A DNA stretch of 64,000 nt from Basidiobolus meristosporus CBS 931.73 (lineage: Eukaryota; Basidiobolomycota; Basidiobolomycetes; Basidiobolales; Basidiobolaceae). The stretch spans positions 1-64,000 of the forward strand of contig MCFE01000058.1 in assembly GCA_002104905.1 (NCBI GenBank), written 5' to 3'. Positions 1 to 64,000 of the stretch are shown here, piece by piece (position 1 is the first letter of the stretch; each line of letters opens with the position of its first letter). The notes under the pieces were generated by a model. That model worked only from the letters and a program-made list of their open reading frames with translations, did no database searches and had not been told where the DNA came from. A program made the translations under genes and the position numbers.

Positions 1-489
1 CTGGAAGCTCTTGTCAAACCTCTGACAATGCTTGGGAACTTGGTTGACCGGCCGCCTGGTAGTGACTACAGCAACTTGCTCAGCATCATCCACGTTTGCT
101 GCAACACCTCCTTCACGCTCCTCTTGGATTTGGCCACTTCCTTGCCCTCTTCCTCTTCCGCGCCCGTTCCGCGTCTCTTCGCATCCTTGTCCCTTCCTTG
201 CTCTCTTTGTACTCTACCTTCACTCCTGGCATCTACCCGGCTACTGCCTGCTTCCATGCTTCTTGTTTTTTATGAAGGATTATGTCTACTTTCTCCACTT
301 TTATACTCATTTGGATGATGTTGGTGGCCCATTCATCATATCTTTCCTTTGAGGTTACTGAGCTTCTTGCTCCTACGTAACATCCATCTAGCCAGTATTT
401 GAATCATTTGATGTACACATAAGTTAACTTTATTCTGTTCTTATTAACACCCTTTTATTTTATTAAAATGCAAAACTACATTGGCAAAA
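1..489. other. No gene recognised
   Basis: Short overlapping open frames occur on both strands here, but none has a recognisable domain or a consistent coding pattern. From about 410 the sequence is AT-rich. I see nothing I can name. Confidence 0.4.
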
Positions 490-972
490 TTATTTGGTTT
501 CTGTAATCGTCAATTCTTGTTCCGTCTCTTGGCTGTGCAACTGTTTCTCTACCTGATCTAAGAAGTGATGCAATTGACTATCACTTAATTTATCAGTCTC
601 TGCCTGATTCTCCTTCATACGCTTATAATCCAAATAAGCCACTTGGAGTACTTTATAGTGAGGCAAAGAAGAACTAAGCTGAAGTTTGTTTTGGAACTGC
701 TCAATTGCATTGGTTTGTTTTCTCCTCAGGACAACTGAGTCATCTGCCAATTTTTTCCGAGTTTTCTCCAGGTATTTGGGACTTCCAAAGGTACCACTAC
801 CAGAACTGGTAATTGTACTGCTCTTCTTGCCGCAATCTTTGTCTATAAGTAGACTCTTGGTCTTCCTTTGGAGCGCAAGGACTGCTATGGTAGAGGCAGC
901 TTCCTCTTTTGGTCTTGATCCCCAAGTAGCGGTCCTTAAGCTTTCCCCTCATGACTTGTTTATTGTCCGTGT
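490..972 (-). CDS. Possible repeat-derived open frame, N-terminus missing
   Basis: A minus-strand frame runs open from just after an in-frame TGA near 972 down to a stop at 490. It has no ATG near its beginning. The predicted product is hydrophilic and rich in Lys, Gln and Ser, with a likely helical or coiled-coil second half (for example LRRKQTNAIEQFQNKLQ). I do not recognise the family. Its setting, next to tandem repeats and retroelement tails, suggests the end of a transposon gene, perhaps a DNA-binding domain followed by a coil. This is inference. It could also be a chance open frame, since a plus-strand frame overlaps it. Confidence 0.25.
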
Positions 973-1142
973 TGGTGCTCTACTTGGTGGAGTGTCAGTG
1001 AGTGCTGTTTAACTACTAGTTGTTCTCTTCTGTCCTGTAGATTTATATTACTTTCATATACACTTACTTCATCACATTTCACTTTTGCCTCTCTTGTGAC
1101 TGTACTCTGGTTTCATTCCTTGACGGCTAGACAAAACCAAGG

Positions 1143-1165
1143 CCACCGCATATTGGGTGCGGTGG
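1143..1165. repeat. Perfect 8-bp inverted repeat (hairpin)
   Basis: CCACCGCA and TGCGGTGG flank a 7-nt spacer. No gene adjoins it, so a terminator role is unlikely. It may be the end of a decayed mobile element. Confidence 0.5.
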
Positions 1166-1379
1166 TTTAGTGATCAAAGAGCAAGCTATTGATGCTAATA
1201 TTGATTTTGAGCATATTGTCTAGGAATATCTTGGAACCAACTAGAGTAAATAGTTACTCAATAATTCACATAGTACCACTATTTGCGCATCAATACTTGC
1301 TAACAACAAAGCAATGCTTTTCTATGATGTTCCATTCCCATGCGGCTGTTTGTTGATAGTCCGTACAATACACAAGTGA

Positions 1380-1985
1380 GCGTTTAAAGTAAGCATCCAC
1401 ACTACTTTCTGGGGGTATGGTTACCGCACACTATAAAAGTGCGTTAGGGACTCATGTAAAACTATCATGATGAAAAATAAAAGCACTTTATTACCACGCG
1501 GCTGATGATTGATAACTCCGCTAGACACAAGTAAACGTAGCAAGTGGGTATCCTTAAAACCTGTTGGGGTATGGTTACCGCGCACTATAAAAGTGCGTTA
1601 GGGACTCATGTAAAACTATCATGATGAAAAATAAAAGCACTTTATTACCGCGCGGCTGATGATTGATGACTCCCGCTAGACACAAGTAAACGTAGCAAGT
1701 GGGTATCCTTAAAACCTGTTGGGGTATGGTTACCGCGCACTATGAAAGTGCGTTAGGGATTCATACAAAACTAGCATGATGAAAAATAAAAGCATTTCAG
1801 TATTGCGCGGCTGATGATTGATGGCTCCCGCTAGACACAAGTAGACGTAGCTAGTGGACATCCTTAAAACCTGTTGGGGTATGGCTACTGCGTACTTTCA
1901 AAGTGCGTTAGGAACTCATGTAAAACTATCATGATGAAAAATAAAAGCACTTTTGTACCACGTGGCTAAGTTTTACAATTCCCGC
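1380..1985. repeat. Tandem array, about 3.7 copies of a 155-bp unit
   Basis: The marker GGGGTATGG recurs at 1412, 1566, 1721 and 1876, giving a period of 154-155 bp. Each unit carries a short hairpin (GCACT-ATAAA-AGTGC), the block CATGATGAAAAATAAAAGCA and a GCGCGGCTGATGATTGAT segment. The two middle units are almost identical, while the outer ones have diverged. That pattern is typical of unequal crossing over with decay at the edges. No coding potential was seen. Confidence 0.85.
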
Positions 1986-1990
1986 GGGAT

Positions 1991-2480
1991 ACATGTGCGC
2001 ATAGAACATAAGTAGTAGTTGCAATGGTGTCAAATAAAGTTTCTATTATAGCCATAATATATATTGAACTTTGGATACACTTTATATTTGGTAAAAGCAA
2101 TTGGGTTACAGAAAATTTGTATTGGCCATGAATTTTTTTATCATATTAGGGCCGCGCAATTTATGGTGCCCAAAGCTTATCAAAATATGGGATTGTGGTC
2201 AGATTGGGATGAATCCCATTAATTATTAGATATACATTAAAAATAACAATTTATTAATTAAATAGTCATCAAGACTTATACAGAGCTGTATGGACAGTAT
2301 AGGGAGACAAATATTGGCCCAGACATGCCCACCATATGAGCAGACAATGTGCCAATTGTAGGGTAAAAATATTTATGGTTAGGGTGATAAGGGTTAGGAG
2401 GAGGAATTCTAACCCTAAGGGACCAGAACCAAGAATGAGAGAAAAGTAATCCAATGGAATTTAAAGAGTATGGGAGCAGT
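1991..2480. other. AT-rich spacer
   Basis: AT-rich sequence with short minus-strand open frames that show no recognisable domain. I see no gene. Confidence 0.4.
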
Positions 2481-2481
2481 A

Positions 2482-2560
2482 TGGGGGATTGCATCCCCCA
2501 AACCCCCTGCTTTTTTATTCTCTAGGGGACTGCGTCCCCCAGACCCGCTGCTCTTCTAAC
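2482..2560. repeat. Two tandem GC-rich hairpins in AT-rich DNA
   Basis: The first hairpin is TGGGGGA-TTGCA-TCCCCCA and the second is GGGGAC-TGC-GTCCCC. Each is followed by a related CCCC(T/G)CTGCT tail, so they are two copies of one unit about 42 bp apart. I infer a dispersed repeat end rather than a functional site. Confidence 0.6.
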
Positions 2561-2676
2561 CTTTTCATAGCCCTTACTATAGCACCTACACCCTAACACC
2601 ATACTACACCTGGCTCCTGCTGGAGAACTATACTTGGAGATCCTGAAGCCAAGAAGTTTGCTCACTATATTCTGCA

Positions 2677-3025
2677 GTCAGAAAAACCCAAGCTGGCCTA
2701 CCTGAAGTACTTGACAGACCATTGGCAGCAATATCTGCAGCAGCACACTCCCTTTATGATGAATATCAATCCTTATCACATTCCCCTCATTAATGTTGTT
2801 CACAAGTCATTCTTACCTCTCTTGCTACCCCCCTTCCCACTGAACAGTGTCTTGAGCACTGAAGAGCTATCATCACTTCTTATTAACTTACCTACAAATT
2901 CCCCTCAGCTACACACTCTTGTATCAAAGCTACAACAGTAGCGCTGGCTTCTTTGTTTCAACTGAAATAAAGATTTTACCTGTTGGTGACTGTCTCCCCC
3001 CTAACCCTAGTCTACTAGCCATTAT
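2677..3025 (+). repeat. Retroelement-like tail, copy 1
   Basis: This copy and the one at 3299-3634 align over about 340 bp with perhaps 85-90% identity by eye. Each carries the C-terminal end of an open frame (…LAYLKY…, then WQQYLQQHTPF, a stop shortly after LHTLVSKLQQ in copy 1). After the stop come a short 3' region, AATAAAGATTT and a TTGGTGACTGTC motif followed by a C-run and TAACCCTA. A stop, an AATAAA and a conserved short terminal motif resemble the 3' end of a 5'-truncated retroposon. The family is not identified. Confidence 0.5.
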
Positions 3026-3298
3026 TGCCACAATTCAGCTACCGCAAACCAGTACAACTGACCTCAGATATACTCAGGCTCTCACTTCTCAGGCCTGGCT
3101 TTCCAGGAAACCTCTCTCAAACCTAGTTAACTAGAAAATACAGTATCACTCAGCTTATCAGCTGTCAGACCTGGCTTACCAGGAAGATATCTCTCAGACC
3201 TAACTTTCTAGGAATAATTTCAGAGTAACTTGGCTTCTTTAGATACTTGTCATAAGTAAATAAAGATTTCACCATTTGGTGACTTCCTCCCCTAACCC

Positions 3299-3634
3299 TA
3301 AAAAGCCCAAGTTGGCCTACCTAAAGTATTTTACAGACCTTTGGCAGCAATATCTGCAGCAGCACACTCCCTTTGTGATGAGCATCAATCCTTATCATAT
3401 TCCCCTTGTTGATGTTGCTCATAAATCATTATTGCCCTTCTTACTACCCCCTTCCTACAGAATAGTGTATTGAAGACTGAAGTGCAATCATTTTCATTTA
3501 TTAACTTACCTACCAATTCCCCTCAGCTACACACACTTGTATCAAAGCTACAACAGTAGCACTGGCTTCTTTATTTCAACTAAAATAAAGATTTCACCTA
3601 TTGGTGACTGTCCCCCCCCTAACTAGGACACTCC
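3299..3634 (+). repeat. Retroelement-like tail, copy 2
   Basis: Direct repeat of 2677-3025, with a frame that now stops early after PPSYRIVY. It directly follows another AATAAAGATTTCACCATTTG…CCCCTAACCCTA terminal motif at 3258-3299, so unit ends and unit starts abut. That is the layout expected from insertion into, or tandem growth from, a pre-existing tail. Confidence 0.5.
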
Positions 3635-4922
3635 AGGCTCCCCAGGAATTGGGAGTGGATGTCAACTGGCCTGCCCAATATGACTATTGTTCTGAACATC
3701 ATCACTGAACAAATCACTAGAATGTACAATAATAAATATTATCTAACTTTGGTGTTGTCGAATTAGATCTGAGAAGGTACATTCCCCTATACTATGCAGC
3801 GCTCCTCTACACCACATAACGCAGTTGAGCTTCAATCACTTCCATATCTTACATACAGCGTTGTGCAGTTCTATAGGACTCAATATCACCAAGAGCGGTG
3901 ATAGTTTATTAATATGTATAGTAAATAGAGCATCATTCAAACACACAATGCTCTATTATTTGCTGATAATTCCCGGCTTCCTAGGAGCAAAAGTCAACCC
4001 TTTTGTAATGAAGGATTTCTTAGCCCTTGCTGCCGTTGATTTCTTTCGGGGCCAAGAACTCAGTCAAGAAGAGGAAGTTTAGCGATTAGGTGAACATATT
4101 CATCCACTACAGACCATCCAGAAATCCTTGTTATTAATGACCATTTACACTCAGCATATCGCCGAGGATCCTGGTATACAGATATCTCATCTAAAACAAG
4201 TCCCTGTGGCTGGAGATACTAAGGCCCCCACACACACCTACCCTAACCTCATTCACTGAAAAACTCGGATGTATTCTTATTTGAATTCTTAGCTTGTTCT
4301 TTGAAGTATTACAAGTGGCAAGTAAAGAGCGCATTCCAATAGCAGAATCATGACAAGTTTTGCTATCAAATCTAACGTACTAGGTAATAGTTGTAATCCA
4401 GGATCTGATTGCACCAATGAATCCTTTATTAGCGCAATCCCAGGCAATCTCAAAGTTCCAGATTAGTGAGTACAACGCTCAGATTGTCACACCTAAGTTT
4501 CGATCTTCATTAATTTAGCAGTCATTGTCCCACCTCAGTTCTAATCTTGCTCTGACAACACAGAATCGACCTTAGCCATATGATAGATGGCTCATGTATG
4601 CTACGGATGTAAATGGAATAGGCTAGAAAGAGGGGATAATCCAAATTTTGTGATGTCAATGAATGTATGTGCGGGCAAACAACCTCGAAATTCATCCGAG
4701 CAAATGAGCCCAGCTACTATAATTGTAGATATTATTGATAACCTATCAAGAAAATTGAACGTCGATATGACCATCATTACTAATAAGACTAGAATTTTCT
4801 GTCGGATCCGCAGAATTAAGAGCCAATCATTAAAGGTCTTTAATTCACAGTATTTAAAGGCAGACTCTTGAATGTAAGCTCAACATTGCTTTTGCAAATA
4901 GCTGATCGCTCTTAATATTAAC
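3635..4922. other. No gene recognised; upstream of the alcohol dehydrogenase
   Basis: Two plus-strand open frames of 85 and 94 codons (3825-4082 and 4587-4871) lack any recognisable domain, and their composition looks like translated AT-rich spacer. The last few hundred bases presumably hold the promoter of the gene at 4923, but no clear TATA box was seen. Confidence 0.4.
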
Positions 4923-5990
4923 ATGGTTGAAGGCAAAATTAACGAAATTCGAGGCTGGGCTGCCAAGAAGGCCGGTCTCGAAGTCGAGCCCTGGAGCTAC
5001 GTTCCACGTCCTTTGGGCCCCAATGACGTAGAGATCAAGATCGACTATTCTGGTATCTGTGGTTCCGATCTCCATACTCTCAAGGACGAGTGGAAGAACT
5101 CTATCTGCCCCACTCCCTATCCTGCGATCGTCGGTCACGAGATCGTGGGTCGTGTTATCACCAAGGGAGCAGATGTCAAGGACCTTGAGGAAGGCGATAT
5201 TGTCGGAGTTGGTGCCCAGGTCAATGCCTGTCTGAGCAAGGAGTGCCATGCTTGTAATCGTGGACTTGATCCTCACTGCCCTGAGATGGTGGTTACTTAT
5301 GCCGGTTTTTACAAAGATGGTCAACAGAGTCACGGTGGTTATGCTGAGGCTATTCGAGTCAATTCTGCCTATGCTTTCAAGCTACCAGAGAGCGTTGACC
5401 CCAAGATTGCGGCTCCTCTAATGTGCGCTGGTACCACCGTCTTTGCTCCTATGCTCCGTGATGGTGTCAAGAAGGGTGATCGTGTTGGTGTTGTTGGTAT
5501 AGGTGGCCTAGGCCATTTGGCCATTCAGTTTGCCAACGCTTTGGGTGCGGAGGTCGTTGCATTCTCTCAATCCCCTAACAAGCGTCAGCAATGCCTTGAC
5601 TTGGGTGCCTCGATCTTTGTTGATACCTCAAAGAAAGAGGAAGTAGAGGGGATTCGTCACACACTCAACTATCTATTTGTCACAGCTGACTGCAAGTCCG
5701 AGCAGTACAACGAGTTCTTCTCGTGGATGGACTTTGGTGGTGAAATCTGCCTGCTCTCTGTTCCTCCGGAGAAACTGGCGTTCCAGCCATTTGACTTCAT
5801 TGCAAGTGAAATCAAGCTAACTGGTTCCTTGATTGGTGGTGTAGAGGTGATCAAGAAGGCTCTAGAGTTTGCTGGTAAGCACAATATCAAGCCTATGGTA
5901 GAGCACTTCCCATTGTCCAAGGTCAATGAAGCCCTGCAGCACATGGAACAAGGCAAAGCTCGTTATCGTATTGTCCTTGATGTAGAATAA
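4923..5990 (+). CDS. Zinc-dependent NADP alcohol dehydrogenase (CAD/ADH6-like)
   Basis: Single-exon gene, 355 residues, the usual length for the cinnamyl-alcohol-dehydrogenase branch of medium-chain dehydrogenases. The N-terminal GroES-like fold carries catalytic zinc ligands C46 (in GICGSDLH) and H72-E73 (GHEIVG). The structural zinc site is C103, C108, C111 and C119, with one residue more than usual between the first two cysteines. The third catalytic ligand is the Cys in PLMCAGTT near 168. A Rossmann motif, GIGGLGHLAIQ, lies near 192. Family members reduce aliphatic and aromatic aldehydes with NADPH in the cytosol. The exact substrate cannot be read from sequence. Codon use (many GTC, AAG and CTC) looks like an expressed gene. 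No presequence is visible. Confidence 0.92.
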   Translation: MVEGKINEIRGWAAKKAGLEVEPWSYVPRPLGPNDVEIKIDYSGICGSDLHTLKDEWKNSICPTPYPAIVGHEIVGRVITKGADVKDLEEGDIVGVGAQVNACLSKECHACNRGLDPHCPEMVVTYAGFYKDGQQSHGGYAEAIRVNSAYAFKLPESVDPKIAAPLMCAGTTVFAPMLRDGVKKGDRVGVVGIGGLGHLAIQFANALGAEVVAFSQSPNKRQQCLDLGASIFVDTSKKEEVEGIRHTLNYLFVTADCKSEQYNEFFSWMDFGGEICLLSVPPEKLAFQPFDFIASEIKLTGSLIGGVEVIKKALEFAGKHNIKPMVEHFPLSKVNEALQHMEQGKARYRIVLDVE

Positions 5991-6660
5991 TAGAAAGATA
6001 AATAGAAAGTAAAGCGATTTAATACGACGTAACAGTAAAATTTAAAAGCCGAGAATCTGGATCGCGTAGGCTTGCAATTACTAGCCGATAAATACCATCT
6101 GAATATACATCTGGATAGGACGACAGAGTATTGGATGAAATAAATTAGAGTTAATACATCAAAGCCAATTTCGCACCTTTCCAGCTTAATTCCCATATTT
6201 ATATCCTCATACACTTTCAAATCCAGTTGCAATACCTTGGTGTTCTTGAGGCTCTGGACAGTAGTTTTGATGAGGTAGCCAGGAGCGTTACGATTCATAT
6301 TGCCCTTTTCAACCAAGACACATTGATCTCTAATCTTGACAATGTCCATGAGGGTCTTGGAGGCCTTCAGGTGGATGGTTGCGTAGTATCTGGCTGCTGT
6401 AGCACCGCTTCGGATCATTTGATCGACAACCTTATTGTACGTACCCTTGAACTAGTTTGTATTATTGAAATGGGCCTCACGCCAAGAAGTGAATATGTAG
6501 AGCCAGCCGAGTAGTTGCAAGTCCGTATCAGCGCTCTGTGGAGCATGCATATGAGTGCTAATCAATCTGGGCGTGAGGCTGCCAAGCGGAACCAAGCTAA
6601 CCACGTTTAGCCTGACTCCCATTGGCATTGCTCGGCACGTGGGCGATCTTACCACCACAC
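5991..6660 (-). CDS. Unidentified, probably spliced minus-strand gene or relic
   Basis: On the minus strand, an in-frame TAG at about 6451 doubles as a CTAG acceptor. After it the frame continues with …YNKVVDQMIRSGATAARYYA… and runs to about 6205, with a plausible coding composition (KIRDQCVLVEKG, RNAPGYLIKTT). A GT dinucleotide near 6237 and CTAAT near 6149 could mark a further intron. An upstream exon candidate starts with an ATG near 6620. Exact splicing is not resolved. I do not recognise the family. A small mitochondrial or ribosomal protein would fit the size and basic charge, but that is a guess. It converges on the alcohol dehydrogenase. Confidence 0.3.
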
Positions 6661-7849
6661 ACACTGGTGGCATATTCTAAGGAGAATGTTGGCCTTAACC
6701 AAACGAGTAAAGCTGTCACAGAATATAAGCTGAAGCGACGATATGACTGTGGTGGATGTGATGGCCAATGAGGAGACTGACTGAATGCTGCTTTGTTCAC
6801 TCTATCTATACTGTGTACTCCTGGTCGGTGAATGCACTGCTCAATCATATTGAATGATGGCTTGTATGCTGAGTGTAGTTAGCATTAATATTATTTAAAC
6901 AAATCTGTAATGTACCTATGGATGTGCTATTACCAATGTCATTGCTTTAGTCACCTTACTCCTGATACCTTTATATTTGTAGTTTATCAATGAATTTGTG
7001 GGATTGCTTATTACGTTACACCAGCCGAAGAGTGGCAGTGACCATTTCCTGATTGTATATCTCTGGTGGTACTTATGTGTTTCTGAGAAAGATTCCTGGA
7101 AGCTGCATTTAAGACAAGCTTGCGAATATTTATGACTTCCAGGCCTGAAGTAATTCTAAAAGTTAACAGATATCTTACAAGTCAAATTCATAGTTCAGCA
7201 ATAAGCTAAGTCAGATCTCGAAGGGTACAAGTATCTTTTAATTACTTCGTTCCTCAGTCGCAGGTACATATGTATATTCCCAATGTAACTGTAGTGTTGT
7301 TAGTATTACACAAAACCACGCCATCGCTTGGAACGGTAGGAAGGGTGGTACGTGTACAGAACTATTTGCCGGGATGGGTGATTTTTATATCATATTTATC
7401 ATATTTATACTATATATATATATATCAAATTTGGGTTGGAGTCACTAAACTGGACCTTGGGAAGTGAGCCAGTATTTGGGAATCATATGCAACATCTGCT
7501 TCCACGTGACCTCGTTGTATAGTGGCGTTGATGGCTCATCTGCTTTAGTCAGAGAATCGAAGTATATTATGTCAATCAATTAAGCACTGCGAAACAATTG
7601 TCTAAGACAAGTACACCATGCTCTTGAATGTAGATGTGCTTTTAGGTTAGATCACTCAACGGGCCATTGAGAAGTGAACCATCATTGTGAAATCTTGTGT
7701 AAGATCAACTTACCCATATCCGCACACGACCTCGAGTTATAGTGAAGACAATTCATCAAGATATGATGCATGGTCATATTGATTAACATTCTGAGTTATT
7801 GAGGAAAATTTGAACACCACTAAACTATTGCTCTAATCTCACCGGACTT
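6661..7849. other. Intergenic, with a diverged direct repeat
   Basis: No gene seen. Segments 7441-7535 and 7650-7748 resemble each other (GTCACTAAAC/ATCACTCAAC, GAAGTGARCCA, CGACCTCG, TATAGTG) and look like old duplicates of one sequence. An AT microsatellite (TATATATATATATATC) lies near 7410. The right end grades into the duplicated block that carries the first cysteine-rich peptide gene. Confidence 0.5.
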
Positions 7850-7941
7850 CATTTCATTCTTTATTGTTTAAGATCAGTAACACCGTGAGCCACTTTGCTA
7901 CTCGGAAACAGTTTGTTTGAGACATCTAGTGCAGTCTGTGT

Positions 7942-8115
7942 CTAGCAGGATCCGTATGAGCAACATTTGTCTCCGCTAGGGCCACAACCATACCACTGAC
8001 AGCATCCACGACCCTCGATAGTGCCTTCGTTGCTTGGGGTGTTATCCACCGGAGATGCCTTGACAGTTGTTAGGACGGCGAGTAGAGAAGTGAGAGCAAT
8101 CAGAGAGACCTTCAT
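7942..8115 (-). CDS. Small secreted cysteine-rich prepropeptide, copy A
   Basis: 57-codon ORF starting at the ATG at 8115. Residues 1-20 are a typical signal peptide (MKVSLIALTSLLAVLTTVKA). Residues 21-36 form an acidic Ser/Thr-containing stretch ending IEGR. Residues 37-57 form a compact module starting GCC, with six cysteines in the pattern CC-x4-C-x6-CC-x4-C, and the stop follows the last Cys directly. Signal peptide, propeptide ending in Arg and disulfide-rich core is the classic layout of a processed secreted peptide. The family is not recognised. Copy B (9177-9350) has an identical 21-residue core. Function could be antimicrobial, signalling, effector or toxin-like, and the sequence does not decide. 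An AATAAAG poly(A) signal lies downstream on the minus strand near 7860. Confidence 0.82.
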   Translation of the reverse strand: MKVSLIALTSLLAVLTTVKASPVDNTPSNEGTIEGRGCCQWYGCGPSGDKCCSYGSC

Positions 8116-8155
8116 AATGGTGAGTTACTTGGTGTTGCTTTATGGGAGAGTGCAC

Positions 8156-8162
8156 TTTTATA
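8156..8162 (-). promoter_or_regulatory. TATA box of cysteine-rich peptide copy A
   Basis: TATAAAAGTGCACTCTCCC on the minus strand, about 40 bp before the ATG at 8115. The same element is kept at copy B (TATAAAAGTGCGCTCTCCC) and is degenerate in the dead copy C. Confidence 0.7.
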
Positions 8163-8230
8163 CTGTTTTCCTGTGGCAGCACCCGAGTGTGTGAAACGGC
8201 ATTCCTACTGAACACTACTGGTGTGACCAT

Positions 8231-8619
8231 CTCTCTCGTACAGGGCTAAATTATGTTCAAGCCCTGGCCTTATATTGACCATACCAACTCCAACAAATCT
8301 TCTGATCCTACCACTCCTTGGTAACAATGGGGCCACTTGGTTATGGCTATCAGCAATTTTTTGTAACATCATCCATATCTCACAAGTGATCCAGCTGAAA
8401 CGAAGAATAATACGAACCGGTCACTTGCACAGAACCATCTTCGGGGAGCATATGTGCAATGGTTGAGCTAAATGGATCAACTGGTTGGTGCTGGAGATCT
8501 AGCGATTGGGATTGTGGGAAAAAGCTAGTGTACATTTCTTGTTATGCAATCAATGGGTCACTACATTCATCTATGTATATTACCTCGATGGGGGATAACT
8601 AGAGCACTGACAGGATTTT
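8231..8619. other. Spacer in the peptide array
   Basis: No gene recognised. The left edge still holds the conserved upstream box shared by copies A, B and C (…TCTCTCGYACAGGGCTA… on the plus strand). Confidence 0.45.
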
Positions 8620-8700
8620 ATCTTGTTTTTTATTGAATAACACCATGAGCCGTTTACTACATAGCCAACGAATCCTCCGATTGTATTACTCCTTGGTATC
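8620..8700 (-). pseudogene. Relic of a peptide-gene 3' region
   Basis: TTTATTGAATAACACCATGA… followed by GCC and TACTACATAG resembles the 3' untranslated segments of copies A, B and C (TTTATTG…AACACCRTGAGCCAC). No coding module is left beside it, so only the tail of a lost copy seems to survive. Confidence 0.4.
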
Positions 8701-9055
8701 AATGACTAATACTTGCTATACTAAAGCAACTCGTAGTATGCCCCCAGCAATCTTTACGTAGCCTCATTAATACTACACAAACCATTTAACCCGATGATCC
8801 AACATTTGGAATGATAGTAGCAGCCGATCCCGCACGCAGAGCCATTTTCTGTGAATACTCATTGGTCCACAGGTTGATGATGGATACGTGTTGTGAAAGG
8901 GATCGCTGAATGTGAAGTATTTTTGTATAACGACAACTCGACTGTACCTTCATGTGACCTTCGTCAAGAAAAGTGGAATGGCTTCATTGATTAGTATTGC
9001 GTCAAGAGCTGGGAACTCTGAGCTATTGCAACTTTAAAGATGAATTGAACACCAA
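8701..9055. other. Spacer in the peptide array
   Basis: No gene seen. The segment from about 8935 resembles the 3' flank of copy A (from about 7700), so the duplicated block extends well beyond the coding sequence. Confidence 0.4.
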
Positions 9056-9176
9056 GGAATCATTGCTTTAATCTCGCTGGACTCCGTCTCGTTCTTTATT
9101 GTTTAAGATCAGTAACACCGTGAGCCACTTTGCTACTTGGAAACAGCTTATTTGATACATCGAGTGCAGCCTGTGC

Positions 9177-9350
9177 CTAGCAGGATCCGTATGAGCAGCA
9201 TTTGTCTCCGCTAGGGCCACAACCATACCACTGACAGCATCCACGAGCCTCAATAGTGTCTTCGTTGCTTAGAGTGACATCTACTGGGGATGCCTTGACA
9301 GTTGCTAGAACGGCGAGTAGAGAAGTGAGAGCAATCAGAGAGGCCTTCAT
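9177..9350 (-). CDS. Small secreted cysteine-rich prepropeptide, copy B
   Basis: 57 codons from the ATG at 9350, collinear with copy A. The signal peptide differs at two residues. The propeptide differs at several, including a dibasic-free end IEAR where copy A has IEGR. The 21-residue cysteine module is identical in sequence. Strong conservation of the core against a drifting propeptide suggests the core is the functional product and cleavage follows the Arg. The surrounding 5' and 3' segments are also duplicated, so this is a segmental duplication of roughly 0.5 kb. A and B lie in the same orientation about 1.2 kb apart. Confidence 0.82.
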   Translation of the reverse strand: MKASLIALTSLLAVLATVKASPVDVTLSNEDTIEARGCCQWYGCGPSGDKCCSYGSC

Positions 9351-9390
9351 AGTGATGAGTTACTTAATGACGCTTCCTGGGAGAGCGCAC

Positions 9391-9397
9391 TTTTATA
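9391..9397 (-). promoter_or_regulatory. TATA box of cysteine-rich peptide copy B
   Basis: TATAAAA on the minus strand, 40 bp upstream of the ATG at 9350, in the same GAGTATAAAAGTGC context as copy A. Confidence 0.7.
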
Positions 9398-9799
9398 CTC
9401 TTCTCTTGTAATTGTACCAGGTAGCATGAATGTGTGAAACGACGTTCTTACTGAGCATTAGCGGTGTCACCAGAACAGCCGGATAGATTCTCTCGCACAG
9501 GGCTATGTTGTGTAAAAGCGTTTCCTGCATCATACCATGCTCTCTGCTATATCATTCATTGTGCATAAACTATTCATCTCGAAGCTTCTTCAAATTAGGA
9601 CTCTGCACAGATCTACTATATAATGCTCCAAATAGCCAGTATTTTGGATTTACGAAATATCTTGTTTACATATTATATAATTAAATCGCTTGAATGTATA
9701 TTATAGTTTATATATCATTCTTTATTAATCAAGATATATAACACCATGAGGCACTTTGTTACATGGAAACAGCATACATGCGACATCCAGCGCAACCTT

Positions 9800-9966
9800 A
9801 GTTAAGCAGTGTCGGTATGAGCAGCATTTGTTTCCGCTAGGGCCACAACCATACCACTGGCGAGCCTTGATAGTGCCTTCGTTGCTTTGGGTATTATCCG
9901 CCGGGGATGCCTTGACAACAGCTAAGACAGCCAGTAGAGTAGTGAGTAAAAACAGAGGGACTTCAT
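9800..9966 (-). pseudogene. Cysteine-rich peptide, copy C, broken
   Basis: Aligns to copies A and B throughout. A 1-bp deletion in the signal-peptide region (near 9945) shifts the frame into an early TAG. The leading Cys-Cys pair of the module is deleted, and the codon where A and B stop now reads through. The TATA box is also degraded (TTAAAAC). The remaining WYGCGPSG and KCC pieces show its origin. It is a decaying paralogue, not a variant with an alternative fold. Confidence 0.8.
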
Positions 9967-10139
9967 GATATTAGCTCAGGAGAGGGCACCTTAAAACTGT
10001 TTGTTTATAATTGTATCTGGTAGTATCTCAGTGTGGGCAACGTCCTCTTACTGAACACCATCATATCAGCTAGATGGATTCTCTTGCACAGAGCTATATT
10101 GAGCGACAATATATATACTAACCCTGAATAAACTTGAGA

Positions 10140-10300
10140 ACTGTCACAATCTCGTCACTTTTTAGTATTTAGGATCAATAACTCCATGAGCTACTTTGCT
10201 ACATAGTATCGAGTACAATCTAAGCCTTTCTAGGCCTGTATGAGTAGCACCCACAGCCAGAAGCCCCAAGAATATCTGGAGTTGTGTTATTAGAAGAAAT
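10140..10300 (-). pseudogene. Cysteine-rich peptide, copy D, remnant
   Basis: On the minus strand, AATAACACAACTCC…, then SGCGCYSY-like codons and a 3' tail with GTAGCAAAGTAGCTCATGGAG match the propeptide, the end of the module and the 3' region of A-C. The middle is missing and no start codon or signal peptide remains. It is the oldest-looking copy and lies next to the LPMO gene. Confidence 0.55.
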
Positions 10301-10414
10301 CACCAAACGAGTTCCTGGGTATTGAACCAGGATACCGGGTTTCAGAACAATAATAAAGCTACGATGAAGGTATATTTATTGGTAAATATGTAAAGCATGG
10401 TGTTGCCAAACTAA

Positions 10415-11323
10415 CTAGTAATCACATTCAATCTGGTTGATGCCACCGCGACAGACCGTTCCGGGTGCACAATGTTGAGTGTATTCATATCCATTGGTGC
10501 ACACCTTGAACTCTTGGGAGATACCGGGGCTTGCACATTTTTTCGAATATCCCGAGCATCGGCCTAATACACTACCCGATTTTGGCGGGTTTGTAGGAGG
10601 CTTGGCAGGCTTTTTAGTGGGCTTTACAACGGAGGATGGCTTCGAAGGCTTAGCCGTTGTCGTGGGATTGGAGGGTTTTGGATCTACCGCACCGCCACCA
10701 TTCCCAGCAATCCTTACGGTTGGTCTCTTTGCGAACAGGTCCTTGCCGCTGTAACCGCCGTTGGTGAATTCAGGGATAGTCGCATATCCAGGAAGATTGA
10801 CAACCAACAGTTTGGGGCCAGTGACAGAACCCGATGCAGTGCCTTGAACCTCAATGTCGGCGCAATTCATGTAATATTCACGATTACCAGTTTTGTTGAT
10901 CCAAGCCCAAGCTAGAGTGGCCCTGCCACTGGGTGCTCCGGCGGGTATCTGAATACTGAAATCCAGTGATGCAATCAAACAATCATCAAATACATCCTTG
11001 AGGACGACAAACGTATTGTCATCGTAGGATAAAGCAAATTGGCAATGACCTCCGTTGTGAGGAGCACCTCCACTAATCTTGACTGGAAGTTTGCTACCAG
11101 CTTTGACAGTTTGTACTATCCCGCCTCTTCCGTACCCACGGCAAGGGTAGGGCCAGCGACCTGGGTCCAATGGAGAAGCCATATCATAGTCGGGGGTTCC
11201 CTTATATGTGGGGTTGTACTGCGACTCGCGAGGAGGAGGTTGAATCATTTGCATATGACCGAGAGCAATTGGAACTAGTGCCATTAGCGCCAAAACCGAG
11301 TGAGAGAGGTTGGAAAAAAGCAT
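10415..11323 (-). CDS. AA11-like lytic polysaccharide monooxygenase with C-terminal CBM19-like module
   Basis: 302 residues, single exon. A 22-residue signal peptide ends just before His23 (ALG|HMQMIQPPPRES), the N-terminal histidine of the copper brace. The second histidine lies in GGAPHNGGHCQF (H89; H93 is an extra one). The segment REYYMNCADIEV near 148-159 supplies the axial tyrosine. A Pro/Lys/Thr-rich linker (about 213-250) leads to a six-Cys module at 256-302 resembling CBM19 of fungal chitinases. AA11 enzymes oxidatively cleave chitin, so the enzyme is expected outside the cell, in wall remodelling or in attack on insect or fungal chitin. A TATA-like ATAAAATGG lies near 11415. Its neighbours are also secreted products. 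Family AA11 versus a close relative is inference. Confidence 0.88.
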   Translation of the reverse strand: MLFSNLSHSVLALMALVPIALGHMQMIQPPPRESQYNPTYKGTPDYDMASPLDPGRWPYPCRGYGRGGIVQTVKAGSKLPVKISGGAPHNGGHCQFALSYDDNTFVVLKDVFDDCLIASLDFSIQIPAGAPSGRATLAWAWINKTGNREYYMNCADIEVQGTASGSVTGPKLLVVNLPGYATIPEFTNGGYSGKDLFAKRPTVRIAGNGGGAVDPKPSNPTTTAKPSKPSSVVKPTKKPAKPPTNPPKSGSVLGRCSGYSKKCASPGISQEFKVCTNGYEYTQHCAPGTVCRGGINQIECDY

Positions 11324-12147
11324 GTTGTGTGACCTGCTAGCCTGCTAGAAATGAAGTCGGATCTACTCCGGTAAATCAGAAAGTATGCTCTCAGGAAAGG
11401 CCTGTCTGTGCCATTTTATACTTCACTGGAAGTGGTATTCCGTCCGAATTAGTAGGTAGGGAATGTGCAAAACCGGACTCAGGTTAGTAATAGCGAACTG
11501 TTGGCATGTAGCAATAAGCACTCGCTTGTGGTGTTACATTGGCATTTCAAACTCATCTACTTGCGCATCCACCTCAAAGTTTTATTGCTCCCATTCTGAA
11601 TTAGGTGCCGCGTTAGTCTACTTGCAACTGAAACTCCAATGATGGATACCAGGCATCAAGACGAGCTCAAGTGCATAAATTATCCTCCTAAAAGAATTCA
11701 AGTTATTGTGCAGGTGGTGTATCGATCAGCGATATTAATATGAAACCTCACACGAAGTGAAGTTACACTCCCCTTATTGATATCAGAAATCTCCGGATGA
11801 ATCATTCACTACGGAACGCTTGACTGCCAAAATTTGTATGAAAACAAGATACAGTGGATATAGGGATTACTTCGCCACTCTCCATGGAGAAGGGTAGCCA
11901 GGGCATTGATTTGTAAAAGGTAGTATCTATTTCTACCAAGGCTTCATTCAACCCCTCCACCGCCATACTTTAATCCTTGTCAGGCCAGCCAGCCTAAATC
12001 CCAAGTGTAGTAAAATCTGTCAAAATCCAACCCTAGTCATAAACTTCCTGCATAGTCAATGATCCGGAAGCTAAAATAGCTTCAAATATTTAATAGTGTT
12101 ATGAAATACGTAAATTGTAATGGGCAATGGCCTGTTACTCTTTAAGC
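11324..12147. other. Intergenic
   Basis: LPMO promoter on the right side of the gene, then spacer without a recognisable gene. Confidence 0.5.
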
Positions 12148-13110
12148 TCAGCTTTGGGGCATTGAACGACCAGAAACATCATTAGATATTGGCAAACCAG
12201 GCAGTAATCTCCCCAACATGTCAGCACGGTCGGGTTGGTCATAGTGCTGAAAGTGAGAGGCATCATTGTTCCAGATGAGCTTCTTGTCTGATGTATGTAT
12301 GGAGTCACAATGTTGTTTCGCTGCTGGAGCGCTCATACAATTATCCCTATGGATGATCAACACAGGCTTGGTAAACTTCGTCACCTCGGGAACAGTTGTA
12401 TACTCGAAATGGTCGAGTTCACTCACGACCGTATACCGATTTTCGAAACTCTTCAGCGTCTACGGACCATTCCGTGACCAAATCACCGGTCCTGGAAGCC
12501 CTGCCAGCGACCCATCGTCAGGATCAGCGGCCTTAGGATCGACCAGAGGATGATACATCACTTCTCCTATCTTCTCGTAAATCTATCAAGCCTGCTTCAC
12601 TCTCTCAGAAAGTGACTCATAGAGATCTTCCCCTGGTTCATATGTTGGCATCTTCATGGGCCGATATCCGCACCAGGCTCCTAAGCAACACATCTGTCTC
12701 TTGAATAGCCAGACGCTGAGGCTTCCTCAAAGACTCGGTCATCGTAAGCAATATCGAGCGACTCTGGTCCTCCTTGACAGATACCGACCAGGAAGAGTCT
12801 TGATTTATCCACATCGCCTCGGCTTATCAGGTAGTCCAGCCCCGCGACCGCATCCTCATTCTTTATTCTTGGGGTTTCCATTCGTCTCGGCTGTCCAGTG
12901 CTCTCTCCGACGGTACGCGGATCAAAGATGAGGGCAGCATGGCCTTCATCGGCCAACTGGGTGGCATAGTGTAATGAAGCTTGCTCCTCGATGAAAGAGT
13001 TAGGGCCAATGATCACAATGCTGAGCAGGTTGGGAGCACCAGTAAAGAACCCCGCCGATTGTCTCTCCATGGGGTGGGCATGTCACCTTCTCTGTAGTGT
13101 ATCTACCATG
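12148..13110 (-). pseudogene. Alpha/beta hydrolase (dienelactone-hydrolase/acyltransferase-like), inactivated
   Basis: The pieces read in order as one family member. First is a beta-strand and oxyanion region (…SIVIIGPNSFIEEQASLHYA…), then FDPRTVGES, then a nucleophile elbow GICQGG with Cys in place of Ser. An internal helical part (SLSERVKQA, IYEKIGEV) and the C-terminal core (KPVLIIHRDNC, then SHFQHYDQPD with the catalytic His) follow. The frame is broken by stops at 12683-12681, 12588-12583 (two adjacent) and 12462-12460, and by at least one frameshift between the first two. Splicing does not explain these. Related proteins act on fungal polyketide or lactone substrates. Confidence 0.72.
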
Positions 13111-13335
13111 GACAGGCATATTGACTAGACAGGACCTGTGTTCTTTGGTCGGTTAGGTTTGTAAGATTCCCAGGTTTAGTGTTCTTCGATATGTTGGCCC
13201 TTATTTATTGATTTGGCTTTTTGATGATCATTCTAGCGCTCATATCTCCGAATTGTACAACTGAATTTATTCTGGGATATTTCGCCTCTCCTTTTTTATC
13301 TGAACTCCGATCGTGAATTAAGATGCCCAGATTAG

Positions 13336-13465
13336 TTGGTGTGCCTCGATTATCCTGGATGTTGGTGTGCCTCGATTATCCTGGATGTTGGTGTGCCTCG
13401 ATTATCCTGGATGTTGGTGTGCCTCGATTATCCTGGATGTTGGTGTGCCTCGATTATCCTGGATG
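13336..13465. repeat. Minisatellite, 5 perfect copies of a 26-bp unit
   Basis: The unit TTGGTGTGCCTCGATTATCC plus TGGATG repeats at 13336, 13362, 13388, 13414 and 13440 without a mismatch. Apparent proteins across it are only translated repeat. Perfect copies suggest recent expansion and likely length variation between strains. Confidence 0.95.
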
Positions 13466-14025
13466 GCTCAACTACATGGTTATTATTTATCTACCCCTAT
13501 TCTTCTTGCTTACTAAATACTGTATTCAGCTAACATCAATATTTGGCATACTTCCATCTGTGGCTAATATCTCAACATTAAGGTAATTCCCATACCACCC
13601 ATTTTCTCTAGCCTTGGTGCACAAAACTCTGCTCATTTTGAGGTGTTGTCAATCATACCTTTGTGATCGAGCTTTAGGGTCCCTTTTTCTTAATCCACTG
13701 ATTGCTTAGCAGATGGGCTACCATACTTGGGCAATTAGGAACCAGTTAATAGACTCAACTACTCACTTTATTATGCATCTTAAACTGCCCTAGAGTCATA
13801 TAACATATTTGATAAACTTTCGCACTCTGCATAGCTGTACTCAAGTCCATTGACCAAATACTGGTAATTCCTTGCTGAAGTCCACGTGTGTAGCAATGAT
13901 TACTACAGAAACATCGAAGAATGGGCACTCTACTCAAGCATCAATTTATTAAAGTGCGAGTGGGACTCCCTGATGGGTATATAAAGGTGACTAAAAGTAA
14001 CTAGTTGTACGTATAAATCAGAAAT
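13466..14025. promoter_or_regulatory. Intergenic and promoter of the secreted protein at 14026
   Basis: A clear TATA box, TATATAAA, lies at 13978-13985, about 45 bp before the ATG. Nothing else was recognised. Confidence 0.6.
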
Positions 14026-14463
14026 ATGAGAGCATTCCTCACACTCTTGTTACTTACCATAGTCTCTACTACCTTTGCGGCTCGGCTAGGCAAATGCCAA
14101 GGGTGGTCAGTAGCACCTCTTACTCATTCTGTTGGTGGCAAGTCAACATTTAGAGCTAACGATGAAGTCACGCTCAAGTGGAACGTGGGTATTTCACAAG
14201 TGAAATACATCCGTGAAGTAACCTTGAGCAGCGCCAAATCCAACCAACCTCTTCATACGCAGCTTCGCAGCTATCCCGGAATTAAAGCCTCGAATGGGAA
14301 AATTACTTTTAAACTCTCTGTACCTCTTTGTCTTCAAAGAGAGGGTGAATACTTCCTTAACGTGGTCGCCAGCACTCCCGGCAAGGAAGGTGACTGCTTG
14401 GCAACTACTCCCAGCTTCAGATTGACCCCGGAACCTAACAAGGATTATTCAGTATGTAAATGA
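14026..14463 (+). CDS. Small secreted protein, Ig-like, function unknown
   Basis: 145 residues with an 18-residue signal peptide (MRAFLTLLLLTIVSTTFA). The mature part has four cysteines and alternating hydrophobic strands (EVTLKWNVG, REVTLSSA, GKITFKLSVPLC, EYFLNVVAS), which suggests a small beta-sandwich. It weakly recalls the N-terminal Ig-like domain of Kre9/KNH and Ser/Thr-rich GPI-anchored wall proteins, but no GPI signal or Ser/Thr-rich tail follows. A strong TATA box precedes it and no intron is needed. It lies in the same secreted-product neighbourhood as the peptide array and the LPMO. The assignment beyond secreted protein is uncertain. Confidence 0.65.
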   Translation: MRAFLTLLLLTIVSTTFAARLGKCQGWSVAPLTHSVGGKSTFRANDEVTLKWNVGISQVKYIREVTLSSAKSNQPLHTQLRSYPGIKASNGKITFKLSVPLCLQREGEYFLNVVASTPGKEGDCLATTPSFRLTPEPNKDYSVCK

Positions 14464-15321
14464 GTCCCCGGAACTGTAATGACTAGGGCATCATAGTTTA
14501 TGGACCCAATAAACTAGGGTTTCCTGCTACCCAATCTATTTTACTTCGATAATTGCCAAGGATGTTGTTAGCGTAAGCATTTATGGAGATCAACCCAACT
14601 TCTGGAAAAGCATACATAAGTTCATTTGTGAAGCTTGTAGCGGTTCACAATTTGAATTCTGAAGTTGCTGTATTTCCTGACCAAAATGAGTCTACAGTTT
14701 TCTGTATGATCACATGTTCCAATATCACTAACCCTTGTACTCTCTAATACCCACCCTACTCTTATCTTGGGGAGCAATGGCCAGACCTATCCCAGGCTTT
14801 GACTCCAGTTCTTATCACTTAAATAAGCTCCCATAGTTACACACTAAACCGCTCCTTGCATCCCGACCATTGTCACAAAGTCAACATGTATAGATATTGC
14901 ATGCCAAAATTGGATCACGAATAGGTTTAACTTTCACATCAACAATTGCAACAATGCAAGAGCTCTTTGATATAACCTTCGAGATTGAGGGAAATGATGT
15001 AATACACGTGCAAAAAATTCAACTGACCAAATAAGCTCGCCTCCGTTGAAACCTCCATTCACTCTGCGAAGATCTCCAATCTCGATGCAGAAATTGATTG
15101 GTATATGAGCGACTGACAGAGAAATGAAATGTCACAAATCATAGATTTGCGGACAGTTTCGCGGACAGATTTGCGGGTTTATTCTAATTTTAAGTTTGTC
15201 CACCTTGCTGATTCCGCAGTTTGGACTTGAAAATTCCTTGCTGTGTATATAATCCACACGCGGCCTACGTTCTCACCCATGCTTATCTCACTTCTACACG
15301 TGCAACGTCAAAGAGTTTCGT
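14464..15321. other. Intergenic
   Basis: No gene recognised. A TATATAA element near 15246 may serve the ABC transporter at 15322. A short duplication, TTTGCGGACAGTTTCGCGGAC, lies near 15147. Confidence 0.5.
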
Positions 15322-18300
15322 ATGGATCCGACAAGTGAACTTCCAAAGCATCGCTCTAGGCGACCGCCACCTGGGGTGGACACCTCAAATTTCCTTTCCT
15401 TCTTCACCTTTCAATTCGTAGAACCTCTCATTCTTTTCGGCCGTAAAAACGAGATAGCAGAAGAGCATCTGCATGAGCTGGGGAAACGAGAGCAAATCGG
15501 GCAGCTAACCGAACGCCTTGCCTTCGAGTGGAATATCGAGTCTAAGAAAGCAAAGCCCAGCGTGTTGAAAGTCTTGTGGAGAGTTTTTGGGCCTTACTAC
15601 AGCACTACCTTGATAACCTGCGCTATAGAGGCTGCTGCTCAAATCGGGGAAGCTGTGGTGCTAGGGTACTCATGATTCCCATTGATCCGAGAAAATGGCA
15701 CTAATCGCACTTGAATTTTCTAGATATCTCATTCGGTTCTTTCAGGATCCGGATACACCCGCCAAAGACGGATACCTTTACGCATTTGCTCTATCAATGT
15801 GTACATTGGTCCATGCGGTGATACCCCATCATTTTTACTTTGCTGCCCTACGAACTGGGCTTAACATGCGAATGAGTCTGATTGCGCTTATGTATCGTAA
15901 GTGCATGTCGCTATCAATGACATCGTCCATTTCAACCGGAGCGGTGATCAATCTGATTTCCAACGATGTTCAGCCGTTCGAAAACGCCGCACCCATTGCC
16001 ACTTGGGCCATTATAGGACCGCTGCAAACGATCGCGATCATTGTAGTCCTCTACCGGGAAATTGGCCCCTCTGTGTTCGCTGGGTTGGGCGCGTTTGTTG
16101 TTCTCTTACCGCTACAGGCGTATTTTGCGAAACGCTTCTCCCGCATGCGGGAAGAGACGGTGACCCATCGTGACGAACGTATAAGGACACTCTCGGATAC
16201 CCTCAGCGGAATCGATCTCGTCAAACTCTCGACCTGGGAGGATCCCCTCTGTGAAAGCATCAACAGGCTAAGAGAAAAGGAGCTAAAGTACATTAGCAAA
16301 TCCAACAACATGCGCGCTTTCAACATGGCCAGCTACTTCTTCTTCCAGAGCGTAGCTTCGCTCTTGACCTTTGCGACATACTGGGCTACCGGGAATTCGC
16401 TGCGACCAGACAAAGTGTTTGTTTCGCTGACACTGTTTAACGTGGTCCGTTTGACTATGACAAGCTTTTTCCCCCAAGCGCTGGCCACCATATCGGAGTC
16501 CTTCGTTTCCGCCAGAAGAATCCGAGACTTTCTAATGCTGACGGAGCTCAAGCATCTGGAAAGTGTCGATTCGAATGATGGGGGTTTGAGGAGCTCCAAT
16601 CGACCGGGAGTACTCTTGGAATTGAAGGAAGCGGCATTTAATTGGGCCATCAACCATGACCATTGCGTCCTACGGGATTTGTCGTTCAGCCTGGGCCATT
16701 CCGAGCTTCTGGCAGTTGTTGGGCCAGTTGGTGCCGGGAAGACCTCATTATGTATGGGGATCCTTAATGAACTCCACTTGGATCATGGTAGCATGTATCT
16801 CGCCCCCTCCATTCGGATTGCATACGCAGCGCAATCGCCTTGGCTCTTTGCTGGCACTATTAAAGAGAATATCCTGTTTGGCGCAGCGTACGAACCTCTA
16901 CGATTCGCGAAAGTCATCCAAGCCTGCCAACTCGAGAGCGACTTCTTGATTCTCAGTAACGGAGAGAACACGCTGATCGGGGAAAGAGGCGTGACCCTTT
17001 CCGGTGGCCAGAAAGCCCGTGTGGCACTTGCTCGAGCGGTGTATCAAAAGGCTGACCTATATATTCTTGACGACCCTCTGTCGGCGGTAGATCCGCATGT
17101 TGGGTATAAGATGTTCCACGAATGTATACGCGGCTTTTTGAAAGGAAAGGCGGTAATCCTAGCCACCCATCAACTACAATATGTCAAGGATTGCACTGAG
17201 GTGTTGATTCTCGATGGAGGAATTCCGATATACTCTGGGCTTTCTCGGGACCTCTTGGTACACCCTTCCCAACCTGGCAATGGGGCAGCTACCCGCAAAA
17301 CATTTATTGACGTTCTGCGAGAATTCTACACCTACAACGGGGATGATGAGGTTGCGCCAGAACAACTCTCTAGGAGAAGATCCGTTGTGAAATTGGTCGA
17401 AGAGGATGACCTCGCTGATGTCGATGTAGAAACCCAAGTCGAGGAATATGATCCAAAGGCTAATCAACTTGTGGCCGAAGACCGAAACATGGGAGGCACA
17501 AGTCTACGTACGTATGTAGAGTTCTTCAGGGTCGGATCGTCAGCATTCTACCTGATTCTTGTTGTATTGTCGCTGTTTGTAGGGCAAGGGTTCTCGGTGG
17601 CTGCCGACTTTTTCCTCTCCAAATGGGCTGGATATGACGACGTGAAGCAGGGAAAGCAAGAGAATGTGGGGATCTTCGCGGCACTGACTGCACTAACCGT
17701 CATATTTGCCGGCGTGCGTGCTTTGCTATTCTTTAGAGCTATGCACAACTCATCCAGAGAGATCTTCAAAAAGATGCTCCATGCCGTATTAAATACAGAC
17801 ATCAACTTCTTTCGAATGCACCCTCAGGGCCGTATTCTCAACCGGTTCTCAAAGGACCAAGCCAATTGTGATGAGCTTCTGCCGCTGAATTTCTTCGACG
17901 CAGTCCAGTGCTTCTTCATGCTTCTGGGTTCCGTCGTAGTAGTATGTATTGGCAATCCTTGGGTGATCATCTCCCTGCCATTCCTGGGCGTTATATTCTA
18001 CACCCTTAGACAGCTATACATGCTCTCCTCTCGCCAAATCAAGCAGATCGAATCAACAACCAGATCACCGGTCTACTCCTTGCTCTCAGAAACGCTTGAC
18101 GGCTTGTCTACGATCCGAGCATATGGGGCTCAGAATCGATTCATCAACATGTTCATCAACGCCGAAAGCGAGAATTCTCGAGCCTTCTTCATGTACATCT
18201 GCTCAGCAAGATGGCTTGGCTTTCGTCTGGACATTCTTGCCACAGTGTTTCTGACTGTCACAGCGTTTGCATCGGTTGGTGCTCGGTCGACGCAATCTGC

Positions 18301-19312
18301 GGGGCTTGTAGGGCTATCTCTGAGTTACGTGCTGCAGCTGATGGGCATCCTTCAATGGGCTGTCCGACAGTCGATCGAGGTGGAGATTACGTTTGTGTCG
18401 GTCGAGCGTATGCTCTCGTACACCAAGCTACCTCCGGAAGGGCCGAGGGTGACCGATGTCCGCCCACCTAAAAACTGGCCGCAGGACGCCTCCGTGGAGT
18501 TTAGAGGTATGTCGCTTGTTTATCCGGGATCGGATAAAGCAGTGCTTCAGAACATTAACTTGGAAATCCGTCGCCACGAAAAAATCGGGGTCGTGGGACG
18601 GACCGGGGCTGGAAAATCGTCGCTTTTGACGGCGCTCTTCCGGCTTTTTGAAGCCTCGCCATCTGGCAGTATTTCCATTGATGGCATTCCAATCTCTGAC
18701 CTTGGATTGCATGACTTGAGAAAGGCGATATCCATCATTCCTCAGGTGCCATTCCTATTCAAGGGGACGCTTCGGTTCAATTTGGATCCTTTCAATGAGC
18801 ATGACGATCAAGCCTTATGGAGGGCGCTAGAGCTTGCCGAGCTTAAGGATACGGTTTGCAAGCTAAACGCGGGGCTTGATACCGAGGTGGCTGATAACGG
18901 AAAGAACTTCTCCATTGGCCAAAGGCAGTTGCTGTCGCTTACTCGGGCCATCCTTCGGAACACCAAACTCCTGGTGATGGATGAGGCCACGGCGAACGTG
19001 GATTTACAATCAGACAGATTCATACAACGCTCCATCCACACGTGCTTCGAGCAAGCCACTGTTCTGACGATCGCCCATCGGTTAAACACGGTCATCGGAG
19101 ATTACGACAGAATCCTGGTTCTGGACCAGGGAAGGGTCGTGGAATTTGACGAACCGTGGATATTGCTGCAAAAGGAGAATGGTTGGTTAGCGGGCATGGT
19201 ACGTAGCACAGGGCCAGAGAGTGAGCGTGAACTAAGAGCCGTTGCTAAGAGGCAATGGGAACAACGCTATCATCGTGATTCGACTACTACACCTCAGTTG
19301 GTGGAATACTAA
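15322..19312 (+). CDS. ABCC-type (MRP/short) multidrug transporter
   Basis: Two exons, 15322-15665 and 15724-19312, with a 58-bp intron (CACTAATC branch point), give 1310 residues. The architecture is TMD1-NBD1-linker-TMD2-NBD2 without an extra N-terminal TMD0, as in short ABCC proteins. NBD1 has Walker A GPVGAGKTS near 448, signature LSGGQ near 540 and Walker B ILDDPLSAVD near 561, where Asp replaces the usual catalytic Glu, as is typical of ABCC NBD1. NBD2 has GRTGAGKSS near 1073, FSIGQ near 1177 and LVMDEATANVD near 1200. The linker between NBD1 and TMD2 is acidic and contains RRRSVVK, a possible PKA site. Family members export conjugates or drugs at the plasma or vacuolar membrane. The substrate is unknown. 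Confidence 0.93.
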
Positions 19313-19583
19313 ATAGATTATTGTAGTAATAAAGCCAATACCCAAGTGCGAATTAAAAATACATATATACAACCCAGAGCAATAACTCTTCGCTGCAAAG
19401 TTGGGAGGGAGGATGACCGAATGTATCGCAGCAAAAGCCAATATTTGGTAGTATTTATGACATAAGATAGATACACTTGTTGATTACATGATCTTCACCA
19501 AAACTCTTTCTTTCCACTTCACTTCAGTACACAAAACTCTTTCTTTTCACTTCAGTACGCTTCAACGAACCTTGGCATCATAC

Positions 19584-20854
19584 TTAGCCTCCGATCTGTT
19601 TATCTTCTGACTGCAACTCGGTGACAATGAGCGCCTTCTTCACCTCTTGAAACTCCTCTCTTAGGATTCTAACTTCTTGGTTCTCTTTCTCCAGTCTTTG
19701 TCTCCATTCAGTGATCCTGTTGCTTAATTCGTCCCGTGCTGTAGCGCGCAAATGTTGAGTCTGTTGAAGAGTGATTTTCTGCAAGTCGATCACCTCCTGA
19801 TGAGGATTCGGGATCCGCTCTCTCTGTGCCTCCTTGAGATACTGTAGAATTTCTCGTGTTGTCATCTCAAGTGCATTCTCAATGGCCCTTATTTGCGCGT
19901 CGATATCGGTGTTATCACTGACTCTTAGATTGCTGATGAGCTGCTCCAGAGCGTGTTCCAATCTTCGTACCCATTCGTACGCGATGTCTTCGTTCTTGAC
20001 TTTGGTATAGGCCCCTGTTTCAAGTCTCAACCCAGAAGTTAGGCATGCATTCTCGGGAATCAACGCTTTTAATACTATCCTACTTGTGATGCTTTTCTTT
20101 TTTTGCCTTGAGTGCCTTTGCTACGTTAGAGAGACTTTCCTTGCACTGAATCTCCCCATATGCCTTATCCTCTGCACACAATTCCTTCGCATACTTATCT
20201 TGGGTTTTAAGATGCTCTTGTTTACGCAAAGATCCTGAAATCCCCCTCTTTAAACTGGTTAACGTTTCGGGTTGTGTTTCTACTGGCTGCAATTCGTGTT
20301 TGGTTGCAATGCTCACGTTCATTTCTGCCCCAGTGCGCTCCAGCGATCTCTCTGCTCTTAGAGGAATGGATTCCGGAGCTTCCCCTGTCCCAAGCAATGC
20401 AATGATGAACATGATGGTGGCGTTGGGTGGGATCACTCCTGAGCGGCCGCGTTCATCCCAAACATGGTCACCAGTGACCCAGAACCTTGCAACTTCACCG
20501 ACCGACATTTGAAGGATGCCTTATATCCGCTTTGAATGACGTCGCAAGAATTTATTTGGTCGGTATACATTACCTTCTTCCCAGGCGTTTCCGACGCCGA
20601 TTTTGCACCTGAAAGGCTCACCACGATTATAGAATGGTTGGGCTGCCGTACCGGCCTAGAGTGGACTTGATCAGAATACAGAATCCTCCACCAGCCATCA
20701 CCAAGCATACGTACAATGTAGAGATATTGGAGGGTAACCTGTCCACCCTGGATGGATTCGTTAGACAGTGGCTAGGACATAAGCACGAGTAACCGACCCT
20801 CTTGGGGAAATTTTTCCCATCGCCAAATTGGATAACTTCACGGGTGTTTCCCAT
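19584..20854 (-). CDS. FKBP-type prolyl isomerase domain fused to a coiled coil
   Basis: Proposed exons: 20854-20798, 20747-20715, 20655-20574, 20519-20084 and 20025-19584. The sum is 1050 nt, giving 349 residues. Exons 1-4 encode a full FKBP domain: GDGKNFPKR, YNRGEPFRCKIGVG, NAWEEGILQMSVGE and GVIPPNATIMF. Of the FKBP12 active-site residues, Trp59 and the Ile after GV are kept, while the Phe36-Asp37 pair reads differently (FYN). A Lys/Glu-rich segment follows. A 58-bp intron with CCTAAC joins it to a long coiled coil (…RRLEHALEQLI…, EWRQRLEKENQEVRILREE). If that intron is not used, translation stops at 20080 after 203 residues. FKBP15-like fusion proteins are a rough precedent. The role is unknown, possibly scaffolding. 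Confidence 0.72.
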
Positions 20855-21221
20855 TCTTGCTCCGTAGACACAAAGAAGGCAGTGACTTGCACAACTCCAA
20901 GTGTCCATGACTTTAATATTGGAGTGACGTCCACTGGATTGATGGTGAGGTAAGTGACTACCCAAAATGGCCCCTCGACGGTGGCATCAGAGCAGTCACG
21001 TCGGTGAATGATCGGGCCATTCTTGGGGCTTCCTTAGTTTGGCATTTTGACGCCACTACTTCCACACCCTTTCAGGTAAGTAACATTGGAAACCTCGGTA
21101 AAGATCACTTTAATTACGTTTATCTACATACGTTAGAATCCGGTCAGAGACCCATCAGAAAATACACACGACAGTAGCGTAGGGTATGGAAAAAATGGTA
21201 GCGTGTCATCGAGCATGCAAT
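20855..21221. other. Intergenic
   Basis: Promoter side of the FKBP gene and 3' side of the exchanger gene. Nothing else was recognised. Confidence 0.5.
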
Positions 21222-23281
21222 TCAATTCCTACGAGTTCTGCTTCTTCTAAATGTATTTTGCTGTCCCAAGCCAACAAGGCTGTACCCTTCGTCTCCGTTT
21301 TCGATGCTTAGATTTGGGCTGGCTGGTCTGTCTATGTCTCTGGGTAACGACAACTCCCCAGGGCGTGTAAGGAATGGTTTCAAAGTACGATTATCGAATG
21401 AGGTGAACCAATGACTGTCTTGGGGTAGGGGTGGTGGCGAAGGCTCTCTCTCCTCATCCAACAAGGAATCCTCTTCGAAGAACTCCTCCTCGTCATCCTC
21501 AAACCAGGCGGTGTTACTACGGCGGTTCTGACGGGCCTTCTTCTTCTTCTTGCGGCCTCTTCTCTCATAATAGGTCATGGGTTGCTCAAAGTCTTCATCT
21601 GAGCTCTCGTCCTCATCGTCGTCCTCTACTCCAGTGCTGATGTCTAGTTTCTTCAACATCAAGGGCGTGGTTCCTCCGAACAAAACGACGCTCACAATCA
21701 CCACCACTATCGTTGTGGTTCTTACTACGGTTCCCCCGTATTCGACCATACCAATGGCCAACACGACAGATACGGCCCCTCGAAGCCCCGCCCAGAACAG
21801 CATGAACTGGTGGTTTTTGGCAATAGCTGGACTCGGCTTCTTCAATAAATGACGCGAGCCGAAATTAATGATTCTGGAGTACGGGAAGATTGCAAAGTAT
21901 CTAGCAATGCACATGATGATCTACAAGCGGTTAGCTATGGGCTACCCTCTGGGAAGTAAATGTCGGGCCTTACCACAGTACAGATAATAAAGAAAGGTTT
22001 GTAAACATCGTTCTCATGAGTAAACATGGACACGCCGAGGTAGATGAAGATGAAATTCTCCGAGAGCTGGCAGAGTATGTGAAATATATACTTCGTAGTG
22101 CGCCGAGTTTTGATCGACATGTTATCGTATGCGTAATGCTTTAAGCTGATCCCGGTAAATAGTAAGGATACAATTCCTGGGTTCTTGGATTAGCATAGTG
22201 CCTACTGGGGATCTACATTCAATATACGAACCGGAGATCTCGATGCCATTTGCCAGGAAGTATGAGCTATACGCCACGATGATTACGATGCACGACTCTG
22301 TGGCTGGGTATCTTCGTAGTTCGGTGAACTTCAGTTGCAAGGCACACAGCATGCCCACGCCGACCCCAACGAACAGGGAGCTTAAGAAAATAAACATGAA
22401 TGTGCCGATACCAAGAACCACATTGGAGAAGTACATCTCGGAGCCATGGTATTTTCTCAGCGTTCTACATTAGTCATCTATAAGCCTATGTCTTTGGGTT
22501 GCATCGCTAATTGTTTCCTGCTTACTCGAATAGAACGATGGACACTGCGTCGTTCATGATACTCTCGCCGAAAATAAGGGTGAACAGCTTCGGATCCACC
22601 TTCAGCTGGGAAAAGATGGCAAGAACGGTGACCGGATCCGTGGCGGAGAGCACCGAGCCGAACATAAAGCATTCATTGAGGGAGAGAACAATATTTTCAA
22701 CTCCAGTCAGAGTGATCATGTAGGTAAATCCGCTGACGTAGGACTGGTTAGCTCGTGCATTGGCGAAATAAACGTGCGTCGAGATTTCTCACCCAATGAC
22801 CAGGGCAGTAGTAAATGTGCCAAGGAGAGCAAAAATAAGAATAGTTCCAATGTGTCGGAAAAAGCGATTCTGCACACATATGTTACCAACTGATTCGGCC
22901 TGTAGAGCATCAGAAAAAACTAACCCGCTTCAGTTCGTATCCTGAATTCAATATGATCGGGGGCAGGATCAAGTTCAAGAAGAACCCCGAATCAAAGGTC
23001 ATCAGGTTTCTCAACGTTGTTGTTGGCCCGAAACGTATAACAAGCCCGACAAGCATCCCTTCCAGAACATGAGCGGTCAGTTTTAAACACAGGGATCAGT
23101 TCAGGGTAGACCTACCTACGAATATAGAGACCACCGATTCGTGTATCATGCGCACCTCTTTCCTTTTCAAAAAGTAGCTGATCCAGAGGATCAGTAACAT
23201 TAAGGATAGATATATCAGCAACGCCCAACTTGAGTAGAACTCATCTTCAAGCGGTGCCTGGTGTTCGCTGTTTTCAGGCAT
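21222..23281 (-). CDS. Endosomal Na+(K+)/H+ exchanger, NHX1/NHE family, paralogue 1
   Basis: Seven exons: 23281-23116, 23058-22925, 22869-22793, 22732-22526, 22464-22232, 22176-21974 and 21920-21222. These give 572 residues. Family hallmarks in order: [19 protein letters not shown] (TM5 region), [12 protein letters not shown], the ion-binding [40 protein letters not shown] and [18 protein letters not shown]. The match to yeast Nhx1 is nearly gap-free in the core, so a role in vacuolar or endosomal pH and cation balance is expected. The cytosolic tail is acidic ([13 protein letters not shown]), then basic ([12 protein letters not shown]). The ATG at 23281 was chosen because upstream frames lack ATG. 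Paralogue 2 sits head to head 2.3 kb away with the same exon pattern. Confidence 0.93.
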
Positions 23282-23885
23282 GATGGGCTGAGGATGAAGG
23301 GAATTGAAAGCTGCTATCAAGTTATATGGAGGAATGCACCTTGGAACGGCTGTTGACTAGGAAGCAAAGGGAGTTGGCAACTGCTGGCATCACAAATGAT
23401 TGGTAAATTGAAGCAGGTGCTGCAATGACAGCGAATTAAGGTGTTGGATCTGATGTCAGATCCTGCCGCGGACTGGTTTTATTCTGATGAGTGGACATGG
23501 AACTCGGTAATGCATTCTGGTACGTGATTCCAAGCATGATTATAGCCTGAGAACGGATATGATTTCTGACACGAAAATTACATTTCATTTCGTTTAATTT
23601 CCCACAGTCGAAGCCAAAATGCTAGGGATATCTACGCACCAAGGATATTGTCTTCCCGCCAAACAGGAAAAATGCGTGTTGCGTTTTATGGACTGGGTGC
23701 AGTGGGGAGCCATATGTCAGGTTTGAAGTTCAACAGAATACGCTTCAAAGTCTGCTACAACTTTCGTACATTCACGTTGCAGATTGTTTACTTTGGCTGT
23801 ATCCCATTCACCACTCGCAAGCAGCTTCCTCACGAAAGATTTCGTAGATCTTATTAAGTTTGCGCTACATTAGAAGAAAAGGAAG
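23282..23885. other. Intergenic with a possible dehydrogenase N-terminal relic
   Basis: At 23669-23720 on the plus strand, KMRVAFYGLGAVGSHMSG resembles the NAD(P)-binding start of 6-phosphogluconate or 3-hydroxyisobutyrate dehydrogenases (VxFIGLGxMGxxM). Nothing of the rest of such an enzyme follows. It is at best a single-exon relic. Confidence 0.35.
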
Positions 23886-24840
23886 TCAGAGGCTGGCAAA
23901 GGTGGCACAATGCATTCTACTCACCTCAACTTTGCGTGTGCTCTCTAGATAGTCGTGGTTCTGATGGACGATGAAATCGTTCGGGAGGACCCAGTGCTCA
24001 ATACCCGACAAATAGATCTCATACGGACAGGCAGCTTTGTTCCCGCCGTAGCCAAGGAACCTTTCGTTGGACCACGGCGCCCCTTCTTTTTTAACAATCA
24101 CATATGGTTGCTTGCTGGCGTACCACCTGGTGTAGTCAGTGGAACCATGCCCGTTTACCCGAGATTTATGAAACATATCTACTCTCTTCTCCTGCACCAG
24201 GCCCAACAAGTCCGGCTTTGTTCATGGGAAGATGGAAGCATCCCTGCCTTCATTAAGGACGCTATACTTGAAGGCTGGGAATACTATTGCCACTTGACCG
24301 TCCTTCATACGCTTCATCATTTCTGGATAGCCCTTCAGATTTTGGCGAAAATCGACGCACAGATAGGAATCAACATTCAACAGAAGGAAATAGTCGGTAC
24401 GGCTGAAAAAACGCGCTACATTTACAAGGTGAACATCAACTCAAGTCTTCATCAAGGGGTTGGAATCATACATCTGTGCTAGCCGGTGTACAACCTCTTC
24501 TTTCTTGTCGTCATCGGGCACATGGAGAGCAACCGATATAGCCCCTCTAGAAGAGTGGTTTAGACAGGGAATTTTAGCTCAAGCCGCATTCGCCACTTAC
24601 CCTGGTAGGTTTGTACCAACTCCTCAGACACATGGAAACGATCGGAAGTTGTCAGAGTGGCTACTGTGATATCTTCCTTTGAAGGAGCCAGCTTCATTGC
24701 ATAGTAGTATGGTCTCAGAACCGTGGGTTGCAGGCTATCCGAAAAGAGTTTCGAGACAACGTGCTCTTGTTCTATTGAACGAAACTCGTTAGCAAGTAGC
24801 CAAAACCTACCAAGAGCCACTTTTACCACATTGCTCTAGC
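23886..24840 (-). pseudogene. GT49 (LARGE/B4GAT1-like) glycosyltransferase, inactivated
   Basis: Translation in order gives APSKEDITVATLTTSDRF, an intron ending near 24545, SVALHVPDDD and the acceptor-side motif FLLLNVDSYLCVD. Then come …GQVAIVFPAF…, GHGSTDYTRWYASKQPYVIV, ERFLGYGGNKAACPYEIYLSG and VLPNDFIVHQNHDY. This is the Glyco_transf_49 core of Golgi glycosyltransferases. Two in-frame TGA codons interrupt it at 24443-24441 and 24224-24222, and neither fits inside a plausible intron. The N-terminal membrane anchor was not found. The gene lies between two inverted exchanger paralogues, suggesting it was carried along in a local rearrangement and then decayed. Confidence 0.75.
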
Positions 24841-25556
24841 CAGGCGAGATGCGGTTCAGGGTTGGGCACGCCTGTGATTGCAAGTTGCCTTTAGTTGGCT
24901 ATGGGATTCTGTGGAATCATGGAGCGTCGCTTCAGACTGTTTGAGTCTCGAAAGTAATGAACGGTATACACCATAGAGATAAAAGATATCCCAAGAACAG
25001 CCACCTCACAATCCTGGGTAAAGAGTATTTTGCTCGCATACTTAGTGGCTTAAGGGGCGTATGAATAATCAACATAAGCTATCGTAATAAGATTTAAACA
25101 GCAACTGAGTCTAAGCAGGGGCCGATGCTAATCAATACCCAACTCTAGTCTGCATGGCTAAAAGAAGCCATCCTGGGCCCTGCTACGAGTGCTCTCTATG
25201 CATGATTTTTGGGTTCTGTAACGCTCTCTTGAATCACACTAGTTCAGCAACAGACAGCACTTGTAGGTTCACCAACCACGCAACCACGCAACCAACCACA
25301 GGCGCAGAGATTGTGTGACTACAAATTCTAAAAGCGAACTAATTTAGAATTACAATTGTGGATGGATCGGGAATTGCTCCAATCAATGTACAATGAGCGC
25401 ATTCTTAATCAGTTGACGCCAACCCTCAGCAGCCTCTGTCGAAACACTTTGATTGTTTGCTTTTTGCTGAGCTCACCTATTGACACTTGATGGTCCTTGC
25501 GAAACTGCTTTCTTCTCGGCAAATAATAACAAACCTCTCTTGACATATCTACACTT
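24841..25556. other. Intergenic
   Basis: No gene recognised. Contains a short CAACCACG-rich repeat near 25270 and the promoter of the exchanger gene starting at 25557. Confidence 0.5.
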
Positions 25557-27491
25557 ATGGCGAAGCACGCGTCTCCTCTCGAGGAGGAATATTATTCAAG
25601 CTGGGCTATCCTGATCTTCCTCACGCTGCTGTTTCTGATATTATGGATAAGCTACCAGATGAAGCTTCACAAAGTTCACTTCTTGCACGAATCGGTGGTC
25701 TCCATTTTTGTTGGTAAGTGAAGGATTGAGCCGCACGGGGAGCATCGGACTGATCCGTTGTCTAGGTATGTTTGTCGGCTTTGTTATCAGAATTTCCCCC
25801 GACTCCGTTCTACAGAACCTTATGACCTTCGATCCGGCTTTCTTCCTGAATCTGATTCTTCCGCCGATCATTCTGAATTCAGGCTACGAGCTCAAGAGGG
25901 TTAGTCAACTGAGTCCCCAGTCCGTCGAGATAGACCATGTAGCTTACACTTTACACTAGTATCGATTCTTTCGCCATATCGGGACTATATTGGTTTTTGC
26001 ACTTCTCGGGACCTTCACTACTGCATTGATTATGGGGTAAATCCGGCATTCGATTTGTTCCTCACCGTCCCATTAACCTCAGCCCACACCTCGATAGTGC
26101 CTTCACATATATCATCACCCTTATCGGGCCGGAGGATATAAATCTCACCCTGAATGAGTGCTTCATGTTTGGCTCGGTTCTGTCTTCGACTGATCCAGTT
26201 ACCGTGCTGGCCATCTTCTCGCAACTGAAAGTGGATCCCAAGCTTTATTCCATCATCTTCGGGGAGAGCATCCTGAACGACGCGGTCTCCATTGTGCTGT
26301 ACGAGTAAGTACCAGTAGTAGCCTGGATACTAGACCATCATACTGATCACAGCCCCTGATTAGGACGCTAAGAAAGTACCACGACTCCGAGCTGCATCTC
26401 TCCAACGTCTTGCTGGGGATCGGGACATTCATAGTGAGCTTCACCTCCTCCATGGCCATCGGCATAGTGGTTGGTATGGTGTGCGCGCTCATGCTCAAGT
26501 ATTCCCAACTCCACCGGTTCCCAGGGATCGAGTCCGCCCTGGTCACCATTATGGCGTACGGCTCATACTTCCTGGCGAATGCCCTTGAGATGTCAGGTAT
26601 AGGCCGTTGTACAGATGGCATTGTGCACCTCAGCCTTCTAACGCGATTCGCGACATCCAGGAATCGTGGCTTTATTGTTCACTGGAATAGTAATGAAGCA
26701 CTACGCGTACGACAACATGTCGGTGCGATGCCAGCGGTCCACCAAATACATGTTTCAAATCCTATGCAAGCTGGCAGAAAACTTCATCTTCATCTACCTT
26801 GGGGTGACCATGTTCACGAATGTGGATGATGTGTATCGGCCCTTCTTCATTGTTTCCACCCTGGTGAGGATCCTCTCAATGTTCCAATGGCACTTCCACT
26901 TGCTAACTCCAGCTGCGACATCGCCAGGTTGTCATGTGCGTTGCGCGCTATTGTGCGATTTTCGGCTTCTCCAAACTCATCAACCTTGGCTCCAAGCATT
27001 TCTTCAAGCGGCCAGGGGAAGCAATTGTCGAAAAGCACCAATTTATGTTGTTTTGGGCCGGGCTCCGCGGCGCCGTATCGTTTGTATTGGCTATTGGAAT
27101 GATGGACTATGATGGGGCAGTGGTCCGGACCACCACCCTCATGGTGATAGTTCTAAGTGTGGTCGTGTTTGGTGGCACCGCCCCTTACATGCTCAACCGG
27201 TTCAATATTGCGACTGGGGTGGAGGATTCTGACAACGATAGTTCGGAAAATGAAGCCGGCCTTCCTTCAGGGCAGGCTGCTAAGCGCGAGAGTCGAAAGC
27301 CACGCCATGCTGGTCAGCGTCATCGGGATTCATCTGCTGTTTGGATAGAGGAAGAGGCGCTTCTGGACGAGGAGAAATTTCGCCACAAGACACCAGCCTC
27401 CCGTTACGATAATCACTGGTTCACCTCATTCGATAACCGACACCTAAAGCCCCTCCTAACAAACATGAAAAGTGGAGCTCGTGCGGATTAA
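25557..27491 (+). CDS. Endosomal Na+(K+)/H+ exchanger, NHX1/NHE family, paralogue 2
   Basis: Exons 25557-25713, 25766-25899, 25960-26036, 26098-26304, 26364-26596, 26661-26863 and 26928-27491 give 524 residues. The five internal exons are 134, 77, 207, 233 and 203 nt, identical in length to those of the inverted neighbour at 21222-23281, so the two arose by duplication. All family motifs are kept: [54 protein letters not shown] and [16 protein letters not shown]. The tail is shorter and less charged than in paralogue 1, so regulation may have diverged. The expected place of action is endosome or vacuole membrane. Confidence 0.93.
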
Positions 27492-27758
27492 GCTTTGTTG
27501 ATTTTTGCGCTTTGCGCTGCCTCTATAGACACAATAAATGCAAATAAATCATTATCATTCACAGGCTGCTGGAGTTGGCCAGTTCTGCTCCGTGCTAAGA
27601 CATTCTCATGAATTTATGGATGACGATGATGCGGTCAGGTGGCTTAGGGTGCATGTAGAAATCCGGAGTAGTCATGACATGTACCTCAGGAGAGGCACAC
27701 CAACCACCACCACCACCGCCATCACTACCCTTCCACCGTTGACTCTTGTGCTCTCAGA

Positions 27759-28961
27759 ATGTTTGCAAGCTTAGACGCCTACCGTTCGCCCAGTCTACGT
27801 CCTTTCTCTCCCACCTCTAATTCCGACGTCATATCCCTAAGTGACAGTCATCCCAACGCCAACAAAGCTCCCTTCATTATAGGTGTTGCGGGTGGCCCAG
27901 GGGCCGGCAAAGTAAGTGTTTCCAAGAGTTTGATGAATAGAGCGTGAAGCGCCTGAAACAAGCGAATCCATTGAAGCCCCAAGTATGCCACCGCTTATTC
28001 AACCCGAGTTTGCTTTCTATCCACGTAGAGTAAGGTGTGCAAGCTAGTTGTCGAGCGTCTGAAGCCTCACGAGAACTCCCAGATACAGAAGGTTGTGATT
28101 CTGAGTTTGTTTCGCTTTCTAAGAGAGTTTGAGGGAGAAGATCTGGAGGCGGCGTTGCAAGGAAATATGAACATCGAGCATCCAGGTAAGCCCCAACCTC
28201 CAACTCCACCCGCTCTCTTCTCGATACCAACGAAGCAATCCAAGATGCATACGACTTTGATCTACTCGCTGAGCTTCTTTCCGAACTGCGCCAAGGGAAT
28301 CCGATCGACCTTCCCATATATGATTTTTCTCGGTGGAGAAGGTATCGAATCATTAGCTTCAATTCCCTCCAACCCAGCGCTAACAGAATCCCAGATGCGC
28401 CGAGACAGAAAGATGGGGCGATCCACTGCCGGATGTTGTAATCCTTGAAGGATGCCTGGTCCTGTTTGACTCCAAGGTCCGGCATTTTCTGTCCATGAAG
28501 ATATTTGCCGACGTGGACTCGGATACTAGACTCATCAACCTCGGTAATTTTGAAATTATCCCAGCCAAGTCTTGGGCCACCGTGATTAACTTCGGATCTA
28601 GTGAACAAGGAGCTGTCCAAGAAAGAAGGGAACATCGACAGGATCATCACCAGATACACACACGTACGAAAGCCGACATTCGAGCATTTCATTTTCCCGG
28701 TAATTGGCCAAACAGTCGGTATGCGTCAGTTCACTCCAGCTAATCTACATCCCCCCCCCCGTGTAGACCAAGAAGAGCGCCGACATCATCATGCCAAGGG
28801 GATTCGAAAACACAGTTGCCATCGACCTCATTACCGAACATGTCAATGCCATCCTAACCGCGCAAGTCCCAGCCATTGCCCCGCACGAGCTGGAGAATCC
28901 CTACGTGGTGTCCGACATCTACGACAAACCAAAAAGGATCTTTACCCCCATTCCCGAATGA
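27759..28961 (+). CDS. Uridine kinase-like protein, catalytic Asp missing
   Basis: Six exons: 27759-27911, 28029-28185, 28245-28341, 28395-28543, 28602-28699 and 28767-28961. They give 282 residues. The fold is clear: P-loop GVAGGPGAGKS, EDLEAALQGN, EHPDAYDFDLL, LPIYDFSR, DVVILEGCLVL, ADVDSDTRLI, TKKSADIIMPRGFENTVAIDLI. In uridine-cytidine kinases the strand after the P-loop ends in SQDSFYR, whose Asp is the catalytic base. Here it reads SLFRFLRE, with no gap. The Arg-rich DTRLxRRVLRD segment is also altered (DTRLINLVNKEL). With the P-loop kept but the base lost, the protein may bind nucleotide without phosphorylating uridine, or may be an early pseudogene. All reading frames and splice sites are intact. 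Confidence 0.8.
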
Positions 28962-29006
28962 ATGGATTTTATTGTTAGGATATGCGCAGAATGCCTCAAT
29001 AAACTC

Positions 29007-30649
29007 CTAGTTGGTCTTCTTTTTTGGGACTCCTGCATCACGGTTGTACAGCCATACAATAGAAAACACGACGAACCCAACTAGCATGGAGCCAGCGCTA
29101 ACATAATAAGGGAATGCCACTGTCAAGAATCTTGGGTATTCGTTGTGGCGATAGGGTCGAATGGGCACCACATCTTTCTCCAAAACATAGGATAGGCCTG
29201 CTCTCTTGTAATTGACTCGAAGGGTGTATACTCCATACACATCCGGAAGAGCAATGTGGCCAACGTATTTGGTGCTGCTGGGGGATTCGCTTTGGGTGCG
29301 GTTCAGGGTGACGCGGACATAGGGATCCAGCATGATTGCCTCGAACTGGACATCAGGTGCGCTGTATGGATGCCAGCTGTTGTCGAAATACTCAGACAAC
29401 TCGATCTCGTAAACCTTCGAAGAGTCAGATTAGTACCTGGGTCGGCTCCAACACGTGTCCCCATACGTACAATGTTATCGTTGATTCTGTACCAGCCAGG
29501 GAATTCCTCCTCTTCGACCTTGTGGTGCTTGACACTGACAGCCTTAAGAACACCCTTTTCCTGGAATGTCCATTGGCTTAACTCGTTGAAGAAAGCCTCG
29601 TTACCTGATTTAACATATCTGAAAGCTCCTTTAGCATCCTGGACACATCCGTTTAATCATCATACGCGAAACGAACCTTTTCTCCGAACCATGGATCTTT
29701 ACTGAGGAGGTGGCGAATCTAAAGGGCGAAATTAGTACCGAGTCGTCGCCACCGCTCTGCTCCTTGTGGCTTACCTATCGCTGAACAGATCCAGGGAGCC
29801 GGAGAAAGTGACCCTAGCATTGTTTAATGCCTGGTGAGAGCTAACTAAAGCGATCTCACTTCCGATTAGAGTAATGTCATCGTCAACAACCATGTTCTCC
29901 TTGGTTTCGTAGGAGTAGGCGGTGGGATTGGCTTTCAAGATCGCCGTGGTGTAAACAAGGGGGGATACGAGATGGCCGATACCGTTGAACAGAACGGGTG
30001 CTCCCTCTCTGACAGTTGGGCTGAAGATTGCTGTCACCGGAGTGAAACGATCGGAAGCAATCACTGTGTGTTCGGAAGTTTCGTTATATTGGAAATGGTC
30101 GATGACACTAGTTCCCTGGTTGTCGAAATCAATCCCTAGTTGGGCGGCAAATTGCTGTATCACCGGGCTCATGGCGGAGCTACTTGCTACCAGGATGTTT
30201 CCTCCTTTGTTGGTGAAATCGACCAGGGTAGTCGCGGTAAGAGAACCTCCGTATTCTATTAAATAACCAAAGGAGAAGTTGAGTATTCCATGTTTCATGT
30301 GCAGTGAGCGAGCAGACAGTGAGGAGTACTTTTGGTGCTTGGGGAGAACAAAACGAGGTGATCGAAATTACGCTCATCATATTGAATAAGGTTCAACGAC
30401 GGGTCGGTGGCGTCATTGAAGGTCAACTGATAGCCACGTTCTGGAAAATAAAGACGTGAGGAAAAACATTCCGCAAGGACAAGGTTGAGCAAGGCGGGTA
30501 TTACCAGTCAAGGAGTTGAAGAAAATGGAATACTGATCTTTGGCAGCGATCTCATCCAAAAGCACCAGCACCTTGTCTCCGGTTAGAGACTTTGCAGAAG
30601 CTAGCAAGGAACAAGGTAGTAAAGCCAATAAAGAATACAACAGACGCAT
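29007..30649 (-). CDS. WBP1: Oligosaccharyltransferase subunit Wbp1/OST48
   Basis: Exons 30649-30505, 30440-30330, 30255-29775, 29718-29677, 29618-29471 and 29414-29007 give 444 residues. A signal peptide starts MRLLYSLLALLPCSLLASA. The luminal part has DKVLVLLDE, ERGYQLTF, YGGSLTATTLVDF, GGNILVASS and RVTFSGSLDLFSD, then PDVYGVYTLRVNYKR before a single membrane span near the C-terminus. The chain ends in KKTN, the di-lysine ER-retrieval signal also found in yeast Wbp1. The protein is a non-catalytic subunit of the complex that N-glycosylates proteins in the ER. The short fourth exon (42 nt) and the acceptor before RYVKSG were set by reading frame. Confidence 0.92.
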
Positions 30650-30860
30650 GTTTACTGCTGACCAAGTAGTGTGTGGCAAGACAATAATTAGTCTAAGTAA
30701 TTCTCGCCGAGTTGGAAGGCAATGGTTAAGTGAATCAGTATAAAAGCCAGCATAGCAGATTCTATTGGTCTGATAGAGAACCCATTTGATTGGAACACAT
30801 ATAGCGTCACATATTTCCAATTTCCATCTTTGTCCTTCCATGGGTTGATTGAGCAGAGCA

Positions 30861-31018
30861 TGAATGGTTAGTGAGCATATGGTTGAATAGTTGTGAATGC
30901 ATGGCAGTGAGTACGTGGTGAATGGGTCGTGAGCATATGGATGAATGGTTAGTGAGCATATGGTTGAATAGTTGTGAATGCATGGCCAGTGAGTACGTGG
31001 TTGAATGGGTCGTGAGCA
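30861..31018. repeat. Two tandem copies of an 81-bp unit
   Basis: TGAATGGTTAGTGAGCATAT at 30861 recurs at 30942, and the copies match almost to the end. Shorter internal echoes (GTGAGCATATGG, GTGAGTACGTGG) suggest the unit itself grew from a smaller motif. It lies between the WBP1 promoter and the 3' end of the next gene. Confidence 0.85.
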
Positions 31019-31100
31019 ACAAGTCAGGTTTATTAGGATTATATCAGCGTGGGTGGTGGAAAGGATCTCTATTTATACATATGAACAAAAGAAAAGGATT

Positions 31101-32348
31101 TTACACCTTGATGACGCGTGTGTCGTACTCGACCTCCTCCTCTTCTGACTCCCCTTCCTCCCCTCCTTCCTCATCGGTATCCTCGTACAATATAGAGGTC
31201 AATCTCTCTGCAACCAATGGCATCTCGATCATGGTGTAGGGGGCGATCTCGAAAGAGAAAGCAAGGTCTCGTAGACGAAGAGAGGTTTTGGGCGGAGGGG
31301 CGCTGAGCTTGGTTGGTTGCATTTCGTATACACTCTTGGCCAGGTTCTTTTTGAAGAAGATATCGCTTCGCTCCCGGAGATTGGGTGGTGCGTCGGAAGT
31401 GATGATCCCCATGGACCGGTTACACCTAACCTTATATATACAATTGCTGATGATGGTTTTGAGGTGACTCTGTGGAAAAAGTTAGCCAAGGCTGGATTGA
31501 TCTGGTTCAGGTGATATACCTCAAGTGCGTATTGCAGAACTTCGATACTGTCGGGTGTAACTCCGTTTAGCAGTCCGTGTTCCAATGCTATTGTTGTCAT
31601 TCTCTCGTGCAATATCTCTCCGTCGGGAAGCTCCTTGGAATCATAGCACAGAGGCGCTTGGTATCCTTTGTTGACCTCGCTTATGTAGTCTACATCACTC
31701 TGGGGTTAGCAAGTCATCGTGAATGGGGCGTGGTAGTACTGCACTTACTCGGCGGAATACCACCAGAAGGGAAGGGAAGACTACGTGCAGTCGACCTCAG
31801 AGGAAGGGGTTTAGAGGGAGCTGTGCGTGTTTTCTACAGAATCGTCTCATCATTCGAAACAAATCCAAGAGACTAGATGGTAGATATGATTGTACTCACC
31901 AAGAGCACTTTGATTCTGTCCCGATCCGCCTTCTTCAGTGATAGAATGTCCTGTCTCAGCTTCTTCCTTTTTGGGTCTTTTTCCAGTGATGTGCGATCCT
32001 TTTTGCGTTTCAACCACTTGGTAGACCGCTGGTTAGGCGGTGGCGGTGCTGATTTCTGAGCATTTGATATATTGGCCAAGATGAAAGCATTATGTAGTTT
32101 CACTAAGGAGGGTTAACATCATACAAGCACCTCAGAGCAAAGGAAAAAGAGAAGGAAGTACCGTGTTCTCTAGGAATATACAGATTTGCGTAGAAATCAA
32201 ATTCTTGTCTATTGAGCTTTCCGGTGACGAAATCCTTCAAGGCGTTCCAGTAGAGGGGGCCATTCTCACCAAGTGTGTCAGCAAGCTTCTGCTTCAAAGC
32301 CAGAACGTCGTGACGTCCGTTTTTCGTGTCTTTGGTGTCATTTTTCAT
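31101..32348 (-). CDS. HFI1: SAGA subunit Ada1/Hfi1 (TADA1)
   Basis: Four exons: 32348-32162, 32102-31900, 31699-31520 and 31469-31101. They give 312 residues. The SAGA-Tad1 domain starts near residue 12 (ALKQKLADTLGENGPLYWNA, then FVTGKLNRQEFD). Next is a basic nuclear segment (KWLKRKKDRTS, DPKRKKLRQD). The central histone-fold-like part has CYDSKELPDGE and LEHGLLNGVTPDSIEVLQ. The C-terminus is very acidic (DTDEEGGEEGESEEEE). Ada1 helps hold together the SAGA coactivator core in the nucleus. The second intron is about 200 bp, long for this locus, so a small missed exon is possible. The start codon is the first in-frame ATG. The gene diverges from the Ap4A phosphorylase gene. Confidence 0.85.
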
Positions 32349-32709
32349 ACTACACACAAGTGATGTTCGTTTGTTCACCAAGTCAGATATTTACTACTTC
32401 TAGCGTAGTCACTTCCTTAAAGGGGACTTCGGCTATAGTCAAAAATGTAGGAATATCCTAGCACAAATTCCAAGGATTTTTTTTAAGAACATCATTTCCT
32501 TTCGAGTCATTTGACCTCATGTTACTTACTGCAGAGATGTTAATTGACGTTGATTCATGGCAAAATAACAATGGGATCTTACCAGCGTGTTACCCTTTCT
32601 GATCCGTGGGCTCGGTATTATGGGTCTAGATTCAATTGTTTACGATAAGTATGGTAGTTGGCGTGATATTGTGATTACCGAGCCCTTCTTGCTTCTACTG
32701 CCAACGACT

Positions 32710-33885
32710 ATGTCCCTTGTCGAAAAGATTCAGAAAACCCACGAAGATTCCCTCAGAAAAGGCGAGCTGGTTTTTATTGAGACCGAAATAGAGTCTTTTG
32801 TGGAAGATGGCGTTGAGGTTTGTTGCTGATTTAGTAGATCTGAGGTGGACACGACACTGAACACCTTTTTGTAGTACCAATTACGTTTGGTACCTCAACT
32901 AGACAAAAAGCCCGAGCAAACCGCCGAGGCAGTAAACGCAGAGAAAGCAGCTACTTCCGTCAATCCCTTCCTTCCATACAATCCAGACTTGTTCGTAACC
33001 GAATTCGAGGACCATGTGGTGTTGTTGAATAAGTTTTGTGTAGTTCCTGGACATCTTCTTGTCGTCACCAAAGGTAAAAAGCCACACGCCGCCTCACACC
33101 CAAGCCGATTTTCTAATCCCCTGAACGTAGAGTTTGAGCGCCAGTCGTTACCCCTCAACCCGTCCGATTTCGCTGCACTCTGGAAAACAATGTCAAGCAT
33201 TGAAAGCAATACCCTTGGTTTTTACAATTGCGGAGCAATGTCGGGTGCTAGGTAATGTTTGCCTTCCCGGACCCTCAAGTTCTTATACTGATACAGGCAT
33301 TTCTTGCAGCCAACCCCACAAGCATATGCAAATCCTTCCATTAGGGCAGCTCGAATCCCCTCCAGTCGAGCCACTGTTCAAAGGGGCTAATCTCACCCCA
33401 GGTAGGTAGCGGGAGCGTGAACCACGTGCGAAAATCCTCTAATTCGTCAACCAACAGGAAAAACCGGACAATTGCCAGGTCTTCCTTTCTTGCACTATGC
33501 AGTCCTCTTTGACCAAGAAAAGATCAAGGAGCTAGGAAACCCTGAGGCTGTTGGTGACTACCTGGTTGATCTTTACTCTGATCTTTTGGACTCTATTTTT
33601 GAGGAAGTTACCAAGTACCACCTAAGCGAAGGGGTTCGTTTGCTAGGCTCGGTCTCGTACAATCTGCTGGTCACCTCCAAGTGGATGCTTATTGTTCCAC
33701 GTAAGGAGGACAAATTCGGCCAGATCTCGGTCAATTCACTCGGCTTCTCGGGCTTGTTGCTTGTCAGATCCAAAGAGGACTTGAATGTTGTGAAGAGAAC
33801 AGGCTACTTGAACTTACTCTCTGCACTCGGATATCCTCTACCCAAAGCAAAGCCAGTCCAATCGGAGGCTCTACCTTCTTTATAA
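32710..33885 (+). CDS. APA2: Ap4A phosphorylase / ATP adenylyltransferase (Apa1/Apa2)
   Basis: Exons 32710-32817, 32875-33073, 33131-33251, 33310-33401 and 33458-33885 give 315 residues, the usual fungal length. The nucleotidyl-transfer triad motif is SQPHKHMQ near 145, with the conserved PFLPYNPDLFV, HVVLLNKFCVVPGH and FYNCGAMSGAS segments. The C-terminal ATP_transf domain has SVSYNLLVTSKWM. The enzyme splits diadenosine tetraphosphate with phosphate to give ATP and ADP in the cytosol. The first intron falls after VEDGVE, and the frame continues YQLRLVPQL. Symbol APA1 or APA2 cannot be separated from sequence alone. Confidence 0.9.
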
Positions 33886-34516
33886 CAAATAGACCACCGA
33901 ATAAACCGCCAGATCAACCGCCAGATCAACCGCCTCTTCCATATCTCCACTTTGATCCACCCTCCAGAATTAGTAGTGATACATGTATAAAGCTAGGCTC
34001 AACCACTTCAGACGCCATGATTCCGCTCACCCTTGACCGTGGGTATTTTCCATGCCCCAGGGCTCACCCGAGGGAGTGACAAATGATACAGCATATGCAC
34101 CATGCGATCGCCAAATCGGCTAAATAACTGTGTAATTGCTGGACATTTAATTCTCACCCGGCAATTACGTTGACATGGTACTTTCTCAGCTAATTGTGCG
34201 GGGGTGATAGGTGATCTAGAAATATTGGGTGGAGAGAGAGGCTTTACATCTGAAGCATTATAGCTATATTAATTATCTAATTTATGAGAACCGCGCTCTA
34301 AAATGTGCCTGATTTCCATACCAATCGAGTCATCTGATTGTATTTGGAAGATACGGATCCCAATCTGGCCACTGTGCAGGCCACTGTGCTAAATCAACGA
34401 ATACTGACAGTCACGATTAGAGAGCTGGGTGAAGGCCAATAAATACCGGCTGCCGCTCTTATCTTGCGTGAACCCACTCCCCCTCCTGACAGTTTCCCTG
34501 TACAATATAGTCTGCT
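33886..34516. other. Intergenic, with a short dodecamer repeat
   Basis: AACCGCCAGATC is repeated 2.6 times near 33902-33931, just after the APA2 stop. The rest is the upstream region of the flavocytochrome b2 gene. A CAATAAATA element is seen near 34438, and no other gene. Confidence 0.5.
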
Positions 34517-36054
34517 ATGAAACTGATTTCTGCCTCGGACGTTGCTAAACACGACTCCCAAAAATCCTGCTGGATGATCATCCATGGCAAAGTTTATGAC
34601 CTCACAAACTTCCTGGAAGAGCACCCTGGTGGAAAAAAGATCCTCCTGAAATATGCTGGCAAGGATGCGACTGAGGCATTCGACCCTATTCATCCCAAAG
34701 ACATCATCGCCAAGTATCTGCCTCCTGAAGTCTGTCTAGGTGAGATCGACGTCTCCACAATTGTTGCCGAGAAGAAGGAAGAAACCCCGGAGGAAAAGGC
34801 ACGCCAACTTGCTATCCAAAACAAACCACACATCTCCGAGATGCTGAATCTGCACGACTTCGAGGCCGTCGCCAAGCAGGTCCTGAGGGCCGATGCTTGG
34901 GCATATTATTCCTCGGGCGCTGACGATGAAATCACTCTACGTGAGAACCATAACGCTTTCCATCGTATCTGGTTGAAACCTCGAGTTATGGTCAACGTGA
35001 CACACGTAGACATGAGCACCAAGCTACTTGGATACGACAGCTCCTTCCCACTCTACATCACTGCCTGTGCCTTAGGTTTGTTGGCAACAAGCGACACTTT
35101 CGCGAACAATCGCTAACCCACTTATTCCTAGGGAAACTTGGCCATCCTGAAGGAGAGGTTATCTTGACCAGAGCTGCAAACAAGCAAAAGATCATCCAGC
35201 TACTCCCTACGCTTGCCTCCTGCTCATTGGACGAGATGGTGAACGCATCCGTCGTAGGCCAGATCCTGTTCTATCAGCTTTATGTGAACTCCGATCGTAA
35301 AATCTCGGAACAAATCGTGCGTACTGCAGAGGCCAAGGGATGCAAGGCGTTGTTCATCACAGTAGACGCCCCTCAGCTAGGCCGCAGAGAGAAGGACATG
35401 AGGCAGAAGTTTGTGATCAATCCTCCGGACATGCAAGATGACAAGGATCTGAAGACACGTGACGAGGGAGCGGCCAGAGCAATCTCGAAATTCATCGACC
35501 CTGGGCTTTGCTGGGAAGACATTAAATGGTTCAAGTCCATCACCAGAATGCCGATCATTATCAAGGGAATCCAATCGGCTGAAGACTCGGTACTTGCATG
35601 GCAACATGGCTGCCAAGGGATTGTCATCTCCAACCACGGTGGCCGACAGCTGGATACCTCCCCATCGGCGATTGAGATTCTTCCATCGGCCATCGCCGCA
35701 CTGAAGGCCGCTGGCGCCGACCTCAACAAGTTCGAGGTCTACATCGATGGAGGTATCCGCCGTGGCTCCGACATCTTTAAGGCCATCGCGCTGGGTGCTA
35801 AAGCGGTTGGCTTGGGACGCCCTACATTGTATGGCATGTCCACCTACGGCGAAGCGGGAGTCGAACGAGTTCTGCAACTACTCAAGGACGAGTTCGAAAT
35901 GGTGATGCGCCTGATGGGGGTCACCTCCATTGATCAAATCACCCCAGATATGGTCGACATTAGAAACCTTGGGAACCACATCTCCACTGTCCCACGCGAC
36001 TACCTCTCAAGTGGGGTTTACGACAAGATGTTGCCCAGACGATCAAAGCTATAA
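34517..36054 (+). CDS. CYB2: Flavocytochrome b2, L-lactate dehydrogenase (cytochrome), no visible presequence
   Basis: Two exons, 34517-35075 and 35132-36054, give 493 residues. An N-terminal cytochrome b5 domain has heme ligands H36 (EEHPGG) and H59 (FDPIHP). It is followed by the FMN-dependent alpha-hydroxyacid dehydrogenase barrel: AYYSSGADDE, FPLYITACALGKLGHPEGE, FITVDAPQLGRRE, IIIKGIQSAED and the active-site ISNHGGRQLD. Yeast Cyb2 has a long bipartite presequence for the intermembrane space. Here the b5 domain begins at residue 2, and the only in-frame ATG that fits leaves no presequence. Either an upstream exon was missed or this form is cytosolic. The enzyme oxidises L-lactate to pyruvate, passing electrons to cytochrome c. 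Confidence 0.92.
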
Positions 36055-36251
36055 ATGCGGGGCGATCGTAGCTGTAGATATTGATTTCATGTCATTTGTT
36101 TTCCAATCTGCCCAAGTTTATTCTACATTGATATAAAGACTAACAAAAATGGTTGAATACATGTACTACCTATACTCCCGAAACACACGATGGTCTACCT
36201 ATACTCACAGAATATACAATGGTCCAACTTACAGCCGTAGCTTGGTTTGTG

Positions 36252-37391
36252 CTACTGATAGTCGTAGCTTGGCTTGTGCTTGCCCAACGACCCCTTGGAT
36301 GTCGCCTCAGTGTGCTGGAGTAGTCTGTAGGGTATCAGATAGTTGAAGCAACGTAAGCAGAACACAAACAGATTCAAAGGCAGCCATATCACCCTAGAGA
36401 TAAGATCCACCAACCATATCAGGGCATTCTTTCTCTTCAGGTCTTGCACATGAGCCGTATTCAGCTCGATCTTGTTCAAACGCAACTCCAACTCATCCAG
36501 TTTGGAGATTTGCTGCTTCTTGACATTCTGGTCATGTAGCTCAAACTTTTTGAACCATCTGGTGAGTTCTACCAAGGCCGGCTGCATATCCTGTTTGTAC
36601 TCGCCAACCTCAGACCTTGTGGCCAAGGCTGAGCGTAGCAGGTGAAGCTCCTCTTCCATCTTCTCCAACCGAGTACGTAATTCCTCCACCTCACTGTTTG
36701 GGTAATGAATCTCCTCCTGTAGACGTAAAGCTCGGTTTTTTACTAGACCAATCATGTGGGAAACCGGTTTGATTCCCGCTGCGAATATGAATATCATGAT
36801 GTTCAGCTGGGAGAAGTATTTATCGTAATCCGAGAGAAATTGCCGTGACAGTTGTAGAAGATAGCCCCCTAAAACAGGGGAGGCCAGTACTACTAACAAC
36901 GAAAGTTGTTCTTGTCGATACAACTTGCTGATCGCTTCCGAGCGTATGGCTTCCTGTACAGCATTCCCCGGCTGACCAATTTGGGCGTCTCGGTGAACTC
37001 GACGTTTTCGTGCAGCAAAGTATAGCTCCCAGGGGACTATGGAGGAAATTCATTTAGTATACTTTGGCCAAGCAAGGAGAGGCTAATGCTCACCTTTGAT
37101 AACAAGGTACAGATAGAAGCCAACCAATGCAAGTAGCATCAGGTCGCTCCACGCTCTAGCGTCTCCATGAAATACAGACACCACTGGGGGCAGTATTGCA
37201 AAAAAGATAGGCCAGCTATGTGTTGAAGTGGAGAAATCCCCTTCTTTCGACTTCGGGGTGTCTGGAGTATTTACACTGCGCTCAGGCTTCTCTTTCGGAG
37301 CAGAGCTAGCCACATTGGCGGGGACCGGGGATGGTGAGAATCTTTTTGAGGAACGATACTCGGTAAATGCTAGGGGCTGGCTTGATGGCAT
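36252..37391 (-). CDS. Membrane protein with central coiled coil, function unknown
   Basis: Exons 37391-37094 and 37036-36252 give 360 residues. The N-terminal 60 residues are Ser/Pro/Lys-rich and disordered. Hydrophobic segments follow (WPIFFAILPPVVSVF, LMLLALVGFYLYLVI, LSLLVVLASPVLGGYLL, IMIFIFAAGIKPVSHMIG). A long coiled coil comes next (VEELRTRLEKMEEELHLLRS … LDELELRLNKIEL), and a final hydrophobic region (VIWLPLNLFVFCLRCFNYLI) ends the chain. Probably an ER or Golgi membrane protein. I recognise no named family. The splice joins VIK to VPWELYF cleanly. Confidence 0.75.
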
Positions 37392-37984
37392 TATTTAAAG
37401 AGGAAATGAAAAGATTTCCATCACTGGAGCGGGGAGTGATTTTTATAGAGAACACAAAGACAGGGTCCTCGAGAGAGAATGACAGTCATGCAATGTAAGA
37501 AATGGAAATACCGGTGTTGCCTTCTCCCTCAATGTCTGTGTAGCACTGATGAGCACCACCCAAGACGGTCCAATCATCCAGTGATCCTCACTTGACCGGA
37601 TCCCAGCCAATAATTGAGCTAACGCCGCTGATTTGGCCAATTATGATGAAATTTCGTTTCTGCAGCCAATCCCTTGCGCTGACAGTTGAGCGAATCAATT
37701 TTTCCTGGGAACAAGCGCTGCAGGCTCCTATAAATCCCATAAATCCCTGCTTTACTAGTAATTTTCATTGAGGTGTTGGGTGAATGAGCATTTGTGGGAA
37801 GATCGAATGTTTTTCATGAACGTTACATGTGTTCCCATGATCAATATTACATGTGTTCCCTTTCTCCCTGACTGGCCACCATCGAATCTTCTTCCCAATC
37901 CTTGATGCCTTGGTTTTCGGCATCACGTGACCGCACTTGTTGATACCTACCTCTGAGGTTGCCGGCCTTGACTGCCCAACTATC
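37392..37984. other. Divergent promoter region
   Basis: Separates the minus-strand membrane protein gene from the plus-strand Rheb gene. ACATGTGTTCCC(A/T) occurs twice (37826-37861). No additional gene recognised. Confidence 0.5.
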
Positions 37985-38829
37985 ATGAGCAATACATCAA
38001 AAGTTAGAAGAATCGCTGTGCTGGGTTTCCGGGCTGTAGGTAAGGAAGTCAATTCAGATCTTGGTGGAGCATACCTTCATCCCAGTTGAGATCTCGCCCC
38101 AAGCCTTCTCTCTAAAGCCTTGATATTCTGCGTTTCTCGCGACCGCCATAGGTAAATCCTCGCTGACGATTCAATTCGTTGAGAATCACTTTGTGGATTC
38201 CTATTACCCGACTATCGAGAACACTTTTAGTAAGGTGCTGAAGTACAAGGGGCAAGAATTCACTATCGAAGTTATTGATACTGCTGGCCAAGTACGTTCT
38301 TCTGCGACTCTGTTATCTTCGTGAGCGCTGCTAATCTCAACCGTCTCAGGATGAATATTCTATTCTCAACTCCAAACATGCAATTGGTATTCACGGATAC
38401 ATCTTGGTGTACTCGATCACTTCGAGATCCAGCTTCGAGATGATCAAGATCATCCGAGATAAGATCCTCAACTATACTGGCACCGAATGGGTGCCCATTG
38501 TGGTGGTTGGTAACAAGAGCGATTTACATATGCAGAGGTATTTTCGAGTGCGGGAAGTTTCCCAAGGGCCACCTGTTTACACACATTGCTCATAGACAAA
38601 TATCGACTGACGAGGGGAAGGAACTTGCGGCACAATGGCAATGCCAATGCATCGAGGCTTCTGCCAAGCACAACGAGAATATCGGTTCGTTATCTCCATT
38701 GCAATTTCTTCTGGAACCCACCATTAATGATGCGCATGCTTAGGCCGTATATTCGATCTGATGATCGCCGAGGTGGAGAAATCCAACAACCCCAATCCTG
38801 AAGATAAGAAGGACTGTATTATTTTGTGA
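37985..38829 (+). CDS. RHB1: Rheb-type small GTPase
   Basis: Exons 37985-38039, 38152-38291, 38350-38537, 38596-38684 and 38744-38829 give 185 residues. G boxes: G1 GFRAVGKSS (residues 14-22, with the Rheb-typical Arg at 16), switch I YYPTIENTF, G3 DTAGQDEYS, G4 NKSD and G5 SAK. The C-terminus is a CaaX box, CIIL. Rheb activates TORC1 at endomembranes when GTP-bound. The terminal Leu would favour geranylgeranylation rather than the farnesyl group known for most Rheb proteins. It converges on the Ind1 gene with only 59 bp between stop codons. Confidence 0.93.
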
Positions 38830-38888
38830 TCCATTTTTCCTATACAAGAGCATGCATCAACGTGTAAAGCGCAAGAACAGCGGGAAGT

Positions 38889-40200
38889 TTATTTGTTCTC
38901 AATAAACACTTGATTTACAATCTTTTCGGCGATGCCTTTGTAGCACTTGGCATGGATGCTGTCTGGGCGGGCAACAGTAATGGGCTTGCCTTGGTCAGAG
39001 AGTTCACAGATCTCCGCATGGAGTGGGATATCGCCTAGAATCGGCATTCCCATTTCTTCCGCAGTCTTTATAGCCCCATTCTGGCCAAAGATATGGCTTT
39101 CGTGGTTGCAGTTGGGGCATATGAACATGCTCATGTTTTGAACCATCCCCAAGATCTAGTAGGGTTGTTAGCGAACATGGCTTATGGTAAATACCCAGTG
39201 CAAACTCACCGGAATATTGACTTTTCTGAACATGTTCACTCCTTTTCTTGCATCAATCAAAGCAATATCCTGTGGGGTGGAGATGATCACCGCGCCTAAT
39301 GAAATCGTGGTTATTACCACGCTGAACGGGGAGTAGATCAAAGGTAGTTTTACCGGATAGCGGCAGGAATTGGGAGATTGTAAGTTGTGTGTCCCCGGTG
39401 CCTGGAGGCATATCGATCACCAAAAGGTCCAGTTGGCCCCAGTCAACCTCATACATCAGTTGCTGAAGTGCCTTCATGACCTGGAATTTCGAATAAGTAA
39501 CCCATGGAAACATTCGAGCTATGTGGGAATAATCACCATTAAACCCCTCCAGACTACTGGGTTATCCTCCTTGACTAGGTATCCCATAGACATTGTTTTG
39601 ACCCCGTAGTTTGTTAACGGCAGTAACCGACCTGTTCCACTTTGCTTAGTCTCTCGCTATCCGCCATGCACACTTCTGTGGTTTACCTTGTGCGGTAAGC
39701 TCCGGTTCGCCCTTCAAATTCATAAGCTTTGGTATCGAGGGGCCAAATATATCGGCATCCAAGATGCCGACTTTCTTCTGAAAAGTTGAAGCTGCCAGCG
39801 CAATGTTTACTGCACAAGTTTACTTTAGTACATACAAATATATTTAGCCGAGAGCCTTTGTTCTTCCATAAACAGCAACTGACCTGCAGTTGTGGATTTG
39901 CCCACTCCACCTTTACCTGATGCCACAGCAATCACATGCTTGACACCAGGAATGGGTCTTTTTTGTGGCAAACCTTTCTGAGCTCTAGGAATGGTAGGAG
40001 GTATACGTTGTCCAGTACGCGGAAGGCCCTATGGAGATATGAAGCTCAAGTAAGGAATAGCAATTGAGCTGGGGAAGTAATCCTTTGCTTACCAAAGGGT
40101 TTTCGTGAAATAAACTGGCATTACAGGTGAAACCACGAAAGTTGAAAGTGCGAAGCAGTGGGCTTCTTATATTTCTCCCAGGCAATCCAGCCAGTATCAT
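38889..40200 (-). CDS. IND1: Mitochondrial Fe-S assembly P-loop ATPase Ind1/NUBPL
   Basis: Seven exons: 40200-40093, 40028-39884, 39809-39687, 39631-39537, 39480-39354, 39295-39210 and 39155-38889. They give 316 residues. An Arg-rich presequence ([17 protein letters not shown]) predicts mitochondrial import. The Mrp/NBP35 ATPase core has the deviant Walker [62 protein letters not shown] and [17 protein letters not shown]. The Fe-S ligand motif CPNC is near residue 240. Ind1 delivers Fe-S clusters to respiratory complex I, so the organism probably has complex I. It diverges from the DUF3245-like gene over 255 bp. Confidence 0.92.
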
Positions 40201-40455
40201 ATTGTTGTATATCTCCAGAGAGAGACCACGCTGGGGTTGAGCTAATGCTTCGAACTTTTCGCTGTCACCAAGCCGCACGATTTTCGAATTTTTTCAGAAA
40301 ATAGTAATCGGTCCATCCTATACCCAAATGAGGTATTCTGAAATCAATCGACGTGGTCCTCATTCCGTCCCTAAGAGTTGACAAAAAAGAAAAAAAGACA
40401 GTATTAGATTAGACTTGGAACGATTCGGAGCCATTGTCAACCACCAACCACACGA

Positions 40456-41005
40456 ATGGCCGAAGAAAAGAATTCGCCAGGGAAGAAAGAGGAAAAAGAA
40501 GAAGCCCCGGATCTCGAAACGCTGAAGGCGCGTCTCGATGTATCTGTTAACATGGCTCGCTCTTTGGTTACTTCCTGGCTTCCACCAGAGGATGAGCCTG
40601 AAGAAGATAACAGGGAAACAAACAGTGCCGATACTTTGAAAGGACGTGCACCTAGGTAATTAGAATTTACTTTGGGCACGAGATTTACTCCAAGCTTCCG
40701 ACTAATTTATTTGAACAAGACTTGGGTTGGGCGCGAAATTCCTTTCCCATGCACAAGGTACTGGAAACGCGGTGGGGAAATCTATGATCGAAAGTAAGAT
40801 GAAGCGTAAGCTAACAGCAGTAAAGACCCGGGACGAAGACGAGCCATACAGCAAGAAAGTGGAACAAGAGGATTCCGAGGACGAGGATAGTAGAACCGCT
40901 ACTAGTAAATCCAGCAAAAAACCAAAGAAAGCTATTTCTGGTGGGGATTTCTTGTCCCAGTATCTTAATGAACGGCAAACAAAGAAGAAAAAGAAGGGAA
41001 AATGA
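40456..41005 (+). CDS. Small basic nuclear protein, DUF3245-like
   Basis: Exons 40456-40655 and 40720-41005 give 161 residues. The N-terminal half is charged with a short conserved helix (ARSLVTSWLPPEDEPEED). The second exon starts with LGLGAKFLSHAQG, then a Lys/Glu/Asp/Ser-rich region, a conserved GGDFLSQYLNERQ patch and a final KKKKKGK run. The RSLV-SWLP and LGxGAKFL signatures recall the DUF3245 family of uncharacterised fungal proteins. Nuclear or nucleolar location is inferred from the basic tail. Confidence 0.7.
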
Positions 41006-41881
41006 ATAGGAATAGTGTACGTGTTCACCGGCTACAGAGCATTAATGTAGATTCGACACCACACACATGTTGGTGGCCAGCTTATAGAGGGGCTGATAGC
41101 GCATTCAAATTCGAAATGTACCAATTCGCAGACTAGACACCACATGATACTGGAAATAATAAATAGAGAATTGTGCCATCTATTCCGCTGGACAATCTGG
41201 ACATCGCATCACTGTTCCTTCGATCTTCTCTGTCGTATGATGAGACAGGCAATAGCGACGTGTTTTAGTGGGATGCATACATTGATAACCTCTGATCAAA
41301 TCGGCCCACAGTATTGTTCAATGTATATAGAAGTATGATGAGCTCATTCACGATGTCATTTGTTTTCCCAAATTCTGTGCAACAATCATTGAAACATGCG
41401 TTTGGAGGTGAAACACTGTGATTAATCGTTCCTTCTGAAACGAAACCACTGCTAACACGAGCGAGCCTAAGTTAATGCGGATTCTAAGAAGCCGTCCAGG
41501 GTCACAAGATTCAACCCTCTTTCCCTTTAATTTGATGAAGTTTCTAGTAGATGTGGTGATCAGTCTGTAGTACACCACTGCCTTTTTTCTTTTTTTTCCT
41601 TTACTGATACAACTTGTAAGTGTGAACTCGTTGTTTCTTCAGTAGAACAAAGTAACTCAGCACTCAGTGACCACTAGGCTTCTGTCAAGTAAAAAACATA
41701 GCTTTGACATCTAAACGTACTTCAGTCAGGGTACAGAATATACTTTCTATTTTAATGCTTGGCAAACGTGGTTTTCTAATGGCGATATCTCATCTAATAG
41801 GAAACATTGTCTTTTTAAAAGCCAAATATTTCTCACTTAGATATAACTCACTCGAAACCTAGTAAGCATCTGCCAAGAAAC
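41006..41881. other. Intergenic
   Basis: No gene recognised. A pyrimidine-rich run (CCTTTTTTCTTTTTTTTCC) lies near 41580. Confidence 0.5.
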
Positions 41882-44800
41882 ATGTCTGACTTAGAAGATT
41901 ATGATTGCCCCCTTTGTATGGAGGAACTAGACTTCTCCGAACGGAATTTCAAGCCCTGTCCTTGTGGTTATCAAGTAAGGGATGGTGTAGTCAAGAGATG
42001 GGAAGTATGAGTCTAATCTGTGTGCTTTCTATGCTATGCGATAGATCTGTCGTTTCTGCTGGCATCATATCAAGGAAGAGTTGAACGGGAAATGCCCAGC
42101 ATGTCGTAGACCATATTCAGATGACAACGTTCAATTCACCCCCATTAGCTCTACTGAGTAAGTTTTCATCCCACAATAGCGTACCCTCTTGTCGTCGAGT
42201 AGCGTATTTTTAATTTCCCTCCCATTCACATCAGACTCTCTCGAATCAAGACCGAGAAGAAAGCTAAAGAGCGTGAAAAGAAGGAGATTGAGTCGATGAG
42301 TCGAAAGCATTTAGCCAATGTTAGAGTTGTACAAAAGAATTTAATTTATGTTATCGGATTAACTGCCAAAGTAACAGAAGAGGTAAATACTTTTGCACTG
42401 GATACCAACTTTCAGCCGTGTTGAGTCCTTATCTTGTTTAGTTACTACGCTCTTCTGATTATTTTGGGCAGTATGGAAAGATTACCAAAGTAGTGATCAA
42501 TCGTCGTCATGCCCAAAATTCCACAAGTACACATCCTGGGCAGACTCCGACTGTAGGGGTATATATCACCTACGCCAGACGGGAGGACTCTGCCAAGGCT
42601 ATCAATGCAGTGGATGGGAGTATGTCTGATGGAAGAGTCCTCAGGTGGGCAACCTGAAACCATTTAGCGTTTGCGACATTTACTAAGCCTGGCTTCATAA
42701 CAGAGCAACATATGGCACTACTAAATATTGTACTTACTACCTGCGAAATATGCCCTGCCAAAATCCGAATTGTATGTATCTGCACGAGCCAGGCGAGGAA
42801 GCCGATACGTTTACAAGGGAAGATCTAGCTAGTGGGTGAGTATTCTTGTTCGCTATTCGATGAACAGCGCTAGTTGGAGCCAGATTCTTACTATACCCGA
42901 TCCATGTCTAGGCGACACAACCTCAAGGATCATCACGCACAAATTGACCATTCATCACCGAAACCACAAATCCTTGGAACACATACCCAGTTCTCAGAAT
43001 CCTCAACTTATGAGCCTTCCTGTTCGTCTCCACAAAGCCCCGAGACTCCAGTTGCTATTTATAGGTCCGAGAGTAAATCGAGCGATGGAGATACAGAAGG
43101 TATGGATGGCATTGAGATGACATGTTTCTTGAAATCTAATAACAAATGCCTATTCTTTTAGGCTCAGCACTCCCAGCAACCGCTTCTTGGGCCAAGCTAG
43201 TAACCAACAAATCTAAGCTTGCTACTGTGAAAACGCCGTTGCTGAGCCTAGATCAATTCCCACCACCTCCTGCCACCGCAAGACCCAAGGCTAAAGTTAT
43301 CTCGTTATCGAAGAAGAGTCAACCAGAGCAAAAATCTAGAGCCAGTTCCGTTGATGGGGACACTGATAACAAGAAATCCAAAGGACCGGAAATATCCGAG
43401 AAGCAACCTACACTCCCCGAATCCAAACCCACAAGTGGTGTTAATACACCAGCATTATCCAATTCACCTGAGAGTATTACTCAGGAGGCATCTAATCAGA
43501 CCAAGGTAGATGAAAACGAGACTACTCATCAGAAGGTTGAGCCAACCAAATCCCCAGAGGTGAAGGTTGAAGAAGTGAATGGACAGAAAGAAGACTCTGA
43601 ACCAACGCAACCATCTGAGCAAAGCGTAATTGACGAGGAGCGTCTTCATCAAGAAGTTATGGCAGAGCTCGAAAGGGAACGGTCAGCCTTCTATCAGCAG
43701 TCCCGAGCAAACGTCTCACTGCCACCTGGTTTAGCCTTTCCCTTCAGTCCGATGCCACTCTCTACGAATACCTATAAGGGCGGCTTTGATCCTTTTGGGA
43801 GTGATCCCAATAGTGAAAGTCGCGGTCAGGATTCATTACTATCTTCCATGCAAAGTATGCACCTCCAGAACTCGCTTGGTGCGCAATCAGGGGCAGGCTT
43901 CAACCGGCCATTCAATTCGTTTACCATAGATGATTTCTCACAGAAACAAAATCTCGAAAGTAAACCTGTACAGAATGCGAGACCAAAGCTATACTCAAGG
44001 TTTGGATTCGCACTTAACGAAGATGATGATTTCGGGCCGGCTCAGTCGATGAACTCTCAGCCAAGCGGCCTCTTCGATCCATTTGGTCGTAATGCAATTG
44101 GTCATGGGCCCGAACAGAATAGTGCACGCGCTATTGCATCCTACTCAGAACCATGGCTTCGGTGGCCAATCCAAGGAAGAGTTACCTCAAAGAGCCCTGT
44201 TCCACAGGGATGATGGAAGAGGCCAAGAGTGGGGCGGACATCAGCATTTAACGCCATCCTTTTCTTTGCAAAACCCATTACCTTTTTCAGCACAATCGCC
44301 AGTTAGAAATATGCCGCCAGGAATGGCGCCACCCCCAGGGTACACTCCTGGCTACAACGGAAGAGCGCTGAATCCCATGGGTGGATACAACTTTGAGGAC
44401 CGACTAGATGCCAATTTCCCATCATATACTGGAAGAATACCAGAGAAGCGAGCTTTCTCCAAGCAGAGGCTTGCAGCAAAACCCCAACCCACCGTATCAG
44501 AATGGCACCCAGCAATACAACATGGACATGTTTGACCGCAATCTTCGCCAGCACCCCGACCATTTTGATTCGCGGTTCAACTCCGAACCATCGGACTTCT
44601 TCAGTAACTTCCTGAGAGCGGCTGCGGAGAAGCGTAATGCTGCTGCGGGCATGGCTGATAACGACCAATACAGAGGTAGGCCAGTCTAGACATGATTCAG
44701 GTAATTCGCAATGCTGACCATTACAAGACCCTCGAGTCCATTTTGAAGATCCAGCCATCATGTCTGCACGAGTTTCCTCGCCCCCCAACACGATGGATTT

Positions 44801-45065
44801 ATCGGAGAAGGGGGATCCCAGGGCATGGATGAACATGAGGCTTCAAGGCGGCAATCCCCTCCATCGTTTACGAGGTTACGATGCTGACTTCAATCTGAAC
44901 AACGGGGAGCTGGGTCAGTTTCAAGTTTCTTGAACCACATTTGCTACAATGCCTGAACCTCCCTGCTCATCTTTCCATTCTTATGATCTTTGCTCACCAG
45001 GCCCCCAATTCTCACAGAACATGCACCATGCCTCTAGCCACTTCCGAACCACCCAGCATCATTAA
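41882..45065 (+). CDS. NOT4: CCR4-NOT ubiquitin ligase Not4/Mot2, with apparent frameshifts in the C-terminal half
   Basis: The N-terminal exons are clean: 41882-41974, 42045-42157, 42235-42382, 42442-42644 and 42704-about 42831. They encode the C4C4 RING (CPLCMEEL … CGYQICRFCWHHI … CPACRRPY), a coiled linker (KKAKEREKKEIESM), an RRM-like domain (LIYVIGLTAKV, KVVINRRHAQ) and a CCCH segment (YCTYYLRNMPCQNPNC). A low-complexity tail follows in exons starting about 42883 and at 43162. Its frame changes by one base near 44145 and again near 44455, with no intron signal. Late exons (…MSARVSSPPNTMDL…) end at 45065 after FRTTQHH. The junction near 42835 also needs a weak splice choice. Not4 is an E3 ligase acting in mRNA decay and ribosome quality control. 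Confidence 0.82.
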
Positions 45066-45385
45066 ATACCAACCGTTGGTATGTTGGTATTCATAAATAA
45101 TAATAATCATGATCATAGTCACGTAATTTTGTCATTTGCATGTTTTTGCTGGTTCCGAGCGAATAAACTCTTGCTGAGCTCCATTTGTCGTAATAACCAT
45201 GTAGCTATTTTGAATTGGACAAGCCACCAGCAGTCCCTAATATATCAACCACTAGTTTATTCCTGCAGATACCATCAGGCATCGGTATCTATATCTCAGT
45301 TGATCATGGGAAGGAACAAGCGGGGGTGTGATGCGAATGTCGTGATTTTCTAAAGATGTTAAGATGATGCTGAAGATGTGAAACG
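45066..45385. other. Convergent 3' spacer
   Basis: AATAAATAATAATAA near 45093 could act as a poly(A) signal for the Not4 gene. No other feature seen. Confidence 0.5.
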
Positions 45386-45913
45386 TTAAACAGCGGCCGC
45401 ATTATTTCCAGCAAAGAGTCGGTTCAAGACCGTTTCGAACCCTTGGCGTCCAATGTGGGCGTTATCCCGGAACCGCTTGACGCAGAAGTCCTCCACGTAG
45501 CTTGAGAACCGAGTCAGCGCGGTGAATTGAGCCTCTTGCGTGAGCAGGGTTTTGGTGGGATCGACAGGATCCGGGCGATACACTACCTTCTCCTCCATGG
45601 CGAGCAGCTCGCTTCCGCTTAGGTTGCGTGAGGACACGGCGAACGTTTTGGCTTTGGGATCTACCTCGATGATTTCCCGAGCGTAGGACACATCTTCAGC
45701 ACCGAAGATCTTTTTAATCAACGTGGGCACGTTCTGTCGGCAGGCAACAAGACGCTCAGTACGAATACACCCAGTGTGTGGATCAACCTGGTGACTCAGA
45801 ACGTCAACGCTGAGGACATGGGTGGCGTTCTCGTTGGGATATTTCTGCCACCATCCAGCAGAGACCTTCTCCCAGCTGTGAGTAAAACTGTGCGAAGTCT
45901 GGCAAAATTTCAT
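45386..45913 (-). CDS. PRELI/MSF1-domain lipid transfer protein (Ups2/PRELID3-like)
   Basis: 175 residues in one exon from the ATG at 45913 (MKFCQTSHSFTHSWEKV). A longer upstream frame lacks ATG. The PRELI/MSF1 fold is recognised by HSWEKVSAGWWQKYPNE, HVLSVDVLSHQVD, CIRTERLVACRQNVP, REIIEVDPKAKTF and SRNLSGSELLAMEE. The chain starts directly with the domain, as in the Ups family. Ups proteins, paired with Mdm35, move phosphatidic acid or phosphatidylserine across the mitochondrial intermembrane space. The Ups2/Ups3 subgroup is favoured by length and by the LSG segment, without certainty. Confidence 0.88.
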   Translation of the reverse strand: MKFCQTSHSFTHSWEKVSAGWWQKYPNENATHVLSVDVLSHQVDPHTGCIRTERLVACRQNVPTLIKKIFGAEDVSYAREIIEVDPKAKTFAVSSRNLSGSELLAMEEKVVYRPDPVDPTKTLLTQEAQFTALTRFSSYVEDFCVKRFRDNAHIGRQGFETVLNRLFAGNNAAAV

Positions 45914-46398
45914 TCTCTGTGTAGGAAATAAGAGATGCTGGGGCAAGGTGAACTCCACAGTCAGAATGGGAGTATTGAGATCAGTCGGTTTTATACAAGA
46001 AAAAACTCAGGACGTTTATTCCGTCTAATCCGATTAGTCTAACACATTTCCCATATCGGAGCATATACTCATCAGCGTGACCATCTAAACCGAGCCGAAG
46101 TTAAATCATTCTCGTGTCATGAAACTAATCACGATATTGTGAATCAATCAATATCAGGGTCGTGTTCGGACACCCCATTTCCAGTTAGGGGCTGATGGGG
46201 TTCATTGGGCTGATATAGACCTGGGATGCAATGATTGTACCTTTCTCGCACTTGACGTGATCTGCTTTAGGATTCAAAGTAAGTAGGCCGTCCGCTTCAC
46301 TGAGCATGATTGATGGATGTCCACTCATTCCTGATGGATAACATCCTGCCGCTCTGCATTGCACCTTTGGGTATGATTAATTGACCCTTACTTATTAG
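45914..46398. promoter_or_regulatory. Divergent promoter; probable 5'UTR intron of NAC-alpha
   Basis: A consensus donor GTAAGT at 46279-46284 and an acceptor TTATTAG at 46392-46398 frame a likely 120-bp leader intron. Its last base is immediately before the NAC-alpha ATG. No other gene is seen between the two divergent genes. Confidence 0.5.
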
Positions 46399-46953
46399 AT
46401 GGCTGCTGAACAAAAAATTGAGGAAATTACCGAAGACGTTAAGGTCGAAGAAGTCGACTCCGATGTTGAAGGAGAGGATGTCGAGGTCTCCGGATCCGAC
46501 AACGCCGTTCATAGCCGTACCGAGAAGAAGGCACGTAAGGCTATGGCCAAGCTCGGCTTGAAGCCCGTTGATGGTATCAACCGTGTTACTCTCTGCCGCC
46601 CTCGCAACATCTTGTTCGTCATTGCTCAACCTGAGGTTTACAAGAGCAGCAACGACACCTATGTCGTCTTCGGCGAATGCAAGATCGAGGACTTGAACGC
46701 CGCCGCTCGCCAAGTCGCTGCCCAACAACTTGCTGCTGAGCAAGCCGCTCAACAAGCCGCCAGCTCCGAGGCCGCTCCTGAGGCTGCCGCCATTGAGGAA
46801 GCTGATGATGAGGAAGTCGACGAAACCGGTGTCGAGGCCAAGGATATTGAGCTTGTCATCCAACAAGCCAACGTCTCTCGCAGCAAGGCCGTCAAGGCCC
46901 TTAAGGCCAACAACGGAGATATCGTCAACGCCATCATGGAACTCACCATGTAA
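46399..46953 (+). CDS. EGD2: Nascent polypeptide-associated complex alpha subunit
   Basis: 184 residues. Acidic N-terminus, then the NAC domain ([30 protein letters not shown]-like region, [23 protein letters not shown]). An Ala/Gln-rich linker follows and then a C-terminal UBA domain ([30 protein letters not shown]). It binds ribosomes and emerging chains as a heterodimer with NAC-beta in the cytosol. Codon use is strongly biased to GCC, AAG, GTC and CAA, as expected for a highly expressed gene and unlike its neighbours. It converges on the b5 reductase gene with 101 bp between stops. Confidence 0.95.
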
Positions 46954-47054
46954 ATTGACCCATTCGCTTTTGATCAGATAATAAAATTCTGGATAAATCG
47001 ACCATCATGTGATATGAAGCGTTTATTTATTGAATGTATGCATTGTCTAGAAAT

Positions 47055-48014
47055 CTAAAATTTGAAAACCTGATCCTCCAGTTTGGAGACGGCTCTGGGC
47101 TTTTGGTAGCCTAGCTCCACGCAGTACTCGCTCATGGCCTTGACCATAGGTGGAGGTCCGCATAACAGGATCTTGCTGTCATTGCTGGGACCTGGGCACA
47201 GCTTCTTGATCATATCTTGGGTGACGAAGCCAACTCCACCAGTCCAGCCCTCCGGTGGGTTGTTCAAAACGTGGTGAATGTTGAAGTTCTCGTGGTGCTT
47301 AGCAAGCTCGTCAAGCTCTTCCCTAAGCAGGATATCTTCCTGGTTCACGTTAGCGTAGATCAGGTTGATCTGGGTCTTGTCGTTGGGGTTCTTCAGGATG
47401 GCTTTGATGACTTGGTACATAGGGGTGATGCCAGTTCCACCTGCGATCATGCCAAAGGACTTGACCAGCCCGGGGGTATAGGTGAAATTTCCTTTGGGCC
47501 CGCGAACCTCGATAGTATCCCCAATCTGCAAGTTGGCGAACACTCGTGAAAGATTCCCGTTGGGGTAGGTCTTGATCAGGAGGTCGAAGTAGCCAGTGTC
47601 ATCGTCAGAGCTGGTAGGGGTATAGCTTCTCAGGACCTCTTTTCCATCGACCGAAGCCATGACCGAGATGTGTTGGCCGATGGGTAGCCCGAGGATATCT
47701 TGTTGGTGAGGTAAACCGAAGCGGTAGCTGGAGGTACGTGTCAGTAGAGTCGGGTAAAACAAGTTGTTTGGGGAGGGGCGCACTCACATTGCGGTATTAT
47801 GAGAGATGATCAGCTTCTCAACAAGGGGGAATTTCTGGAACTTCACTTTGTCAAGCACAGCCTCTGTCGTGAAAAGGGTTGGTCAACAGATACTCTCGTA
47901 AGCTACGAACTGAACATACGTACTTTTGACTTTGTTGCTGAATATGTATGCGGTGGTACCTGCAGCAGCGAGCGCGGCCAAGATGAAGGGTAGGTAGCTG
48001 TGCATTTCAGGCAT
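47055..48014 (-). CDS. CBR1: NADH-cytochrome b5 reductase
   Basis: Exons 48014-47924, 47863-47788 and 47727-47055 give 279 residues. An N-terminal membrane anchor ([19 protein letters not shown]) precedes the FAD domain ([21 protein letters not shown], the FAD-binding RSYTPTS motif). The NADH domain has [27 protein letters not shown] and [12 protein letters not shown]. The chain ends in VFKF, matching the usual Phe terminus. The enzyme passes electrons from NADH to cytochrome b5 for sterol and fatty-acid modification at the ER or outer mitochondrial membrane. It diverges from the syntaxin gene over about 500 bp. Confidence 0.95.
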
Positions 48015-48521
48015 GTTGCGAAAGGATAGGATAGGTGTAGAAAGCCACTCTGGTCGTGTTTTATCGCAACCAGATCGACTAGCCAACTTTATTTATTGGA
48101 CCCCAGCATTCCCCAAATATAGAACTGATTAACAATCTTGAACCACTGAAGCCCAAGTAGGCCCTTATCTACTGTGCTTTACGGACCAATATCCCATATC
48201 CGGGATGGATTATACTTATTTCCTAGAGTCTAATTGTACTTGATTGGATTTCGATCTGATTCTGGATGTTGTGACTTGTAATCAATGTGGGGTGTGGGAA
48301 GTGGTTAAAGTGACCATGGAATAGACAACATGCCTAGATTTCCGTTTAATTCATGATCGGATGGATGTTGACTAGCGAGCTATGTTGATTTTAAAGTGGC
48401 TTAAAATGGCTTTAATGTAACAAAACCTAATTATTTCACATAACCATCCCATCCCAACACCCAAGCTCACTTCCTCTCCCTTCCTGACGTTTCTCCCAAG
48501 CATTCTTCCGACCATCCCGTC
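48015..48521. promoter_or_regulatory. Divergent promoter region
   Basis: Intergenic between the b5 reductase and syntaxin genes. A short duplication (AAAGTGGCTTAAAATGGCTTTAATG) lies near 48394. No gene recognised. Confidence 0.5.
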
Positions 48522-49979
48522 ATGGCAACTAGAAGCCGCACCCTATTATTTCTGCAGTATAGAAACTCTTTTTCCCATACCCATCGCGCTCGTGCTCAAC
48601 CCGAGTTAAATGGGTCGGCTGAACGTGCGGGCCTTATTGCGGGTGCTGATCAAGATAACGAAACCATTATAGAGCTTTCAGTTCTTCCACCGAAATGGTA
48701 TAAACATTTCTTATTTAATACGGGGAATCGTTGACGTTGCGGCGTCTGTGGACTCTACCCATACTCTACCTTCCTTCGCTGGATCCTGCACAAACAACTC
48801 GTATGCTAACTACTCTTTGTCAATCTAGGGTTGACCTGGTAGATGAGGTAAGTTTCGCGTCCAGTGGTTACAAAATTCGTCCCCTCCCCCCCCAGGACGA
48901 AGGTCTGTCGAAGTTCTTGAAGGGAGCTAACCTCTGTCCCATCTTTAGATCAACGAGATTATCGAGGAAATAAAAGGAAAAAGTAAGAGACACATATGGC
49001 GAATTTCCTCCCTCCTCCTGCTAAACGCTTTCTTCACCTCGTCTTTCGTTAGTGACCAAACTGGATGGGCTTCACAAAAAACATCTGTTACCAGGCTTTG
49101 ACGACAATAGAGAGGAGGAGCAGCTAATCGAAGACCTGACGAATGAGATAACCCAGGTAACCCTCGTCTGTTGGACCATCCGATGGAACTCTCGCTCACA
49201 ACCCCTCCGTAGGATATACAAAACTGCCACAATCGGATCAAACTGGTCGATCCGGACAAGGGACATAACAGTTTGAAGAAGGAGAACCGGGAGGGGATGC
49301 TCAACAAGAACGTGCAAATCTCCATGGCCACCAAGGTGCAGGAGCTCTCCGCGGCATTCCGAAAGCAACAGTCGACCTATCTAGAGAGTAAGTCGCAGTG
49401 CTCCTCCTTCCCCGACCACTCCCATTAACCCGCATTCACCCGTCAGAACTACGTGCTCCGCTCACCCGCAACAAAGACCTCTTCATGATCGGTGACGACG
49501 AATCGGAGTTCACTTTTGGCGATGAGGAGGTGAGTTCGCTTGTCAGGCCCCATTTCGGAGAGCTCGCGTCTGATGCATGTCATTCTACAGGGATTCAATG
49601 ACTCTCAGCTTGCGCTGGTCGAATCCTCGGAGGAGGCGATAGAGCAGCGAGAACGGGAGATCAACGAGATAGCAAAGTCCATCGGCACGTTGGCCGAGAT
49701 CTTCCGGGAGCTGCAGACGCTCGTTATTGACCAGGGGACTCTGCTCGATCGAATCGATTACAACGTCGAGCAGGTGGCGATGCATATGAATTCCGCGGTC
49801 GAGGAGCTGGAGCAGGTGGGTTCAACGGAGCAGGCGTGGTATTCGTGGGCTAACCAAGCATTCTTGTCTAGGGCGCTACTTACCAGAAGAGCAGCGGTCG
49901 CAAGCAATTGGTGATTTTACTGCTGCTGCTTATCCTCGGGATGATCGTCGTCCTTATATTCAGGCTGGGCTCCCGATGA
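48522..49979 (+). CDS. TLG2: Qa-SNARE syntaxin, Tlg2/STX16 type
   Basis: Eight exons: 48522-48697, 48829-48847 (19 nt), 48949-48982, 49053-49156, 49213-49387, 49447-49529, 49591-49815 and 49872-49979. They give 307 residues. The start MATRSRTLLFLQYRNSF is the short N-terminal peptide that binds Sec1/Munc18 proteins in Tlg2 and syntaxin 16. The Habc region includes LDGLHKKHLLPGFDD. The SNARE motif (EREINEIAKSIGTLAEIF … VIDQGTLLDRIDYNVEQ) has the central Gln. A single C-terminal membrane anchor (VILLLLLILGMIVVLIF) ends the chain. It mediates endosome to trans-Golgi fusion. Two exons are very short, but all junctions keep frame. Confidence 0.93.
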
Positions 49980-50308
49980 TGCATCCCCACTATAAATACT
50001 CCCACGTCTCGAGACAAAGTGCCTAAAATCGGTAGAAGAATATTTCCCTGTATTATACCTCTCCCCATCCTCTCATCCTCTCATCCTCCCATCCTTCCCT
50101 CCACTTAATAAATGTCTTGGTTGCGTTGCATTGCGTTTACTTGGAGAAATGCTTGCATTTGATGCTTGCGTTTACTCTGCTCTACATGTGATTGGATGAA
50201 GTTACTAAGATTAAGGGTGGGTGTTCCTTGGTGAGACACGGGGGATGAACGGACGAGTATGTGCGGGGGTGGGGTGGGGTGAAAGAGTACAATGATGATC
50301 GGGGGCAA

Positions 50309-53300
50309 CTACATAAATTCCATGTTCTGCGCCTTCGAGTAGCGGACCGTTCCGTTGGACACGATGGCGTCGACCCCATGGGCTTCCTGAAGCTGGACGT
50401 TCTTGGGGTCGTCATTCAAGGGTCCGAAGGAGGCCAGGATCAGGCCGCTCTCCTTGATGCTCTGGATCAGCGAGGGGACTTGGACCTAATGAATGCAAGG
50501 TGGGTGAGTTTGGGGTCGTCCAGGCGCCCATTCAACCACACGTACCAGGGGCGTGGCTTCACACATGATTCCCAGCAAATTGTTGCGACGGCTGAACTTG
50601 ACCGCCTCCTTTATGGAGAGTAGCCGGGCATCCTCCTCGTACTCCTCGTCGTAATACTCCGACTCGAACAGGGTCGTCTGCTCGGCGTCCTTGCGCTTCC
50701 GCCGTAGACTGAACGAGTCGCTTTTGAATCCGCAGTAGGTGCTGAAGAACACCGCATCTACAAGAAAGGGGAAACGTCATTACTGGGCCATGGTCATCGT
50801 GGTACGTGGTGGACCTACAGTTTGGCTGCTTCCAGTTCACCACGCGACATATCGACGGGTTGAACGAGGTGAAGATGATGTTTCTCTGGGTCTTGTCCAC
50901 CGACAACGGCACCTCGCTGCTTTTCGAGGTGTTGGCATGGCGGTAGACCACCTGCAACACGGTGTCCACGAAATCGTTGATGTCTGTGACGTCGCCAAGC
51001 TTGAACAGGTTCATCTCCGTCGAGGTGGGGTACTTGATATCTATGCCCAGGCCGATGCTAGAGGGGAGGGTCTGAAAGGGAAAGGTGGGTGAGAAGGGTG
51101 GCTGGGATATGGCGAATGTTTACTCCGGCTCACCTTGAACACTTCTTCCAAGGACATGAACGAGTGGGTGACCTTCTTCACCAGGTCCGTGCTGGAGCTG
51201 GTCCCGTTCCAGTCCATCATGTCCGAGGACTGGTTCAGCTTCTCCGCAATCGATTTGAACTGCTTGTAGCTAACGTTGGAGACGCAAAGATCGAAGCCCT
51301 CCACGGGCAGATACCAGTTGGGATAGACCACGGGAACCATGTCCCGCGTAACCTGCACAACCAACTGGATGTATTCGTCCGCGAAGGGAAGAGGCGGTGA
51401 TGAGCGAGAGGTTAGGGTTGCTCACATCCCCTAGTAGGCTGTCCGAGGTGGCTGGCGAGGGTTTGGCCGCGCTGGTGGATTTCCAGTAGGTCTCGATGCG
51501 CCCGCCAATCTCCAGCTTCACTTCCTGGAACGGCTTGATGACCAGGAATTCAAAGGCCAGCTCTCCAACGACCTTAAGGTGGGTATCGAGGAATGGGCAG
51601 ATCACCTTTCCGCCCGAGTAGTGCTTGCTGCGGCCCTCGTGCTCGTTGTTGAAGATCGAGGGGAGCGAGACGGCCTTGCCAATCACCTTGGACCCGAACG
51701 TGGGGAAGATCTCGAAATCCACCGAGAAGTTGCTCAACGAGTCGACCTGGAAGGTGAACGACTCTCTCTTGTCACCCAAGGGTAGGATCACACTGTGAGG
51801 GATGATTCCGGTGTCCGGCTTCGGCGAGATGACCAGCTTGAGCGAGGACAGCCGGGAGTTTCCGTACAGACGGACGGGCGGCCGAGAGGTCTTGGTTGAC
51901 AGATGGCCGAGGGTCATGTGGATTTGATATTTCTTGTCCAGGTAGTTGTGACCATAGATTCGGAACGGGATGATGGGCGGGGGAAGTTCAAGCGATGGGA
52001 TGGCATCTATATCATCGTTCTCATCCTCGGAGTTGGGTGGAAGTGGCACGCTAGCCACGGCCGGCTCAACGGGCTCCACAGCGATGTCGGTGTGGACACC
52101 TGCGTCGAGTAACATCTTCACACACTTGGCGTGGCCTTCAATCGCGCCGTAGAATATGGGGGTCGCACCAGAGTCGTCTCTGACGTTCACTTTGCATCCC
52201 GCTTCCAATAAGATCCGCACACATTCGGCATGCCCTTCGCTGGTGGCATAGAAGATTGGCGTCCAGCCATGGAAGGTGTCCGTGGTGTCCAGCTGGGCTC
52301 CATTCTCCACCAGCAGCTTGGACAGCATCACATGCCCCTCACGGCACGTCAGGTGGAGTGGATACAGCCCTTCCGAGTTGGGGATGATCTTGGCTCCTTT
52401 GCTCAGCAGCAAAGTGGCGATGTCCTTGTGGCCGTACTGGCAAGCAAGAAGCAATGGGATGTGTCCGTTGTTGGAAGGCCTGGGCTCGATCTCCGCTCCC
52501 CGTTCCAAGAACAGCTCCACGCATCTTGTGTGACCGTTGATGACCGCGTAGATCAAAGGGTTAAACCCATCGTGGTCCAGTGGAGAGATCTCCGCACTGG
52601 AGTCCAGTAGATACGTGACGCACTCGGCATAGCCGTACATGGAGGCGTAGTGCAGCGGCTTTCTGCCGTAGACATCGTTGGCGTGAAGGTCCGCACCATT
52701 GCTTACACACATCGCAAGGATATCGGAGCGGCCGTTGATGGCCGTCTCGTGAAGGCAGGTTCGGTCGCTGATGTCGTCGGCGTAGTTGAAATTGACAAAG
52801 CCTGTCTTCAGCAGGAGCAGGATGCACTCAGTGGACACCTCTGTGCAGGCTCTCCAGAAAACCCGGGAGATGCAGTCCCTCTCCTCTGACGTGGGGTTGT
52901 GCAATCTACGGTCCAGGATCTCCTGTGCCTCCATGATCCTACCCGAAAGTAGCGCATTGAAAAGCTCGGCCTCGAGGTCCTCAGCTACCGCATAGCCTCC
53001 GCCTAGCTGCATCGAGGGGCGCTCGACCGCAGGGGACTGGAGTGGCAGTCCCTCCGACATATTCTCCAGATCGAGGAGGTTAGTGGCCGCGGAGTCGGCC
53101 AGTTCAGCGATGATATCTCGATTGAAACACGGCTGAACCTCCACCTGTCTGGATAGATAAAGCTCTTTGGTGCTGGATTTCGAACGTTTGTCCCACTTTT
53201 TGAGGATCTTTCGAAACCCGGTTGCGTTGATCTCCACGAATTGCTAAAGTACCAAAGGGAAACCGGATGAGTGGCGCGGGTCAGCGCAGGGGAAAGCAAC

Positions 53301-53896
53301 TACCTCCACTCTACCTGAAGCTTGTTCAGATCGTGCTGGAATTGGGCGAACGCTTCCCTCAGCGAAGCCAAAGAAGATAGGCTGTAGGAGGTTCTGGACT
53401 GGAGGATTTTTTTCTTGTCTATCAGGGTGCGCAACCGGACCTTCAGATCCGACTCCTTCTGCAGGTAAAAGATGTTGACCTAGAGGGGTATCAAAACGTT
53501 CCGAATCAATAAGACGCCCTTCACTTCGGGTTGTTGCAAGGCGCTTCACTCCACCCACCCCACCCCCTCCTCCTCCACCCGGAAAAACTCACTCTACCTT
53601 TTCCAACTCTCTCTCCAGCTTGAAGAAGAACGCGGCCTTCTGGGACTGCAGAAGTCTGGAGCGCGAGTCCGTCCCGCCGCTGAGCGTGTTCTGCAAGAGG
53701 GCGTCCGAGTTGGGTGCGGATTCCTCGTACCCGAGATTGTTGATGATCTTCTTGAGTCCTTTGTAGTTCACATAGTACGCGGCCCATTCGGGGAATTGCT
53801 GGGTCTGGATGTATTTTCCAAACTAGAAACGAAAATGGCCCGTCAGCAACGGACAGCCGGCGTGCGAAGGGAAGGCCGAGGGGTACTTACTTTCAT
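50309..53896 (-). CDS. PHO81: SPX-ankyrin-GDPD phosphate sensor, Pho81/NUC-2
   Basis: Exons 53896-53891 (only ATGAAA), 53822-53598, 53479-53315, 53243-51426, 51364-51134, 51071-50819, 50757-50546 and 50485-50309. They give 1028 residues. The N-terminal SPX domain (KFGKYIQTQQFPEWA, NYKGLKKIINNL, AFFFKLERELEKV, ATGFRKILKKWDK) binds inositol pyrophosphates. Six or more ankyrin repeats follow (LHYASMYGYAECVTYLL, PLLLACQYGHKDIATLLL, PIFYATSEGHAECVRILL). The C-terminal GDPD-like domain (VVQVTRDMVPVVYPNW, GIDIKYPTS) lacks the catalytic HRG start, as in Pho81. Pho81 inhibits the Pho80-Pho85 cyclin-CDK when phosphate is low. GDE1-type phosphodiesterase was rejected for the missing catalytic motif. Confidence 0.93.
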
Positions 53897-55760
53897 GGTG
53901 GAAAACGAGGGGAGCTAGATATCCACCGAAGCGAGAAAAAACGTGGGTTGACTAGGGGGGGGGAACTCTCCGACAAAACGGTCAGATGGAGCCTGAGGCT
54001 TGAAGGGAAATTTTACTGGAAAGAAATATCGGTGGTTCGTCCGAGTGTCCGTGAATCGAACCGATTTCAGTGCCGTCCTGACTATAGATTAGGGGTCCCA
54101 TTTGAAAGAGTATATTTGGGCTTAGCAACGTATATTCTTCAAACAAATTGGCATGTGCTTTTGCTAGGCGTTGTTACTGGCTATCGTCAATCTTGACCAT
54201 CGGAGGGCTGGTGAAATGATCTCGGTTGATGCTTCCCAAGTACAGGATCACTTCCCTATATTTTACACCCAATGTCTTCCCCATGATTTGCCTCTCGTGC
54301 CGCTGATTGGCTTCGAAACCACCGTATTTCCTCGGATCCAGGGTAACCCACCTTTTGTGAACTGCTGGTTGTCTCATTGGTGTACAGTTCCTATCCTAAA
54401 TCGGGTGAGGCCGCTTAACGTCAAGTTCCCCATTGAAGTAGTGCCGTCGAAGAGAGTGGGTAGGGTGGAGCACAGGCTGCAGTTCAAAGTAAACCATCTT
54501 GGCCCATCAATGGTTTGGTGAGGCACATGAAGATCCATGGATTGATTGGTTGGCCTGATCATTCAACATGGCCATCTTTTCATGTGGTGATTGTCCCTTG
54601 CAACCGGTTGCGATTATCAGGGTTGTGCGCCATGTGGTCTCCTATGAATGCTACATACGCAGCATCGATCCCTCCCAATCTCCAGCCACCGTTTCCCAAT
54701 CCAAGAATCCTTGCAGATGTCCCCAACCTTTGCCACCCGCTCGCATCGTCAGTCTGGGTTCTCTCCCCGTGTCGATGATCAGCATTCCCCACACTCCAGA
54801 TCACATCCCAGCCTTCACGCTCAAAGGCTACTTCGCAATTCGCTTGTACTGTAGCCATGTGGTCGGCAGGGAGAACTCCTCAATAACATCGCTGAAACTC
54901 GCACACCACATCGTACCCTTAACACCACATCGTACCCTTATATGGCTATCCATCAACCTTGGTTCATTCCCAGCTAGTGCGGTCCGAGGATTGCGCGTAT
55001 GTGTTATCGCCATTCCGAACCAGCTGAGCAAGTGGTAGGATCCTTTGTCTCGCGGAGTCCGTCCATTCCACCGTCCGACTCCCTCGTGGTCCTTCGACAC
55101 CGGATTGTTCCCAGCACCATGATCCTAGTACGACTTCACCTCTCTCAAAGCATAAATCACCTGCCACTTTCCGGGTGCCCACCCACCGGAAACAAGCCAA
55201 ATCAGGTTAAGCTTGGCCAAGGGGAGGGATCCTGGGTACCTGTGGGGAGGCCGAAGCAATCCGACGGTCGCGCTTGATTACCCGTGCGCATGCTGCGTGG
55301 TTGATTTTAGCGTCTAATCAATCATACGCCACAGGTTCGTGCATAGCTAAGGCTCCATCCCGAGAAAGCTGTTCAGCAGCCATCGCGCCAAACCCTTTCT
55401 CATATTAGAATCGCCCGACTTTGCCCAATCAATCCAATTGGTGAAGCGATCACTCTCTCTTCAAGTCCCATTTCAATCTACCAGCACACCCAGCCCGCTC
55501 GTACTTTGATAGCCCATATTCTGTTCGTAACTGCTTGGGATTCCTTGCAAGCGCTCTTGTCATTGCTTGTATGCAGTAAGTACATGAGTAAGAATCCATT
55601 GCTTCAATTCCATAAATCGATCGCTGAACATCACTCATTGTTCTAAATACTCCGGTTCACTTCTAAGCTCCCACTGACACTTTCAATAGGTTACACGTTC
55701 TGGGCTAGAAGTCTACAGTAGACCACCACCACTTTTGTGCTTTCCTCCATATCTAGAATA
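53897..55760. other. No gene recognised
   Basis: Several open frames of 60-160 codons overlap on both strands, but none has a domain I can name. Minus-strand fragments near 54860-54180 (for example EEFSLPTTWLQYKR, then GNLTLSGLTRF) look weakly protein-like and interrupted, so a decayed gene is possible. ACCACATCGTACCCTTA is duplicated in tandem at 54905-54940. A G-run (TAGGGGGGGGG) sits near 53953. Confidence 0.4.
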
Positions 55761-55769
55761 CTTCTTGGT

Positions 55770-56490
55770 GAGAACTTTCATGTTTGAGAGACACTAAAAG
55801 TATGGATACCACTTTCATATCCAATGAATCATCAGGTGAAAACCATATAATCTACTTGTTCTCCCAATCCCCTCCAATATCTCCAAAACTCTTACAACTG
55901 GCTATGAGCCACAAAATGGCACTCTCTGGAATGTCTACTACTGCTATTACTGGAATATTCCCCTCTGCTGAGAAGTTGGATGGATCTAACTATCAAGCTC
56001 AGAAGGTGAAGATGAAGATGCTGCTACAGGAAAGAGGACTTTGGGATACTGTTGTTGGAGAGCAATGACCTTCTAAGCATGTAAGAGAAGAAGCCATTAA
56101 GTACCTGAAGAAAGAACAAAATATCTTTAACTGTGTTTGCCTCAGAGTAAAATACAAATTACTAATTTCAATGCTCAAAAGCAAAAATGACAAAGAATGC
56201 CTGAAAGACATTAGAAGACACCTACCAGTCATGCTCAGCTACTAAGAAGTTGTATCTTAGACAAAAACTCTTTATTACAAAGCTGCTCCCAGGAGAAGAA
56301 ATGAAATTTAATCAACAGAATTAGACTGTTGGTTGCTAAGTTGGAATTAGTGGGCATAAAAACTATTAGCAAAGATGTGGAAGCTACTGTCCTCAATTGC
56401 CTGACACATAGGTTTCCAGGCCTTGTATCAACCTCAGAGTCCAAAACTGAAGATCTGGCTTTAAACTGTGTATATGGAATCTGAAAAATC
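55770..56490 (+). mobile_element. Ty1/copia remnant 1: LTR end, primer-binding site and gag start
   Basis: Positions 55790-55898 match the 3' part of the LTR at 61258-61606 (GTATGGATACCACTTTCATA…, AACCATATAATCTACTTGTT). GGCTATGAGCC follows at the primer-binding position. The gag frame starts at 55904 (MSHKMALSGM) with the family signature LDGSNYQAQKVKMKMLLQER. It stops at 56068 after VVGEQ, then continues in broken pieces to about 56490. Integrase and RT are absent from this copy. Confidence 0.75.
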
Positions 56491-56879
56491 ACAGTGTTGT
56501 ATTTGTTTGATTTTTGGCTAGAATTCAGCTGGTGTTTCTGCTTCATATTTTTATTTGTACTTTTAGGTCAAAGTTTTGAGCAGATGATTACCATGTTTAG
56601 TATGCATCCTAATTGGCCTAGTCTCCCCCTGGAAAGTATGTCTGCTTGTCTTCTGGGAAGCTAGTACCTAAGATGTTAAGAGTGGATGCTTTTGGGAGAG
56701 TTGAAAATCATCTGATATTATAAGGGTATTCTGCTGGCCTTTACTTAGTTTGGTTTCTTAGGCAGTGTTTTAAGTATTTTGGAGATATTTGAAGCAACTG
56801 GAGGAGCACACAGATTGTATGCTTCATACCTAACATCTAATTGAATGTAAAAGTAGTATTTATCCATAGCACTTGTTTA
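56491..56879. other. Repeat-like spacer between retroelement remnants
   Basis: No domain recognised. The base composition resembles the flanking element remnants, and it may be an internal piece of remnant 1. Confidence 0.35.
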
Positions 56880-57260
56880 GCCAAGAATGTACTGGAGTAT
56901 AAACCTAACTTTTATATTTGATGAATCAATAAGTGAAAACCACATAATCTACTTACTCTTCAGACCACCTCCAATATCACTAAAACTTTCACAATAGGTT
57001 ATGAGCACCAAGCTGTCATGCTCTGCAGTGTCTGCAACTGCTATTGCTAGAGTTTTTCCTGCTGCTGAAAAGTTGGTTTGATCCAAATACCAAGTCTGGA
57101 AGGTGATGATAAATATGCTACTACAGAAGATGGGCATTTGGGATGATCTTAAAGGAGGAAAATGCCTGCCTAAAGGTGTTGCAGGGGAAGTCTTAAGGTA
57201 CAAGAAGAAAGACAAAGTGCCTTTAACTGCATTTGCCAGAATATCACAAACAACTTGAAA
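56880..57260 (+). mobile_element. Ty1/copia remnant 2: LTR end and gag start
   Basis: Repeats the layout of remnant 1: the LTR-like GTGAAAACCACATAATCTAC segment, GGTTATGAGCACC at 56997-57009, then gag-like AEKLV and YQVWKVMINMLLQK, with a TGA where other copies have the codon for Asp or Trp. It is more diverged than the other copies and ends abruptly. Confidence 0.65.
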
Positions 57261-58474
57261 TTTCAGTGCTCAAGAGCAAAAGCAGTACCCTACAAAAAAT
57301 TGTTGTGATGATCCCGTCAAATGGCCATCACAAATTTAAAGTCCCATGACTAGAAGGTACTGACCCTGTCAGGACACTGTGCAGAGACCGTTGAATGTAA
57401 CTGCACCACAGATTTCACAAAAAACTTGGTCAAAATTTTTCATCTCAACAATATCAAAGTGACTTTTGATTGGTTCCCTGCCAATCCGCTCACTTTCTCA
57501 TCCCAGACACTCATTAACCTCCTATGTTTGTGTACATTGATTGGCTATTGCCTCTTTTTACACTCCTTACTTCCTGACTCAACTGTTTCTCTTACTTTTT
57601 ATGTGTACAAGTTGATTTATTTCTGTTGAAGCTTCAGTTGTACCTCAATTGCCAATTGTATTGACCTAGGCAGATCCCTGTACCCTACACTAACATTAAG
57701 CCCAACCCCACATTCAACAAGTAACTCCATTAAAATCCACTACTCAAGAAGTATTTCTGCTGTAACACTCTGCTTCCGTGACTCCAGTGGGAACCCAACA
57801 GCTTTATGTCACTGTTCATTCACTGGTTCCCATATGTCCTGGTCTTCAGCTGGCACTGTAAGGTCTAGCACCTCATCTGCCAGTCTTTGCAATAAATCCT
57901 TGCAATATTCAAGTGCATTTTCTTAAGCACTGCTCCTGAAGAAGTGCTGCAACCACTTGGTGTGCCTATTAATGTTCCAAAATTCCACAAAGGCATTCTG
58001 ATAGTGTTTCAAGTTCTTGATCTTGTTGCATTATCTGTCAGTAGGATCTCCACTCTGTCAACAATGGAGGACATGGAGGCTGTGGTAGACAAATTGCCTT
58101 TCTCTGCAAACTCATTTACCTTGCTGGAGTGTAGCTTAACTGCCTGCACTTCCAACTCTTGTGAAAGCAGCTGTTTTCTTGTTGATAATTCTTCTTGGCT
58201 ATGATGGGATTCAGTCTCTTCCAGGCTTCCAGCCTTAATTGACAAGGACTGCAGTTTTTCTTGTATGCTTCCCTGTTTCAGGCTTGGGTATACATTTTCC
58301 CTTTACCTTTTCCTTTATCACTGCCAGGTCTTTCACTGCCACTTTGTCTGAGTGCTTCTTGTAATAAACTATGTTTTCTCCTTGATAAATTCTGCTCTGA
58401 CACATCTGTTATAGCCTACCTATCCCTTGCTGGCACTCTTCTGGAAACTTGACATTTCTTTACTGCTTGTTTCT
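57261..58474. other. Unassigned repeat-like DNA
   Basis: A minus-strand frame at 58009-58245 encodes a Glu/Ser-rich coil-like peptide (SQEELSTRKQLLSQELEVQ) that recalls, in style only, the fragment at 490-750. It may be the end of another transposon gene. No domain could be named. Confidence 0.3.
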
Positions 58475-58479
58475 GTCAT

Positions 58480-58592
58480 AAAAACTTGTAATTCCCCCTG
58501 AATATTCACCTAGCATAGTCACCTAGATCATTACCATCAAATCCTAGAGAATGCTGACCAAATTCCTTGTTAGGATTTACTTAGAATATATA
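58480..58592 (+). mobile_element. LTR fragment upstream of copia pol
   Basis: Matches the LTR segment 61266-61375 (TTGTAATTCC…CACCTA…TAGATCATTACC…TTTACTTAGAATAT), then joins directly to pol sequence. It lacks the TGTTGTAA terminus and the whole R/U5-like part, so this is a truncated junction and not a complete 5' LTR. Confidence 0.7.
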
Positions 58593-61245
58593 TTAAGATC
58601 AGCTAATTTCTGGAGTAAAAATTGATCCCCCAGCTAATTTGGAGCACTGTGAAGCCTGCATATATGGGAAACAAGCCAGACAACTGTTCAAGAGCTCTGG
58701 GTTGATCAAAACTAAGAAAAAATTAGATCTAATTCACTCAGATCTGTGTGGACCTATGCAAAATTTTTCCTTAGGTGGGATAAAGTATTTAATCACCATT
58801 ATTGATGATTATACAAGATACACATGGGTCTACTTCATGGAGAGAAAGGAAGAAGCTCTGTCTAAGCTCAGGGAATTTAATGTTATGATGGAGAGAGAAA
58901 CTGGTGAAAAAATTAAGAAAATATGCTCTGACAATTGTGGAGAATATACCTCCAAACTCTTCATCCACTTCTGCAAAATTCATGGGATAAAGCAAGAGAC
59001 TACTGTACCATACTCCCCACAGCAGAATGGAGTAGCAGAAAGTGCTAACAGATCAATAATTGATATGGCAAGATCTATGCTCCATGATCACAAATTATCC
59101 TATTGTTTTTGGGCAGAATCAGTTGCCACTGCTATATATCTTAAGAATAGGAGTTATAACAGAATATTTTATGATTCTACTCCATTTGAAGCATGGCATG
59201 GATACAGACCAAGTGCAGAACATCTAAGAATATTAGGGTGTACAGCATATGCCAAGAAACTGCCAAGAAATCAGTCAAAATTTGAGCCAAAAAGTGTAAA
59301 ATGCATACTTTTGGGCTACTGCAATGAGAGTAAAGCATGCAGACTCTACAATACCAAAGCAAAGAAGCTAATCAAGTCTAGGGATGTGTTGTTTGATGAA
59401 AATTTAAAATTTCACAAAAAATGACACCAGATGTTGACAAAAATCTGATCTCAAGTCCACCAATTGTCAGGATTGAATCACAGCAATACAATGAAAGTTT
59501 TTTCACTCCAGAGGACTCTACAACCATGGTTCTGCCAGAATCAGTGCCCAGGAACATCCCAGAAGTGATCATTCCAGTATCAAATGCTTGGAGATCCAAT
59601 CAAACAAGAAATAGCCCAAATTACTATATCTATGAGGGTACAAACTTAGCCTATGCCTATTCAGTCCATATTGATGAGCCCCAGACTGTAAAAGAGGCCC
59701 TAAATATCCCTCAGACAAAATTTTAGAGATCTGCAATGACTGAGGAATATCAGGCCCTGATGGAAAATCAGACTTGGGACTTAGTCAAATTACCAATCAA
59801 CCAAAAATCAATTGGACGCAGATAGGTCTTCAAGACAAAATATAAGGCTGATGGTACAATTGAAAGATACAAAGCAAGACTTGTGGTCAAAGGATACTCT
59901 CAAACAAAAGGACCTGACTATACTGAGACCTTTGCACTAGTAGCCATGCTTAATTCCATTAGATCAATATTGGCTATTGCAGCCAAATATAAGTTTTTAA
60001 TTCATCAAATGGATGTAAAAACTGCATTTTTGAATGGAGAACTTGATGAGGATGTGTATATGGGTCAGCCTGATGGGTTTGCTGACCATGATAACCCCCA
60101 TTTGGTCTGCAAGCTTAAAAAGTCACTATATGGTCTCAAACAATCACCAAGAGCCTAGAATTGCAAGATAGATTCTTATTTGGAATCTTTGAGTTTCAAA
60201 AGGAGTAATGCTGACTAGAGTATATACTATAAGCCAGATAGAGCAAATCCAGTTCTATTAGCTGTATATGTAGATGATCTTATTATAGCTGCCAATAACC
60301 TAGCAACATTGAAAGAGACTAAATACAGCCTATCTAAAGATTTCAAGATGTCCAATCTAGGACAACTTAGTTACTACTTAGGGATTAAGTTCTCCATAGA
60401 CAGAAGTACCCAGACTATTACCCTAAGCCAATCCAAGTATATTCAAGATATACTAAAGAAGTACCAAATGGAAGACTGTAAAATGGCAGCTACTCCATTG
60501 GAGACAAACCTTAACTTGGTCAGAACTCAACCAAATCAAGACAGCTTGTTGCCATCTGAAAGCCCTGACTTGCATTATCAATCTATGGCAGCAGTCTGAT
60601 GTATATCATACTTGGAACATGTCAAGATATCTTATATTCAGTGGGAGTTGTCAGCCAACATAATCAGAATTTTGGATCTGACCACATTGCAGCAGTTAAG
60701 CAGATTTTTAGATACCTAAAAGGAACTGCTGATATCTGCTTAAGATACACTTATAAGGTCTCCAAACAGGATCTTGTGGGATACTCTGATGCCAATTGGG
60801 GACAAAACTTGGAAGACAGAAGATCCACCACAGGATACACCTTTCTTTACTGTAAAGGAGCAATTTCATGGAACTCAAGGATGCAACCAACCTTAGCACT
60901 TTCTACCACAGAGGCAGAGTACATGGCAGCCTGTGAAGCTACAAGAGAAGTAATGTGGTTAAGAAAGCTTTTCACAGATTTAGGCCTATGTCAATAATTA
61001 CCTGTTACTTTATTTCAAGATAATCAAGGATATATACAATTAGGTAGATATCCAACTTTTCATGCTAGAACCAAGCACATAGCTATCTGTCATCATTTCA
61101 TACATGAAACTATAGAGAATAGCCTAGTTAGCTTAGTTTACTGTCCTACAGATGAAATGATTGCAGACATACTTACTAAACCATCAGCTAGAGACAAGTT
61201 TGAATATCTTAGGTCAAAATTAGGACTAGTCAGTATGAACATTTA
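58593..61245 (+). mobile_element. Ty1/copia pol region (integrase, reverse transcriptase, RNase H), inactive
   Basis: The order integrase before RT defines copia. GAG-pre-integrase zinc end: EHCEACIYGK. Integrase core: LIHSDLCGPM, ITIIDDYTRYTWVYFM, SDNCGEY (Asn where Gly/Asp-type residues are usual), YSPQQNGVAE. RT: KGYSQTKGPDYTETFA, HQMDVKTAFLNGEL, VYVDDLIIA. RNase H: GYSDANWGQNLEDRRSTTGY, TTEAEYMA, ARTKHIAICHHF. The frame shifts near 59420 and 60598. TAG codons interrupt at 59724, 59823, 60156 and 60216, and a TAA at about 60995. Gag and protease are missing here. It cannot encode a working polyprotein. Confidence 0.92.
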
Positions 61246-61257
61246 GCTGAGTGGGAG

Positions 61258-61606
61258 TGTTGTAAAAATTTGTAATTCCACCCAAATACTCACCTAACTT
61301 AGTCACTTAGATCATTACCTTCAAATCCTAGAGAATACTGACCTAATTCCTTGTTGGGATTTACTTAGAATATTTTCACCAAAATTCCAGATACATAGAA
61401 CATGAAAATTCTCAAAGTTGTTCAAACAGCCCCAAATTTTGTGCACATGTTCTTGGGACCTTCCTTAACCTATTCTACAAGTTTGTAATGCAAAAACCAT
61501 GTAAAAGTATAAATACTACTCTTACATTTAATAAATCATGGTGTGAAAACCACATAATCTACTTGTTGTCCCAATCACTTCCAATATCTCCAAGACTCTT
61601 ACAACA
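61258..61606 (+). mobile_element. Copia LTR, 349 bp, complete
   Basis: Bounded by perfect inverted ends TGTTGTAA (61258-61265) and TTACAACA (61599-61606), and preceded by the purine-rich tract GAGTGGGAG. It contains ATGTAAAAGTATAAATACT (TATA-like, near 61500) and AATAAATC. This is the 3' LTR of the pol copy just upstream. Confidence 0.85.
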
Positions 61607-61608
61607 AA

Positions 61609-61829
61609 TACCAGGTACCCAGAGCATGAAAATTTTCAAAGTTGTCCAAACAGCCCCAAACTTTGCACATGTGTTCTTGGGACCTTTCTCAGCCAATTCT
61701 ACAGGTTTGTTATGCTAAGATTATGTAAAAGTATAAAACTACTCTTACATCAAATAATTCAGTAAGTGAAGACCAAATAATCTACTTGTTCTCCTAAACA
61801 CTTCCAATATCTCCAAGACTCTTACAGCA
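61609..61829 (+). mobile_element. Second copia LTR, left part deleted
   Basis: Starts inside the LTR (CCAGGTACCCAGAGCATGAAA corresponds to the interior of 61258-61606) and runs to CTTACAGCA. About the first 130 bp are missing. Two LTRs almost touching suggest LTR-LTR recombination or nested insertion. Confidence 0.75.
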
Positions 61830-61842
61830 GGTTATGAGCCCT
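61830..61842 (+). other. Copia primer-binding site matching initiator tRNA-Met anticodon loop
   Basis: GGTTATGAGCCCT, directly after the LTR end, is the reverse complement of AGGGCTCATAACC, the anticodon stem-loop of fungal initiator tRNA-Met (known from yeast). Ty5 and Drosophila copia prime this way. The ATG of gag (61834) lies inside the site. Confidence 0.7.
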
Positions 61843-62870
61843 AGGCTGTTGCTCTCTGCAATGTTCAATACTGCTATTACTGGAATTCTCTCCTCTGCTG
61901 AAAAGTGGGATGGATCTAATTACCAAGTGTGGAATGTGAAGATGAAGATGCTGCCACAAGAAAGAGGCCTTTGGGATATTGTCATGGGAGAAGAATGCCC
62001 TTCTAAAAATGTAATAGAGGAAGCATGAAAGGACCAGAAGAACGAACAAAGTGCCTTTAACTCCATTTGCCTTAATGTCAAAGACATTTGTTAATTCAAT
62101 GCTCAAGAGCAAAATGGCAAAGAGGGCCTGGAAGGCATTAGAATACACCTACCAGTCATGTTCAGCTGCTAAGAAAATATATATCTGAGACAAAAAATCT
62201 CTACCACAAAGACGCAGCCAGGAGAAGAAACAAACAATCTAATTGACAGAATTACCCTGCTGGTGGATGAGATGGAATATGTGGGCATACCAACTACTGA
62301 TGAGGATGTGACAGTACCATCCTGAATAGCCTGACAGACAGGTTTCAGGGCCCTGTATCAGCCCTAGAGTCCAGAACTGAAGATTTGACCCTATATTATG
62401 TATATGGAAGGCTCCTGGATGAAGAATTCAGAAAGTCAAGCAGCAGTAAGAAGGAAGAAGAAAATGCTTTAATAAGCAATGATAACCAACAAAAGGGGTA
62501 CCCAAGACCCTACAAAGGCAATAGCAAGCTGTTTTGCAACTACTGCAAAAGGAAAGGACACAAATCAGAATGGTGTCTTGAAAAGAGAGATAATCAGCAA
62601 AAGAAGCCTGAATATGGAAATGCTGCAACAGCTGAAGATAGGCTATTCATATCTGCACAAAATGTGACCACAGACAAGGACTCTCAGACATGGTACATTA
62701 ATTCTGGAGCATCTTAACACTTTCCACACCAAAAAGACCTTTTTACCCAATACCAAGAAATTCCAATTAAGAAGGTTTTCATGGGTGACAATACCCTGTG
62801 AGGAATAGTTTGGTCCTGCAGGTGGATCCAATCCAGATCAGCCATGAAGATCCTATTTAGAGACCATCAT
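61834..62870 (+). mobile_element. Copia gag with zinc knuckle and protease start, inactive
   Basis: Begins MSPRLLLSAMFNTAITGIL, then EKWDGSNYQVWNVKMKML, the gag signature. A TGA follows IEEA at 62026. A later frame (62385-62717) carries the CCHC knuckle CNYCKRKGHKSEWC and the start of the protease, WYINSGAS, where the catalytic Asp of DSGA is Asn. A TAA follows at once. The copy is gag-only and broken in several places. Confidence 0.85.
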
Positions 62871-64000
62871 AATAGCAGCAGCTTGGAATTAGTGACCCTC
62901 CTAACAATCTTATCACAAGATCATGACGGTGTTTTGCTAATTTTACAGCCAAATAAAGGGATAAAACTGGACAATATTTTATTGGTGCTGTAGCAATATT
63001 TGCATGGTATTGTTGTAGTCTTTCAGCGCTCTATAACTGTTTTAAGTAAATCAAGTCAGCCAGGACATCCAATTGCCTTATATGGCAAGAGACTTGACAG
63101 TATCTTGATGGCCTCACAGCAAGACTCTGATGGTATTATGTTGGCAGTATGAAGGCCTACCACTGGTTCTGTATAATGCTACCGTACCAATTTACTAAAT
63201 ATTATTTCCTTTTTCTACCTCCCATTGTGCAATTCATATATTCCACTGTAGAATTGCCTTTCTTTATTTGCTTACCCACTACTACCTTGGGTATTCCACA
63301 TATAGTTTGAATAAAAAAAACTATGCCCTCCTGGTTACTAACCTTTACAAACATGCACACCTGCCGCAATTAACATACTTCTATCACCTCAACTTTACAG
63401 CTTTTTAGTGCGATACTTGCAAAGCTGCCATATACCTTGTACTGCTGGTAACATAACATCTTGCAAACATATGCTTAGTTGTTGCCACTTCTGCCATAAA
63501 TACCTCCTGAATATCTGCAAAGAACTTCTTGGTATTTAGCCAATATGTTCCTTCTCCCTGCTGGATTCTAGTCCCCCTTATAGGTGCGCTCTGGCTTTTG
63601 TTTGTGTGAGTTCTGTATTGAATGGTGTAGAAGTTGGCTTGTGACCACAATAAATCCGGCATATCTTGGTGGAGTCTTCCTGATAAAAATTAGTTGCTTG
63701 TTGCACCCAGTCCAACTTTGCATTACTTAACTGCTTACCCCTGCATTGGGGCTGCTTAGCTTCTTAATGCCATAGGCATCGGTGTATTCATGTGCACATT
63801 TGTCCTCAGTATCTTCCAACTCTTTCTGGCTGTCCTCCATGTGCTAACTCATCACATCCATGACAGACTTGAAGGTATATTCTTGATGAGATTGGGATAT
63901 GGTAATGCCTGCACATTGACTTGTCTTCCTATCTCCCCACACATCCGCTCCATAGGAAACTCCCAAAAGGTGAAGCAAGGCCCAATATTCTCCACACACT
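62871..64000. other. Unassigned, repeat-like end of window
   Basis: No complete gene recognised. A minus-strand frame at 63405-63662 (ATG at 63662) has no domain I can name. Fragments such as PIALYGKRLDS on the plus strand near 63070 hint at a further decayed retroelement. Confidence 0.3.

Follow-up and report, generated by a model that had tools for sequence, protein, structure and literature searches.

Results

The window, by which we mean the whole 64,000-nucleotide stretch of Basidiobolus meristosporus CBS 931.73 DNA analysed here, carries two short intact genes, A1 and A2, whose frames had been picked out in an earlier sequence-only reading and are confirmed (Table 1). Codon comparison also bears out the claim that they have the same core behind differing signal and pro-segments: the final 21 residues are identical (GCCQWYGCGPSGDKCCSYGSC), one silent difference separates the two cores, and amino-acid changes are found only outside them. 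Cysteine makes up 6 of the 21 core residues (29%), and the calculated monoisotopic mass of the A1 core, given three disulfides, is 2156.66. A3 is a broken relic and the third copy in the window. For a fourth copy the match is confined to the genes' 3' flank; no significant core remnant was found in that stretch. The adjoining LPMO-like protein has many relatives elsewhere in the B. meristosporus genome.

Table 1. Peptide genes, decayed copies and neighbouring gene in the window; the processing of the precursors is predicted.
Feature	Position	Strand	Basis
A1, intact gene for a 57-aa precursor	7942..8115	-	ORF list; genome search self match E 7.6e-35; entered unnamed as P0001
A1 signal-peptide-like segment, residues 1-20 (MK, hydrophobic stretch, VKA)	8056..8115	-	sequence; Ala20
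A1 pro-segment, residues 21-36 (SPV...EGR)	8008..8055	-	sequence; putative processing
A1 core, residues 37-57, CC-x4-C-x6-CC-x4-C	7945..8007	-	sequence
A1 TATAAA, 47 nt upstream of ATG	8157..8162	-	motif search
A1 AATAAA, 77 nt past stop	7860..7865	-	motif search
A2, intact gene for a 57-aa precursor, same core as A1	9177..9350	-	ORF list; genome search
A2 core, residues 37-57	9180..9242	-	sequence
A2 TATAAA, 47 nt upstream of ATG	9392..9397	-	motif search
A2 AATAAA, 77 nt past stop	9095..9100	-	motif search
A3, broken copy	9806..9967	-	ATG out of frame with core; first GCC of core absent
3'-flank relic of a fourth copy	10155..10202	-	48 nt, 81% to A1 3' flank
LPMO-like, secreted-looking neighbour protein, 302 aa	10415..11323	-	AA9 E 6.1e-4 and LPMO_10 E 0.0038, both falling below Pfam cut-offs

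The genome search of B. meristosporus returned 18 credible copies on six contigs, query included (E 7.6e-35 to 1.7e-4), a number that is a lower bound. Ten of these are intact, seven are broken and one more lacks one cysteine. The two genes noticed first are thus members of a dispersed family that far exceeds a pair: its intact copies fall into three subgroups, A, B and C, with unlike loops on a common scaffold of cysteines and glycines. The intact B. meristosporus genes use an uninterrupted frame of 54-57 codons, and roughly half of the intact genes are apparently absent from the protein collection that we searched. Three proteins of the same build, 62 residues long, were found in B. ranarum: a profile built without them picked up two (E 5.0e-13 and 2.9e-12), and one including these two picked up the third (E 2.1e-18). 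With 18 genomic matches and relatives in a second species, the core pattern is not a product of chance. Protein searches returned no organism outside Basidiobolus, as had been predicted for a family confined to related species. Among prokaryotic contigs, 85 stretches showed the pattern and seven passed tblastn, all seven missing the core's second half, lying within frames of 116 or 151 codons and otherwise unlike the family by eye; a prokaryotic origin was rejected and these hits were set aside as chance. The viral contigs gave 13 pattern stretches and no relatives, and two matches at E 1.78 in the genome search (contigs C64 and C768) were likewise dropped as chance. The family shows duplication as well as decay, and the core is nearly constant among recent copies.

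The intact copies share their gene signals. A TATA box starts between -39 and -49 from the ATG in 10/10 copies (expected 0.013 per 20 nt), and AATAAA lies at most 110 nt past the stop in 10/10 (expected 0.06 each), counts that are not independent because the copies are related.

The precursor architecture was compared in 13 aligned proteins. All have, by inspection, a hydrophobic N-terminal stretch and an invariant Ala20, after which the signal peptide would be cleaved according to the -3/-1 rule for such sites. Pro22, Val23 and Glu34 of the pro-segment are invariant in 13/13, and so are the cysteine order CC-C-CC-C, the six core cysteines and Gly43, Gly45 and Gly48, while the loops vary by subgroup; the first one keeps an aromatic position, filled by W or Y. 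The signal-like N-termini with Ala20 and the invariant cysteines support the proposal of a secreted cysteine-rich peptide made from a precursor. The propeptide had been said to end in Arg, and Arg does precede the core in 10 of the 13 proteins; in the remaining three, which form subgroup B, this residue is Leu. Because these three have no basic residue from the signal-like part to the core, release at Arg is not general, and as a rule for the family it is unsupported. Lys-Arg is absent from all 13 precursors. Most cores end directly at the stop codon, as had been described, but those of subgroup B run on for two residues (LP) and that of P0006 for one (N). The net charge is 0 for the subgroup A core and, by eye, 0 to +1 for the others.

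Within subgroups, the core is the segment of least amino-acid change. It is identical in four of the five intact subgroup A copies, and the fifth differs at two residues. In these five copies (10 pairs) pN/pS is 0.088 for the core, 0.309 for the signal and 0.367 for the pro-segment, and the corresponding pS values are 0.267, 0.232 and 0.306. It is this low pN/pS at such pS values that leads us to prefer constraint to conversion, and the constant core of subgroup A is indeed better explained by constraint. Codons variable in amino acid number 2 of 21 in the core and 14 of the 36 outside it (Fisher p 0.03). When amino-acid-variable codons are set against silent-variable ones, core (2:6) and rest (14:16) do not differ significantly (Fisher p 0.43). 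Over all 45 pairs of the ten intact copies, pN/pS of the core (0.283) comes near the values outside it (0.365 and 0.348).

Searches of Pfam, NCBIfam and PDB sequences gave nothing significant for the family, and the suggestion that it might be a new one gains support from the lack of significant matches to named families. AlphaFold yielded no reliable fold: the two models (mean pLDDT 55.4 and 51.4) disagree on the core, which has two strands in one of them, while the other places a helix across the junction of pro-segment and core. We found no paper on Basidiobolus cysteine-rich peptides in the literature searched, which covers few subscription papers, and, judged by title or start of abstract, none of 10 of the 11 papers matching on secreted peptides of B. 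ranarum deals with such a family. None of 12 passages on our search terms in PMC7466969, on Basidiobolus secondary metabolism, deals with such a peptide.

Discussion

It is quite probable, in our view, that the genes encode a Basidiobolus-restricted family of secreted peptides, probably with three disulfides, which are most likely antagonistic or target-binding. A compact gene with TATA box, uninterrupted frame and poly(A) signal would give one precursor, whose signal peptide would be removed behind the Ala of A(S/N/T)P. The acidic pro-segment would be cut off just before the core; in subgroups A and C, as well as in B. ranarum, an Arg-specific protease would presumably do this, and in subgroup B a different one. 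The core of about 21 residues could then close into a compact three-disulfide peptide. Once released, this stable, target-binding peptide may act against competing microbes or against animals sharing gut or litter; by analogy, antagonism is the most likely role, and the near-neutral charge favours specific target binding over membrane breaking. B. meristosporus is associated with the vertebrate gut, and to our knowledge few small secreted peptides have been described from early-diverging fungi. One may speculate further that the 21-residue three-disulfide module CC-x4-C-x6-CC-x4-C arose in Basidiobolus as a new disulfide-dense class with its own fold, that its loops diversified in at least three subgroups, and that it has specific activity against animals or microbes of vertebrate gut and leaf litter. 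This wider proposal is possible, though we hold it only tentatively. The cysteine order matched no named family in the searches made, and the small size of the peptide brings it within reach of chemical synthesis and of direct tests of structure and activity.

The spacing C-x6-CC-x4-C is common to the core and to spider theraphotoxins, and when the core was compared with PDB sequences at a limit of E 10, spider toxins made up 12 of the 13 matches (two, labelled only Hs1a and Hd1a, we take to be theraphotoxins). The core might accordingly be a reduced knottin (inhibitor-cystine-knot), convergent with these toxins, but having its own sixth cysteine moved beside the first. We regard this as unlikely, since the spider matches are insignificant (E 0.33 to 5.1), the best PDB match is laforin, an unrelated enzyme, Pfam matched no toxin family, the structural models of the core are of low confidence, and the order CC-C-CC-C is opposed to C-C-CC-C-C in knottins. 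An excerpt of PMC6409621 gives the spider pattern as CX6CX6CCX4CX6C, and the papers with these spacing strings, this one included, carry the spider/ant order C-C-CC-C-C in the passages concerned.

Improbable as well is a minimal chitin binder that descends from a hevein/CBM18 domain or works in its manner, acting on the cell wall or together with chitin-active enzymes encoded nearby. The stretch CC-x-x-[YW]-G-C-G of the Basidiobolus core does resemble the CBM18 core CCSx[YW]GxCG (present in 13 of 14 CBM18 domains examined, of 85 matches in the B. meristosporus genome), and profile comparison by hhalign gave a probability of 54% (nominal E 1.3e-4). However, 100 column shuffles that kept the cysteines scored up to 24.5 (mean 12.2, sd 3.5) against 18.5 for the real alignment, so that the resemblance does not clearly exceed what the spacing of the cysteines would give. 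The spacing itself differs, CC-x5-C-x6-C in CBM18 against CC-x4-C-x6-CC here, and none of 10 members matched PF00187 in Pfam at E up to 10, where most matches above about 0.1 go unreported. The family has LPMO-like genes close to it both in the window and on contigs C418 and C566, and C418 also carries a GH18 chitinase. Yet the genome is rich in LPMO-like (98) and GH18 (39) matching stretches, and the two adjoin on C869 and C976, where the genome search listed no peptide, so the linkage may be chance; as a clue to function this neighbourhood is weak.

The precursor route and the constant core among recent duplicates would also suit a fungal signalling or pheromone-like peptide, and the Glu-Ala and X-Pro steps of the pro-segment recall dipeptidyl trimming. 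Such a role has little probability in our judgement, as each precursor holds one core with six cysteines and no Lys-Arg site, and three divergent subgroups occur within one genome. Metal binding, which the cysteine share of the core might suggest, is very improbable given the signal-like N-terminus and the conserved aromatic position of the first loop.

Among known systems, the proposed secreted antagonist or target-binding peptide has the build of fungal Kex2-processed secreted cysteine-rich peptides, with signal, pro-segment and compact cysteine-rich core, but differs from them by a single Arg or none in place of Lys-Arg and by its near-neutral core. Hevein/CBM18 domains (PF00187), which have a similar CC-x-x-[YW]-G-x-C-G-like stretch, possess N-terminal cysteines that the Basidiobolus peptide lacks, and they do without its extra CC. 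Theraphotoxin-type knottins (PDB 1tyk, 1lu8 and 2mt7), to which the core aligns weakly, are longer. We know of no match to CC-C-CC-C among conotoxin frameworks I-VII, and the table passage of PMC8066717 shows no such six-cysteine order among frameworks VIII-XXXIII. The alpha-D conotoxins of framework XX (C-CC-C-CC-C-C-C-C) contain a CC-x4-C-xn-CC-x4-C stretch, but the part of PMC3397437 that describes them gives 49 residues, ten cysteines, a middle loop of 3 instead of 6 and an origin in animal venom. In the sections of PMC5522442 concerned, the beta-ginkgotides have mature peptides of 18-20 residues, six cysteines, two CC pairs, three loops and a precursor with signal peptide and propeptide, much as proposed for the Basidiobolus family. 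They are set apart by their description as gymnosperm-specific peptides with a C-terminal tail and the order C-CC-C-CC (the introduction once gives CC-C-CC-C, against abstract, section 10 and conclusion), which is the mirror image of the CC-C-CC-C found here.

Results and Discussion

The two intact 174-bp ORFs that the sequence-only reading had described as a tandem family are indeed present in the ORF list. When we searched the 89.0 Mb B. meristosporus assembly with the first window protein, we obtained 20 matches, 18 of them at E 1.7e-4 or better and spread over six contigs; 18 is a lower bound, since the genome search scores its best candidates only, and the two matches at E 1.78 were left out of the family count. 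Ten of the 18 credible matches are intact, forming subgroups A to C with different core loops. One further copy (contig C418) keeps an open frame in which five core residues are gone; one of these is the third cysteine, and five cysteines remain. In the remaining seven, among them a third window copy, the start, the frame or a cysteine is no longer intact.

Peptide genes and neighbouring genes in B. meristosporus (C, contig; L, stretch of C418)
Feature	Position	Strand	Remark
Subgroup A, intact	window 7942-8115	minus	
Subgroup A, intact	window 9177-9350	minus	
Subgroup A, intact	C846 167498, 168747, 170144		rest of the window's contig
Subgroup B, intact	C808 46742; C459 108500; C459 110399		
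Subgroup C, intact	C366 8658-8822; C566 74801		
Damaged core	C418 ~26.2 kb (about 26.16-26.30 kb of C418; in L014)		open frame
LPMO-like gene	window 10415-11323	same as window peptide genes	upstream; uninterrupted frame
GH18 chitinase with CBM5/12	L014 4078-5475; L034 (C418 27577-30542)		adjoins LPMO-like gene at C418

The window is positions 1-64000 of contig C846 (195,199 bases). The copy at 168747 of this contig is identical to hypothetical protein K493DRAFT_312117 (P0002) of B. meristosporus CBS 931.73, which identifies the organism. The window array and the array 160 kb away on this contig are inverted relatives, with 81% over a 1,962-base stretch that takes in intergenic DNA. From these related arrays and the many damaged copies we infer that the family spread through segmental and tandem duplication, with copies decaying along the way. 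By eye, frames resembling copia-type integrase or LINE-type reverse transcriptase fragments lie at about 58597-59424 and in several flanks, and such fragments crowd several peptide loci. The window also has a short secreted-looking ORF at 14017-14460, to which a sequence on C808 is distantly related (49% over 55 aa).

In all ten intact copies a TATAAA or TATATA starts 39-49 nt 5' of the ATG, and an AATAAA follows within 110 nt 3' of the stop; background rates predict 0.013 TATA boxes per 20 nt and 0.06 AATAAA per 110 nt. Because the copies are related, these signals support the gene model rather than test it independently.

Across 13 aligned proteins (the ten intact copies and three B. ranarum relatives), M1, K2, S4, A20, P22, V23 and E34 are invariant outside the core, as are the six cysteines, G43, G45 and G48 within it, giving the scaffold CC-x-x-[WY]-G-C-G-[PS]-x-G-x-[KR]-CC-x4-C. 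The Arg said to end the pro-segment is found in 10 of the 13, while the three subgroup B proteins have Leu instead.

In subgroup A (5 copies, 10 pairs), pN/pS is 0.309 for the signal, 0.367 for the pro-segment and 0.088 for the core. Since silent divergence is similar across the segments (pS 0.232, 0.306 and 0.267) while core replacements are few, the data point to constraint on the subgroup A core. Amino-acid-variable codons number 2/21 in the core versus 14/36 outside (p 0.03); replacement-variable and silent-variable codons stand at 2:6 versus 14:16, a difference that is not significant (p 0.43). The corresponding signal, pro and core pN/pS values are 0.500, 0.149 and 0.112 for subgroup B (3 pairs) and 0.248, 0.358 and 0.133 for subgroup C (1 pair). 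Over all 45 pairs of intact copies, the core value of 0.283 is near those of the rest (0.365, 0.348). Judged from this pattern, the cysteine scaffold is fixed and the core almost constant inside subgroups, with the loops changing between them.

Read by eye, the LPMO-like frame in the window has a His behind what looks like a signal peptide, and its C-terminal part is rich in cysteines; its AA9 and LPMO_10 matches fall below the Pfam cut-offs. On C418 an LPMO-like relative and the peptide copy are 3.3 kb apart, with the GH18 chitinase in between; on C566 an LPMO-like fragment and the peptide copy are 2.6 kb apart. C418 and C566 are mutual duplicates, so at most two cases of proximity are independent. 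The stretches examined around the C846 right-hand, C808, C459 and C366 copies gave no LPMO-like match. This genome is rich in LPMO-like stretches (98 matches, some of which cover just the C-terminal part) and in GH18 stretches, and the two are neighbours elsewhere too (C869, C976). We regard linkage of the peptide genes with LPMO-like or chitinase genes as unproven.

A single-sequence search of ~5.8 billion proteins returned both of its two candidates; one is the window's own protein, the other comes from B. meristosporus. Searching with the family profile gave 5 of 483 candidates, including two from B. ranarum (E 5.0e-13, 2.9e-12). Enlarged with these two, the profile returned 6 of 1705: the window's own protein, K493DRAFT_312117 and K493DRAFT_17464 from B. 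meristosporus, and K7432_011043, K7432_013097 and K7432_017684 from B. ranarum. Distant relatives may be missed, as the protein search depends on shared five-residue words. None of the proteins returned by the enlarged profile corresponds to five of its members (subgroup B and the single members A6 and C3), and about half of the ten intact genes therefore appear to be absent from the collection. Scans of prokaryotes and viruses gave nothing credible. The expected confinement to related species was borne out, and on these searches the family is so far known solely from Basidiobolus.

Comparison with known families

Taken together, the sequences represent a genuine family of small, probably secreted, cysteine-rich precursor peptides. 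The likeliest role, which we propose tentatively and by analogy, would be that of a peptide that is released, locked by disulfides and binds a target, acting in antagonism or host interaction.

Pfam gave no match for the two window proteins and, among ten members, two families with one member each (E 0.086 and 0.09); NCBIfam gave a single match among 12 members (E 0.17). PDB sequences yielded no significant match, the insignificant ones being spider toxins, laforin and a designed protein (E 0.055) whose alignment covers the signal and pro part. Two AlphaFold models, run with 6 and 7 sequences, reached mean pLDDT values of 55.4 and 51.4, and their predicted cores contradict each other. For a hevein-like relationship, we compared the family with 14 of the 85 CBM18 matches in this genome; the hhalign result (probability 54%, score 18.5) falls within what 100 shuffles that keep the cysteines produced (mean 12.2, sd 3.5, max 24.5). 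As a six-cysteine pattern, the CC-C-CC-C order is not found among frameworks VIII-XXXIII in the table of PMC8066717, and section 10 of PMC5522442 does not present it as a family; the order is present inside longer frameworks, e.g. XVII and XX (XX: PMC3397437).
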